From Rhizophagus irregularis (Eukaryota > Glomeromycota > Glomeromycetes > Glomerales > Glomeraceae): a DNA stretch of 64,000 bases. The DNA is taken from the NCBI RefSeq assembly GCF_026210795.1, contig NC_089429.1, forward strand, positions 2,108,001-2,172,000. Direction: 5' to 3'. The notes beneath the pieces are model-generated. The model was not told the DNA's origin, ran no database searches, and saw only the letters and a list, made by a program, of their open reading frames with translations. This document shows positions 1-64,000 of the stretch, piece after piece. A program made the position numbers and the translations under genes. Each line of letters begins with the position of its first letter. The first letter of the stretch is position 1.

Positions 1-545
1 GAAGCATACCATTGTTTTTTTTTAAAGCAATCGATTAAACAATGACAAGAAAAATTCGCGCGAACTTTTCTTGCTATTGTTCAAAGTATATCATTGTTTT
101 TTTAAAGCAATTGATTAAACAATGGCAAGAAAAATTCGCTCGAACTTTTTTTGCTATTGTTCGAAGCATACCATTGTTTTTTAAAGCAATTGATTAAACA
201 ATAGCAAGTAAAATTCGCGCGAACTTTTCTTGCTATTATTCGAAGTATATCATTGTTTATTTAAAGCAATCAATTAAACAATGGCAAGAAAAATTCGCTC
301 AAACTTTTCTTATTGCTATTATTCAAAGTATACCATTGTTTTTTTTTTTTAAAGCAATTGATTAAACAATGGCAAGAAAAATTCGCACGAACTTTTCTTG
401 GATTGTTCAAAGTATACCATTGTTTTTTTCAAAGCAATCGATTAAACAATGACAAGAAAAGTTCGCGAATTTTCTTGATACTGCTTAAAAATTAAAAAAA
501 TTAAGCAGTACCAAGGAAAATTCGCGAACTTTTCTTGTCATTGTT
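1..545. repeat. ~80-bp tandem repeat, each unit a long hairpin
   Basis: Six to seven imperfect copies; successive CATTG landmarks fall near 10, 92, 172, 251, 334 and 419, giving a spacing of 79-85 bp. Each unit contains AACAATGGCAAGAAAA followed, after a TTCGCGCGAA core, by TTTTCTTGCTATTGTT, so one strand can fold into a stem of about 16 bp. The last copy is shorter and decays into unique sequence near 545. The short ORF at 313-495 is repeat read-through, not a gene. Confidence 0.85.
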
Positions 546-1525
546 TAATTTATCGATCATGCTTTCAACTATACAGTTAAAAAGTTAAACTGTTAAAGTT
601 GAGCGGTATCTTAACAATCGTAATTATCGGACTTAGAACTTTTTAATCATATTTCTGATCAAATTATGCACATTTGTGGTTATTGTATAGATTATTGTAT
701 AGGACTATAGGCTATTTACCGTCTCTTTCTGGGTTAATTAAATCTATAATGTAAGAACAAAATTATTGGCTGATCAGTGTTGATTACCACGTGAAAATTA
801 GCCAATAGATGATTGCAGATCATTCGTTTTTGTAACGTGAATAATATAAGTTTGAAAAATACAAACTCTTTCTTTTATTTTGTTTTTACTTTTTTAGTTA
901 TTATTATCTCAGATATTACATTTATTTGTTTCTTTTTATCATTGCTTTTTTACTCAAGTTATTATTATTTCAGATATTACATTTATTTGTTTTATTTTTA
1001 TTATTTAAGAAGAATTGTGAAGTTATAATAGTTTTTTATATTGGTTAACTTTCAGTTATTACTAATTATTTATTTTGACTTCTTGAACTTTTCTAATATA
1101 GACATGTTTATATACTTAATAAAGTAGGTACAGTCATTTATTTTCTTTTCTTTTTTTTGTCTTTATTTATCCTTTTCTTTTATTACTACTAGTTTTGTCT
1201 TCTTTTAATCATTACTAATTTTATTTTACTAATTTTATCTTTTTATTACTACTAATTGTATCTCCTTTTTATTGCTACTAATTTTATCGCTACTAATCTA
1301 ATCTTTAATAATTTCATTTTTTTGTTACTACTAATTCATCTTTAATTACTACTAACTACATCTTTTTATTACTACTAATTTCATCTTTTATTAATTTTTT
1401 ATTACTACTAATTTTATTTTTTTATCTTTTTTATCACTATTAAAATTGTACCTTCTAACTTTTCTATATCTGATTATAGTATTTTTAATTTAATAATAAA
1501 ATTTAATAATTATAATGACAAATTT
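546..1525. other. Intergenic, low-complexity T-rich sequence
   Basis: No gene is visible. From about 1140 to 1445 the plus strand is a loose short repeat of the form TTTTATTACTACTAATTTTATC, with a period of roughly 22-30 bp. The ORF at 813-1028 is hydrophobic only because of its T-rich composition. Confidence 0.6.
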
Positions 1526-1574
1526 TCATGTTAAATATATAAATATATAAATATATATTATATATAAAAATACC

Positions 1575-2600
1575 GTAGTAATAATACATACGTTGTACAC
1601 TGAGACATAATACTGTTCGCAAATAACCACCAGTGTAAAACATACGTTATTCGCAAATAACAACAAGTATAAAACATACGTTATAAGCTGAGGTATAATA
1701 CTGTTCGCAAATAATAACAAGTATAAAACATACGCTATAAACTGAGGCATCATGCTGTTCGCAAATAACAACAAGTATAAAACGTACGTTATAAACTGAG
1801 GCATAATACTGTTCGCAAATAACCACCAGTGTAAAACATACGCTATAAACTGAGGCATCATGCTGTTCGCAAATAACAACAAGTATAAAACGTACGTTAT
1901 AAACTGAGACATAATACTGTTCGCAAATAACCATCATGCTGTTTGTAAATAACCACCAGTATAAAACATACGTTATAAGCTGAGGTATAATACTGTTCGC
2001 AAATAATAACAAGTATAAAACATACGCTATAAACTGAGGCATCATGCTGTTCGCAAATAACAACAAGTATAAAACGTACGTTATAAACTGAGGCATAATA
2101 CTGTTCGCAAATAACCACCAGTGTAAAACATACACTATAAACTGAGGCATCATGCTGTTCGCAAATAACAACAAGTATAAAACGTACGTTATAAACTGAA
2201 ACATAATACTGTTCGCAAATAACCATCATGCTGTTCGTAAATAACCACCAGTATAAAACATACGTTATAAGCTGAGGTATAATACTGTTCGCAAATAATA
2301 ACAAGTATAAAACATACGCTATAAACTGAGGCATCATGCTGTTCGCAAATAACAACAAGTATAAAACGTACGTTATAAACTGAGGCATAATACTGTTCGC
2401 AAATAACCACCAGTGTAAAACATACGCTATAAACTGAGGCATCATGCTGTTCGCAAATAACCACCAGTATAAAACATATGTTATAAGCTGAGGTATAATA
2501 CTGTTCGCAAATAACAACAAGTATAAAACGTACGTTATAAACTGGAATACCATGATGCTGTTCGCAAATAATCACATACGTTATAAACCGAGATATAATA
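1575..2600. repeat. 54-bp minisatellite with a 292-bp higher-order period
   Basis: The basic unit (for example TTCGCAAATAACCACCAGTG, then AAACATACGCTATAAACTGAGG) repeats every 54 bp for about 1 kb. A variant block starting TTATAAGCTGAGGTATAATA occurs at 1681, 1973 and 2265, exactly 292 bp apart; 292 is five 54-bp units plus a 22-bp spacer containing CCATCATGCTG. Because 54 is divisible by 3, the minus strand stays open in more than one frame as an 18-residue repeat (PQFITYVLYLLLFANS type). I regard those overlapping ORFs as by-products of the repeat. Confidence 0.9.
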
Positions 2601-2784
2601 CTGTATATAAGTATAAAGTATACAAATCTTCACTATTTAAAAATACCGTGTATATAATACGGTGTGCAAAATACCGAATGTATATCGTATGTGAAAATAC
2701 TGTTAAAATACTTTAATGATACTGTAATGATACTGTTCGCAAAATACGGTAATACCGTATGTTAACCGTATCCATATTTTTTAT

Positions 2785-4010
2785 AGGGCTATAAAAAAAA
2801 GAAAGAATGGTTAGTAAACCATTCATAATAATAATAAATAAAAAAAGATTAAAGATTCGTACTTACGAATCTTTGGGTTTTCGTTCTTCGGAAGACCACC
2901 CGAACCTATAAAAAAAAAAGAAAGAATGGTTAGTAAACCATTCGTAATAATAAATAAAAACAAAAATTAAAGATTCGTACTTACGAATCTTTGGGTTTTT
3001 ATTCTTTGGAAGCCCACCTGATCCTAAAAAAAAGAAAAGAATGGTTATTAGTAAACCGTTCATATATCTAAAAAAAACAAAAAAAAAAGAACCAAGATTC
3101 GTACTTACTTACGAATCTTGGTTTCTTGGTTTTCCATTCTTCGGAAGCCCGCCAGATCCTAAAAAAAAAGAAAAGAATGGTTAGAACCGTTCATATATTA
3201 AAAAAAAAAACAAAAAAATTAAACCAAAATTTGTACTTACTTACGAATCTTGGTTTCTTGGTTTTCTTTTCTTCGAAAGTCTGCCAGATCCTAAAAAAAG
3301 AAAGAACGGTTATTAGTAACCGTTCGTAATATTTTTTTTAAAAACAATAAAAAAAAATCCAAGATTCTTACGAATCTTTGGAATTTTCCCATTCTTCGGA
3401 ATACGGAAGCCCACCTGAACCTATAAAAAATAAAAGAACGGTTATTAGTAACTGTTCGTAATATTTTTTTTAAAAAAAATAAAAAAAATCCAAGATTCTT
3501 ACGAATCTTGGAATTTTCCCGTTCTTCAGAATACGGAAGCCCATCCGATCCTAAAAAAAAGAAAAAGAACGGTTATTAGTAACCGTTTATTAATATTTAA
3601 AAAAAAAATCAAAAAAAATAAAACCAAGATTTGTACTTACTTACGAATCTTGGTTTCTTGGTTTTCCTTTCTTCAGAACAAGCAAGCCTACCCGATCCTA
3701 AAAAAAAGAAAAAGAACGGTTATTAGTAACCGTTCATAATATTAAAAAAAAAATAAAAAAAAATAAGATTCGTACGTGAATCTTTGGGTTTTCGTTCTTC
3801 GGAAGCCCTCCCGAACCTATAAAAAAAATACAAGAACGGTTAGTAAACCGTTCGTAATAATAAAAAAATGACAAAAAAAAATTAAAGATTTGTACTTACG
3901 AATCTTTGGGTTTTCCGTTCTTCGGAAGCCCACCCGAACCTAAAAAAGAAAGAACGGTTAGTAAACCGTTCATAACGATAATATTTAAAAAAAAACAAAA
4001 AAAAAAAAAA
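2785..4010 (-). repeat. Tandem array of mini-exon/intron-like units (array 1)
   Basis: About nine to ten units of 115-140 bp. Read on the minus strand, most units contain a T-rich tract ending TTTTTTTAG, a 39-53-nt block beginning GTTCGGGTGGGCTTCCGAAG and ending AAAGATTC, and then a strong splice donor GTAAGTA. The intron-like spacer holds two inverted repeats: GATTCGTA/TACGAATC beside the donor and GAACGGTT-AGTA-AACCGTTC further on. Blocks near 2867-2905, 2983-3021, 3113-3158, 3246-3291, 3372-3420 and 3899-3938 measure 39, 39, 46, 46, 49 and 40 nt, so reading frame is not kept across the array. One unit near 3775 has lost the donor. It may be a repeat-per-exon gene, its decayed remains, or a satellite that mimics one. 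Diverged units continue to about 4870. Confidence 0.65.
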
Positions 4011-4059
4011 ATATTTGATTCGTAATATAATATTTACGAATCTTAAAATACTCTTTCGG

Positions 4060-4625
4060 AAATCCATCTCCTTTCGTTTTACCCTTCCCCTTTCATTTTA
4101 CCCTTTCATTTTACCCTTTCGTTTTATCCTTCCGTTTTACCCTTTCGTTTTACCCTTTCGTTTTCCCCTTTCTTTTCCATTTTCCTTTTCCTTTCGTTTT
4201 ACCCTATCCCTTTCGTTTTTAGCTTCCCTTTCGTTTTTAGCTTCCCTTTCGTTTTTAGCTTCCCCTTTCATTTTTAGCTTCCCCTTTTGTTTTTAGCTTC
4301 CCTTTCGTTTTTAGCTTCCCCTTTCGTTTTTAGCTTCCTCTTTCATTTTTAGCTTACCCTTTCGTTTTTAGCTTACCCTTTCATTTTTAGCTTCCCCTTT
4401 CGTTTTTAGCTTCTCCTTTCGTTTTTAGCTTCTCCTTTCGTTTTTAGCTTCCCCTTTCGTTTTTAGCTTCCCCTTTCATTTTTAGCTTCCCCTTTCATTT
4501 TTAGCTTCCCCTTTCGTTTTTAGCTTCCCCTTTCGTTTTTAGCTTCCCCTTTCATTTTTTCGCTTCCCCTTTCATTTTTCGCTTCCCCTCTCGTTTTCTC
4601 TTCCCCTTTCGTTTTCACTTCCTCT
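4060..4625. repeat. 19-bp pyrimidine-rich tandem repeat
   Basis: About thirty copies of CCCCTTTCGTTTTTAGCTT and close variants (CCCTTTCATTTT and similar at the left edge). The plus strand is almost pure pyrimidine apart from the AG of TTAGC. The ORF at 4015-4296 is a translation of this repeat. Confidence 0.9.
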
Positions 4626-5072
4626 TGAAACCTATAAAAAAACAAGAACGGCTGGGAAACCGTTCTATAATATTAAAAAAAATCCACTATTCGTAATAAT
4701 ACTTATGAATCTCAGTCACGTCTTGGATCTACAAAAGCAAAAAACGAAAATGTTAGTAAAACGTTTCGTTAAAAAACAACAAAATAAAATTTGAAGGTAT
4801 ATATATACCTTCGAAATAGGAGTCCGGCCTTCTAAATGGGCGTCTTGGACCTACAAAAGAAAAAAAACTGAGGGACAAAGGGAAAGGGGAAAGGGGAAAA
4901 GAATAAGAAAAGTAAAGGGACGAAGGGAAGTGAAAGGGGGGAAAGAGGAACGAAGGGAAAGGGGAAGGGGAAGAAAGAAAATTAAAAAAAGTTTAAAAAA
5001 GAATGCAATAAGATGATCCTTTTTTAAACTTTTAATATGCGTAACGCATAATGCGTAACGTTTATTCAACAA
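4626..5072. other. Diverged mini-exon units and a polypurine tract
   Basis: At 4630-4870 two diverged units of array 1 remain. On the minus strand one reads TTTTGTAG, then a 42-nt block starting GTCCAAGACGCCC, then a GTATAT donor-like end inside the palindrome AAGGTATATATATACCTT. From 4865 to 4980 the plus strand is a purine tract rich in GGGAAAGGGG. The minus-strand ORF at 4851-5072 starts with a lysine-rich stretch then a hydrophobic run, but is mostly the purine tract read backwards. Confidence 0.45.
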
Positions 5073-5364
5073 GATTGAATATATGTCTAATCATAGATCA
5101 TTACTAATTGAAGTGGAATTTTTTAATTTTAGTCGAATATAGGCCAAATTGTATTAAGGCCGAATATTCCTTTTTCGACTAGTGTCATCCCTTGATTATT
5201 TTCTATGTACAAATCTGGTTATCAATGCAAATACAATTATGAATCTGATTGTTTATTATTCTGATTGTTTGTTATTAATCTATTTGAATCACTATTTAAA
5301 ATATAATAAATAACATATAATTTTTTTTTCTTTTTTTCTTTGACCTTTGTCGTATAATTTGAAA

Positions 5365-6472
5365 ATGACGGGATGGAAAGAAACGAAAAAATATCTGGAT
5401 GAAAAGTTCAACCAAATAAATAAAAAAATCAAATAAAAATATAGATGAAGTTCGAACAGAAATTGGAGAACTATTCAAGCTATCAATTCGATCTGAACTT
5501 ACACAAATGTATGGTCTTCATTATACATCTAATTTTGAAATTTTTGATTTACATGGACTAATACGTCTTGTTTTGCCAAGAACACATTTTTCATATAAAA
5601 ATCCTACATTTGATAATCAAGCTTGCATCACTGAATTTTGCATAAACAAAATCGCTAACTTCATATACGTAAGTTATTATAAATGAATATCTCTTGCATT
5701 TGATTCTTATTGTAACACTTAATAACTCTAAAACAGGAACATAAGATGAGGGATCATCTCGATCGTTCAATTAATTACATTCGTAGATTACCGAAGTCAA
5801 CGAATTATAACCAAAGATTGCATGAACTTGCCGATAGAGCGGAAAATGCTGTCAAGAAGTGGAAAGAGTATGAAGGTAAATTTTGTTAATTTTGTCAAAG
5901 ATTGAAAATAAACAAAATGTAACCTAGTCTTAATTTATCCAATTAGACAATAGTACTTCTTCTGAAAAATGGAAATATTTATCAAACACAAGATCATTAT
6001 CAATAATGATCTTAACTGCTTATGTATTGGATGCCGAAACCGCAATAAAAATAAGCAGGTGCGTACACATGTGTTTTAAGTATGGAATTTGAGTATAATT
6101 TATTTGTTTTTTTTTGTTTTATTATAGTCTCCATTTTTAGAAGTTATCGATATTGACGTTCGAGGACGAGTAATGTGCCAATATTCAGACCTTATAACAA
6201 ACATTAATGTTGAAATAGGAGAGATCAAGAAATTGGTGGAAAAGATGCTATGAGCAAAGGATACTGACAACTCATGTTACGTTTGGCTTGTACTTAATTT
6301 GCCGTTCAAGCACTTTTCAAAAATTCTAAACGTAACATGCCAGGAATTCTCTTCGTCTCAAAAAAGGACATGAAGTATCATCACCCGAGTGGGATGATGT
6401 CAAATTTCCTGATTTTCCTGAATCAAATTTCCATAAAAATATTATGTCGGTTACAGTTGGATCAAAATTGTA
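5365..6472 (+). pseudogene. Broken multi-exon gene, family not recognised
   Basis: An ATG at 5365 opens a frame (MTGWKETKKYLDEKF) that stops at 5434 in an A-rich run; the coherent frame resumes one base out of register near 5444 and runs through RTEIGELFKLSIRSEL to a donor GTAAGT near 5668. The next blocks are about 5738-5874 (EHKMRDHLDRSINYIRRL) and 5946-6058, joined by GT-AG introns that keep frame. The next exon-like block, from about 6128, keeps frame only if an unusual donor TGC|GTACAC is used; the normal donor leads at once to TAG. It then ends at TGA near 6253, and further coding-like pieces (VWLVLNLPFKHF; SSPEWDDVKFPDFPE) lie in shifted frames up to about 6472. No known domain is seen. 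At least one frameshift makes it a probable pseudogene; a sequencing error in the A run could mimic part of this. Confidence 0.5.
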
Positions 6473-7566
6473 ATATGACAGGAAAATCTTTATGTGTGCG
6501 TCGGTGATTATTTTATTTTAATATACAGCTTTCATGTACATATAGTAATTATCTTTTTTAAAAAAAATTATGTCTTCAACTAAATCATGATTCGCATTAC
6601 TAATCACTTTTTTAAGGTGGTTCATAAAATTGATTGGTTTGCAATAATTAGGCCAGCTGACTGTGTGATGGGAACAACAAAAAGAGTCAAATTTTTTTTG
6701 GTAAATAATTTTTGCAAATTTTCGCAGTTCTTTTAATCTTTTAATATTTTACAGATATTAATCTATAATTAATTAACAGCAAGCATTTAGAAATAAAACG
6801 CAAATAACTTCTCGTATAATGGAGGAATTGGCCGAACGAGAAGTGAAAGAAATTTATGTCGTAATATAATAATATAATAGCAGTATATAGAACTTTTTCA
6901 ATTGTATCTTTATAGCTTTATCAAGAAAACTTGTAATCTTAGTTAGCAGTTTGCATATAAATTTGAAATTTTAAAACTAATTTTTATGCATGCATCAGGA
7001 ATTTTTTCCGTATAAAGAAATTCACATTGAATCTCGAAAAATTTCATTTGCTTATTTTTGAAGTACCAAAGGCACAAACTAATAAGTAAATAGGGGTCTG
7101 AAAACGTTGTAGATAAATGTTAAAGTAAGAAAAATGGAAAAAATTTAAAGCTATGAATAATCTCTACTCATTAAGGTTTAATTAATTGTCAAGAACTTGA
7201 AACTTCTTGAGTTCTAAACATGGAAATATCAAGCATGAGACTGGGTATCAAGAGATTAAGTAAGAAAATATCAAATATGAGACTGGATATAATTATATCT
7301 TGTGACATAATATTTGAAAATTAGGCAAAATAGTTATTGTGAATTTGTAGCAACTCAGTAAATACAATATGATACTGCTATTTTTATCAACTTAAGAATA
7401 AATAATTTTAAATGATTTAGGTGGTGCATGTTCGGTAAGCTTATTTATTGCACGGCCCTATAGGACAAGTTCTTTAAATCAAGATTTATTGTACATACTG
7501 GTAAAAGTATAATAATATACAAGCAAAATTAAAAAATATCATGAAAAAATGAACTTTATTCACAAT
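6473..7566. other. Intergenic region
   Basis: AT-rich. I see no gene. A short block ending in GAGACTGGRTAT is duplicated near 7230 and 7280. The right-hand part is presumably the 3' flank of the minus-strand F-box gene. Confidence 0.5.
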
Positions 7567-9231
7567 TCAAAGTTCTTGTACAAATTCAAATAAATCTATT
7601 GACAAATCAAAATAATTTAAAACTTGAATACCATACAATTCAAATCCCTTCATCTCATACCACAGAGAATAAAAACGCCCAAATTTAATACTTTCTAAAA
7701 TAGCCAAATAATCAACCCTTTTCTTTTTCACAATATATTCCTTTATATAAGGAATAATATCTTCATCTGTTACTTCCTTTTTAATATTTTTGATTAACAA
7801 TTTTTTAATAAAGGTATTTTGAGAATTTTTTAAAAATGTTTCCAAATCACTTCCATTAATTGCAAGATACAATTCCAAATATTCTAATTTAAAAGGAAGA
7901 ATTTGTCCCAAATTTTGTAATATATTTGAACTTAATTCAATACAATCATCAATATTATCAATATAATCATCAATACTATCATAATAGCGAATGGTAACAT
8001 CAATTATAAGATAATTAAGATTTTGTTTAATATTTTCAATTAAGTTGAATTCTAAATAATTATTTTGAATATATCTCAAAGAAGAAGACAAAATTTTAAT
8101 TTTACTACAATATTTTATAATAAATTGTGGTAATGGTTGGGAATTATAGACAAGATTTTCTAAATAACTGCCAGACTTTTGTATTAATGGTTCTAATAAT
8201 TCATCCATTTCATTCAAAAATAAAGATTTTAATTTAAATGGTTTTGTAATATTAATAATCTGTTGAATAAATTTAGAATCTATAGATTTACAATAAAGAA
8301 TATGAATTGATTCTAAAACATTCAATTGATTAAATACTTCACTTAAAATATCCATATTTTCAAAATTAACATAACAAAATACAATTGTATTTAATGTATT
8401 TAAGCAATTAGAGTTTTTTAATGATAGTAAGGAATGGTTTAAGGAGTAGGAGAAACCTTTACAATCAAATGAAATCTTTTTAAGATTTTCTTGAGATTTA
8501 ATTATTTGTGATAAACTTTTTTCAACTATTGAATAATCCTTTTCATATTTTGGAAATAGAAAATAAAGTGATGAGATTGAATTGCAATTAGAATAGATTA
8601 ATGTTAAAAGTCTTGTTATATTATTATTCATCACATTACTGGCTAATTTAAAATTTTTGATATTAAAAATGAAATTTGGATTTTGTAAAGTTAATTCAAT
8701 AATCTTATCAACATCGCTATGTACAGAAATAACTTCAAAACTATGCAAATTGACTTCGGTTTCAATGAACAATAGGAATAATGATCTAAAAATAAGGTTT
8801 TTAAAATTTGACACTTGTGAATATGATAAATTTGCATTTTTCATAGAATAAACTGGCTTTTTGGTTGTTGAATACCTAACAGTTGCAAACCATTCTTCAA
8901 TAGAATTATAAACTTCATATGTATTTAAATGTTGAATGAATTTAGGATAATTAAATAATGTATTCGATTTTAATATGCCATTATGAATTACATATTCATT
9001 TAATTTTGTTTTATAATCATCATTTAAAAAATGTAAATAAATTTCAATAAAATGATGATTTTTAGTTGGACTTGAAAAAGGATCTTCCCATAATAATGGG
9101 ATTGCCAAACTACACCATAATCTATTAACCAATATACATGAATGTAACGTTTTATAATCATTATGAAAATATTGTATAATATCATCTATTAACTCTGGTA
9201 AATCTCCTGAAAATAACTTTGAACACGTCAT
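7567..9231 (-). CDS. F-box/LRR-type protein (554 aa)
   Basis: A single open frame of 554 codons from the ATG at 9231. The N-terminal 50 residues carry an F-box-like pattern: LPELIDDIIQYF, a spacer, then HSCILVNRLWCSLAIPLLWE, which fits the L-P...I...L...C..V...W.....P.LW core. The rest is irregular leucine-, isoleucine- and asparagine-rich repeats of the sort seen in F-box/LRR proteins (for example LNTLNTIVF and LESIHILYC). F-box proteins usually recruit targets to SCF ubiquitin ligases through Skp1; that role here is inferred from the motif only. It is clearly paralogous to the minus-strand gene at 59527-61173 over the whole length. The 60 bp upstream (polypurine GAAAGAAAGAAAAGGGG, then GAAGTTACG) are also shared with that copy. 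The frame is intact, with no intron needed. Confidence 0.85.
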   Translation of the reverse strand: MTCSKLFSGDLPELIDDIIQYFHNDYKTLHSCILVNRLWCSLAIPLLWEDPFSSPTKNHHFIEIYLHFLNDDYKTKLNEYVIHNGILKSNTLFNYPKFIQHLNTYEVYNSIEEWFATVRYSTTKKPVYSMKNANLSYSQVSNFKNLIFRSLFLLFIETEVNLHSFEVISVHSDVDKIIELTLQNPNFIFNIKNFKLASNVMNNNITRLLTLIYSNCNSISSLYFLFPKYEKDYSIVEKSLSQIIKSQENLKKISFDCKGFSYSLNHSLLSLKNSNCLNTLNTIVFCYVNFENMDILSEVFNQLNVLESIHILYCKSIDSKFIQQIINITKPFKLKSLFLNEMDELLEPLIQKSGSYLENLVYNSQPLPQFIIKYCSKIKILSSSLRYIQNNYLEFNLIENIKQNLNYLIIDVTIRYYDSIDDYIDNIDDCIELSSNILQNLGQILPFKLEYLELYLAINGSDLETFLKNSQNTFIKKLLIKNIKKEVTDEDIIPYIKEYIVKKKRVDYLAILESIKFGRFYSLWYEMKGFELYGIQVLNYFDLSIDLFEFVQEL

Positions 9232-10678
9232 ATTGTCAAACGAAAAGAAAGAAAGAAAGAAAAGGGGGATACTGGAATTAGAAGTTACGCCATTTTATTT
9301 TTCATTTGTCAAACAAATATATTATAGTTTGATCGCTATATAAAAATGTTGTGCGACAAAATATCGGAACTACAAATACCGAAGCGATACAATCACGTGA
9401 CGACTTCCGGACGTTGAAATATGGTGGTGTCCCGAAAATTAAAACAGTCTACATAGAATTCATACAAGCTTCAATGTAGCACTAGCTTAGAGTTCTTGTG
9501 TTTTATAAGGAGTTTGCACTTATCTTTTTTTTTATTTTTTTTAGCTGTTTTTTTAATATTGTAAACGGGTAATTAATTTTTTGGCCTATAACCTTTTGTA
9601 TTGGAATTGGAGGTTTTGAGATTTCCGATAAAACGTTAGGTTAAATAAAGTTATTGCGTTGTTGTCATGAATTTTGGAAAAAAAAAAGTTATTAATCATA
9701 AACTAATAAAGTTAATATTATATTTTAAAGTATTTGTACATAAAAAAAAGGTGATCTTTTTATACTTTTTTTTAATATAAATATTTTTTTTTTTAAGCCT
9801 ATCAAAGTTATTTTTTGGTAAAGATTTTTGATAAATAATAGAATCTATTAAATTATTATTATTATTATTATTTTAATGGAGTTTTTTGATTTTTTTTTGA
9901 TATTAATTTGCTAAAAAATTTTTTTTTTTGGTAGATTTTATACTAGAAACCAACAATCCGTCGATTTCCTTCCTCTTATGTTCCGATATCCCATATAATG
10001 ACTTGTCAGTTTTGGTATTAAATCACATTGCGTAGTAAAATAATACTACAACTCAAGTACTTCACTTTTTAACATAGATATTATACATACTATCTTGATT
10101 AAATATAAATTCTGTTACATAAAAATTATCCTCCGTTTCGATGATTTTATTAATGTTATTTTTTCCTGTTTTTACAGAATTTTTCTTTATCGACTGATTT
10201 TAGTTTAGTGTAGGCGTATTACATAATCCGGCTAATCCGTTTATGGTTAAAATTTACAAATTTACAATGGTGCACATGCAAAGTCACGAGTTATGGCGTG
10301 CCGATATTCAAAATGATGTCCAATAATTTTTGACCTCATTTTTCTTTTTTCTTTTTTTTTTTTTATTTAAATTTTCAAGTTTGTTAATAAGTTCCTTAGT
10401 TCGGCAATTCTTATTAGCTATTTTTAGTATTCGTTTTAATAAATCTCGGAAATATTTATATAATTTTAGTTTAGTTGGCAAGCATTTTAGAAACTAGAAA
10501 ACTTTTTTCTTTGTTAGTAATATAAAAAAAAAATTTGCAAAAAGAAAAAAAATAGATTCACCTCCTTTAAAATTTGAATTTAAGGTGATTGAACTAGGAA
10601 CTAGGATTAAACGCAAAAAAAAAGAAAAAATACGAATATCCTGAAGAACAAGTCGAATTAAAATATTACATTATCATT
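9232..10678. promoter_or_regulatory. Divergent intergenic region between F-box and LRR genes
   Basis: 1.4 kb between two divergent genes, so it should hold both promoters. Next to the F-box start is a polypurine box followed by AGAAGTTACG, shared with the paralogue at 61.2 kb. Further right are TCACGTGA-like E-box sequence near 9390-9402, an ATT microsatellite near 9855-9873, and T homopolymers. No ORF of interest. Confidence 0.4.
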
Positions 10679-11635
10679 ATGGTAAACGCTCAGGAATGGT
10701 TTGATGGAAAATACTCAACTGCTGAATCCAAAAGAGCAGTCGAAAGAATAGGTCCAAAAGAAGAGTTTAATAAAAGAATCGAAGACAATATAATTTCAAT
10801 ATTTGGCGGGGGTAGGCCTTTATCAACTCTTCTTCTCGGTATTGATGATATGAAAAGCAGAACACTCAATGAAAATATTAGTTTAGAAGGTTCTCTAACT
10901 TTAAAAGGATTCCTTAATTTAGAATTATTGGATATCAGTAACAAAAAAATTACTACATTAGACGTATCTGATTGTCCTCAACTCCGTGAATTGGATTGTT
11001 CTAATAATCAACTCACCAATTTGACCATATCTGGTTCAAATAAAATTGAAAAAATTCTTTGTGGTAATAACAGATTATCAAATTTAGATTTCTTAAAAAG
11101 TCAAAATCCTGCCAAATTAATTACCCTTCGCATGGACAACAACAATTTTCCTACTCAAAATTTGAAGTGTTTTACTCCTTTTATTAACTTACGTATATTA
11201 TGCATAAGTAACAATCCTTTTACTGGTTCTTTAAAACCATTAAGAAATTTATCTAGTTTAAAGGAAATAAATATCGCTGATACCAACATTGATGGTGGTT
11301 TAGAGTATTTACCTGATGAATTTTTTAACGTCAATGCCGTTGCTTCTGGCTTTAATTTTGGAAGAGGTCACTTTAATAGAAGACTTTTTTGTACTGGAAA
11401 CTTAGCTAAGCAATTAAGCGATTACAAAATCGAAGATGACTCCTATAGAAATTATGACTGGCAAGCCTGGAAGTTAGATAATCAAGAATTAATTAAAAAA
11501 GCTAGAGAAGAGATCGAAGTTAACGAACTTAACGAAGAATCAATTAAGTTGCAAGAATGGGAATCAATATCCAAAGAAATTAAAGAGTTATATGAACAAC
11601 TCCGATGTAATATTTATCTAAAAACTCATATCTGA
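10679..11635 (+). CDS. Short leucine-rich-repeat protein (318 aa)
   Basis: Open from ATG 10679 to TGA 11633-11635. The N-terminus NAQEWFDGKYS is followed by a 50-residue linker and then by about five or six LRRs of the bacterial/fungal short type, with the pattern L-x-x-L-D-x-S-x-x-x-L (LELLDISNKKITTLDVS, LRELDCSNNQLTNLTIS, ITLRMDNNNF, LRILCISNNPFTG, LKEINIADTNIDGG). After residue about 215 the repeats give way to a segment containing NYDWQAWKLDNQELIKKARE and a charged helix to the end. LRRs usually bind proteins; no partner can be read from the sequence. In my recollection related proteins in these fungi have a longer coiled-coil tail, so this copy may be short at the C-terminus. No intron is needed. 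Confidence 0.8.
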   Translation: MVNAQEWFDGKYSTAESKRAVERIGPKEEFNKRIEDNIISIFGGGRPLSTLLLGIDDMKSRTLNENISLEGSLTLKGFLNLELLDISNKKITTLDVSDCPQLRELDCSNNQLTNLTISGSNKIEKILCGNNRLSNLDFLKSQNPAKLITLRMDNNNFPTQNLKCFTPFINLRILCISNNPFTGSLKPLRNLSSLKEINIADTNIDGGLEYLPDEFFNVNAVASGFNFGRGHFNRRLFCTGNLAKQLSDYKIEDDSYRNYDWQAWKLDNQELIKKAREEIEVNELNEESIKLQEWESISKEIKELYEQLRCNIYLKTHI

Positions 11636-12398
11636 ATAAACAAACCTAAGTCATTTTTCAAGAACTTGAGTATTATTTCTTGGATTCGAAACGAAATTAA
11701 GCTTGAATTTTATTTTCAGATTTATTTTCGTTTAGAAATTAGGAGTTAGGGTTGTAAGTTTAATGTTTTATTTGATTTTATCATTATATTTTTCTTTTAT
11801 ATTGAAGAAAAGTAGCTTTTCAAAGTCAAATTTCAATTTTAAAATTTAAAAAAGCACAAAATATTATGGTTTAAAAAATTCTTTCCTAAAACCGTTTTAA
11901 ACTTATAGTTTATTTATAACCCCAATCCTTATTATTTCTAAATATTATTATTTTTTTTTATTATTTCTAAATTTATTTTTATTAAAGAATAAAAAATAAG
12001 TATAAAATCATGTGTAATATGGTTTTTATGGAAATGTATAATTTTGCGTTAACTAAACATGGTTACGTTTTGGCTATATTTAATCATAGTAATATATGAC
12101 TACATTTATTTATCTAACTATGCTTATCTGTAATTATATTATATTTAAATTCTGCAAAAAACCTCGTCACATAAATCAACACCAAAAATTCTGATCATTT
12201 TTTTCCAACCTTCCGAGGCTTCAATTATATATAAACAAACTTACTCCTAATGAAATTCTTAAGTATATCCATAATGGAATATTAGATGACCTTGCTTTTT
12301 ATTATTAATAGAGCATTTATGGACTTTATGTGAAAATTTTTTGTGCGACATTTAAATAAAATTTTATTAATTAAGATACGACAATATCTTAATATACT
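11636..12398. other. Intergenic region
   Basis: AT-rich with homopolymer T and A runs. No gene, RNA or repeat that I can support. Confidence 0.5.
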
Positions 12399-12712
12399 GT
12401 GATTGTTGAATTATTAATAGATACTCGTTATAAGAACTGCGTTAAGCTTTTAAAAATTCGTAAATGTCCCGAATGCTCAGAGAAATTATCCGTAAAAGAA
12501 TTAAGACTAATATCTTTAGACAATATTGGAAAGGCAAAACAACACAAAATATTAATGCAGCTGATGAGAATAGTAATACGAAAGAAATTTATGTTGTATC
12601 ATTAAATGGGCAAAAGTGCAATCAAATTAAAAATAGAAAAAAAATTAGAAAAAAATATGAAAGTAAACAAAAATTAATTTATAATGATGTTGAATTGCAG
12701 GTAATTTATTAA
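12399..12712 (+). pseudogene. Possible zinc-finger gene fragment
   Basis: Two overlapping frames share one stretch. The first gives LLIDTRYKNCVKLLKIRKCP followed by ECSEKL, in which CPEC resembles the last zinc-binding pair of a RING-type finger. The second continues as a charged region rich in K, N and E up to about 12712, as if a frameshift lay near 12530-12560. No upstream half of a RING finger is visible. I can support only a coding-like fragment. Confidence 0.25.
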
Positions 12713-13196
12713 AATTATTTCGTCTTATGTGAGATGGAAACTGGTTATTAACTCAATTAATTTAAATTCATTTCGTTATATATTTAAGAATCAAATTACC
12801 ACACCTTGTACGTTACAAGATTATAAAATTTAGCCAGGAAGTCTCATATACAATTGTTTATTGTACTTTATGCAGAATCCATCAAGAATACCATCTTTGA
12901 TTTATTTTGGGGTTATCCCACAAGTGGAAATCAAGATTATTTGGAGGGAAGTTGTTTAATTTACAAGGGGTAGATATCACAATTTCCTTAAAGAAATATA
13001 ATTTAAATTGAACTACTATCTCTAAGATTAATTTTGTTATGTTATTTTAGTGATGTATTTTTTAGAAAATATATGATCATACGTCAGTATTCTATCCATC
13101 ATTTCCAGATATGAGACATTCAGGCGATATTGATGGATAATGTAAATAAAAGAGATATTAGAAAATAAAATGCTTTCAAATTCACACTTAACTAAA

Positions 13197-13440
13197 CTAA
13201 ATAATAAAATATAAAAGAGAGATTAAGAAAATGAAGATACGAAAAAAAGAGAAAATGGTAGAAGACAAAGGGGAGATAAATAAAAAAATATAAATCCATA
13301 AAGTAAGTAACATAATAAGGAATGAAATACAAGAACGAAAATACGAAAGCAAATAGAAAAACAATGATGTCAATACGGAATGGAGATATAACTCATGCCT
13401 CGCCTCTTTTCTCACCACAACTATAGTCTGTACATGACTT
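13197..13440. other. Intergenic, purine-rich
   Basis: The plus strand is purine-rich (AAGAAAATGAAGATACGAAA type), which makes an open but low-complexity hydrophobic frame on the minus strand (13197-13466). I do not consider that frame a gene. Confidence 0.4.
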
Positions 13441-13608
13441 AATGGAGATAGGTGCTCCAAGAACACAAAATTATATTGAAACTTGGCATCGTCGCTGAAC
13501 GCTGGGTAACTTTAAGTTAATCGAACACTATACTATAGTTAATGAGTTTTAAAGGAGCAACAATAAGCAGAACTTAAAAGTTGAAAATATTCTTCGTGGT
13601 GCTCAATG
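13441..13608 (+). pseudogene. MULE-type transposase C-terminal remnant, 5' part
   Basis: The frame reads GAPRTQNYIETWHRR, then a TGA, then TLGNFKLIEHYTIVNEF, a TAA, and KVENILRGAQ up to the hAT insertion point. The E-x-W-H-R block, followed about 35 residues later by a G-x-x-P-K-x-K-K block, is a pattern I associate with the end of MULE transposases in these fungi. The second part lies at 28106-28160. Two in-frame stops show that it was dead, or died after the insertion. Confidence 0.4.
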
Positions 13609-14471
13609 TAGGGATTGGAATCGATTCCCATTATTGGAATCGATTTTAAAATTGATTAATCGCGATTAATCGTTTCGCAAATATCGATTTTAAGATTCGA
13701 TTTTCGATTTTTGATAATCGAAACTAATCGAATTTATATTTCACAAAAAATACAAATTACGGTGCAAATTTATAATTATACTTAAAAGATTATTTATAAT
13801 AATAGAATTTTTTTAAAAGTAATATAATTTGAGAATGTCAAATTCACCGATCACACCCACGTTTTTGATTGGTTACGCGATTACGTCATCATCAATAAAT
13901 GTTTATTTGTTTATTATTTCTAGTACTTTCCCAACTTTAAACCCTTCGCTCAGCTGGTATGTTTTTCTTTTTTTTTCTTTTATTGTTTTTATATTTTATT
14001 TCTTGCTAACTTTATTTTATTCTCTTTAAGTTCTTACTCCTTTCAGTCTTTTGCTCTTTGCAATTAAGGTGTGTTTAGTATTACATAGTCACGATTTTTT
14101 GAAGTTTTTGTTTTTTTTTTATTTTGTCTCTTACACTTCGTTTCTTATATTTTGTTCCTTACATTTCCTTTCTAACTTTATTTTGTTTTCTTTTAGGTCC
14201 TTAGTTCTTCCCGGTGTGTTCTTTCTTTTATTTTTTTTTATTATTTTTTTTATTTTGTCTATCATATTTCGTTTATTTTATGGTTTTTATTTGGTCGGTT
14301 GGTTTCCTTCATTTTTTTATTCCCTACTATTTTTTTATCTTTTGTTTCCATTGTTACTTTTATTTCCTTAATTTTTCATTTCTTTTTCACTCCACTTCAT
14401 TTTTTTTCGTTCCTTTTCGCTTGTCCCTCGTTTCTTTCACTCCTTTTCACTCCCCGTGTTTTATATCGCGT

Positions 14472-15120
14472 TGTCACCCACGTCTGCCACCCGTGGATAA
14501 ACACATCTTTCTCATTTAACTTATTTCTCGTTACTTTGCTTGGTTTAGATTTTATTTTTCTTTTAACTTCTCGCTTTCTTTCTCATATATCCATAGTATT
14601 TATTCTCAATACTACCACTCATTCATAATATTCTCACAATATTATGTTGCCTGTAATATTTATTCTTTCAAATATTACCATCTTATTTCTTATAAACTGC
14701 GAGAGTTCTCCTAACTTCTTATATTTCATACAATAAAACGAGAATAACTCCTTTTACTTTTACTTTTCTGGACTTAATAATAATATTAATTAATTCTCAA
14801 GCGTACAATGAGCATATTCAAGATAACTTTTAATAATTAATATTTAATTTATTAAATTTGAGTCAAAACTGACTGCGGAATTCCTAACGAATCCCACCTA
14901 TATTTATACATTTTTAAGAAAACTATTTCTACCACTTCTAACTTTTCTACTAATAAAAATTTAAGAACAATAAGAAAATAAAGATATATTATCATATGAC
15001 TATCTTGTGACTAAACTAAACTAAACTATAAATATTATTTTATCGGTTAATTATTTATCCTTGTTCCATTCGGTCTTTTATTCATCCGCTCACGTGATCA
15101 TCCTGATTTCTCGGGTTACA
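14472..15120 (-). repeat. 3' LTR of the Ty3-type element
   Basis: 649 bp with TG/CA ends, read on the minus strand as TGTAACCCGAGA...GGGTGACA. The copies differ from the 5' LTR at about two visible sites (CATAG versus CGTAG near 14600 and GCGGAATT versus GCGAAATT near 14880). It contains the E-box-like palindrome TCACGTGATCA near its upstream edge. Confidence 0.93.
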
Positions 15121-15137
15121 GCTATCCCCCCCAAGAA
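15121..15137 (-). other. Polypurine tract for plus-strand priming
   Basis: On the minus strand the sequence directly before the 3' LTR is TTCTTGGGGGGGATAGC, followed by the LTR start TGTAAC. A G-run next to the 3' LTR is the expected plus-strand primer site in Ty3/gypsy elements. Confidence 0.75.
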
Positions 15138-15151
15138 AAATTTGAGTCCCA

Positions 15152-16339
15152 TCAAATTCTAATTATAACTTCGAAATTTGACCTGTCAATATATTCCTTC
15201 AATAATTCTCCATTTACTGGCGTTTTCTGTATCCTTCCCTCCATAGTTTTAATTTTATAAGATCCTTTAGAAATTATTTCATGTATATAATACGGTCCTT
15301 TCCATTTTTCTTCTAGTTTTCCAGACCATTGTTTTTCTTTTGCTGCATCATAATATAGCACTTTATCCCCTATTTGAAAATTCTTTTTCATCTTGTATTT
15401 CTTATCATGATATTTCTTCTGTTTTTCTTGAGATTTCTCTATATTTTCTTTAGCTTGACTTCTAATGTTCGGTAGATCTTCCATTAAACTATTAATTCTT
15501 TGTGTTATCGTAACATTTTCATCTTCTAAATTTAATAATGTCTTCATTTCTCTTCCATATATTAGATATCCTGGTTTTAACTTGGTTGAATCATTCTTCT
15601 TTGTTCTATATGCAAATAAAACTCCCGGTATTTTTAAATCCCAATCTTTAATGTTATTCAATTTTGCTAATGATTCACATAATGTTTTGTTGAACCTTTC
15701 TATTAATCCATTCGTCTTCGGGTGATAAGGTGTCGAAAAATTGTGTTTTATCTGAAATTCCTTCATTAATAGTTCTACTAATTTATTATTAAAATGACTT
15801 CCCCTATCACTTAATATCTTCTTTGGACATCCATGTCTACATATTATATCTTCATAAATGAATCTTGCAATTTCCTTAGCATCTGCTGTTTCTAGAGCTC
15901 TAGCTTCTGGCCATTTCGTAAAATAATCCATTGCCGTAACTATGTATCTATTATTTCTTTCTGTTATTGGTAACGGTCCCACAACATCTATTCCAATCTG
16001 ATAAAATGGTTCTTTAACTTTTATTACATTTAATTCGTGTTTTCCAATCGGTTTTCCTCTCCTTTGACAACTATCGCATGATTTAACATATCTTTCCATA
16101 TCTTGTTTCATTCCTTTCCAATAATATTTCTCTCTAATCCTTTCATATGTTGCATCTATTCCAAAATGTCCAGATAGTTCATGGTCGTGTGCAATATACA
16201 TTAATCCTTCGAACTCATATTTTCTTATTACTCTCAGTTCTCTATTATCCTTTATTCTATATAACAAACCATCTTTCATCCTATAGTGTTGTTCATTATC
16301 TACATTTTTAATTATCTCATTATATTTATCTTCTTCCAT
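15152..16339 (-). CDS. Integrase (395 aa) of the Ty3-type element
   Basis: The start ATG at 16339 lies inside the end of the 50-codon ORF. The N-terminal HHCC zinc domain is complete (HDHELSGHFG at 51-60 and C88-x2-C91 in CDSC). The catalytic core has D118 (IGIDVVGPLP), D178 (ILSDRGSHF) and E214 (GLIERFNK), with exactly 35 residues between the second and third acids, as in the DD35E class. The C-terminal part has the GPY/F-like signature EEKWKGPYYIHEII. The protein inserts element DNA into the host genome. No chromodomain is seen after GPY/F, since the frame ends about 30 residues later. All key residues are present. Unlike most Ty3 Pol proteins it is not in one open frame with RT. Confidence 0.95.
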   Translation of the reverse strand: MEEDKYNEIIKNVDNEQHYRMKDGLLYRIKDNRELRVIRKYEFEGLMYIAHDHELSGHFGIDATYERIREKYYWKGMKQDMERYVKSCDSCQRRGKPIGKHELNVIKVKEPFYQIGIDVVGPLPITERNNRYIVTAMDYFTKWPEARALETADAKEIARFIYEDIICRHGCPKKILSDRGSHFNNKLVELLMKEFQIKHNFSTPYHPKTNGLIERFNKTLCESLAKLNNIKDWDLKIPGVLFAYRTKKNDSTKLKPGYLIYGREMKTLLNLEDENVTITQRINSLMEDLPNIRSQAKENIEKSQEKQKKYHDKKYKMKKNFQIGDKVLYYDAAKEKQWSGKLEEKWKGPYYIHEIISKGSYKIKTMEGRIQKTPVNGELLKEYIDRSNFEVIIRI

Positions 16340-16478
16340 TAGCTAGTATTTCTTCTATTTCTTCTTCAAAAGGTAAAATAAACCTAATACTTTTATCTTC
16401 AAATAACACGCAGTGATAATTCGTATTCCTGTGTATGATGTAAATATATATTCCTATTCCAATATTTTCAGTAGTCAT
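16326..16478 (-). CDS. Small 50-codon ORF between RT-kinase and integrase
   Basis: Opens with ATG two bases after the TAA of the RT-kinase ORF (TAA-AA-ATG) and ends 14 nt inside the integrase ORF, in a different frame. It encodes TTENIGIGIYIYIIHRNTNY, then a strand-rich segment ending RFILPFEEEIEEILANGRR. I do not recognise the peptide. The close stop/start arrangement on both sides suggests translational coupling or a small accessory protein. It could equally be a spacer that is open by chance, since 50 codons is short. Confidence 0.45.
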   Translation of the reverse strand: MTTENIGIGIYIYIIHRNTNYHCVLFEDKSIRFILPFEEEIEEILANGRR

Positions 16479-16480
16479 TT

Positions 16481-18802
16481 TTATTTTTCCAATAGCTTTT
16501 CAACTCGTTTATATACTTTTTTCCAACTTTTGTCATCGTTTTTAATTCTAATCCTCTTATATTTTCCTTTATTCTTATAAATATTCTGATGTTCTTTAAA
16601 CATTTTCACCATGTCCATATATTCCTCTTCGTTCAACGTTTCATATGATGTTTTATGTCCTTCATTACTTTTCTTAGTTTCTCTTCCAATATAATTATTC
16701 CAACATTCTTTATTTTCTAAGAAAATTATTACCGCATTATCTATAATGTCTTTATATTTAAATATCTCTTTCTCCATTTTATGATTCCCATATGGAGTAA
16801 TATATCCTCTGTCAAAACTTTTGGTCTTTTGATAAAAGTATTCACAATATGGTGACTTATCCAGTATTATAATGTCTTCATCTGTAAATTCAACTATTCT
16901 CCTATTGATTTCTTCTACAACTTGTTTTCTAAATAACCATTCATATTCTTTTGAAGGTTCCTCAAATCTCTTATCATCATTTCTTCTTCTTTTAAACTTA
17001 TTAAATATTATTTTTAAATCATCCTTTTCTTTTAATCGTTTAATTATATTTTCCACTATGGTGGATTTCCCTACACCATCAACCCCATCAACAATAATAA
17101 TCTGTGGTTTACTCTTCCTTCCTAATTTCTTTAATAATTCTTTTTCTGTCTTTTCTTCTAAGTTCAGTAATATTGCTTCTTTATCATTAAAATATTTCAT
17201 ATCATCCCATTTTCCCTTAAATCTTCTAGCGTCGAACCATTCATTTCCTGATCTAACATATCTCAGCTTTTTCTCTTTATTATGTTCCATTTTCATTATT
17301 TCTTGACTTAAGCCTCCAGGGTCCCTTTTTATAACTTTCTCTTCAAATTCTAGTCTTGATAACGCATCTGCATTCTTATTTTCTTTACCACTTCTATGTA
17401 TTACTTCAAAATCATATTGTTGTAACTCCATTACCCATCTTGCTCTTCTTCCTGTAGGTACTTTAGCATTCATTAATCCTTTTAACGCAGCATGATCCGT
17501 TATAACCGTAAATTTTCTTCCTGCTAAGAACTTATGGAAATACTTGATCCCCCAGAATATCGCTAAACATTCTAATTCTGTTATTGCATAATTCTTTTCT
17601 GCTCCCACTAAACTTCTACTAGCATAGGCGATAACAAATTCTTTATTTTCTTCATTTTTCTGAGATAATACTGCTCCTAACCCTTCTCCTGATGCGTCTG
17701 TAATCAATATAAACTCCTTTTCGAAATTAGGGTGATCTAATACTGGTTTCTCCATTAATCTTATTTTTAATTCTTCAAATGCTTCCTGCTGTTTCTCTGT
17801 CCATTCAAATGGTACATCCTTTTTAACTAAGTGATATAAAGGCTTTGCTATTTTCGCAAAATTCTTTATAAATCTTCTATAATATGAGCACAATCCTAAA
17901 AATGATCTCACTTGTGTAACAGTTTCTGGTATCTTTATTTCTTTAATCTTCTCCACTTTCTTTGCATCTGGTTTCAAACCATCTCTTCCAACTATATGTC
18001 CTAAAAATTCTATATTTCGTTCACCAAACTTACATTTCTTCAATTTCACAATCAAGTTGTTTTTCTTTAATTTGTTCAACACTTTATCGATATGTTCCAC
18101 ATGTTCTTCAAAATTTTTTGAATAAATCATTATATCATCTAGATATACTATTACAAATTCTCCAATATATTCTTTTAATATCTCATCCATTATCCTCTGA
18201 AATGTTCCTGGTGCATTCTTTAAACCAAATGGCATAACATTATATTCATATAATCCTTGTGAACATATAAATGCTGTCTTTTCTTTATCTTCTTCTACCA
18301 TTTCTACTTGATGATACCCTGCCGCTAGATCCAAACTCGTAAACCATCTCGCTGTTCTATATTTTTCTAATAATTCGTCTATTCTTGGTAATGGGTATGC
18401 ATCCGACTTAGTTATATTATTCAATTTCCTATAATCAATGCAAAATCTATAATTTCCTGTTTTCTTTCCTGCTAGTGTTACTGGAGACGCCCATGGACTC
18501 CATGACTTTCTAATTTTCCCCATTTTTAATAACTGTTCAACTTCTTTCTTTATAAACTTTCCCTTTTCCTCGGTCTCTTTATACCTCTTCTGTGCTATTG
18601 GTTCTTGACCTTCTTTAATTTCTATTTTATGTCTAACAGTGTCTACCTTTCCTAATTTTTCTCCATCGTATTCAAATATCTCTTCATAACTTTTGATTAG
18701 CTTTATTATACCATCCTTTCTTTTACCTGTTACTTCTCCCAAATTTATCTTTTTATCGAACTTTTCCCATTTAGTTTCATTTTTATCATTTTCATTTATC
18801 AT
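16481..18802 (-). CDS. Reverse transcriptase-RNase H with C-terminal P-loop nucleotide-kinase-like domain (773 aa)
   Basis: Starts at ATG 18802. Residues about 55-330 are a Ty3-type RT: SPWASPVTLAGKK, FCIDYRKLN, FTSLDLAAGYHQ, MPFGLKNAPGTFQ and the catalytic YLDD near residue 220. Residues about 330-490 are the connection and RNase H (LITDASGEGLGAVL, ITELECLAIFWGI, ITDHAALKGL, NADALSR). After a 60-residue linker comes a separate alpha/beta domain, residues about 560-773. It has strand IIIVDG, Walker A GVDGVGKST (about 572-580), a second strand with IIILDKSPYCEYFYQ in the place of the DR[YS] substrate motif of thymidylate and deoxynucleoside kinases, a strand VIIFLE, and an arginine/lysine-containing lid-like segment (GRETKKSNEG). 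This suggests a dNTP-supply activity fused to RT, but catalysis is untested and the usual DR is DK. Integrase, normally downstream in the same frame, is encoded separately. Confidence 0.92.
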   Translation of the reverse strand: MINENDKNETKWEKFDKKINLGEVTGKRKDGIIKLIKSYEEIFEYDGEKLGKVDTVRHKIEIKEGQEPIAQKRYKETEEKGKFIKKEVEQLLKMGKIRKSWSPWASPVTLAGKKTGNYRFCIDYRKLNNITKSDAYPLPRIDELLEKYRTARWFTSLDLAAGYHQVEMVEEDKEKTAFICSQGLYEYNVMPFGLKNAPGTFQRIMDEILKEYIGEFVIVYLDDIMIYSKNFEEHVEHIDKVLNKLKKNNLIVKLKKCKFGERNIEFLGHIVGRDGLKPDAKKVEKIKEIKIPETVTQVRSFLGLCSYYRRFIKNFAKIAKPLYHLVKKDVPFEWTEKQQEAFEELKIRLMEKPVLDHPNFEKEFILITDASGEGLGAVLSQKNEENKEFVIAYASRSLVGAEKNYAITELECLAIFWGIKYFHKFLAGRKFTVITDHAALKGLMNAKVPTGRRARWVMELQQYDFEVIHRSGKENKNADALSRLEFEEKVIKRDPGGLSQEIMKMEHNKEKKLRYVRSGNEWFDARRFKGKWDDMKYFNDKEAILLNLEEKTEKELLKKLGRKSKPQIIIVDGVDGVGKSTIVENIIKRLKEKDDLKIIFNKFKRRRNDDKRFEEPSKEYEWLFRKQVVEEINRRIVEFTDEDIIILDKSPYCEYFYQKTKSFDRGYITPYGNHKMEKEIFKYKDIIDNAVIIFLENKECWNNYIGRETKKSNEGHKTSYETLNEEEYMDMVKMFKEHQNIYKNKGKYKRIRIKNDDKSWKKVYKRVEKLLEK

Positions 18803-18886
18803 TTTAAAATTTATTTATTATTTTATTTCTTATTATTATTTCAACAATTTTACATTTTAGGACAATTTTAACCCTTTTTATATAAT

Positions 18887-19525
18887 TTAATCCTCATTTT
18901 CACTAGATATTTCACTATCATCAGACGAGCTTTCTTCACTGGAACTTTCACTATCTTCTTGAGACTCATTTTCTTTTACTACTTCCTTTTCTTTTATTGC
19001 TTCTTTTACTGTATATAACTTCTTTCCTTCTTCTTGTTCATAATCAGATTCTCCTGATTCACTTTCATAGTCGGATTCTTCTGACTCTTCCACTTGTTTA
19101 ATATACCACACTGGTATGTCTATTATTTCTTCATCATTTTCTAATTCCAATATCTTTTCTTTATAGTTGATATTTGCATTCCATTTATCCAATAAATCAT
19201 TTCCTATAATCATTTCTTTTTGCTTTGAATCTATTACATCTAATGTTACTGGTAATACTAATTCTTTATAAACTTTTATTTCTGTATTCACTTTTCCTAA
19301 TGAAGCAATCTTTCCTCCATCTGCTAATGTACACGTAATATTACTTTTTCCTTTTATTGGTATATTTAACTCTTTTCTTAATTTCTCTGTTATTACACTT
19401 ATTGCTGCTCCTGAATCTATTACAACTTCGATTTCCTTATCATTTATTATAAACTGTGTTTTCATTGCCGTTGTAACTTCTTTTTCTCCACTTATTTCAG
19501 TCTTTTTCACCTCCGAGTGTAGTCA
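18887..19525 (-). CDS. Retropepsin-type protease, reached from Gag through UGA-CUA
   Basis: The open frame follows the Gag stop in the same frame: GAG TGA CTA CAC TCG GAG, then the protease. Counting from the GTG at 19510, 207 codons remain. The active site DSGAA is at residues 32-36, after the strand IEVVI; the second half has TLDVIDSKQKEMIIGNDLL, matching the IGxDLL flap-to-end signature of retroviral aspartic proteases. It should mature the Gag and Pol products as a homodimer. The C-terminal 80 residues are an acidic serine-rich tail (SEESDYESES, SSSEESSSDD). The first ATG lies at codon 16, close to the domain edge, so independent initiation there is possible. Readthrough of the UGA is favoured by the CUA that follows. 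Stops after 18887 separate it from RT. Confidence 0.88.
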
Positions 19526-22500
19526 CTCTGTTTTATCTCCTTTTCTTATCATTTTCTTTATCATTCTTCCTTGTTGTTCCACAATATTAAGTAGATTTCC
19601 ATAATCTACTGGATCTTTTGATTTAACTCCTATAATTTTATCTTCTCTTGGTCTACGTTTTCCCCCTGCTTCTTTCCATCTATTTATTCCTTCCATTGTG
19701 TCATAATATTCTCCTCTCTTTTTACTCCATTTATATCTTTTTGGGATATTCGTATTGTCTGGTCCTATTGGTCTATTATACATTGGTTGCTCATCCTCCA
19801 CATATTCTTCCATCGGAACTTCTCTTCTATTTCTATATTTATATTCTTCTTTCCCTCTTTCCTCAATCTCTTTGTCTAAATTTGGCTTTCCAAAATTTTT
19901 CCATCCTTGTTTAGGATTTATTCTATTACTTCTCCTTCTTTCTTGTACTGGGTTATCTTTTTCATACAAATCACGATTGTAATTATACAATTGTGGATCA
20001 TCATATTCATTATTTTCATAGTCGTAATCATCATCTGATTCTTCATTTTCGTAGTCATAATCTTCTTCATGGTCTTCTATATCCATTAAATTAACTCTTC
20101 TCTCATTTCTTCTGATATTATTTCCTAATGGACATCTAGTCGCAAAATGACCTCTTCTATTACACCTAAAACAAGTTATTTCATCATAATTAATCGGTGC
20201 TCCATTATTTCTCCTCTGATTCAATTGGTTTCTATTCCCATTATTATTCAACTCCCTTTCCATATTTCGTACTTGTTTTTCCAATTTGGCAATTCTCATT
20301 TTCTCTAATTTTTCCACTAAATCATCCTCATAATCTTCCTTTAACGGTTTGTTAAACTTATTTTCTTGTTCATTTCTTTTATCACTGTTTTGTCTAATAT
20401 CTTGAATATTATTATTCTGAATATTATTCTGATTCAACAAACTTTGATTCATCATACTTTGTATCATCATTTGATTTCCTGTCTCTATAATTTTAGCTCT
20501 TTCAACAGCTGCATCCAACGTCGCTGGTGCTGTTTCCATTACTCTTGATATCATAACTGGATTCAGTCCCTGAATAAAATAGTTAATTTTATACATTTCT
20601 CCTAAATCATTAACTCCTGGTGCTACTTTTCTTATTAACTTTCTGAATCTGCTTGCATATGCTCCTACTTTCTCATTCATTTCTTGTTTAATCGTTTGTA
20701 ACTCTCTAATCCATTGATTCTTTCTAACATCGCTTGCATAATGTTCCTTCAGTATTTTAGTAAAATCATTATTCCCATGGTTATGACCATTGTCCTCCCA
20801 TCTTTGTATATCTCCTTGTTTGCCTTCATACCAATCAGCTGCTTCTCCTCGCATGCATGCTGCTGCTTTTCTTATTTTATCTATTTGATTAGCTCCTTCT
20901 TGATAACCATTTGCGTTCCAAACAACCTCAAAATCTCTAATCCACTCATATGGATCTTGATCTCCTCCATAATATAATGGTAAATCTCCTACTTTCGCTG
21001 CTCTATTCACTGGTCCTGTCAAATTTCCAATTCTTGTTTCAACTTGATTAATTCTTCCAAATATCGTATTTGCTGGTGGAACTAAAGCATTCCAATTATT
21101 TCCTATATCATGTCCTAACATTATATTTCCAAATACTCTCAAATCTTCTCTGATGTGATTTCTTTCTGCCATATTCAATAATATATTCTCTTGAAATAAA
21201 TCCTGTAAATTATAATCAGATAGTTCACTTTCTGTATCAGAATTTTCAATATCAGAATCCCTAATATTCAACGAATTATTCGAATCTGAATTTTGACTTA
21301 AGTCAAAACCTCCTGTATTTATAACATTTTCATTATTATTTTCAACTTCATTTTCATTGAGGTCTTTAGAATTTCCTTCCCAAATCTCGTATTCTTCTGG
21401 ATCTAATATTTCTCCAATCTTTTCTGAATTATCTGTATCATCATTTTCTTCTTCAACTTCCTCTTCACTTTCTTCAATTTCAAATTTCTTTAAGTATTCA
21501 TCTAATATTCTCTTTATTTCTTTTTCCGATTCATTTTTATATTCTTGAAATTTTCTTATAAAGTCTGCACTTAATATATCAACATCTCTATATCCCATAC
21601 TCATTAATCTTAATAATTCTCCACCGGAAACTTCAATTTCTAAAACTTTGATTAGATTTTTTAACTGTTCTAACCTTTTCTCTATTTCTGTTTCATCATC
21701 CAATTCATTCTCATCTTTTACATTTTCTGGTCCTTTTTCATAACAATTTTTACATATCTTTTCTATAAATTCTTTATTGTATTCTACCGCTTCTATTGCT
21801 TCTTTCTTTAATATTATTTTATTGCACATTGGGCATTCTATCGTATACATATAATGCCATATTCTTAACTCTTCTTCTATTCTTTCGTCATCTAATTCTT
21901 CAATAGTTTTGTAAAAACTCATAAATTCTTTAGTCTTCATTATTTCATATTCCACTCTGAAATTTATTATTCGCCTTATCTCTTCAGTATCAATTTCATA
22001 ACCATTTTCTAACCAATAATTTCTATATATTCTCTCTATATGTTCATCTCCTTCATTCGAACTTGATTCTCCCAAATCATCTGAATTTTCCAGTTCTCCT
22101 ACATCACTTTGTTCTTCAACAAAACCTTTTGCTTCTACAATTTTCTTTATTATCTTATCTGTTATGTCATCATCTATCCATGGTTTCGGGTATTTATTTC
22201 CATCCCACCATTGATATGTTATACTTTTCTGAAACTTTCTGACTTTCTCTCTATTCTCTTCTTCTACTATATTTTCTTCTAAATGCAATATTTCCTTGAA
22301 ATATCTCATTGTGCTATATCCTTTGTTTTTAATGGTTATTGGTTCTGTTTTTTCTAACCATTCCTCAAATTTTGCGAATCTCATATCTAATTCATCATCT
22401 TCTATAATATATCTATATGTTAACAATTCCCTATTTCCTAATAAATTCTCTTCTGTTTGTTCCTCTAATATAAGTTCATTATCTTCATTCAGTATGTAAT

Positions 22501-22918
22501 GTTCACATATTACTTTTATTACTGATATAATTCCTATTTTTCTGTAGTCCGGTTTATTTCTATACCTTATTGATCTTACGACTACATCCAACAGTTTTTC
22601 TCCTTCTTTTCTCATTCTCTCAAATTCTTTATTTCTTTTCTTTTTACTAGATGGATAATTTTCTTCCCCATCCTTTCTTGTTAGTATTATGTATTCCATT
22701 AATTTCATATACGTATTTCTGTTATAACTCATTGCTTCTAATATTACTTTTTGAAAAATTTTCCAAAATCTTTTAAACCAATCTTCTATCTTTATTTCAT
22801 CAATACTATAACATTTCAGGCATGAAGGATCTACTTGATATTCCTTCCTCGATTCATTATGTTTTTCTATTTCGTGTCTATTTTTGATCTCTTCTAATTC
22901 ATCGTATATTTCAGACAT
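19523..22918 (-). CDS. Very large Gag polyprotein (1131 aa)
   Basis: ATG at 22918, TGA at 19525-19523. Residues 1-580 are a long, charged region not seen in ordinary Gag; it includes CLKC near residue 33 and a paired CPMC...CKNC knuckle (about 360-392) that could bind zinc. Residues 440-580 are acidic. The usual Gag begins near an internal Met at residue 583 (MAERNHIRED). The capsid-like core is about 640-800 (LPLYYGGDQDPYEW, GEAADWYEGK, VGAYASRFRKLI, YFIQGLNP). A CCHC knuckle, C916-x2-C919-x4-H924-x4-C929 (CFRCNRRGHFATRC), precedes an acidic YENEE stretch and a basic C-terminus. It should form the particle and bind element RNA. The N-terminal half may be an acquired domain or a fused accessory ORF. 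Confidence 0.92.
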   Translation of the reverse strand: MSEIYDELEEIKNRHEIEKHNESRKEYQVDPSCLKCYSIDEIKIEDWFKRFWKIFQKVILEAMSYNRNTYMKLMEYIILTRKDGEENYPSSKKKRNKEFERMRKEGEKLLDVVVRSIRYRNKPDYRKIGIISVIKVICEHYILNEDNELILEEQTEENLLGNRELLTYRYIIEDDELDMRFAKFEEWLEKTEPITIKNKGYSTMRYFKEILHLEENIVEEENREKVRKFQKSITYQWWDGNKYPKPWIDDDITDKIIKKIVEAKGFVEEQSDVGELENSDDLGESSSNEGDEHIERIYRNYWLENGYEIDTEEIRRIINFRVEYEIMKTKEFMSFYKTIEELDDERIEEELRIWHYMYTIECPMCNKIILKKEAIEAVEYNKEFIEKICKNCYEKGPENVKDENELDDETEIEKRLEQLKNLIKVLEIEVSGGELLRLMSMGYRDVDILSADFIRKFQEYKNESEKEIKRILDEYLKKFEIEESEEEVEEENDDTDNSEKIGEILDPEEYEIWEGNSKDLNENEVENNNENVINTGGFDLSQNSDSNNSLNIRDSDIENSDTESELSDYNLQDLFQENILLNMAERNHIREDLRVFGNIMLGHDIGNNWNALVPPANTIFGRINQVETRIGNLTGPVNRAAKVGDLPLYYGGDQDPYEWIRDFEVVWNANGYQEGANQIDKIRKAAACMRGEAADWYEGKQGDIQRWEDNGHNHGNNDFTKILKEHYASDVRKNQWIRELQTIKQEMNEKVGAYASRFRKLIRKVAPGVNDLGEMYKINYFIQGLNPVMISRVMETAPATLDAAVERAKIIETGNQMMIQSMMNQSLLNQNNIQNNNIQDIRQNSDKRNEQENKFNKPLKEDYEDDLVEKLEKMRIAKLEKQVRNMERELNNNGNRNQLNQRRNNGAPINYDEITCFRCNRRGHFATRCPLGNNIRRNERRVNLMDIEDHEEDYDYENEESDDDYDYENNEYDDPQLYNYNRDLYEKDNPVQERRRSNRINPKQGWKNFGKPNLDKEIEERGKEEYKYRNRREVPMEEYVEDEQPMYNRPIGPDNTNIPKRYKWSKKRGEYYDTMEGINRWKEAGGKRRPREDKIIGVKSKDPVDYGNLLNIVEQQGRMIKKMIRKGDKTE

Positions 22919-23339
22919 CTTGATTTATTTTATTTACCTATTTACTTGCAAAATGATTTCATTTCATATTTCCCGTCTATTTATATTTTTATTCATATAG
23001 TATTTATTCGTTTATCATTTCAATCTTTATTTCTTTTATATTTTCATGTTTACAACTTTCTACTACATTTCTTTATTATATTTTATATCACATAGTATTC
23101 TATTACTTATAACTTGATATTCTTCCAACTTCATTAATTCCTAATTAGTTTAACGTCTTTCTGGACAACTATTTGTCTCTAAATTCTTATTATTTACATT
23201 TTTCCTGTATTTCCATCTTAACCGCTTGATTTCTTCACGCTTATTATTCTTCTTATGATATTCTTTTATTCCACCCATTATCTTCTAACGTCTTTTTGTA
23301 TATTTATTTCATCCTTTAATATTCATCTTATTCTTCAAT

Positions 23340-24022
23340 TCCTATATTCTGTCTGTTCATAAATTTTCTGATTATTCCTGTATGCGGCTATTTTACATTC
23401 TCCCATTCGCAATATATTCATATTTTTGTGTTCACATCTTTCTTCATATTCATTAAGGTATCCCATTCCTTTTCGAAAGTATTCTTTACATAACGTTTCT
23501 ATTTTATTTCTTAAACTTTCTTCGCTTTCTTCCCTAACTTCAAAATAATTAATTTCTTGTAATGTTACATTCTCTATTTTTTTTTTTTTTTTTTTTGCAA
23601 TATTTACATTTTACTTCGCTGTCTATTCTAATAAAACCTTTTTCGTTTATATTTTCAAATATCATTGTTTTCATTTCCTGTATTTTACTCAGAATTTCTC
23701 ATTTATTATTATTTTATTTTGTCATTATCCATTTCCTTCTACTTTTATAATAATTGATTACTTAGCTTCTATTGTCACTCGAATATCTATCAATTATTCT
23801 AAATTTTAAATTCAACCATTTGATCTCATTTTTATCCCAATCTGTAATACACATTCCTTCATTTTCAAACCATTATAACGCATTTCCTAACAAATGTGTC
23901 TTTGCAATCTTAAATATTCTTCTATCGTCTTTAATTCCTATCTTTGACAGATATTTTTCTACTTGATTTGTCCATTCTTTTGGATTTTCTCCTATTACAC
24001 CATAAAATATTGGTATTTCCAT
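23340..24022 (-). pseudogene. Second, decayed gag-like piece plus a cysteine-containing ORF
   Basis: From the ATG at 24022 the frame reads MEIPIFYGVIGENPKEWTNQ, then KIAKTHLLGNAL, a TAA at 23875-23873, and WFENEG...LKFRIIDRY, followed by more stops. This matches the capsid motif of the main Gag (LYYGGDQDPYEW ... GEAADWYEG) and so is a second gag core. Further on, MKTMIFENINEKGFIRIDSE leads to CKYC, a run of 20 A (T on the plus strand at 23577-23596), and after a one-base shift a second open stretch (LQEINYFEVREESEESLRNK, then EERCEHKN) to about 23340. No function can be assigned. The homopolymer may be a slippage site or a mutation. Confidence 0.5.
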
Positions 24023-24168
24023 TTTAATCTTTTGTATTACTTCTTAAAATATATATACTTCACATTCTTTTCACGGTACAAATTTTGCCCTTTTTATAAC
24101 TTTATTTTAAACATTTCAAGGTTCTCAGACTTTAATCTCTATATTTTGACCTTTCATTCCTCTATTTC

Positions 24169-25080
24169 TTATCCTCTTATAAGATCTTCCGCTATTTCTG
24201 TTATTTCTTTCTTAGTACAACTATCTACTGATGTAATATCACAATTACTTTCGAATACTCTTTTCTTTCCTATCTTATTAACTAATAAACAAACTTTTTC
24301 TGCTTTTTCCATCATTCTTTTTAATCCTTTTCTTGTTCTTACTACATCTGTTTCCAACATTTCCTTATATATCTTTTCTCGTTCCTCTTTATCTGTTCTC
24401 CTTTTTCTATTTTTCCCTTTTCGCCTATTAATTTCTTGTTCTAATCTTTCTTCAAACCTTTTTCCTAGATAATAATGTATTTCCAATAACATCTGATTAT
24501 TCCTTCTCATTTTATGACATAATTGTAATAACGATAGTCCTCCATTCTCCTTTTCTAACATTTCTTCGTCAATATCTTCCTTCTTATGTTTTAATCTAAT
24601 CATTAAAACTTGGTAATTTTCTGATCTAACTATTTCTTCATTTTCTTCACTATCATCAGTTCCATTTTTCTCACTACTATTATCTTCTTCCTTTTCTCTA
24701 ACCTTATCATTCTTGTCATCTATTTCCATTAATTCTGATCTTTCTTCATCAGCTATTCCATCATTATTTATTTCATCTACTACTATATTATCATTATCAT
24801 TCTCATCATTACTTTTGTTATTCTCATCTTTTTCTATATTAAATTCTGACTCATCATTAACATTCCTATTTCCTGAACTATTATCACTTTCTTCTATCAT
24901 ATCTTCATCAAGTTCAATTTTTTCTTCGTTAAATATTCTTTCAGTAACTATCTCGCATGTGACAATCCAATTCTTTAGTCTCATGTCATTTTCATCATAA
25001 AATTCCACTTCAATACAATCATTTAGTTTTTCTTCAACTTTTCTCAATTCTCCTTTTGATATTTTAACTTTTAATTTCAT
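24169..25080 (-). CDS. Accessory ORF upstream of gag (303 aa)
   Basis: Open from ATG 25080 in the 5' part of the retrotransposon. Three regions: residues 1-55 with a strand/helix mix (MKLKVKISKGELRKVEEKLN), residues 55-150 a highly acidic low-complexity stretch rich in D, E, N and S, and residues 155-303 helical and basic (RLEQEINRRKGKNRKRRTDK, then LETDVVRTRKGLKRMMEKAE). The basic part could bind nucleic acid or act as a nuclear localisation signal; that is a composition-based guess. I recognise no family. Its place just after the leader means it would be the first ORF on the genomic RNA, so Gag would need reinitiation, splicing or leaky scanning. Confidence 0.6.
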   Translation of the reverse strand: MKLKVKISKGELRKVEEKLNDCIEVEFYDENDMRLKNWIVTCEIVTERIFNEEKIELDEDMIEESDNSSGNRNVNDESEFNIEKDENNKSNDENDNDNIVVDEINNDGIADEERSELMEIDDKNDKVREKEEDNSSEKNGTDDSEENEEIVRSENYQVLMIRLKHKKEDIDEEMLEKENGGLSLLQLCHKMRRNNQMLLEIHYYLGKRFEERLEQEINRRKGKNRKRRTDKEEREKIYKEMLETDVVRTRKGLKRMMEKAEKVCLLVNKIGKKRVFESNCDITSVDSCTKKEITEIAEDLIRG

Positions 25081-26625
25081 GATTTATTATTTCTTATTTA
25101 TTTATTATTTTATTAGTCAGTCGTCCCTGCCCAGGGGCAACTATATATATACTCCTAATTTGATATTTTCCTATTATTCTATTGGTTATTCATTCTTATT
25201 GTTCCATCAACCGTTCTCAGTATTTCATTAAATTCTTTATTTCTTTTATAATTCTTTATTTCTCAACTTCAATCTCCTTTTCTCTAATTATTTCTTTCGT
25301 TCTTTAATTCCTTTCTACTTTCTTTCTTAACTTTTCTCTTACTGTGCCCTATACCATTCACATGATCTGTATCACTCACGTGACTTGTATAACATTCCAA
25401 TTCTTTTACTGTGCCTTGTACTACTCACATGATCTGTATTACTCACGTGACTTGCCGCAGTATAATCTCATTTTATTCACTCACATTTGTAATCGAACTG
25501 AAGATCATAAGCCCAATTGTTCAAACACTTACCATTATACCAACAACATATAGTTGTTACATTTAAACCTTGGACTCATATTTAATTTTTATAACTCCAT
25601 TCTTACAACATCAAATATTCAACAATACTATTTCTTTTTATTTCATACTTGATACAATTCTTTTATTATACTTCTCATAATCATTAACATCATTCTTTCT
25701 TTTATTATAGCTGGATAGCCACGGATTTTTAAGCGATCAACTTACTAAAATTTCTGTTGACTAACGCCCCTGGTGACACAACTATTTTTATTCTCTTACT
25801 TGACCAGCAAGTTTCTTCAAAAATAAATTAATATGAGGGTTTAACACCGCTTTACCCACAACGTACAATAATAATAATGGGGGTTTTACAGCTTTACCCG
25901 CAACTTAAAATAACAACAATGGAGGGTTTATTACAGTTTAACCCACAACTTGCAATCTAGAGGGTTTATTACAGATTTACCCACAACTTACATCTTATAA
26001 TCTCATAGTGTTTTTCAAGGTTCTCACTTAACCCTTGGGTTTATAGTTTACCCGTAACTTTTTGCATTATTAACTTTTATTAGATTTACTTTCTTACCGT
26101 GAAATCTCAATACGGTCTTATTTTCTTTTATAGTCGATTATCGTGACTAACTTAACTCCAATAATTCTTATAGAATTATCTCCTTTTATTTCCAATAACC
26201 TATACTAGGCTTATCTCTACCTTCATATCGAAGTATGATAGTTTCTAGGTTTGTCATTAACAACTTTTCATTTCTTATTTATCAGGCTTATACATCGTCT
26301 AGTGTATTTCTTTCATTTCATGTTAGTCCTTTTTCATACTAACATACACTTCTTGTTAGTCCTTTTTCATACTAACATATACTTCTTTCAACTTCTTATA
26401 ATAAACTTCATAATTTCCTGATAAATCTCCTAATCACAAGCAATACACGCTTTGATTATCCTTCATTACTTGTACTTCTTTTATTTCTCATTGTACACTT
26501 AATAATTTTTTCTTTTTATACTCAAGTCCAGATCCTCCAGGAATACCATACAGGTACCTAACTATATGAAGATAGTCAGAATGATCATATTTCATTTCTT
26601 TTAATCTTTATTGATCATTTCCTTT
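25081..26625 (-). other. 5' leader of the retrotransposon with internal repeats
   Basis: 1.5 kb without a convincing ORF. Three repeated structures stand out. A block containing CTCACATGATCTGTATTACT, then CACGTGACTTG, occurs twice at 25340-25455. Four imperfect 38-45-bp direct repeats of the type AGGGTTTATTACAGNTTTACCCACAACTT occupy 25836-26058. A hairpin TGTTAGT-CCTTTTTCAT-ACTAACA is duplicated at 26312-26382. Such structured leaders may serve RNA packaging or internal translation start; that is inference. Confidence 0.6.
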
Positions 26626-26643
26626 CTCGAGAGCATTGCACCA
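26626..26643 (-). other. Primer-binding site
   Basis: On the minus strand the 5' LTR ends GGGTGACA, followed by a 3-nt spacer ATT and then TGGTGCAATGCTCTCGAG. The TGG start is complementary to the CCA end of a tRNA and lies where minus-strand priming is expected. I could not identify the tRNA. Confidence 0.65.
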
Positions 26644-26646
26644 AAT

Positions 26647-27295
26647 TGTCACCCACGTCTGCCACCCGTGGATAAACACATCTTTCTCATTTAACTTATT
26701 TCTCGTTACTTTGCTTGGTTTAGATTTTATTTTTCTTTTAACTTCTCGCTTTCTTTCTCATATATCCGTAGTATTTATTCTCAATACTACCACTCATTCA
26801 TAATATTCTCACAATATTATGTTGCCTGTAATATTTATTCTTTCAAATATTACCATCTTATTTCTTATAAACTGCGAGAGTTCTCCTAACTTCTTATATT
26901 TCATACAATAAAACGAGAATAACTCCTTTTACTTTTACTTTTCTGGACTTAATAATAATATTAATTAATTCTCAAGCGTACAATGAGCATATTCAAGATA
27001 ACTTTTAATAATTAATATTTAATTTATTAAATTTGAGTCAAAACTGACTGCGAAATTCCTAACGAATCCCACCTATATTTATACATTTTTAAGAAAACTA
27101 TTTCTACCACTTCTAACTTTTCTACTAATAAAAATTTAAGAACAATAAGAAAATAAAGATATATTATCATATGACTATCTTGTGACTAAACTAAACTAAA
27201 CTATAAATATTATTTTATCGGTTAATTATTTATCCTTGTTCCATTCGGTCTTTTATTCATCCGCTCACGTGATCATCCTGATTTCTCGGGTTACA
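26647..27295 (-). repeat. 5' LTR of the Ty3-type element
   Basis: 649 bp, same length as the 3' LTR and nearly identical. It should contain the promoter and transcription start on the minus strand. It is flanked outside by GCGT (27296-27299). Confidence 0.93.
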
Positions 27296-28105
27296 GCGTA
27301 TGCAAATGATTAGAAATTGACAGAGAAGTTGGCAAATTTTTTTCTGTCTTTAAGTGGGCTGAAAATATGTTATAAAGGCCTTCATTTTCTTTTGTTCCTT
27401 TCGCTTCCCTTCGTTTTTTTCATTCCTTTTCACTCCTTCATTTTTTTCGTTCCTTTTTATCCCCTTCGTTTTTTTCATCCCTTTTTCACCTCTCTTTTGC
27501 TTCTTTCATTTTTTTTACTCCACCTTTGTTTCTTTCATTACTTTTTATTCCTCTTCATTTATTTTGTTCTTCCCTTCACTTCTTTTGTTGATCTTCATTC
27601 ATTATTTTTTTCATTATATTTTGTTTCTTACTCTTCTTTTTGTTATTGCACATTCTCTTCGTTTTATTTTCATTATTTCTGTTATTTCCATAAATAAATA
27701 AATAAATAAAAATTGTTAATATTTATATTTTTAATCAATAAAACGTATCTTTAATTAATAAATTATTATTATTATCATTATAAACGTGTAAGTATTTAGT
27801 TTGCAAATAAAAATTTCATTACATTTTAAAAGTTACTTTAAAAAAAATTTTTGATATTTTGATTACAAATGATGTAATACATATTATTCTAACAAAGAGT
27901 TCGTCTGCTTCATCACGTAATGACGTAATACTTCCTTGTTTAATACTGCAAAATGCTAACTTGTGTCATTAATAAACATTTATTAACGATACTGCGCCAC
28001 AATAAATAGATTCGATTTTTATTCGATAATCGATTTAAAATCGATTCTTGTCGATTTTCGATAGATACGATTTTAATCGAATCTTTTCCAATCCCTAGCT
28101 CAATG

Positions 28106-28160
28106 TCCAAAGCAAAAGAAAAATTTAATTGGCAGGGAAACAGAATTATGACAATTTTTA
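28106..28160 (+). pseudogene. MULE-type transposase remnant, 3' part
   Basis: Directly after the hAT target duplication the frame continues as CPKQKKNLIGRETEL and then a TGA. Joined across one copy of GCTCAATG this keeps the frame of the fragment ending at 13608, which shows that the hAT element split a pre-existing coding remnant. Confidence 0.4.
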
Positions 28161-28170
28161 ATGATGGCAA

Positions 28171-28920
28171 AATAATTTTCTTTGTAAGTTCTTCATATTT
28201 TAGTTTAGTATTTTCAAAATTATGTTTGGTTTTAATGTCAAATGCAGTAAGACATTAATATTTTGCGAAGTGTTTTAAAAAATCATAATATATTATTAAC
28301 TTTATTAATTTTTAAAATAAAATTTTAATTTTTAAAAACTTTACATGTTAATTAAAAATGTTTTATTGATAGATATATTTTTACATAAATTACTGTGTTC
28401 TGAGACTTATCAAAATTACATATATTTCTTGTGATTACAAATTTAACATAACAAAATCTCAACTAGCCAAATAAATCTTTGAATTAACACAAGGATTTTG
28501 AGGTAAAGAATTTTTCCAATAAATTATATTATTTTTAGTAGATTTCTCAAATAATTTTTTTTTAATACTGTATTCAAAACTAATAAAATTTTAAACTTTA
28601 TAATATTAAATCTAATTTTTGTAATTATTTATTTATAGATATCAAGAAATTAACGCAATATTTTAATAATTTAATTATTTTCTATTATTTATTGCGTTAA
28701 TTATATCGAAAATTTTGCATAGTATGAGTAAAAATTGTAAATTCATCTATAAAGGCTACGTATAAATATTTTGTTTAATAAACGCGTATTTTTACGTATA
28801 AATTTTTCAAATATATATTTACATAATTAAATTTTATTGGCTAAAAAATTTTTGATCTTATAAATAAAAATCCGGCCATATGAAGCAATTTTCAGATATC
28901 GAGCTAAATAAGGCACATAT
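28171..28920. other. Intergenic region
   Basis: Very AT-rich with runs of A and T. No gene or clear repeat. Confidence 0.5.
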
Positions 28921-29085
28921 TAATCGTGGGTATCGGGACATTTCGCCGAAAAATAATCTCTGGCCTGAATTATTTATAATTCTGCATAATGTTGGCCCTA
29001 TTTTTCAGCGAAACGTCCTTTCGGCGAAATGGCTTTCAGAGAAATGTACCGTAACCTTAATCGGTTATGGTACATTCGTTGAGAA
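28921..29085. repeat. Short copy of the CGAAATG foldback family
   Basis: Contains CGTGGGTATCGGGACATTTC near the left end, TTTCGGCGAAATGGC in the middle and a terminal palindrome TGTACCGTAACC...GGTTATGGTACA. The same landmarks occur at the right end of the larger element at 44233-45154. The ORF at 28880-29101 runs through it and is not a gene. Confidence 0.55.
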
Positions 29086-29779
29086 AGTTGATTCATCATG
29101 ATGATCGCAATCTGACCTTTACCCTCAATTTTCATTAAAAGAACTAAAATTCAAAATTAAACATAAAAAAAATAAATATATAAGTTATTATAAATATATT
29201 TAATGTTTAGATTAATAATTTTCAAAATATACAAATAAAAATTATTAATCCAAATACTTTAATGTAGTTAAATTTATCTAAATTTTAATGATTTTCGAGG
29301 ATTTTTGAGTCAATTTTAACTTAATTTACTGAAAAAATAACTGATTAAAATAGCAACAAATTTTTTAATAAATTAATTATGGATATTCTTTTATGTTTAT
29401 AATTTTTTATTATAGATATACAGGCAGATTGTTGATTTCTGAGTACAATATTAAAATCTTTATGAATTTTTCATTTCTTAAATTTTTAATTATTTTTTTT
29501 TTCAAATTAAAAAATTGATTGAGAGACAACTAAGTAAGACAAAAAGGCTGAGATTTAATAAACACAATGTTTACACATTTAACAACTAACTTGCAAAATT
29601 TGAAAAAATTCTAATCACTGGTTTTTTATTTTTTGCTCCTTTTGTAATTCCGATTACTTTTTTCGCGAACTGTACATCCCAAACGAAGCCAACTTACCAA
29701 GAGTTAAGAAAAACAAAGGAGAGCCAAATGAAATAACCACACTAAGATTAACAAAAATAAAAAAGACAATTTTTAAGTC
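29086..29779. other. Intergenic region
   Basis: AT-rich, no gene seen. The right part (29654-29780) could be a terminal exon for array 2 on the minus strand, because TTTTTTTAG is followed by an open stretch with ITELDLKIV. Confidence 0.4.
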
Positions 29780-30460
29780 CAGTTCAGTTATTTCTAAAAA
29801 AAGAGAGAACGTTAGAGACATTCCCGAATTAAAAAAAGATGAACAAATAAAACAAAACACCAACTCGTTTTACAATTCAAAATCCTCTGGGCCAAAGTCC
29901 AAGTTGTTCCTAAAAAAAAAAAAAAGGGAATGTTAGTAACATTCCAAAACCAAAAAAAGAAATGAAACTTCACGAAAAAATCAACCCATCCATCACCTTG
30001 CAATGTCAAAGTCCATTTCGAAGTTCAAGACCGTTCCTAGAAAAAAGAAAGAGAGAGGACATTAGTAACATTCCCGAACCAAAAAAAAAGAGAAGAAATC
30101 CACGAAAAAATCAACCCACCCACTCACCTTACAATAATGTCAAAGTCCAGGTCAAAGTTCAAGGCCGTTCCTAAAAAAAGAAAGAGAGAGAGACGTTAAT
30201 AACGTTCCCAACCAAAAAAAACCCACAAAAAAAATACACCCACCCACTCACCTTGTAATGTCAAAATCCAGGTCAAAGTCCAAGACCGTTCCTAAAAAAA
30301 AGAAAGGGAGAGAAGTTGATAACGTTCCTAAACCAGAAAAAGAAATGAAAATCACGAAAAAAAAAACTCACCTTGCAATGTCAAAGTCTAGGTCCAAGGC
30401 CATTCCTAAAAAAAAGAAAGAAAGGGAACGTTAGTAATGTTCCCAAACCAGAAAAACAAA
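29780..30460 (-). repeat. Tandem array of mini-exon/intron-like units (array 2)
   Basis: Five to six units of about 120-140 bp. On the minus strand each has a CT-rich tract ending in TAG, a short block starting GAACGGTCTTGGACTTTGAC and ending in CAAG, then a GTGAGT or GTGATG donor. Blocks at about 30001-30040, 30127-30169, 30251-30290 and 30371-30404 are 40, 43, 40 and 34 nt, all of the form 3n+1. One frame gives VLDFDLDFDIT-like repeats. The intron-like spacer carries the inverted repeat GGGAACGTTA-TAACGTTCC. Layout and spacer motifs (CCTAAAAAAAAGAAAG next to a hairpin with a GTTAGTAAC core) match array 1 although the exon-like blocks differ. Confidence 0.6.
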
Positions 30461-31437
30461 GGAACGCGTTGCCGGCGTTGGTATGGTATTGTAAAATAAA
30501 TGATTACGTAATACTATGAATTAATATTACATGATGTGGTGTTCGAGTTCGTTTTATAATTTTCGATTTGAAATCAATTTTATTAACCTTTATCGAGATA
30601 AAAAATAAAATCCTTTGATAATTATTATTAATCAATTTTACCATTGAAAAAAATTTTTTATGGATTATAACAACTCCCCTGCTCTTACAAGCGAACCGCC
30701 ATAAAATGAGAAATTCTTAGATAATTACTGATTTAATTATTAATTAATAATCAAAAAATTTTAACAAATAATTAATATAATTGTTTTTAATCATAAAAAA
30801 ATTAAACTTTTATAGTTTGCTAAAATTGACTATCATCAAAAAAATAATTTACCTTTAATACTGATTTAAAATCACCATCCAACATTTTTTGCAAAGAAAA
30901 TGTCAGGCGGGTGGTTGTAACTCGTAAGGCAAGTATTGAAATGTAGTTCTTGGCCGATATCCTTTTTAGGATGCCTGATCCCCATGGTAATTTCGGTGTG
31001 TTTTTTCTTTTTTTTTTGTATGATGTAAGATTTTTATATTATAGTTTAAGATAATTAAATAATTTAAAATAAATATTAAAAAGGAAAATCGTTTTTTTAA
31101 AAAGCATATTTTCATTTGAGATTTCCTCATATATATGTACAACAAAAAAATAAATGTTGATCATTACTCAATTAATTTATAAAAAAGATTTTTTTTAGGC
31201 GAAATATTAAGTACAGCCATGCATATTTATTCATGTGTTACAAAATAAAAAAGCTCAATTAACCTTTTATGATAAAAAAAATTTTTTTTTTTATGCAATA
31301 GGAAATATTACGTACAGCCATGCATGTTTGCACATGTGTTTCAAAATAAAAATAAAAAAAAAAGTATATAAATAAATGGACGAGGTAAAAAAATAATTTA
31401 TTGGATATAAATTTATATATTTATAAGCGATTACCAG
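30461..31437. promoter_or_regulatory. Upstream region of the channel gene with a duplicated block
   Basis: A block GAAATATTAAGTACAGCCATGCAT...CATGTGTTACAAAATAAAA near 31200-31250 recurs as GAAATATTACGTACAGCCATGCAT...CATGTGTTTCAAAATAAAA near 31305-31355. These lie 80-240 bp before the start codon at 31438 and each contains the palindrome ATGCAT. Near 30905-30980 is one copy of a dispersed repeat also found in reverse near 45310-45430. Confidence 0.45.
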
Positions 31438-34400
31438 ATGGATGACATTTCAGTAAAAATTAACGATGATGCTAACAAAATCGAAATCGAAGTTGATAAA
31501 ATTGATGTTGATAAAATAGATTTTGATGAAATCGAAGTTGATAAAAATGATGTTCATAAAAATAATGATGAAATATTTACCTTCGATAATAAACTACATA
31601 ATGGTAACCCTATTACTAGGATAGAAATATCAACAAATGAAGACTACCTTATTACTTATAGTAAAGAAGATGGTTCAATTGTCGGTTGGAATGTTGAAGA
31701 TATAGATAAGGTTCAACTTAAATTTGATCAAACTGTTAAAATTAATGAAAGTATCTATAGTTTATGTGTTTCTGATGAGAAATTTATTTTTAATAATAAA
31801 AATGGTACTCATAATGGTAAGTAATATTATGTAATTATAAACTTATGATAATTGATATTTATTTTAATATTTTTTTTAGTACTCGATATGAATAATAAAG
31901 ACAAAAGAATTGCATTAAGTTTTGATGTAGTTAATCCAAACTATTGTACCTTTAATTTAAAAGGTGAATTTATTATATATAATAATAAGTTTTACGAACA
32001 TAGTACATTTGGAAAACATAAAATTATTTGGATTTATTCCACACAAACTAAAAATAACAAATGGGAATGTAAGAGATTTTACAGGATACCTGTAGATTAT
32101 GAATTAATTAGTATATCAAAATATGATAAAGTTTACCTGTTTTCAAATTATTACATTTATGAATGGGATATTAATACTGAGAAAAGTGTAAAAATATTTG
32201 GTAATAATAAGGATAAGAATAAGGTAATGAATACAATAAAATTATTTTCCGACCAATCAAATGTTAAATTACAATTAAATATATTAAATACTATTTATTA
32301 TTTTTTTTTAGTTTAAAACAAAAAATATAGGAATATTCAGTAATGAAAAGTTTATCTTTCTAAAAATCAATTATAAAATCATTGTTTATTCAAATGAATT
32401 GGGAATTCCTATTGCTTCGTTGGATATAAATAATGGTAACATTTTTAAAAAAATTTATTTATACTTTAATTATTAATCATATTAAATCATTAATTTTTTT
32501 ATTTAGATATTCAACTATATAAATTTATGAATCATACTGGTTCATTTCTTTTACCTTCTTTATTCTATTATACACCAGATAAAGAAATCAAATATTGCTG
32601 GAATAGTAAATACAAAAATATGTTTAATCAAACTTTATTTGATGAACCAATTGATAAACAAACAGGGTTTGTATTTGGAATTCAAAATAGGCATGTTTGG
32701 AAATCTAAACTTGATGAAAAGATGTCAAAACTGAACTTACCATCCAAAAATTCTGATGAATTAAATAAAGAAAATAATAAAATTATTGAATGTGATGATG
32801 ATGATAAATACTTAAATGTTCCTTCATTTAATCTATATATGGATGCTGTGTCTACATTATTGCAAAAAATCACAACAAATGGAGAATCAGCTGAATATAA
32901 AATTTTCAATGAATTAACTGAATCAACTGAGCATTTAATTAAATGGAATATACGTATTGGTGATAGTAAAATTAACCTGGAAGTTTTCAAAAAAGGAAAA
33001 TTAATTAACATGAGAATTGAGAATTTTCATTATCCTTATAAAGCTCATATTAATGATAATATCAGCAATTTTCATTATTTAATTGCAAGTTCATTATTTA
33101 ATAACAATGATATTGTTATATTGACAACATTTGGTATTCTTTTTTATACTTTTAATGAAAATAACAATTCTATTTCTTTAAACTATTTTTATTTTATAAA
33201 ATTCAATAATGTTGACTTTTTAATTTATAATATTAGAGGAAAATATATGGAAATGCTTCAACATTTCAAAAGAATACTTTCAAAATCTACCTTATCATTA
33301 CCAAATAATGATAGTTTTAGATTAAATGGATGGGTTTCACATGTAATGAATAATAAGTCAATTCTTTTGAAATATGGAATCAATTTATTAACATTTGCAA
33401 TTAAAGAACATAAGTTAGAATTAATTGATAATATTTATAAAAAATGTATGACTTATTTTAAAGATGATTTAATGAACAATAAGTCATTTTTAAGCATTAT
33501 CATTTCTGCAATGCCATTACTAAATGAATATTATCCAGAATATATTCTAAAATATTCATTAGAAACGAATATGATCATAGACTCTTCTTTTTATAGTATA
33601 AAGCATCAAAATAGAAATTTACATCTTTATTCTTTTTCTCAAGCTCCTCAAATAGCTAATTTATCTCAATCTCTTTTATGGTCAAAATACCATCATAAAT
33701 TTTATTGGACAATTTATGGTAGTGAACTATTATTGATGAAATTTATAACATTAATTATATACTTTATTCAAGTTTTAATAATACTTTTAACTTTACCCCT
33801 TTATTTGGCTACATTTTATATTTTATCAGAATACAATTTTATTAATAATGTTTACACTTCAGATGCATTTTCTCATGTTTATTTCTTTGCTGAACAAATT
33901 ATTTTTTATATTTTTAAAAAAAACATGACAACAACACCAATAATTACTTTTATTATTCCTTATATTAATTTTGTTAATTATTCAAAAGATTATAATTGGT
34001 TTTTAGAATTAATTAGACCTCAACCTAGTCCATTTACTCAAACAATAAATAGAAATATCTATAAAACATGGAATGGAGAAGCACTAGTTAATTTTAAATG
34101 GAATGCTTATGGAAAATATTATTATGCAATGATTTGGATTTTATTTATGGTTTTACTTGGATGCTTTACTGCTGCTGCAACAATTTCTCAGCAATATATC
34201 AGTGAAGAAGTTAGACAACAACTTTTTATTGTTTCAATTATACTTGGATTTATTCATCTGATTTTTGAAATTCGTCAATTTTTTTATAATATTATTAAGT
34301 GGTTCTATAATTTTTGGAATATCTTTGGTAAATATAAATGTTTAATTTAATTATTTTTATAATATTTTAAGAGAATGAAATTAATTAATATTTTAATAAT

Positions 34401-35652
34401 ATTTCAGATATAATTGCTTATGTACTTTCAATTTACACTTCTATTTATTGGCTTCAAACAAATGATAAGAACAATAATTATCTAATTCAATTGCTTTCTT
34501 TTTCATGCTTATTTTTGGATATAAAGTTTTTGTTATTTTTTAGAGCATTTGATTATTTTGGTGTATATTTTGCAATTATTATTAGTGTTGGTAAAAAGAT
34601 TTTTTCTTTTTTAGTAGTCTTATTCATTATTATAATAAGTTTTGCACACGCATTTTATATTTTATTATTACCAAGATCAGAATTTTCACTTGAACATAAT
34701 ACAAATAATGACGATCCAAATAATCCTTGGAATTTAGCTTCTAGTTATAGTGATGGAAATATAAACTTTAAACCATTGATGATACAAATTCCTGATAAAA
34801 ATACAAACATGTTTATAGATATCAGAACTTCTCTTTTCGCTATATATTTATTTTTAATAGGTATATTTAAATTTTTATAATTATATAAATATACATAAAT
34901 GTTTTTCTAATAATTTTAAGCAATTCTTTTATCAATAGGTGATTCAAGTGCATTATCCAATTGGCAATATGCAGATAATCCATCAATGGCAATATTGATT
35001 GTTTTATTTTCCCTCTTAATTGTTGTATATCTTATGAATTTGTTAATTGGGTTACTCAATAATGCAATTGAAGAAGATAATAATAGAGTATCATACTTGT
35101 TACAGAAGGCAGAGGTAAATAATACTAATATTAATCATTCCATCTCAGTAAATATACTAATATATCTCAATTTTTATTTTTTAGATTTTGGCAGAGATTG
35201 AGTTATTTTACCTATTACCACATCAGAGACGTTGGAATACATGGTTTCCTGAAGTAATGTATGTAATTTTACTTTTTTTTTAAAAAAAATCTAATGTTGT
35301 GATTTTATTAATTATTTAAATTTATTTTTCAAGACATTATTATGCTGATGCTGATAAGGCTCGAATGGAAATTAAAAGATTGATTGAAAAGAATGAATGG
35401 GATACTAAGGAATTCACAGATTTGCGAAAAAATTTATTAAAAGTGCTTGAAATTAAACATAAACATATTGACAATGAGGTAATATTGAAGAAATTAGAAA
35501 AATTAGAAGATTTAGAAAAAACTTATGATAAGAGATTCGAAAAGTTAGAGAAGTTAGAAAAATTAGAGAAATTAGAAAAATTAGAGAAGTTAGAAAAATT
35601 AGAGAAATTAGAAAAATTAGAGAAATTATTGGAAGAAATACATGCAAAATAG
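31438..35652 (+). CDS. TRP-like ion channel protein with N-terminal propeller-like region (8 exons, 1229 aa)
   Basis: Exons 31438-31816, 31880-32223, 32312-32435, 32507-34327, 34408-34860, 34939-35114, 35185-35258 and 35334-35652 all have GT-AG borders and sum to 3690 nt, an exact number of codons. Residues 1-60 are acidic (IEVDKIDVDKIDFDEI). Residues about 60-330 have WD-like blades (ITRIEISTNEDYLITYSKED, SIVGWNVED). Membrane helices start near residue 690 (LLLMKFITLIIYFIQVLIIL), followed by YYYAMIWILFMVLLGC, LFIVSIILGFIHLIF, IIAYVLSIYTSIYW and KIFSFLVVLFIIIISFAHAF. A pore-side segment (DSSALSNWQYADNP) precedes a last helix LIVVYLMNLLIGLLNNAIEE, the N-L-[LI]-I-G-L-x-N pattern of TRP-type channels. 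The tail has IELFYLLPHQRRW and then a KLE tripeptide repeat. It is probably a cation channel in a cell or organelle membrane; ion and trigger are unknown. Confidence 0.85.
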
Positions 35653-37303
35653 TTCAAATATTACGTCTAGTTTTATCATTGGAATTATTGATAATGTATT
35701 AAATAGTTTGTAAGGGTCGTGACATAATATCGCTCTAATAGTAGCGTCTACCCCAGTACCCCATCCAGGTAAGATATTTGGTCACGTGCACAATGATCAC
35801 TTTCCTTTTTAGGCGTTATTAATTTAAATAGTTTAATATTTAAATAGTAAACTTTTTTCTCTAGTCTTTTTTTTATTTTTTCTTTTTTAACCTTTCCATT
35901 ATTACATTTTTTTATATTTTTAAAATGTACCATAAATTTATAATGTTCAATTATAAAAAATTTTTTATATTATTATTTTGATTTAAAACTGGTTTTTTTG
36001 ATCATCAATATGCACGTACGACAAGAAATACAACGATTATAAATGTGCTGCAGCATGCTGGCCCTCACTCAGATTGCTCACAATAATTATAAACATGCTG
36101 TGGAGTTTTTATGTCACGTTTAACTTATATTTCTACAAAAAATTTATTCATACAAAAAAACGCGTTAAGTCGTTAACCTTTTATACCAAATATTAATAAA
36201 TGAGCCACCAAATATTTTTATTTAGTCCTAAATTTAATAAGAAACCAATCTATAGTTCACAACAAATAAATATCAGGAATTTTCTAATGCTTATATATAT
36301 AGTATTATGGTTAAGACTGGAAATGACACCCTGAACCATAAAAAAAAAAGCATTAGAAGAATCCTGAACACACAATTTAGCTTATATAATATATAAACAA
36401 TGAGACTAAAGAATCCTGCGCCTATAGAGCCTAGAGAATCATGGACATGATCATGTAAGTCCAGATGTTTGAAAACATCAGGAAATTTTTTTGGGGATAA
36501 ATATCGATAATTATCACTTTATCGATAATTATCACATTTTATTGTACTAAATGAATCAATAATTAACGTATTATGATCATCATCGATAAACAACTGGAAA
36601 AATATAACAATATTTACATTAATGATATGTATTGATAATTATCTGAAAGATATTTTATGGTATTAAGTGTTAAAAATTTTATCGATGAATTTCTATAAGA
36701 TATTTAACATTAATGATATTTATTGACAATAATCTTAAAAATAAATAATGATATTAAATGCATGTTTAATTTTATCAATAAATTTCTGTAGTGATAAATT
36801 ATTAATCCTGCATAGATTTGCGTTATGTAACATGATATTATAATTAATTAAAATTTATTTTATTTTTATTTTTACTTTAGAAAGGTAGATACATTTGTGA
36901 GATACGAAGATACATTGAAATTTTACAAAAATCATATGCACTATTGATCTAAAACTAAATGTACAAAATCCAACCGGCGGACCCACCCTTCGTTAGAACG
37001 AACTGACTAATGGAAAACTAGTCGCCATAGCAGTGAACGAACAAAGGGAATTAGAAACAAAAGTAAAAATAGGGGGAGCACGAAGAGAAGAGAAATTAAA
37101 CGCACTAGTAACCAAATCCGAACTAAAAGAAAAATCTAAAAAGTGAAACCAAGGTAAAATTATGCAAAAAATTAGATGATGTAAAATAAATCCACATGAC
37201 TTTATTGTCACGTGCATGTCGATCGTCATCATACGGACATGATATTACGAACAGCGCGGAGAGAACGGGTATTTATAATCATTGAAGAATCAGATTTATT
37301 ATG
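35653..37303. other. Intergenic region
   Basis: No convincing gene. At about 36500-36800 an AT-rich block containing TTAACATTAATGATATTTATTGA and ATTTTATCRATRAATTTCT is present twice in diverged form about 115 bp apart. The minus-strand ORFs at 35748-35933 and 36993-37232 have no recognisable feature. Confidence 0.45.
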
Positions 37304-39560
37304 TCATCGGTAAGAGGTGAAACTTTTTCGCGTAATATTATTATGAACTTTCCATTCTTTAAAATATAAACATCTAAGTTTCCAAATAGTAGTATATATA
37401 TCAACATGTAAGTCATGGACAAAATTCAATAATAGTCTTTTAATCTTCTTCTTCGATTTAATGGTCGCTTGAAAGGATACCAATAATTTTTGAGGGATGT
37501 AGTTGAGTAAAAATGTTAACAAAATTTGATGATGCGTAACATTGGTTTGTTGGTCACGTGTCCATGAAAAAAGTTGGCAGAAACGAATAGAATCTTGCCA
37601 TATACAAGGTGGTGAATCAGCATGTTCTGTAAGGATTGCGTGTAATTTTATAGCATGATTGTCAAAGATTGGTTTCAATAAACTTAACGTTTTGCTACAT
37701 TGCCATATATAATTATTAGATTCTGTCTCCTCATTACATAGGAAACATGTCGTTAGACCATTCATAATATCCAGAAATTTTCTGTTCATAATGTCTAATG
37801 TAGGAAGTTGTTGGGTAGACGCCTTCAGTTTCCAACTAGTAAATTTGGTATGTTGTTTGGATGTAGGGTGATCAAAAGAATCATATGTCATCCAGAATTT
37901 AGTAATTCCCAATTAATTAAATTGTCTAACGTGAAATCTTTGATGAGTTGTAAAGAGTTATGCGACAAATGAATTTTGAATTGTCTATATTGTAATGGTT
38001 TTGATAAAGTTTGACAAATATTTCTATTGATAGCAAACTCATTATTAAAAATTAAAGTTCCATTTTGTAATGATAGGTTAATGTCACAAATCAAATCACA
38101 ATATTCTCCCTGTTTTGCTAGTGTATCTGCCTGGTCATTAAATAAATCATTAGAATGAGCTTTCACTTTTTTCAAAAGGACCTTCAATTTGAGGGAAAAT
38201 ATAATTTGTTTAATTGCTTGCCAAATGTGACGATTGTTGATTTTTGTAGACGTCAGTCTGAAAGTGAATTATTAAAAATAGAATGGAATGTGTCTATAGT
38301 ACTTTGAGAATCTGTGAAAATTGTCACAGAACTTTAGAACGGACAAATAAGAAGGATATTAAAGATAGCAAAGGCTTCTGCCTTCGTAGTAGGGATCGGA
38401 AAAGATTTGATTAAAATCGAAACTATCGAAAATCGATAAGAATCGATTTTAAATCGAATCTCGAATAAAAATCGAATCTACTTATTGTGGCGCAGTTTCG
38501 TTAATTTGACCGTAAATTATTATTTGTTCATAATAGTTAATTTTGGCCAAATTCATAATTCCGCCCGCGAATCACGTGACGGAACACAAACTTCCTAAAA
38601 AGGAAATTTTATCTCCCAATAAAATTCAAGTTGCTATCGCACAAGGTTGTACAAATTTCCGAAAAAGGAAATTTGTTCGTCGATCACTGTATTTTGTAAT
38701 CACGTGATATGTGTTTAAACACACCTATTAAAAAAAAATCGGTATTTGCGAAACGATTAATCGCGATTAATCGATTTTAGAATCGATTCTAATAATGGGA
38801 ATCGATTCTAATCCCTACTTCGTAGAACTGGCCCACCTATCCAATCTTCCAAAGAACATCATTAATAATTTGTTGGGAGATGTGAGAAGCCAACCAAAAC
38901 CCATATTAGGAGGTAAAGGAGGATCTGGTCTATATAATGAACCATCGGAATAAATTCTAAAGTATATTCTAAATGTAGTTTAATAGCCATTCCTATAAAT
39001 TTGTTGTGAAGGTGTGTTGGTAATAACAAAGATTGTATGAGCGTTACATTACGCACGCATAACGATAAGATATCAGAAAAATTTACAATTTCGGATAATG
39101 TAATATTGCTGACTGCACGTCTTGTTAACTGATTAGAACGTAACAAATGGTCATTATATGCTAACGTACGATTAGTGATATGAGGTTTATTAAGAGCCCA
39201 CGATAATTGATTTCTAGAGCTAAGAGTTTCTGCTTTGAAGCCAATATATTCATCGAATGAGCAAGTGGATTACTGATTATACACTTCGGTCTTAAATCTC
39301 CCCCCATGTAAAAGGTCATATGTAAATTGCAACCTTGACATGGCTTGAGGTAATGGATACGGGATTTGGGTGTAGAATCTGGTGGTGATGGTAATGATAA
39401 ATCAACAACATAATGTTCTGCGTAGCCCAACGCTATGGAGTATGAATAATTTGTCACTGTCAATAATTTTCCATATACAATATCATTGGAAATCGAGCAC
39501 CAATAAGCAAATCCATGTGTTATGCAATTAAAATTTGTCTAGGATTAAGACCAAGGTTTA
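37304..39560 (-). pseudogene. Non-LTR (LINE) retrotransposon relic, RNase H end
   Basis: Read on the minus strand from about 39560. A stretch at 39463-39161 contains SLPSPPDSTPKSRIHYLKPC with QGC following, then scattered pieces (39146-38862). The RNase H domain follows: WASSTK at the hAT insertion, AEAFAIFNILLICP beyond it, IFTDSQSTIDTFHSIF (active-site Asp) and KVKAHSNDLFNDQADTLAKQ (last Asp motif). The tail at 37912-37304 has a CFLCNEETESNNYIWQC knuckle of the kind found at the end of fungal LINE ORF2. In-frame stops and at least two frame changes show it is dead. No RT core is visible in the window, so it is 5'-truncated or diverged. The 428-bp MITE at 38390-38817 splits the RNase H region. 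Confidence 0.65.
38390..38817. mobile_element. hAT MITE (428 bp) with 8-bp target duplication
   Basis: The element starts TAGGGATCGGAAAAG and ends CTAATCCCTA. The perfect target duplication is CTTCGTAG (38382-38389 and 38818-38825). Both subterminal regions match the ends of the larger element at 13609-28097, in inverted orientation, including TTGTGGCGCAGT and TTAATCGCGATTAATCG. No ORF. Its removal together with one CTTCGTAG copy joins RNase H codons in frame. Confidence 0.92.
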
Positions 39561-40358
39561 ACATTAAAGTACCTCAACTAATTGTGAATTTAATTAAGAG
39601 ATGTTTGGATCGTGCTATAATGATAAACAAATGACAAGATATAATAATTCAAAGCGTTTATACTCGGTAAACAAACCAAATAATTTTCTATATAACTTTA
39701 TTTTATAAAATAATCCAAATTCACGCTAATTTCTGTCAGTCGAACAGCTAAGGGTTGAAATGTTGTGAATGTCTAAAATTTTTTAATAGAATTCAGGGAG
39801 AATGGTATCAACGGTAGAGCGAATGTAAAATCACGTAAACTTATTAAGAATAAATTCTGTGTATTAAAGTTTTAATTGAATAAATAAAATTTCCTAATTT
39901 CTTTTTAATAAATTATTTAATTATTTCCAAGAATAAAGGAATTATTATAAAAATTCTTTCCAGTTGATTAAAAAGCTATTTTATCGAAGCATTTTATAAG
40001 ATCCAATTCATAATCTTCTTCCGATAAGATTCTACTTCATTCCATAATTCATTGGTCTTGACTATTCATCCTTTTATATTATTTCATATTACAAAGGATT
40101 TCAGTTACAGATATAAATAAGTATAGTACTATAGTAGGGTTATATTGGAGCAGACCTAATGATCAATTTTTTTATGATACGGTATTTTTAATAAAATCAG
40201 TTACATACTTATGATCCTACAAAATCCATTTCATATATAGCTCTTTTTTTTTATAGTAAAACGCATTTCTTTATTAATTATAATTATAGTACAGTAGAAA
40301 TACCTAACATTTTATAACTAGCCATACTATCAATACTAATACTATACTATAATAAAAT
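39561..40358. other. Intergenic region
   Basis: No gene, RNA or repeat that I can support. Confidence 0.45.
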
Positions 40359-40988
40359 TTATAAAAAAAAAGAAATGAAATACAATAAACTATCTAATCT
40401 ATTTAGTTTTCTTTTTGCTATCCTTTTTTTTGTCTTTTTTCTGCACCATATTCCATTCATATTCTCACTTGCTAAAATGTGTTTCTTCCCTTCTTTTATG
40501 CCGTCCGTAAATTTAACTTCTTTTTTAGGCAGCGGGTTAAGTAACCTAGCGGAACAAGACGCATTAATTTGGTTATAGTTATTTAATTCCTCATTCGAAA
40601 TCCTTTTTTGAGCCAGCAAACTCCAAACTAGTAGTCGCTTCATTACTGTTTTATACCAAGTGACCGCCATTTTTTGTTTTTCATAAAAACTTTCATCGAA
40701 CAAATTTTTAGTCATTTCACATTCCTCTTTCTTGTCCGCATGTAAAGATGGAAAAAATCTGGCCACACCACAGATCCTGTCGGTCATAACATAATCCGTT
40801 ACTCTCACTTCCGGTTTATAGTCCCGCCAATTCCTAATGATTTCAACAACTCCCTCCGGTTGAGTATATTCTTTAATCGATTGTGAACTTATCGGACAAG
40901 GTGCCTCGTCTAATGTTCCCGAACGGAATTTATTGATCGTTTCCACTACCGTCTCAACAGGAGGGAGTGTATTTAGTGGTGTGTCCAT
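40359..40988 (-). CDS. Uncharacterised protein (209 aa)
   Basis: Open from ATG 40988. Codon use is more GC-rich and less repetitive than the surrounding DNA, and the composition is that of a normal soluble protein: MDTPLNTLPPVETVVETINK, then VEIIRNWRDYKPEVRVTDYV, VARFFPSLHADKKEECE and SFYEKQKMAVTWYKTVMKRL. The C-terminal 45 residues are lysine-rich and then hydrophobic, and may be the result of running into AT-rich sequence. I do not recognise a domain. It could be part of a longer gene or a transposon accessory ORF. The small coiled-coil ORF at 41581-41847 on the same strand might belong with it. Confidence 0.45.
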   Translation of the reverse strand: MDTPLNTLPPVETVVETINKFRSGTLDEAPCPISSQSIKEYTQPEGVVEIIRNWRDYKPEVRVTDYVMTDRICGVARFFPSLHADKKEECEMTKNLFDESFYEKQKMAVTWYKTVMKRLLVWSLLAQKRISNEELNNYNQINASCSARLLNPLPKKEVKFTDGIKEGKKHILASENMNGIWCRKKTKKRIAKRKLNRLDSLLYFISFFL

Positions 40989-41580
40989 TTTACTTCAGCC
41001 ATTAATTCGTTCATAAGATCGTCCGTGTTAATGTGAAGGTTAGGTCTTTGTGGTAAGGAGTTAGTACGCTTCGCGTTCCAATTAACGAACCGTTACGTTG
41101 AACTCGATGCCGACTATAAATGATTCAAGCCTTTTCTTTATCTTCTACTTATATTGATTTATTGATCGCTTTCTGTCTTTGCTTCTCATCTTTAAAGTTC
41201 GCCAAAAATATCAATTATTTTCCAAAACGTACAGTTTTTCCATATTCAAAAACTATAATCACCTTTACCCACGTCTTGAATGAAGCCGCATGAAGCACCT
41301 TATAGGATTTCCATCCGCAACGCTCTTTGATATCCTTGACTTTGAGCATCCAATAAACCATCTAATATGAAAATACTTTCTATTTTTTTGTTCAGGCCAA
41401 TCGTTAATGGAAAACTCCATTTTTGTCAATTCCAGCTCTGACTGTTTGGTGTTTCCGTTATTTTTAATGCTAATTTAAGTTGGAAATCAAAACTTTTTAT
41501 CGCCGAAATTACTTCATTCTCCATACTGAGCTGGAATATCGTAGAAAATTATGTCACGTGATACCACAGATAACTTTGCT

Positions 41581-41847
41581 TCATTTTCGATCATGTGGTC
41601 GGGTTTTTACTTTTACTTTTTGATTGGTCATTTTTCTGACAATCCCAAACGATGATAATTTTTTCCTTTCTTGTCCTAGTTTCTGTTTCACCGTATTCAG
41701 TTCTTTGTTTGAAGAATCTAATTCTTTTTTACGATTTTTAATTCGTTCTTCGACTTCAGTTGCCGTTTTTGTAATGTGTATGTTTTTTTGCTGCGCCTCC
41801 CGCAGCCAGCATCGAAATTTTTCGTTATCGGACCAAATTCTTTTCAT
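41581..41847 (-). CDS. Small charged coiled-coil ORF (88 aa)
   Basis: MKRIWSDNEKFRCWLREAQQ is followed by a helix with heptad-like spacing (TEVEERIKNRKKELDSSNKE, then LNTVKQKLGQERKKL) and a basic end. The base composition is richer in GC than the flanks. No family recognised. It may be an exon of a gene that includes 40359-40988, or a lone fragment. Confidence 0.3.
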   Translation of the reverse strand: MKRIWSDNEKFRCWLREAQQKNIHITKTATEVEERIKNRKKELDSSNKELNTVKQKLGQERKKLSSFGIVRKMTNQKVKVKTRPHDRK

Positions 41848-42253
41848 ATTGTTGTCATAAATTGTTAACGTTACTTCCTTACAAATCTATAACTAGTTCC
41901 ACTGTTTCGCTGTTTGGTGCTGTAGAAGAACTTATATCCTGAAAAAAAAAAGTTGTTTATTACAAAAACTTAATAATAAAGTTCAAAGATTTACCTGAAG
42001 GTAACTTAAAATAGTTAGTGAGCAAATATACAAATGGTATTTATATTCGCAAATCACCACATACTCTAGCACAATGGCACTTTTGTATTAGATTATTAGA
42101 TCAATACCAAATATACACAAATTACGCAATGGGTATACGTAATCTATAATACCATATAAATATTCATCCAATAATTTTTTATATGCACTTTACGTCTTTA
42201 CGTCTTTTACGTTTAAAAAAAAAACGATACATTTTTTTTTAAACTAAAATAAA

Positions 42254-43714
42254 ATGGAAAAATTAAATGTTGATTGTCTTATTCTTATTTTCAATGAATT
42301 AAAAGCAGAAATAAGAAATAAATACTTGTATTCATGTCTTTTAGTTAATAAGGAATGGTCTCATTTAGTAGTTCCTATCTTATGGGCAAATCCAGAATAC
42401 CTTAATAATGATTCAAAAAAAAAATTTTGTAATACAATAGTTTCCTGTCTACCACCTTCTTTAAAACAACTTTTATTTGATAATGATATTAGGTTACCCT
42501 CGACAATTTTTTCGAAATCCCTAACATTTAATTATATCAGCTTTTTTAAATATTTACATGCTAAAGTTATAAATAATATTATAGAATTTGTATTTGAAAA
42601 AGAAATTACAAAATCTATTGATTTTTTAGAAAAAAGAAAATTTTTAGAACAAGAAATTTACAAGTTATTAATTAGTCAATGTAAAAACGTTAGATATTTG
42701 GATTGGAATACTTCTCTACCTTTACAATCATTTCCAGGAGCTCAAACATGTTTCTCTCAACTTTGTAGTATAGATGTTAATCTAAAACACGTAAATTCCA
42801 ATAATCTTTATGAGTTGGCACAGATTTGCAGAGATATCAAAATGTTAAGTATTAATAATTATTCTCAAGATATCCCTGGATTAATTTCTTTAATTGATGC
42901 ACAGAGAGACTTACAAGGTGTAACATTTAGTTCTCATAATATGAAAAAGAAAGGAAATTTTAAAGAACTAGGTAGAGCAATAGCAAGAAAAAGTTGTACA
43001 ATTAAACATCTTACTTTATATAATTCAATTGGTGTTATTTCACATTCATTCTTAACATCGTTAATTAATCTAACCTATTTAATGGTTAGTAATAATGGTG
43101 GAATTTATGATGAAACTAAAGAAATTGTTGAATTTAAAAAATATTTAGAAAATTCAAATTTTCCAAATCTTTGTTCTCTTGAAATGGGCAATAATTTATC
43201 ATGCTTTAAGGAATTGGCAATATTAATTGAAAAAACCAAAGGAGAGATTGAGGATGTTCAAGTGTTTTGTAATTTTGCTGATAATACAGGAATATTAGTT
43301 CAAGCCATTTCTAATCGTTGTCCAAATATACAGTTCTTATCTACATATATTGGCATTAACGACTTGATTTATGTTGAAACATTATTAAAGAATTGCAAAG
43401 GTTTAGTACGTTTATATCTTGATAATGCGGATGAAATTAACGATATAGGAGATAAATTACTAGGCATTTTAGCAAAATTTTCTCCAGAATCTTTAACTAA
43501 TATAGGTATTAGTGGAAACTGGAAATATACAATTGATGCTTTTACAAATTTTCTTGAGAGTTATAGGGGACGAAAACTTACTAGTTTTGATATCAATGGT
43601 TATTATGGGGAACCTATGGTTGCTATTACAACAGAACATATAAATGTTATTAGAAAGTACTATAATGAAGAAATAGTAGAAAGTTCGAATATTTTGGATT
43701 CTTATTCATATTAA
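42254..43714 (+). CDS. F-box/LRR-type protein, divergent (486 aa)
   Basis: A single open frame from ATG 42254. The first 50 residues show the F-box-like core LNVDCLILIFNELKAEI, CLLVNKEWSHLVVPILWANP. The remainder has LRR-like strands (YLDWNTSLPL, IKMLSINNYSQDIPGLISLI, CTIKHLTLYNSIGVI, LTYLMVSNNGGI, LVRLYLDNADEIND) ending in SLTNIGISGNWKYTIDAF. This shape (F-box plus C-terminal LRR solenoid) is that of substrate receptors for SCF ubiquitin ligases; the substrate is unknown. It is only distantly like the pair at 7567 and 59527, lacking their GDLPEL start. A T-rich run and an A-rich leader lie directly before the ATG. Frame intact, no intron needed. Confidence 0.8.
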   Translation: MEKLNVDCLILIFNELKAEIRNKYLYSCLLVNKEWSHLVVPILWANPEYLNNDSKKKFCNTIVSCLPPSLKQLLFDNDIRLPSTIFSKSLTFNYISFFKYLHAKVINNIIEFVFEKEITKSIDFLEKRKFLEQEIYKLLISQCKNVRYLDWNTSLPLQSFPGAQTCFSQLCSIDVNLKHVNSNNLYELAQICRDIKMLSINNYSQDIPGLISLIDAQRDLQGVTFSSHNMKKKGNFKELGRAIARKSCTIKHLTLYNSIGVISHSFLTSLINLTYLMVSNNGGIYDETKEIVEFKKYLENSNFPNLCSLEMGNNLSCFKELAILIEKTKGEIEDVQVFCNFADNTGILVQAISNRCPNIQFLSTYIGINDLIYVETLLKNCKGLVRLYLDNADEINDIGDKLLGILAKFSPESLTNIGISGNWKYTIDAFTNFLESYRGRKLTSFDINGYYGEPMVAITTEHINVIRKYYNEEIVESSNILDSYSY

Positions 43715-44224
43715 ATTTAGATACTTTTAGTTAACTTTAAAATAAGTGTAAGATAAAGATGTGCATTTTTGAGCTTTCGAACCTATTATTTCAACGGATA
43801 TAACGAAAGTTCATTACGTTAATGGGTTGAACAAGGCTGAAGAAAAATTTTGAGCAAGCCTTAAAAGATAAAGTAAAAAATGAAAGTACGATATGTTATC
43901 GGATATGTATGATTTGTATTCATAATTTTAGTATATAACTTATGTACATGATTTTTATATATATATAACTTAAAGTATATGAGTTTTTTTGATTATAAAT
44001 AAACATGTTTTTTGATTATATTTTATAAAAATTATAAAAATTAAAAATGTTTTGAAAATTTAGCCAAATTAAACAAATAGAGGTGTATGGGTACGTAACG
44101 CCCTAATACTTAACTATTCCAGATGCAGATGGTTAAATTATACTGTAAATAAATTTCATTTAGCAAATTACGTTCTGTACCCTACATGAGTATAGTAAAC
44201 TTTGTGTCATTTAATAAGAAGGTA
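43715..44224. other. Intergenic region
   Basis: AT-rich 3' flank of the F-box gene. No further feature seen. Confidence 0.45.
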
Positions 44225-44232
44225 ATCGCTAT

Positions 44233-45154
44233 GCTATCGGTTACGGTACATTTCCATTTCACCGAAGTCATTTCGCCGAAGGGATGTTTCACTGAAGGGA
44301 CGTTTCACTGAAGGGACGTTTCACTGAAGGGACGTTTCACTGAAGGGACGTTTCACTGAAGGGACGTTTCGCCGAAGGGACGTTTTGTCGAAAGTGCATT
44401 TTATTGAATCAAATTCACCGAATCGCTCGTCCATTTTTCCAAATTCCATTTCACCGAATTCTATTTCGCCAAATGGACATTTCGCCGAAAGTGGGGAGTA
44501 TTCAAAGGACATAGAATTTTTTCGGTTAGTAAAAACCTATTTGTCACGAATTATTTGTCCAAATCTGCCCCGCTTTAGAGATTAAAATTTTTATAAAAAT
44601 ATTCATCACGCCATGAAAATAAAAATTAAATTATTTTTTGTTTTTTTTTTCCAGGATATTATCAAGTAACTGATATTAATTGTTAGGAAATAAATAAATA
44701 ACTTTATTTTTCTGAAAACATTTATTCTCGAAAAAGTGAGTAAAAAAAAGATTAATGTATTATAAATAAGGAGATAAATTTAATAAAATCATCTAATTCA
44801 AAAATTTTTCTAGAAAAGATTTCTTTATGTACAGTATATAGTATAAAAACAATAAAATAACCAAATGGAATAAATAATATTTTCGGTGAAATGTTCATTC
44901 GGCAAAATTTCCATTCGGTGAAATGCATTCGATAAAATGGCTTCGGTGAAATGGAATTCGGTGAAATGGAATTCGGTGAAATGTGGTTTCGGTGAAATGG
45001 TATTTTAGCGAAACATCCGTCCTTTCAACGAAATATCCCTTCGTTGAAATATTCCTTCGGCAAAATGGCTTCGGTGAAACGGGTTTCAGTGAAATGGATT
45101 TCGGCGAAAAGTACCGATACCATCGCGGGTTATCTCAATTACGGTACATTTCGC
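44233..45154. mobile_element. Foldback-like element with arms made of short tandem repeats
   Basis: The left arm (44250-44500) is a run of ~16-bp repeats CACTGAAGGGACGTTT and CATTTCACCGAA. The right arm (44880-45110) is the same motif in reverse complement, TTCGGTGAAATGGAA. Arms of opposite orientation around a ~380-bp unique centre are the layout of foldback transposons. The outer edges carry TTACGGTACATTTC, and the octamer ATCGCTAT lies on both sides (44225-44232 and 45155-45162) as a possible target duplication, though it could also be part of the end. No transposase. The ORFs inside are repeat translations. Confidence 0.6.
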
Positions 45155-45162
45155 ATCGCTAT

Positions 45163-47677
45163 CTACTGAGATTAATAAATGTATTTTTTCTCATTATAGA
45201 GGTATATTATATGTAGGTAAAAAATTTCATAAATCATTACCCCACTAAAGATCGATTTTAATATATAAAAGGAAAAGTCCAAATCTGAGATAATAGAAAT
45301 GTATTACATAATGTGTAAATCAATGCCGAATATAGAAGATCAGCATCCTAAAAAGGAAACCGCTCAGAGACAAATTTTATATATATGTCGTTTCGTACAG
45401 TTCAATACTTGTCCTGACGTCACCCGTTAGACAAGAGACATTCATATAAAGTTTTTATTTTTGTAAAAATTGTAGGATAGTGATTCTAAGCTAACTTTAA
45501 TAAGTTAATTAAAAGAAAGTAATATTACAAAATAAAACAATTGTATTTTTTTTATTAATAAGAAATTATCTAATTTTTTTTCGTCAAAAATTACTAAGCT
45601 AAAAAAAGATCATTGATTGAATACCAGATATGATTATACCAATATAATTTTACTTCGTATAAATTTTGCCAAAAATTTTACTAACTAAATTAGGTAATCA
45701 AATTATTTTTTAATAGCCAAATTAACTAAACCAAAAAAAATATGAATTCTAATGCCATAAAAAATGATCATTAAACGATCAAATTTAAATCCTTTCGCTT
45801 AAATCATAAGAACAGATTTAATTTTTTCACTAATAAAAAATAAATAAAAATTGACTAAAAAACTTATGTGTTTAGAAAGTATATGATTTTTTCTTAGTCT
45901 TAATACGATTATTAAGATTTATTATTGTTAAGAAATGTATTTAGAAGATACTGTAGCTATTTTTGAATGTTTCAATACTAATAAAAAAAGTACAATAGCA
46001 TAGATTCCTTTTACTATTTTTTTCTGCAGAATTAATAATAAATAACTATCTAAGATTCTCTTTATTAATTAAATAAAATAAACAAAGGCATAATTATGAT
46101 TGTCCAAGATTTTTTTTTCGTCAGAAATCATACCAAAATGATCAGCAATTACGAAAGATTTTTTTTTTCTTTGAAACAAGAAAATATTTTTTTTTTATAC
46201 TTTAAAAGTATGACTAATTATAAATACATTCAAGAAAATATTGTTTTCTAATCACTTGAAAAACTTCATAATCATTTACATTAAATCTTCCTCTTGGCAT
46301 CCCTATGAAAAAAAATCATCCAATTTTTGTACGATATTTGTTCAAGTCCGTGTGGAAATTGTACAATTATTGCAGATTTTTGGATAAAATTAGCTATGAA
46401 GTTTTTCAAAGCATATTAAAAGTATGCAATTTTTGTACAACTTAAATTTAGAATATAGAAAATGTTCAATTTTTGTGTGATCTTTATACAACTTAACAGA
46501 AAACATTCAATTTTTGTACAATAAAAATTGTGATTATTGTACAACTTGAAAATAGACTTAAATTTAGGATACAGAAAGCAATTTTTGAGTAATCCTACTA
46601 TACTACTTTCCATCTTACCTGTATGGTTACATTTGACCACTTTTAGGGTCAAATAGACCACTTTTAACCATTACAAATAGATTTTCCTAAGTAAAGTGAT
46701 TTATGCAGTAAGGTTACACAAATTTCAACTGCATATTTGCTTATAAACGGGCATCTTTCGGACCCATTGGTGAAATTTTTGTATCATCTTGTAACTAAAA
46801 AAAAGTCAAAAACTTTTTATTAGGTTACACAATTAGTTCTGACTGGAATTATAATTTGGCCAGAATTATGCGGTAAAAATTAACTCTTAAATTATATATA
46901 TTGATCACGTGATATGATCGTCAAAATAAATATGATGACGCGAAATGTTTTTGTTTATGTTTTTTTAACCTTTTAACTTTTCTTCAACTTTCTTTTAAAA
47001 TATCATGTAAGAAAAACTTGTGTTCTTTATCTTTTTATTTTCCTAACTTTTTACATTTTAATGTTACTAACTTGCTTTCTTCACTAACTTCATACTTTTT
47101 TTTATTACTAACACTAATAATTTACTTTTTAACACACTAATTTGCTTTCTTCACTAACTTCATACTTTTTTATTACTAACACTAATAATTTACTTTTTAA
47201 CACTACTAATTTGCTTTCTTCACTAACTTCATACTTTTTTATTTATTTAATACTAATAATTTACTTACACTAATAATTTACTTTCTTCTTTGATACTACT
47301 AATTTACTTTCATGTTATTAACATACTTTATTTTATTTTATTTTCTTACAAATTTTTATATTTATGATTATATCAAATTTAGTATGTATTTTATTTATGA
47401 AATATTGTGTATATTTTTTATATTTTAAGTCAATAAAAATTCATAATTTCACTTTATAAATTGCCTGTTATTACTGTAAAATTTAACCTATAATTCCTAA
47501 AATATGGCCTAAAATTTGGCTCAGAAATCACACAATAATTGTATAAATTCAGGTCAAAAATAGGATAATTATTGAATGAATTACCATGCAATAATTGTGT
47601 GATTTATTGCAATTTTTAGCACAATTATTGTATGGTCAAATATACAGAAATCGTAGTAAATTTAATTGAATGATTTT
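45163..47677. other. Intergenic region with repeats
   Basis: At 45310-45430 lies a dispersed repeat shared in reverse with 30905-30980. At 46430-46570 the phrase CAATTTTTGTACAACTT recurs several times. At 47065-47330 there are three to four copies of a ~72-bp repeat TTTGCTTTCTTCACTAACTTCATAC followed by ATTACTAACACTAATAATTT. No gene is seen. Confidence 0.55.
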
Positions 47678-49142
47678 TCAACAAAAATCACACAGACTTT
47701 TTTCATAGGGCATACCATCAATTTCAGAATAAGAACTTTGACTACCTCTATAACAACACATTATACCATCGCCACAATAAACTAAATCGTAACCACCACC
47801 AAATATTGGTCCATAATTCAGCCTATTAAATATAGAATATTCATTGCCATTACTATAACTTACTTTTGCAGTTACTATATTCTTCACATCTGCAAAAAAA
47901 TATATGAAACTATCAAATGTGGACATATTACAACTACTTAAATTCCAATAAAGTGGATTATATCCCCCAACTATTTGTTCTGAATTTTCAATTTTCGCAA
48001 CAATAATAGTAGCTCCTTTATTATCACATTTAGCATGAAATTTGGCAGGTGCATTACCATCTCTACTAGCACGATAAAGTAAATTGAAATTATAAGGAAT
48101 ATTTCTTACATTATAATGTAAATTTTCTTTTTTATCGATCCAACTAGCTAGAATAGCAAAATGTTGACGTTCAATTAACGTTGAATCATAAATAAATTTT
48201 GATTGTCGGGGAAGTCCAATCTTATCATTTGTTAATTTTTTATTTGGTGTAATATGAAATTTTACCAAGTCATCAACTAAATCTTCCGGTAATAATTTTT
48301 TTAAAGGATAAACTTTTTCAATAAAATCATCTGAGGAAATATGATAAAATCTAACAAGTGGAACAAATCCATGAAGAGATCTTTCCATAATTATAATATC
48401 CTCCTTGCTCCATTTTGTTAAGTCTTGTGAAATGGAAGGATTTTGTGCAAGACCCCATTTCAATAAATTATCCCAAATTATAATTTCTTCTAAATCCAAG
48501 TCATCCCGGTTTAAAAGTAATTTTAATAAAGGCGCTTTTAAATTGGTAAACTTATTAGAATTAAATAACGTTTCAGGATCTTCACAAATTTTCTCAAGAA
48601 AATAATTCCATAAATCTGTAAATGATTCATGCTGATAAACTGTTTCAAGGATTTCTATAGGATTCTGTTGCAAAAGCTTAAGCTTATCTTCATTTTTAAT
48701 CAAATATTTTTGAATACAAGAGATTAAAGATTGAATATTAAGTTCATCCACTACAATCAAAAGTTTTAATACTTCAGGACCTTGTAATTTTGTTAAATCA
48801 ATCTTCCCACAATAAATATATCTAAATAATTAAAAATATTTTTAACTATTAAAGTACTAAACAATAAATTTTTATAATTTTATGTTACCTTAAAATAATT
48901 TTAAATAATTCAGGAGAAATGTTTGGTTTCTTGAAAATAAATTTTTCATCTTTTTTATTGGCCCATTCATTAGAGAAAGCTGAACAGAAATACTGCGACC
49001 TTGTACATAAAATACTCGAATGAGCATGAAATTCTTTTATATTTTCATTTTCTCCAACGTAAATAATGACATCATATCCCTTTTCAGTTGTAAGTAATTT
49101 TTCCAAATCATTAGAAAGTTCTTGAAAATATTCAAAAGACAT
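47678..49142 (-). CDS. BTB-TLDc domain protein (2 exons, 465 aa)
   Basis: Exon 1 is 49142-48889 and exon 2 is 48821-47678, joined by a 67-bp intron (GTAACA...TTTAG). The spliced length is 1398 nt, 466 codons with stop. I chose ATG 49142 (MSFEYFQELSNDLEKLL); the upstream in-frame ATG at 49190 would add a hydrophobic 16-residue extension. Residues about 15-130 are the BTB/POZ fold (YDVIIYVGENENIKEFHAHS, YFCSAFSNEW, FKIILRYIYCGK); a BACK-like helical region follows; residues about 295-465 are a TLDc domain (HFAILASWID, LLYRASRDG, EQIVGGYNPLYWN, GPIFGGGYDLVYC). BTB domains commonly link targets to cullin-3 ligases; TLDc domains occur in oxidation-resistance and V-ATPase-regulating proteins. The exact role is unknown. 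The gene is intact. Confidence 0.88.
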
Positions 49143-49190
49143 ATTTTTTAGCAATAAAATTAAAACAAAGTTTAAAAAAGAATAACTCAT

Positions 49191-52100
49191 TGAAACGATA
49201 GGTTACTACTGAAATTTATAAAGATTTTTGCATGATCAGCAAAAATAATTTCTATTTTTATGGGATATGATTTTTACAAAAATCCGATCATGTGACTAAA
49301 AATTCAACGTAAACATTTTAACATTCTGATAAAGGTTTTTTTTTATCCGTAAAAACTTGTTTTGTTAACCATTTTTCCGCTTTAATTTTTTGATACAATA
49401 GGGAGATCAAAAAAGTCAAACAGAAAGTTTCTTGAACGAAATTTATTCGGTCCGCCTATGTTGGCGTGAAAGATTTATCGACTGCATCATTATTTAAAGC
49501 GAAAATATTTATTAAAGCTTATTAAGACGAAAGTTGAAAATAAGACAAAAATAGAAACATTTGGTCATGAAATTTAGCGTTTATACTTTTGTTTATCTCA
49601 TTTTATTTTAACTTGTGGAATTGATTGCTAGTGTATATTTATAATCATATTATTATTTTTATTCTATTACTTTTATATTACTATATTATATAAACACTTA
49701 TTTTATGATATTCAGAAAAAATTTATCCTATCTGATATTACATACTTACTGTACGTAAAATAATAAAATAATGTTAATCAAATGTAGAAATATAGTTGAA
49801 ATTTTTAAATTAAACTTTATATTTTTGAAGCAATGCGTAACTCTTTTAACATATTTATATTGACGACTTTATTTTGATGAAATACTTTATTGAAAAATAT
49901 AATTAGGAGGTAGTAATGACTCACTCCTTAAAATAATCAAGATTTCACATTTGAAATTTTTCATTCGGGGATAAAAAAAAAGCTTTTAAAGCACTTATTT
50001 TTCAATTTTTTTTAACTTTTTTTCACTTTTTTGTAATAAATAAAATATTAGGGTCTATTTTTTAATTGTTTTTTTTTTAGTAGAACAGTAAATAATCAAA
50101 ATATAAATATGGTTTTCACTTTTTTATTATAAAGAAAATATAAAATTTCATTTTTTATTTTTTTATTTTTTTTTATTTATTGATCCCTTTTATAAAATAT
50201 GACAATGACGCAGTAAATATTCAAAAAAGAAACGTGGCGCTACGTTTTACCAAGAAAAAAAAGATAAAATAAGCAAAAATCATAAATATCAATAATAAGG
50301 AAAAAAAGAGGATAAAGAATTTTTTAAGATTAATTTCATCGAGATTTTCAGTTTTTATTTTTTATCAAAAGAAAAAAAAAATGGGATTGAGAAAATTGAA
50401 AAAAGAATAGCCCAAAAATCCAGGGTCATCATCATAATATGATTTGAACATTATGACGTACCTAGAAGTGTTTGATATTTGTTAAAACACGTGATGGAAA
50501 AGCAAAAAACTCAATAATCGAAAGAACATTTTAAGTTTAATAAGCACTATTTAAAATTAGTGTGTATCATTTAACAATTATCCTTTCATTTAATCAACTG
50601 GACTCCACACATCAAATTATAACTCTTCGTAGGGAGTAAAAGCCTAGCAATCAAAAGGATGTTTTAGGAGACCAACTATCAGAAATCTATGGAGAAAATG
50701 AGCTCAATAAATTATTCAATGACGTATCTTACTAAAAAACCAAAGCCCAACAACTTTCAAGTTCGTGTATATTTTTTTCTTGCCGTTATTTCTCAAATTT
50801 TATATTTTTCGTGAATAGTTTGATATGCTCACAACAAATTATGCATGATAATTTAAATTTAATCACGGTCGTACAAAAATCCAAATTATTATATAGATAC
50901 TTCCAACATTTTCTCGAAAACTTTTTATTATAAAAATATGTCTCAATTGTCTCATGAATACTGTCAAGTAGTAGTACTTGACTTTTTTGAAAAATTACTT
51001 TTAGTTATTATCTACGCTGGGGTGAAAATATGAAAGAATTTCATCACATTCGGTATTTTATGTGCTAGAACGCAATATTTTTTGTACTTCCCTCTCTAAT
51101 AAATGGGTCAATAAAAAGGATGGAAGATTTACTGTTAAAAAACTTAATACTTCTTCCCAATTGTTTAATATTAGTATTTTAAGGAACTATACTAGTAATG
51201 ATTGATTTAATATAATTACAAGGCCCTAGAAAGTTACAGTCGCCACTGGTTATAAAGAACCGAAATCTCGCTATACTGAACCGGAATTTCCAGAACCGAT
51301 TTTTTATAAATAATTTCACCGGATATAACGAACTTTTATAATAAAACACTATATAACGCATCCGAACGAACTTAACCACATAAAATCAATTTGCATCTTT
51401 ATTTATTTAGAGTGATAAAATAAATATATTGATTGTTTGTTTAAAAATAAATAGCACTATTGAACTGAAAGCTGAAGCAGGTATCACAAATCAAATAATT
51501 TTTACAAGTCTGCAACTCTTCTTTGTCATTCATACTTGCAGTTTTAGAATTAATTTTAGAACCAACAAGTAACTACTAAAGTTATATAATATTATATGAA
51601 CTATTCAGGTTTCTTCAAATACTTGTGAAGAGGTTTTCTCTTCTTCGCAGCGTTACGAGATAGTCCTGGAGAAAATAATATTTTTCGAGGATTGTTTTCA
51701 TTGTTATCATGTTTAATGATGTTTTGTGTTTCACTTGCTTCGTTTAGTGTGATGTCTCTTACTTTTTCCACAGGTTGACCATTGACCATCTATGAAGAAA
51801 ATCCTGAAAAGATTCGATTCGATTCCAATCCTTATTGACATGCTACAAAGCGTCTTTGTTAGACACTACAAACTCTTTGACTATTGTAAGGAAGGAACAT
51901 AGCCAATTCCTCCTCCAGAATCAACAGACCTTACGATAGGTGCAACTCAAAGAACTTTTATATTGTAACTGAAGAGCTCCAGCTGAAACCATAAAATTTG
52001 TGCATGTACATTAAATAAAAAATTTTATATGTCTTAATGCCCTTAAATAATAGTCTTACATTTATTTGCTCCTCCTTCTCATCATTTTTATTTACAAGAG

Positions 52101-52515
52101 TGTTTAGTATTTCTTCTAGTCAATGAGATTCTTCTGTAAAGGATATTCTGAAATCTCCAGTTAATAGTCGATATTTGTAATAAGAGACATATCACCATTT
52201 GGATGGGCAGTTTTGCCAAAAATAACTGAAAAAAGAAAAAAATATTTAGGATGTATCCTATTTATACTATGAAAAATTATACTATTTATTATGGCGTTTT
52301 TGATTAACGTGATTGATTTAAACTTTACGCTATGCATGATTTGCGTTGCGTCATATGATTGATATAAACATTATTTACTCATTGAATTTTTTGATCCGAT
52401 TCAGTCAGATGATTCTTACAAATTTATTTATGCCAAGTTGTAATAATTAGTGATGTTTACTTAACTGAAACCAAATGTTAAAGTTAATTTTACATTTATT
52501 GTATTTACTGTTTTA
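49191..52515. other. Long intergenic region
   Basis: 3.3 kb of AT-rich sequence. A short charged minus-strand ORF at 51601-51789 (KHDNNENNPRKILFSPGLSR) might be a gene fragment but has no recognisable domain. Otherwise only A and T homopolymers. Confidence 0.45.
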
Positions 52516-52523
52516 GTTTTAGC

Positions 52524-52736
52524 AGGACCCCGAAATATACATAAAAGGGTCAGGTCAGAGTTTGCGTATAATGAGTCAAAAAAATCATGTAGATCATTCC
52601 TTTTATGGATAATCCCAGCCAAAATAATATTTCCTAATTTAGATAATGGCTGAAATTATCGTAATTCCGGCCCTGAAAGAATGCGTATTTTGGACCACTT
52701 CTGGACCTGACCTCTACATATATATTTCGGGGTCCT
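52524..52736. mobile_element. 213-bp MITE with AGGACCCCGAAATATA ends
   Basis: The inverted ends are AGGACCCCGAAATATA and TATATTTCGGGGTCCT, with similarity continuing inward (GGTCAGGTC and a TACGCA motif). The flanks carry an 8-bp duplication GTTTTAGC (52516-52523 and 52737-52744), again hAT-like. No ORF. Confidence 0.8.
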
Positions 52737-52744
52737 GTTTTAGC

Positions 52745-53837
52745 TAGTTTATTTTCAATAACTTGAAATACTTCACAATAAGAAGGTATACACTATTAAG
52801 TAATCTGAATGATATATCTTAATATGATATACATTTGCAGTTTGAATTAAAATATATCTATCTTTTATGGACTTTCGCCATATCCTCTATACCCTGTAAA
52901 AAAAGTCAATCTATAGGATCATATTTCCAGAATTAATAACCTTATATCACGGAATTTATTGAATTATTTACATTTTACGTGAATGGATCTGTAAAAAGCT
53001 CATTTTTACGGAGTTTTTACAAAAATAACGGACAAAATTTTTTATAAGGATAATTCTGTTCTGAATTTGCTTTTATTATATTTTCATCATGATAAATAGC
53101 AATTCATCTAAAAAATGGCAAATTTTGGTATATCATTGAAAGTATATTTATAAAGGTAGCTTATAACTTAAACTTTCAATTCATTTTACCTTAAAATTAT
53201 TGAAGTTGGCAAAATTTTTTATAAATAAGGAGAATGAATATTACTTAGACATATATTTTATGTGAGCAAAAAATATTTTTATGTGAACTATACGAACCGG
53301 ACTTTGAGCAATTGGGTGAAGGAAGGGAGTTCCTATTTATTTTTTTTAGTAACGTTTTTAACGTTACTTTTTTTTCTTTTACCAGTAAGAATTTCCGGGA
53401 CGAATTATGCGAACTAGAAATTTTTTGTAAATAAGGAGAATGATTACTTAAATAAAATATTGTCAAATCATTTTAAATGTTAAATAAAAATATAATTTCA
53501 TAGTCTTTATTATTCGATTCAAAAATATTAAAAAGGAATTCTTCAATTTTAATAATTAAATTATTTCTTTTTTTGAAATTATCATATTATTTACTGCATA
53601 TATCATCCTTTTTTTTATTTTGCGTAATAGCGTAATAATGATAATTTTTATGTATAATTTATGAGTATATAGTAAATCATTACGGTGTGATAGGTACGGT
53701 ACAATCAATAATGTACAGGTACGAATAGGTGTGATCTAATTAATGTTGTTATTGAGTTAGTATTTATGTCACGATTGATTTATCTTAATTTCAATTTAGT
53801 TGAATTCGATTGAGAAGCATTAGAGCTTGATCCATTT
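52745..53837. other. Intergenic region
   Basis: A block ATAAATAAGGAGAATGA...TTACTTA occurs twice, near 53220 and 53425. No gene seen. Confidence 0.4.
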
Positions 53838-54282
53838 TAGTGTTTCGGGCAAAACCGAAACTAGACCCCGGCGAAACTTCTGCAGCCAAACGAAACTAGT
53901 TTCGCCACCAAGAGCAAAATCCGAAACTGATAAAACTGACGAAACCGGGCGCAATTTCCGAAACTGAGTGAAACTTGCAAAACATTTTTTTATATTATTT
54001 TTTGAACTTTTGTGATACATTATTATATTTTATAATAGTACAAACATAAATTTATTAATGAATCGCAACTTTTACAATTTACATTGTATCAACTATTTCA
54101 ACAGCTTCAGCAGCTGGGTCCCATTCAATATTATTATCTTCATTTTCATTCATAGGTTCATCCACTTCTTCATTTTCACTCTCTATAATATCTATACTAT
54201 ATATTCTAAAGTATCAATAAATGCGTTTAAATTCAAAACTTTACCAACCATTACTATTTCCTCCTCATTAACATAATACATT

Positions 54283-56262
54283 GTTAGGCAAATCGTCATT
54301 TAATTCAAAAAGGTCTTGGTCGGGATTCAAATGAGTATCAATAAAAATTTGATGAATTTCTTCAGCAGATTTTTCCACACTGTAATGTGGTAATTCTTTT
54401 TTAGTCCTCCTCTTACCATATATCAACCAAGACTTGACCAAAAACATCCAACTGCATAAGGCGTGACAGTTAAGTGGTAATCCTTGTCCTCAGGAAAGCT
54501 ATCCTCAATGAATCAATGGAAGACCACCATTCATCTGGAGTTTCAGCTTCACCTACTTCAAGATTTTCTCTTTTACGATATTTTTTCATCTGATGCATTA
54601 ATTTTTTACGTTCGCTATTTTCCCCATCTTTATAAAAATTTCATCTGCTATCATATTAATAACAAATTTCCTCATGCTTTGTAAATACCTATTTTATTTT
54701 AATATAAAAAAATTTATAGATATTATAAAAAACTATTATACGAAACTATGAATACAATATAATAATATTCAAACCTACCGGTATAAGATGGTTTTAAAAA
54801 AAAGGCATAATAAATATAGATAAACAAGTTCATCAGAGCGGCGATTAAAAGTACGATATCATTGATTGGCAATTATTTCAATTGCTTTTGCAAGTCCAAG
54901 GAAACAATCGGCAAGAGTACAAGATTGTGACTCTAATGCTGCAATTGATTGTTTAATGGGGCGTAATGTAAATACCAATACACGCACGTCATCAAAAAAT
55001 GTAACACTGATAATACTGCTGTTGAAAGAATTCCGGGGTTTTCAGATTTTAACTAGATAAAAATCTAAAAAGTGAATATAGTTAATAAATGAAAAGTTCT
55101 AATCAAATAAATTTCATAATCTTACATTTTCTAAGGGTATTTTATGACGCATCTGCACAATCATACATCTTGTATCTACCCATTTTTTTAGTCCTCCACC
55201 ACTAATATCACAAGCCTTGGCCTCGTCTTTTAATGAAGATCCTTTTTTTTGTATTTAATTGAGAATAATATTAACAAAATAAACGAAAATAGATTTAAAT
55301 TACCTCCTTGATGGCTTTTTTTAAAATATGTTACTATAGTATTACATTTTGTTAAGATCTGATTTGCAAATGAAGTAGAGCAAATATCTTTTGAAATCAG
55401 ATTACTAGCATGTGCTATACAACGCACATTAAAGAATCTTCTTATATTTATCTACAACCATTTGTCGTGCATTTTGAACCTGAATCCGATACAATTGCCG
55501 AAAAATTTGCAGGTCCAATTTGGATATTATTTCATCAATTGTTTTGGCTAAAAATTCACCAGAATGACTAGAATGACTTTCGCTTGGTAGGCCCTTTAAA
55601 CACCACAGATATTCCTCATGATCAGGCGTATGAATCAAAAAATTCCAAATTGATTCATTTGCTGAGTTCGTCCATCCATCACAAGCCTATAAATTAAGAA
55701 TAAAAAATAAATTTAGTTTTATTAAATATTAATTGAATAATGTTATAATAAATAATAAATCTCACATAATGTTAGATTAGTTGTATTTTTTAATATCTTG
55801 ATAACTCGTGTGTTTAAAACTGTGATAAGAATTTACTGGAAAGTACTTCTTTGATGGAAGAGTGTGTCCTGGGCGTAAAGTCTTCAAAAACTTGATGAAA
55901 AACGGATTTTCAATTACATGCCATGCAATACCACATACTACAAAGCCTTTACACAAGCCCGATCAATTTCATGAATCCTTGCCTCAATAAACGTGACATT
56001 TCATGGAAATCAGATATTTTTGTCTGGATACCCAGTACTATCATTAAGTTTCGTTTTTTAGCTGCTACTTGTTCAAAATTAGTTTGGCTTTTGCAGCAAG
56101 ACGATTTTAAAAAAATTGTCTTGTATTAGCTGATACTCATTAGCAAAGTGTGCTTCCAAATCTTGTGGTGAGCCTTTTTTCCAAAAGTAATTACAGTATG
56201 CGCAAGTTGTTTCGTAATGGCTTTCTGATACTTTTGCACCTTGAATAGCATGAACTCCCCAT
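54283..56262 (-). pseudogene. hAT transposase pseudogene
   Basis: In order on the minus strand: a BED-like finger (TTCAYCNYFWKKGSPQDLEA, then HFANEYQ, where the last expected Cys is Tyr); IAWHVIENPFFIKFLKTLRP; a break; ACDGWTNSANESIWNF; HEEYLWCLKGLPSESHSSHS with GEFLAKTIDEII; RCIAHASNLISKDICSTSFA; KWVDTRCMIVQMRHKIP; RPIKQSIAALESQSCTLADC; and the C-terminal dimerisation motif WLIYGKRRTKKELP. This is the block order of hAT transposases (BED, DUF659-like, catalytic, hAT-C). Multiple stops and frame changes make it non-functional. Confidence 0.7.
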
Positions 56263-56479
56263 ACAAAGACTTAAAAAAGTAAAATTTGATTTTGTTGTTT
56301 AAATGAAAGGGGGAAAATAGGGGTTTATTTGCAATTAAACATGTGTATAAATACGAAAGATCTTTCGTGAGAAAATCATGAGCAAATGCATAAATTTAAC
56401 CACCAATAAAAATAATGCACGTGACAATTTCCACGTTTCGGTAGTTTCGCCAAGTTTCAGAAATTTCGCCAAGTTTAGG

Positions 56480-59111
56480 ATAAAAAAAAAAACTCTTTCC
56501 CCCTTTTTATTTTCTGTTAGTTTTCCGCAGTAATATTGCGATAGTTTTAATTTTTTAGTTTCTATTTGAAACGCTAAAGGGGACGAGGCCCAAGCGGGCG
56601 CCTTGGTCTCATACAAGGTTTTTAGTTCTCATTTTATCCCATACTAAGGGACTATGTCATCTTCACAATACAAGCAACCCAACTCTTCCTTGGCTTCATA
56701 CGAACCTTCGAAACCTTATCCGCAGTTGGACGGACACTCCGATAGCAGACGAAATATTCCTGAAGGCGGACTTGCTAAAGATAATGTTTCAGAGACGACT
56801 ATTAAACCACAGGATAACACACTTCCGACTATCATAGTCAAAGCTCCTTTACCTTCACCAATACTTTCGACCTTTTCTTTTTTGGTCTCTTTTGAAAAAT
56901 TTCACGTGACCGCTGCGTCCAAAGCAGGTTATAACAAGATCTACGAATGTAGGCGTTCAAAAAGTTTCTTTTTTGAGGTTGTCGATCAAATACCAGACAC
57001 CAATGAAATTCACCTGAAAATATACACAAATGATCATCATATGTCATCTACCCCAATTCGGTATTATTCCACAAGCAAATTACCTAATCATCGATTTCAA
57101 ATATCGAAATGCCTCACGCACTTTTTTTTACATCAACGAGTTATTCCTCGGCGTATTCAAAACAAATTTTTTAACATGATACGACTCAAGTTGTTGGATA
57201 GAATCAATTTGATAGCATCACGTGAAGGCAAAATCACGTGTAGCAATAATATCACCAAAACTTTTTTCAACTTCTCTTACAAACGATACAGATTTCACTT
57301 TGGTATCTATGTAGCTTGTAACCATCTACCTACAAAGAAGTTTCCCTATCAGAAGACAACACCATGCTGCATACCGTGCCCTTTTGTTAGAAATTTTAAT
57401 CGACACGCTTGTACTCAACACCATTCGGCTATCGTTCAAGTAACCGATACTCCTTCAGAAAATCAGGAGATTTCTGCACCTGTGAATAATATTATTCACC
57501 ATAAAAGTTTTCACGCCAATATCATTTATGAGAAATATAATAATAACTCGAGGTAAAAGATTTTTTCAAATCGATTGGGCATTTCCTATACAACGCGTTA
57601 TGAAGCGCACAACCTTGACTCAATTTTACCCCCTTATAAGGCTACCGGTCCTATGTACACCAAGATTTATGAAAATTTCTCTCGCACGTTAAGTTCTAAT
57701 CCACGTACGGCTGCACGGCAAAAAGCTCGTTTTGACCGATCTTGTCAACGTGTCTTTAATGTTAATAAACCTAAATCTGGAAGGGCTCTTAAACTCCGCC
57801 ATAAGATTAAACTTGCGAATCAAAGGAAGTTCCTTTTCTATCCACATCATAAGATTTCTAGACGGATTCCTCATTTAAAATTTAACATGGGATTGTTTAA
57901 ACGTTCCCCAACCGTTCCGTTATTCCGTTTTCCATATGATCGGAATTGTATTCTTTTACATCTTCCCAAAGATAGGATTTTTCCTCCTCATATTACTCCT
58001 GCATTACGCAGTGTCATCAACAATCAGGACTCAGATGAAGAGGATGCCTCTTCAGCCAATAACGGTCAGGATGATACATCAGAAAACTCCTATAGGGATT
58101 GGTATATTGCAAATCTTATTGATGAACATTGTGGTAAAGGTGCATCAGAGTACATGGATGCCATACACTTATTACAGGACTCTACAATTCAACTTTCCTT
58201 GAGAGACGCACATATGTTAGGTTTAGATGAAGATCGTATGAGTGAGATCAGAGCTCGTGATCGTCTTAACGAAAGGTTAAATGTCATCAAGGACATCAGG
58301 GACCACAATACTTCTGCCAAACATTATCTTAGGCGTACTAATGCTATGGAATTTTTCACTCAAATGAATGATAATTTTGATGACCGTATGGCTAGTATTC
58401 GCAAATTTGCGTATGGAATTTCTACGAAGAAAAGTGATGACAAACGTACAGTCGCATCAAGACGTCTTAACAAATTGATGACGAATTTTGGACAACAATT
58501 CCGGGATGAACACTACCCCTTTAAACCGTACCGCGCTATTATTCGTTCGAACGATATCCAATACGTAAAAGATGATTTCGGTGATACTTCCAATGACACC
58601 AAAATAATAGAACGTCGCCTAAAAAAGCGTCATGCCAGACTTAATCATTATAACAATTATGGCGATTTTATGCCTCTAACAAAGAAACTTTGTATTTTCG
58701 ATTGTAGGGACACTAAAGAAGAAGACTTCTTACCCGCTAATATAGATTTAATTTTTCAATTTCGTATTTGAATTAGTTTAGTTTCTATATTTTGTAATTC
58801 ATTTTTTGAATTTTTAGGTTCGTATTATGATAGATATTAACAATTACAAACAGTGTGAATCATTCCACCTATGACAGTACTTACAGGTGGCGACCTTGAT
58901 GGTTGAAAGAAAAGTACGGGTTAATTAGTTCGCTTTTTAATTGAGTTCATTGGTTCCTTTCTGGTAGGGGAGGGGATCATCCTGGTTCGTTGGATTTAAA
59001 GAAGTTCGGGTCCGTCTTCGGGGGGATGATAGCTAGAAGTAGGATAGCACGGTTACGTATATGTCCTGTTAATAGTCTGTCCGTCTTCACATAAAATAAA
59101 ATAAATAAAAT
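56480..59111 (+). mobile_element. RT-less retroposon inserted in the hAT element
   Basis: Flanked by TTTCGCCAAGTTTAGG (56464-56479) and TTTCACCAAGTTTAGG (59115-59130), a 16-bp target duplication with one mismatch. The right end is an A-rich tail (AAAATAAAATAAATAAAAT), the left end begins without structure, and there is one long plus-strand ORF region. A long target duplication plus an A-rich 3' tail indicates LINE-type target-primed insertion. No reverse transcriptase is encoded, so it would need help in trans. Confidence 0.65.
56654..58771 (+). CDS. ORF of the retroposon, interrupted by one in-frame TAA (301 + 404 codons)
   Basis: ATG 56654 opens a frame that reaches TAA at 57554-57556; the same frame then continues without another stop to TGA at 58769-58771. 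The downstream half has no upstream ATG of its own nearby, so this looks like one protein of about 705 residues with a nonsense codon, or a readthrough case (TAA AAG). The first half is Pro/Ser-rich, then has a compact region (FEVVDQIPDTNEIHLKIYTN) and a Cys/His cluster (CCIPCPFVRNFNRHACTQHH) that could be a zinc knuckle. The second half is basic, with RQKARFDRSCQRVF and SGRALKLRHKIKLANQRKFL, an acidic DSDEEDASS patch and helices. No endonuclease, RT or RNase H motif is seen. It may be an ORF1-like nucleic-acid-binding protein. The base composition is clearly less AT-rich than its surroundings. Confidence 0.55.
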
Positions 59112-59224
59112 AAATTTCACCAAGTTTAGGCAGTTTCGAAATGGCCGAAACTGGAACTAAAAATTGACGAAACGTTTCGCCAGTCATAAAACAGTTTCGG
59201 CTTTCGCTTTCGCCCGAAACATTA

Positions 59225-59526
59225 ATATAACATACTCTATGATTTCAAAAGATTTCCGAACAGTAAACTTTACATTCGTAATAATTATCATTATATTTTA
59301 CAATTAAAAAAATAAATGGGAGCGTTCAAAATAAAATATTAAAATTCAAATATTTTTTTTTTAATAAAACAACTAATAAGTTTAATAAATTGAAAATTTC
59401 AAAATTATTTTGGAGATAAATATAAAAAATTTAAAAATTTAACAGTAAGATTTAAAAGTATTTAAAGCTAACTTTATTTATAGTGATAATATAAAATAAA
59501 ATAAATTAAATAAATAACTAATAAGT
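59225..59526. other. Intergenic region
   Basis: AT-rich 3' flank of the minus-strand F-box gene; nothing else seen. Confidence 0.45.
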
Positions 59527-61173
59527 TTATTTTATAATAAAATCATAAACATCAATAACCGAATCATTATAATTTAGAACTTGAATATCATATAATTGAA
59601 ATTCCTTTACTTCATCTTTCAAAGAAAACAAATCAACACTTTTTTCATGAAAAATACCTGAAATAGCTAAATATTTAACTCTTTTCTTTTTCATTATATA
59701 TTCTTTTATATAGGGTAAAATATCTTGACTTCCATCATCCTTTGCATTTCTAATTGCCAATTTTTTAATAAAAGTATTTTGAGAATTTTTTAAGAATATT
59801 TCTAAATCACTTTCATTAATTATAAGATTTAAATATTCTAATTTAAGAGGAAGAATTTGTCCTAAATTTTGTAATACAGTTGAATTAAATTTAATATCAC
59901 CAAAAACTTGAAAGATAATAGAGGAATCAATAATAAGATAATCAAGATTTTGCTTAATATTTTTAATTAAATCGAATATTAAATTAATATTCTTATAATG
60001 TAGTTGAATAGATAAAAATTTAATATTGCTACAATATAATTTGATTGGTTGTAATAATTGTTGTAATCCAAATTTTGGAATTCTAAAATTTTCTAAATAA
60101 TTGCCAGATTTTTGTATTAATGGATCTAACAATTCATCTATGTGATTCAAAATTAAAGATTTTAATTTAAATGGTTTTGTAACATTATTAATTTGTTGAA
60201 TAAATTTAGAATCTAGGAAATAACAATAAACAATATGAATTGATTCTAAAACATTCAAATGATTAAATAATTCACTTAGAATATTTATATTTCTAAAATC
60301 AATAGAATAAAATATAATTGTATTTAATGTGTTTGAACAATTAGGATTTTTTAATGATAATAATAGAGATAAAGGGGTACTATAATCATAACCAAATGTA
60401 ATCTTTTTAAGATTTTCTTGAAGTTTAATCATTTGTGATAAAATTTTTTCGATTATTGGATGACTATTATTTATAATTGGAAGTAGAAAATGAAATGATG
60501 AAATTGAATTACAATTAGAGCAGAGAAATTCCAAAAATTTTGTTATATTATCAGTTATTTCAATCAAATCAAGTGTTAAATTTTTAATATTAAAAAAGAA
60601 ATTTGTATTTTGTAAAATTAATTCAAAAGTCGTATCAAAACATTCAGTTTCTTTATAACTATCTATTGTAATTCCAAAACTATGCAAATTAACTTCATTT
60701 TTAATGAATATTAGAAAAAATGATTTAAAAATTAGGTTTGTAAAGTTTGATATTTGTGAAGCTGATAAATTAATATTTCGCATAGAATAATTGGAATGTT
60801 GCCCTCTTGTTATTGAAATACTGGTAATCCATTTACCAATAGTATTACAAACTTTATATGTATCTAAATGTTGAATAAATTTAGGATAATTAAATAATGT
60901 ATTTGAAGGAAATATGTCATTATGAATTACATATTCATTTAATTTTGTTTTATCATCATTACTGAAATTACTCAAATAAATTTCAATAAAACGATAATTT
61001 TTAGGGGATTTAATTGAAAATGGATCTTCCCATAATAATGGGATTGCTAAACGACACCATAATCTATTAACTAATATGCATGAATGTAATGTTTTATAAT
61101 CATAATGAAAATATTGTATGACTTCGTTTAATAACTCAGGCAAATCTCCTGAAAAAAATTTTAAACATGCCAT
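59527..61173 (-). CDS. F-box/LRR-type protein (548 aa), paralogue of the 7.6-kb gene
   Basis: Open from ATG 61173. The N-terminus (MACLKFFSGDLPELLNEVIQ, then YKTLHSCILVNRLWCRLAIP and LLWEDPF) is nearly the same as in the gene at 7567-9231. Similarity runs to the end, including KPFKLKSL, QKSGNYLENF, KNSQNTFIKKL and the C-terminal IKEYIMKKKRVKYLAIS. Differences are spread along the LRR part, as expected for receptor-type repeats under diversification. Frame intact and intronless. The upstream polypurine box and AGAAGTTACG are shared with the paralogue, which suggests duplication of gene plus promoter rather than retroposition. Confidence 0.85.
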   Translation of the reverse strand: MACLKFFSGDLPELLNEVIQYFHYDYKTLHSCILVNRLWCRLAIPLLWEDPFSIKSPKNYRFIEIYLSNFSNDDKTKLNEYVIHNDIFPSNTLFNYPKFIQHLDTYKVCNTIGKWITSISITRGQHSNYSMRNINLSASQISNFTNLIFKSFFLIFIKNEVNLHSFGITIDSYKETECFDTTFELILQNTNFFFNIKNLTLDLIEITDNITKFLEFLCSNCNSISSFHFLLPIINNSHPIIEKILSQMIKLQENLKKITFGYDYSTPLSLLLSLKNPNCSNTLNTIIFYSIDFRNINILSELFNHLNVLESIHIVYCYFLDSKFIQQINNVTKPFKLKSLILNHIDELLDPLIQKSGNYLENFRIPKFGLQQLLQPIKLYCSNIKFLSIQLHYKNINLIFDLIKNIKQNLDYLIIDSSIIFQVFGDIKFNSTVLQNLGQILPLKLEYLNLIINESDLEIFLKNSQNTFIKKLAIRNAKDDGSQDILPYIKEYIMKKKRVKYLAISGIFHEKSVDLFSLKDEVKEFQLYDIQVLNYNDSVIDVYDFIIK

Positions 61174-61932
61174 GTTAAATGAAAAGAGAAAGGAAAGAAA
61201 AGGGATGTTGAAATTAACTAGAAGTTACGTTAAGTTTATTATGTGAATTTCGGAGCAGCACTCCGTTTGTCGCACAAATTATGTCAAGCTTACATTTGCA
61301 CATGATGACATGATCACTATATATGAACTTCTTTGTAAATCATGTGATAATCACATATCACATGTTTATGATTTAAATGGACATAATTTGCCTTTAAGGA
61401 ATTAGCGTAACTTCCTTTTTTCTATGCACCTGCCACATGTTTCTGACGTAATTTGAAAAATAAAAATAAAAATTTGGTTCGATATAGACATTAAGCATTT
61501 TATTCAAATGCATTTTACTTTTGAAAATCACTATCTCATCCATGAAGTAAATCACTTTTTGATCGGCATCATTTTGTCGAATTTACAATTACTCATTTAA
61601 TACATTGTCTAAATAAATTGTTAATATTAGTATACATAACTGATAAGATAATTATTACTATTTACCTTTAATTAGAAAATGGATTTTGAATTTCTGATAA
61701 AAATATAAACGTTCTGTGATCATATCTTTTCGTTACGAAAATCGATCTCGTAGGTATCCATATCATAAAAGTTTCTTTTAAAAAACAAAAAGTGGAGGTT
61801 TACTACATGGAGAAGCTATTTCCTTGACTACTCCAAAGAATACCGTTCTAGGATAGAAATAAAGGCATGTTCATAAACGAGTCTTTTTGGAGTTGTTTAA
61901 GTTAGATCGGATTTATGCAGAATTTTAATAAT
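61174..61932. promoter_or_regulatory. Upstream region of the second F-box gene
   Basis: Begins with GAAAAGAGAAAGGAAAGAAAAG and TAGAAGTTACG, matching the other F-box gene. Further right several near-palindromic TCACATGATGACATGA / AATCATGTGATAATCACATA sequences occur at 61295-61370. No ORF. Confidence 0.4.
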
Positions 61933-62415
61933 AGGACCCAGAAATATATATATAAGGATTAGGTGGCGAAAATTTTTTTACTATGAGCAGTACGCAGAGA
62001 CTTTTTAAATGAGTAGTACGCATAATTGACACCTGGTATTGAAAATCCTGCAAAAATACGCAAATAAAATTTCAGACATTAAGTTATTAATTATTTTATC
62101 ATTACTTCTATATTATTTATAAAACAAAATACTTTTAAATGTGAGAAAATAGAATTTATTCTAATTTACCATTTTTTCAATAATATTTTTCTAAAATTTT
62201 ACTTTTTAACCCTTAGAATTTCTTCAATTAATACTAAATATTACAATGCGGTTAACGTACAGTAAATATATAGATTAGCCAAATTTAGGCCAAAAATACG
62301 CAAACTAATTTTTTATATATAAAAAATTTCGGTAAAAAATACACAATTTTGATGACCTAACTATGGATGGAAAAATACTCTGTCTAATTTCACTATATAT
62401 ATATTTCTGGGTCCT
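61933..62415. mobile_element. 483-bp inverted-repeat element, AGGACCCAGAAATATATATA ends
   Basis: The ends AGGACCCAGAAATATATATA and TATATATATTTCTGGGTCCT are perfect inverted repeats of about 20 bp, with further similarity inward. It is related to the 213-bp element at 52524. The flanking duplication is unclear. No ORF. Confidence 0.7.
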
Positions 62416-63283
62416 ATCTTAATTGGAAGTGGAAGACTGAAAAAAAACCCATCGTAAAAGTTTAATTTATGATACGGGATAATCATATGATTTATGCAGA
62501 TATTTCATATTTCTGGGTTGCAATGTGACTTATTTTTTTCGCTTTTTGACTAAAAGTCCAAGTACAATCATATATCTATGATACAGGAAAGTTTGAGTTA
62601 AATCACAGTAAAACAAAATAAGTTTATATTCAGATTATTAAAAAAATGAACACAAACTTATTTGTTCTCTGAAACACAAATTTTCACAGTTCTTTACATG
62701 AGAAAAATAAATAAATATCTGACTATTTCATATAATTTATTTATAATGAATTTTTAGCATGTTAAAAATTAGAATCTTTTTAACAGGAACGAATACTTTC
62801 ACTTTTTGAGAATATAATGTTTATATGAATCAAAAATATCACATGAACCAAATTGATTAACTGCACATCTTGTATATATTTATTAAAAATTGAAACATCA
62901 AAGCGTTTTTTAAAAACTCGGCATGACACGATCACTTCACCACTCCGATCCCTCCAACCTCACAAATATTGGACTTCTCATTAAATAAAAATGAATGATT
63001 ACGGCTAATTGTTTATATGAATTTTTTGAATATTTAGAGGAATATGAAACATTTTACATTCAAATTTGTTTTGATTATCTTTGGTGTAAGAGTTCTGCGA
63101 AAATTTAGCGGAGATATTATTTGGAAATCCTGGAAGCTTTTATCAGCAAAATTCATTGAAGGTGACAACATCAATTCCGAGTACATTAATCGCTTGTATT
63201 TCAAACTTAAAAATCCTGATACTTGCCCTAATAACTGGAACTAAATATAATTAATTGACTTTATGAAAAACGTTTAACCTTGT
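62416..63283. other. Intergenic region with one weak ORF
   Basis: The plus-strand ORF at 63044-63244 (66 codons; FIEGDNINSEYINRLYFKLK) is coding-like in composition but too short to name. Nothing else seen. Confidence 0.35.
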
Positions 63284-63530
63284 CGGACCATTTTCTGAAT
63301 ACCATTTTCCTGAATATACCTTTTCCTGAATCCAATTTTCTGAATGCCTATTTCCAGAAATTGATCATTTCCTGAAACTCTATTTTACCGAATGCCAATT
63401 TCCCGAATCTCAATTTCTGGAATTATATGAAACATCCAATTTCCCGAATTCTTTTATCCTGAATTATTTTATCCCAAATTCCAATATCATGAACCCTGAT
63501 ATTCTGAATAGACATTTTACTGAATTTAAT
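63284..63530. repeat. Short degenerate tandem repeat, CCTGAATxCCATTTT type
   Basis: About fifteen diverged copies of a 15-18-bp motif (TTTCCTGAATACCA, TTTCCCGAATCTCA). In design it resembles the CGAAATG arms of the foldback element at 44.2 kb, though the sequence differs. Confidence 0.65.
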
Positions 63531-63699
63531 ATTATTTTATATAATTTTACATCATAAATTAGAATTATTAATTTCATAAACTCAACCTTTATTTTATTTA
63601 GTATACTAATCAATAAATTATATATAATGTATATAAATATAATATGTAATAAACTAACTTGTATTAAAACAAATACTTAAAATAAATAATGTAATCCAA

Positions 63700-63903
63700 A
63701 ATCAATGTATATGGATATTTGTATACAAAAGAAAAAAAATATAAACCAAAGATATTATTGGTCTTGTGAGTTCAGAAAAAAGTATAACTGACTTAGAGGG
63801 TGAGGAACACATATTGATAAGTACTAAAGAACATAGTCATGCACCTAAAGCTAACAGAGTTGATGTAGTCAAAACACTTGATATAATAAAGGAATATTTT
63901 TAA
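63700..63903 (+). pseudogene. FLYWCH-type zinc-finger remnant
   Basis: One frame gives GYLYTKEKKYKPK, a second YYWSCEFRKKYN and a stop, and a third LEGEEHILISTKEHSHAPKA with NRVDVVKTLDIIKEYF. Put in order these follow the FLYWCH pattern: G..Y, YW.C and a final H.H.P. Such fingers commonly precede MULE transposases. At least one frameshift is needed, and it ends soon after the finger. Confidence 0.45.
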
Positions 63904-64000
63904 TGCTTTCTATTGCAACAAATTGATGTGTGGAAATTTTAACTATACTAGCTAGATAATTATTCATAGTATGTAAAAGTAATAAATTAGTGTAAAATTT
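63904..64000. other. Window end
   Basis: No feature visible; the FLYWCH relic may continue as a degraded transposase beyond the window. Confidence 0.3.

What the first reader, a model, noticed from the sequence alone, without database searches (positions are those of the whole stretch)
16481..17130. Nucleotide-kinase-like domain fused to RT-RNase H in a Ty3-type retrotransposon
After RNase H the same open frame continues for about 210 residues with Walker A GVDGVGKST, IIILDKSPYCEYFYQ at the DR[YS] position of thymidylate/deoxynucleoside kinases, VIIFLE and a basic lid-like loop. The frame is unbroken, with base use like the rest of pol. Some retroelements carry dUTPase; a dNMP or dN kinase joined to RT is not something I know of. 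The idea is local dNTP supply for reverse transcription in a host with scarce thymidylate. The source could be host or large DNA virus; the sequence alone does not say.
Basis: partly seen in the sequence, partly recalled or inferred. Interest (0 to 1): 0.88.

Follow-up and report, generated by a model that had tools for sequence, protein, structure and literature searches.

The report
Retrotransposon carrying its own nucleotide kinase
In a fungal genome, a group of jumping genes that copy themselves through RNA has a nucleotide-kinase-like enzyme domain built into its copying machinery and kept intact in many copies, which suggests that the element helps make its own DNA building blocks.

Summary
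One frame (window 16481-18802, minus; 773 aa) reads reverse transcriptase, RNase H, a spacer and a ~220-aa P-loop kinase-like domain, inside an LTR element at 14472-27295 with LTRs 99.7% identical. The genome holds at least 151 matches to the domain; 117 of 120 listed related RT rows have it within 3 kb downstream; its dN/dS is 0.04-0.22 in 13 of 14 pairs, like RT and integrase; active-site-like residues are nearly or fully invariant. It lies between RNase H and integrase, joined to RNase H in some lineages and to integrase in another; kinase and RT/integrase trees conflict, so the module was exchanged. Relatives that bear an organism name are Rhizophagus and Glomus only; distant ones include NUDIX-kinase fusions of unknown origin. 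It looks like a dNK/thymidylate kinase superfamily member but meets neither family's cut-off and departs from their recalled catalytic letters; substrate unproven. Best reading: an element-encoded deoxynucleotide kinase feeding reverse transcription. The host has thymidylate enzymes of its own, so 'scarce thymidylate' is not shown.

The parts
14472..27295 (-). whole LTR retrotransposon (Ty3 type), 12.8 kb
   Evidence: LTR pair found by blastn, ends read; gag/PR/RT/RH/IN by Pfam
26647..27295 (-). 5' LTR (TGTAACCCGAG...TGGGTGACA)
   Evidence: 652 bp at 99.69% to the 3' LTR; ends
14472..15120 (-). 3' LTR
14468..14471 (.). target-site duplication GCGT, copy at 27296-27299
   Evidence: flanks printed, read by eye
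26635..26643 (-). primer-binding-site-like TGGTGCAAT, 3 nt inside the 5' LTR
   Evidence: sequence; likeness to the complement of a tRNA 3' CCA end is recalled, no tRNA was matched
24169..25080 (-). 303-aa open frame in the 3.7-kb leader, no Pfam match at E up to 1
19523..22918 (-). gag (Ty3_capsid, Retrotrans_gag; zinc knuckle just below cut-off)
18887..19510 (-). aspartic protease
17783..18802 (-). reverse transcriptase part of the 773-aa frame
17303..17782 (-). RNase H part of the same frame
17156..17302 (-). spacer between RNase H and kinase, same frame; its end aligns with the stretch behind the NUDIX match and before the P-loop of P0155
16481..17155 (-). P-loop kinase-like domain (dNK/thymidylate kinase superfamily) with stop TAA 16481-16483
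17060..17086 (-). Walker A GVDGVGKST
16982..17002 (-). N-x2-KRRR (Asn and the first Arg in all 52 rows, the others in 49-51)
16829..16861 (-). DKSPYCEYFYQ, at the place of the DR/ERS motif
16326..16478 (-). 50-aa open frame between kinase stop and integrase; starts two bases after the kinase TAA and overlaps the integrase ATG; kept in L037 with three changes
15152..16339 (-). integrase frame (H2C2, rve)
15121..15135 (-). polypurine-tract-like CTTGGGGGGGATAGC before the 3' LTR

Best explanation
A group of Ty3-type LTR retrotransposons in Rhizophagus/Glomus fungi carries its own P-loop deoxynucleotide kinase as part of pol, between RNase H and integrase. Shown: the domain, its fusion, its place, its many copies, its purifying selection and its exchange between element lineages. 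Inferred: made as part of pol, the kinase is packaged in the particle (perhaps cut free by the protease) and phosphorylates a deoxynucleoside monophosphate, most likely dTMP or another pyrimidine, so that with host nucleoside-diphosphate kinase the pool for reverse transcription is raised when the host cell is not replicating DNA. It plays the part that dUTPase plays in some retroviruses and fungal Ty3 elements.
For: Domain and fusion. Copies: at least 151 matches; 129 of 150 listed rows are 200 aa or more. RT neighbours: 117 of 120 listed rows. Order RNase H - kinase - integrase in the window and 19 of 20 longer loci; L043 has no integrase match in the stretch held. Of 8 loci mapped frame by frame, 5 (window, L037, L038, L044, L045) have the kinase in frame with RT-RNase H and 3 (L049, L050, L053) in frame with integrase; R. 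clarus P0117 has RNase H, kinase and integrase in one frame. dN/dS of the kinase 0.04-0.22 in 13 of 14 pairs (one undefined), RT/RNase H/integrase 0-0.35. Asn52, Arg56, Asp99-Lys100-Ser-Pro-Tyr103, Tyr108-Gln109, Arg158-Glu159 in all 52 rows, 42 distinct places; seven residues invariant over 43 rows that include the NUDIX-kinases P0088 and P0097. PHROG thymidylate kinase family matches 16 of 16, the window's copy over residues 8-221, best 1.4e-15. Profile scores: host dNK 41.7 bits (best of 200 shuffles 6.5), eight thymidylate-kinase-like proteins 8.3-19.5 (three annotated, five named so by me by eye), E. coli adenylate/cytidylate/guanylate/uridine kinases 0.6-6.5. Exchange: trees and AU tests. 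Precedent for place and role: dUTPase (PMC4531489 and PMC2864245, passages).
Against: No structure could be predicted. The isolated window domain is below the Thymidylate_kin cut-off (22.8 of 27 bits); AAA_14 and NB-ARC score as well, and the only cut-off it passes is that of cobW (21.4 of 20.7), over residues 19-68. Relatives pass cut-offs of AAA_28, KTI12 or KAP_NTPase too. In NCBIfam the uncharacterised PRK08233 matches 16 of 16 better (4.2e-9) than dTMP kinase (5.3e-7), and FtsY, adenylate and guanylate kinase models match 16 of 16. The best PDB sequence matches are FtsY P-loops; yeast thymidylate kinase comes at E 0.015. E. coli Tmk scores only 8.3 bits, uridine kinase 6.5; an independent phage dNK 2.2 bits and 24% in hhalign, so the high score with the host dNK may partly reflect shared composition (13 bits of bias). 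Lys replaces the Arg of DR[YHS]; Asn stands where dNKs have a catalytic Glu (recalled). phrog_761 rings in all 14 control genomes, so it marks the superfamily, not a substrate. No expression, packaging or activity data exist here.
Confidence: 0.55

Rival explanations
1. Deoxynucleoside kinase: the domain phosphorylates a nucleoside (salvage), not a monophosphate. Role in the element is the same.
For: Nearest full-length profile match is the host dNK (hhalign 96.3%, 170 columns; 41.7 bits). Five NUDIX-kinase relatives match Pfam dNK over nearly the whole domain, 21-25 bits. DKSPY[CS]E resembles the dNK motif ERSxYSD (recalled). The genome has no TK-family match.
Against: The catalytic Glu of dNKs is replaced by an invariant Asn and followed by basic residues, which suits a phosphate-bearing substrate better (roles recalled). 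The phage dNK scores poorly. The host already has a dNK.
Confidence: 0.2
2. Polynucleotide or RNA/DNA end kinase: it phosphorylates 5' ends of the tRNA primer, RNA or cDNA during reverse transcription or integration.
For: The invariant Asn and the KRRR run could bind nucleic acid (inference). Weak PHROG polynucleotide kinase matches: 1 of 16 rows (0.014) and P0097 (0.0047).
Against: Those matches are far weaker than the thymidylate kinase PHROG (1.4e-15). Distant relatives are fused to NUDIX domains, which mostly act on nucleotides (recalled).
Confidence: 0.1
3. The domain has lost catalysis and is kept as a spacer, tether or dimerisation domain of pol.
For: Departs from both known families at recalled catalytic positions; one own-genome row lacks the last Walker A Gly, as does P0097.
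Against: Walker A Lys in all 52 rows and the last Gly in 51; polar active-site letters invariant down to 55% identity. Its link partner changes between lineages, odd for a mere tether.
Confidence: 0.1
4. Passenger or artefact: a chance capture or assembly join with no function.
For: Mobile elements do capture host sequence by chance (general knowledge).
Against: At least 151 matches in the genome, low dN/dS, several lineages, other species, both fusion types.
Confidence: 0.02

Closest known systems
dUTPase-bearing retroviruses and fungal/rotifer LTR elements (non-primate lentiviruses; PosPlaTy3; rotifer Juno, Vesta, TelKA)
   Same: An enzyme of dNTP metabolism built into pol; in non-primate lentiviruses it sits in the same place, between RNase H and integrase, and matters in non-dividing cells (PMC4531489, passages); in fungal Ty3 elements its place varies and it seems to have been acquired independently (PMC2864245, passages); in rotifers it lies between PR and RT (PMC5408684, passages).
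   Different: A P-loop kinase-like domain, not a dUTPase. In this genome the dUTPase family gave two matches at one place only, so no repeated elements with dUTPase were seen.
Thymidylate kinase (PF02223, TIGR00041, phrog_761)
   Same: P-loop; motif at the DR-AYQ place with Tyr-Gln kept (by eye); phrog_761 16 of 16, TIGR00041 16 of 16 at E up to 0.1.
   Different: Below cut-off for the window's copy; DK instead of DR; no REP motif (motifs recalled).
Deoxynucleoside kinase (PF01712)
   Same: Closest full-length profile match is the host dNK.
   Different: No catalytic Glu (recalled); not among the best 25 Pfam families listed for the window's domain.
NUDIX-kinase fusion proteins of metagenomes (such as P0088, P0144-P0147, P0154, P0155)
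   Same: Same kinase family: own-genome rows are 29-43% identical to P0147 or P0155; shared invariant residues.
   Different: N-terminal NUDIX domain in place of RT-RNase H; organism and context unknown.
Ty3 elements with other captured enzymes, e.g. AlkB-type demethylase in orchid Gypsy elements
   Same: A cellular-type enzyme captured by a Ty3 element (PMC9289625, passages).
   Different: There it is a separate frame and acts on RNA; here it is part of the pol frame.

Membership tests
Ty3-type LTR retrotransposon | Two LTRs with TG...CA ends and target-site duplication | tested here: met
   652 bp at 99.69%; 4-bp GCGT duplication read by eye
Ty3-type LTR retrotransposon | Order gag - PR - RT - RNase H - integrase | tested here: met
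   with the kinase between RNase H and integrase
Ty3-type LTR retrotransposon | Primer-binding site matched to a host tRNA | not tested
   TGGTGCAAT only seen by eye
Thymidylate kinase (PF02223) | Score over the curated cut-off (27 bits) | tested here: not met
   window domain 22.8; a genome fragment of a kinase copy 27.7 and the KIN-IN protein P0115 30.2 do meet it
Thymidylate kinase (PF02223) | P-loop GxxxxGK[ST] | tested here: met
Thymidylate kinase (PF02223) | DR[YHFS] Arg (recalled motif) | tested here: not met
   DK in all 52 rows
Thymidylate kinase (PF02223) | dTMP phosphorylation | not testable with these tools
   needs an assay
Deoxynucleoside kinase (PF01712) | Score over the curated cut-off (27 bits) | tested here: not met
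   not among the best 25 of 29 families listed for the window's domain; NUDIX-kinase relatives reach 25.2; no retroelement kinase among the matches of the family in the genome
Deoxynucleoside kinase (PF01712) | Catalytic Glu after strand 2 (recalled) | tested here: not met
   Asn in all 52 rows at the place that I take as aligned
dNK/thymidylate kinase superfamily | Profile similarity over most of the domain, above other nucleotide kinases | tested here: met
   phage SP-15 dNK is an exception and E. coli Tmk is marginal
dNK/thymidylate kinase superfamily | Fold (five-stranded parallel sheet with LID) | not testable with these tools
   structure prediction switched off
Retroelement dNTP-pool accessory enzyme (dUTPase type) | Sits in pol (in lentiviruses, between RNase H and integrase) | tested here: met
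Retroelement dNTP-pool accessory enzyme (dUTPase type) | dUTPase domain | tested here: not met
   no dUTPase match in the families shown

The most novel reading that the evidence does not exclude
A group of fungal Ty3 retrotransposons has made nucleotide phosphorylation part of its reverse-transcription machinery: an RT (or integrase)-linked deoxynucleotide kinase of a new family, exchanged between element lineages as a plug-in module, that makes dNTP precursors inside the particle and lets the element move in hyphae whose nuclei do not replicate. It descends from a NUDIX-kinase enzyme whose NUDIX half was replaced by pol (direction not shown).
Probability: 0.4. Interest if true: 0.88.

Novelty: new variant of a known kind. 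Interest (0 to 1): 0.78.

Why it matters
Retroelements are thought to depend on the cell for dNTPs, with dUTPase as the known exception among their accessory enzymes (recalled, with the passages). A kinase fused to RT or integrase, kept under purifying selection in many copies and exchanged between lineages, would show a retroelement raising its own substrate supply. It makes a testable case that dNTP supply limits retrotransposition in coenocytic, slowly replicating hosts such as arbuscular mycorrhizal fungi, and the NUDIX-kinase relatives point to an uncharacterised nucleotide-enzyme family.

Tried and rejected
Rejected: chance or assembly join (copies and selection). A generic AAA/STAND/NB-ARC/CobW P-loop protein: those matches cover the first half of the domain at most (residues 2-115; cobW passes its cut-off over 19-68), while phrog_761 covers 8-221; this is an argument, not a proof. 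Recent capture of the host's own thymidylate kinase: its places C13:3242213 and C24:3288271 are not among the listed matches to the element's kinase, and the C24 frame scored 1.0 bit at most; the C13 matches, which I take for exons, were not compared further. Missing host thymidylate pathway. A known defence protein: PADLOC gives only weak matches in the P-loop half of the domain.

Led nowhere: tblastn of the kinase or of P0088 against 50,697 phage records, no match; viral contigs with A1, P0088, P0097 and A5, none; with A3 ten loci, which by eye read as ordinary thymidylate-kinase-like or other P-loop proteins; genome contigs two loci, thymidylate-kinase-like by eye; P0025 against phages at E up to 10, 25 records at E 0.6 or worse in the 20 shown; NUDIX-kinases in the own genome: rows fall at retroelement kinase places as far as I compared them by eye, and none covers more than about ten residues of the NUDIX match; plasmids with the host dNK, none. 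Not looked at further: the three RT rows and three late RNase H rows without a listed kinase, and a tree that includes the Ty3 families without kinase, so that 'one clade' is not tested.
Full report
What is there. On the minus strand lies a complete-looking LTR retrotransposon. Its LTRs (14472-15120 and 26647-27295) match over 652 bp at 99.69% and end in TG...CA; the flanks share GCGT; a TGGTGCAAT stands just inside the 5' LTR and a G-rich purine tract before the 3' LTR. Gag with a Ty3 capsid match, aspartic protease, RT, RNase H and integrase follow in order. The frame 18802-16481 holds RT, RNase H, a spacer and the domain of the finding, 773 aa without a stop.

Is it more than chance. A protein search of the same genome gave at least 151 matches (150 of 182 candidates scored). 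Of the 150 rows listed, 129 are 200 aa or longer and by my count of the table 133 have no stop inside. With the RT as query 120 rows were listed, all 63% or more identical (119 of 328 candidates scored), and 117 of the 120 have a listed kinase within 3 kb downstream; the three without are C25:3505530, C13:673851 and C4:2355525, at which I did not look further. Thirty of the 150 kinase rows have no listed RT within 4 kb upstream; some are broken copies, some may have an RT beyond the list's cut. Not every Ty3 element here has the kinase: of the 150 RNase H family rows listed (150 of 264 candidates scored) 86 have a listed kinase within 3 kb and 64 have not, the first 61 by score being all without. 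The kinase thus marks a group of related elements; whether that group is one clade among the genome's Ty3 elements was not tested.

Selection. Over 14 pairs of copies (NG86) dN/dS of the kinase is 0.04-0.22 in 13 (one pair has no synonymous change in it); RT, RNase H and integrase range 0-0.35 in the same pairs. At the larger distances synonymous sites are near saturation (pS up to 0.69), so those values are rough. In 52 aligned rows (51 rows from held loci, 42 distinct places, 4 of them with a stop, plus the window's own sequence, which is one of these places), Walker A Lys, Asn52, Arg56, Asp99-Lys100-Ser101-Pro102-Tyr103, Tyr108-Gln109, Arg116, Arg158-Glu159 are in all 52; Gly29, Arg58, Phe75 and Arg76 in 51.

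Architecture. Twenty longer loci and the window were mapped by tblastn: RNase H, kinase and integrase stand in that order in the window and in 19 of the 20; L043 has no integrase match in the stretch held. Eight were mapped frame by frame. Lineages A and B (window, L037, L038): RT-RNase H-spacer-kinase in one frame of 777-779 aa, integrase in a later frame. Lineage C (L044, L045): one frame of 706 aa with the kinase directly after RNase H. Lineage D (L049, L050, L053): RT-RNase H ends after 493 aa, and kinase and integrase share a frame of 615, 600 and 468 aa, the last cut by a stop; in L049 the two frames overlap by 28 nt and a Met stands just before the kinase. Proteins elsewhere show kinase-integrase (P0115, R. 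irregularis) and RNase H-kinase-integrase in one frame (P0117, R. clarus). So the constant is the slot between RNase H and integrase, not the partner. In the window the kinase stop is followed after two bases by the ATG of a 50-aa frame whose end overlaps the integrase ATG, and L037 has the same; reinitiation is one way integrase could be made, but this is inference.

Exchange. The pN values drew my eye: B (L038) and C (L044) differ by 0.08 in the kinase but 0.21-0.24 in RT, RNase H and integrase. Trees agree: RT+RNase H (19 rows) and integrase (17 rows) put B with A/A' (100/99 and 97/97), the kinase (21 rows) puts B with C (100/99). Holding B+C together is rejected for RT+RNase H (p-AU 0.0003) and integrase (0.001); holding A+A'+B together is rejected for the kinase (0.004). 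The groups were named after I had seen the distances, which weakens the p-values; the log-likelihood gaps are 99, 34 and 17 units. I conclude that the kinase has moved between lineages as a module.

Relatives. Three searches of 5.8 billion proteins gave 106, 37 and 39 hits (in one search only the 8000 candidates sharing most words were scored). brought 25 further distant proteins (P0144-P0168) beside P0088 and P0097; 12 of these 27 carry a precomputed NUDIX domain, and some are short fragments. NUDIX matches that I ran gave 33-38 bits, with none for P0153. Own-genome kinases are 29-43% identical to P0147 or P0155. Seven residues are invariant over 43 rows that include P0088 and P0097. In a kinase tree the NUDIX-kinases form one side of a branch (83/87, not starred; long branches meet there, and the dNK outgroup is very long). 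P0155 aligns with the element's frame from residue 114, just behind its NUDIX match (9-103), so the element's spacer may descend from that linker; this is inference.

What kind of kinase. PHROG's thymidylate kinase family phrog_761 matches 16 of 16 copies, the window's over residues 8-221 at 2.1e-12, but that model also rings in all 14 control genomes. Pfam Thymidylate_kin matches 16 of 16 at E up to 0.01 (best 1e-5), as does AAA_14; AAA_28 matches 7 of 16 with a better best value, 3.2e-7. The window's own domain stays below all these cut-offs and passes only that of cobW, over residues 19-68. NCBIfam dTMP kinase matches 16 of 16 (best 5.3e-7), but so do PRK08233 ('hypothetical protein', best 4.2e-9), FtsY, adenylate and guanylate kinase models. 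In direct comparison the profile of the 16 copies scores 41.7 bits against the genome's own dNK, 8.3-19.5 against eight thymidylate-kinase-like proteins, 0.6-6.5 against E. coli Adk, Cmk, Gmk and Udk, 2.2 against the dNK of phage SP-15, nothing listed for E. coli Tdk; best of 200 shuffles of the host dNK 6.5. hhalign gives 96.3% over 170 columns for the host dNK; 73.6-94.8% over 25-116 columns for seven thymidylate-kinase-like proteins; 17.9-69.4% for the four other E. coli kinases; 24% for SP-15 dNK; 0.1% for Tdk. So: most likely the dNK/thymidylate kinase superfamily, a family of its own, substrate open. Asn where dNKs have Glu, followed by KRRR, makes me prefer a monophosphate as substrate (roles of these positions recalled).

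Host. The genome has matches to thymidylate synthase, dUTPase (one place), dNK (one gene, C28:1224011) and thymidylate kinase (C13, taken for exons, and C24), and none to the TK family. The pathway is not missing; low pools in non-replicating hyphae remain possible but untested.

In print. In the listings of seven searches of the held library (each listing shows only the best 2-20 papers) I saw no title or abstract that reports a nucleotide kinase in an LTR retrotransposon; (LTR retrotransposon + thymidylate kinase) found no paper at all. Subscription papers are mostly not held. From passages only: in those shown, two R. irregularis element papers mention protein-kinase gene families, not this domain (PMC8647823, PMC11075540); the fungal LTR survey PMC3248453 has no mention of kinase, dUTPase or Glomeromycota in its main text.

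Verdict. A real, selected and exchanged fusion; a new accessory-enzyme variant of a known kind of element; its substrate and its service to the element remain to be shown.

Noticed in passing
L055 (G000:C28:1224005-1224616): A 335-aa dNK gene in one open frame, Pfam dNK 110 bits, the only PF01712 match in the genome search and the closest full-length profile match to the retroelement kinase.
   Followed up: partly
L001 1501-1959 (G000:C24:3288271-3288729): Thymidylate-kinase-like host frame whose Walker A is degenerate (GCEDTNTT), beside other thymidylate kinase matches on C13.
   Followed up: no
window 24169-25080 (-): 303-aa open frame in the 3.7-kb leader of the element upstream of gag, no Pfam match.
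   Followed up: no
window 16326-16478 (-): 50-aa frame between kinase and integrase, kept in L037, spaced as for termination-reinitiation.
   Followed up: partly
L003 (G000:C6:4452986-4456141): Broken kinase copy with another N-terminal extension, like stand-alone metagenome kinases P0012/P0083; no RT match in the 1.5 kb held upstream.
   Followed up: partly
proteins P0088, P0097, P0144-P0168: Kinase relatives in metagenomes, many fused to NUDIX, with up to 71 member sequences per cluster; organism and genomic context unknown.
   Followed up: partly
L046 888-5336 (G000:C15:4389500-4397000): Rearranged copy in which gag, the end of RNase H and the kinase lie in one 951-aa frame without an RT match.
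   Followed up: no
window 47681-48760 (-) and 10679-11632 (+): TLDc-domain and leucine-rich-repeat frames near the element.
   Followed up: no
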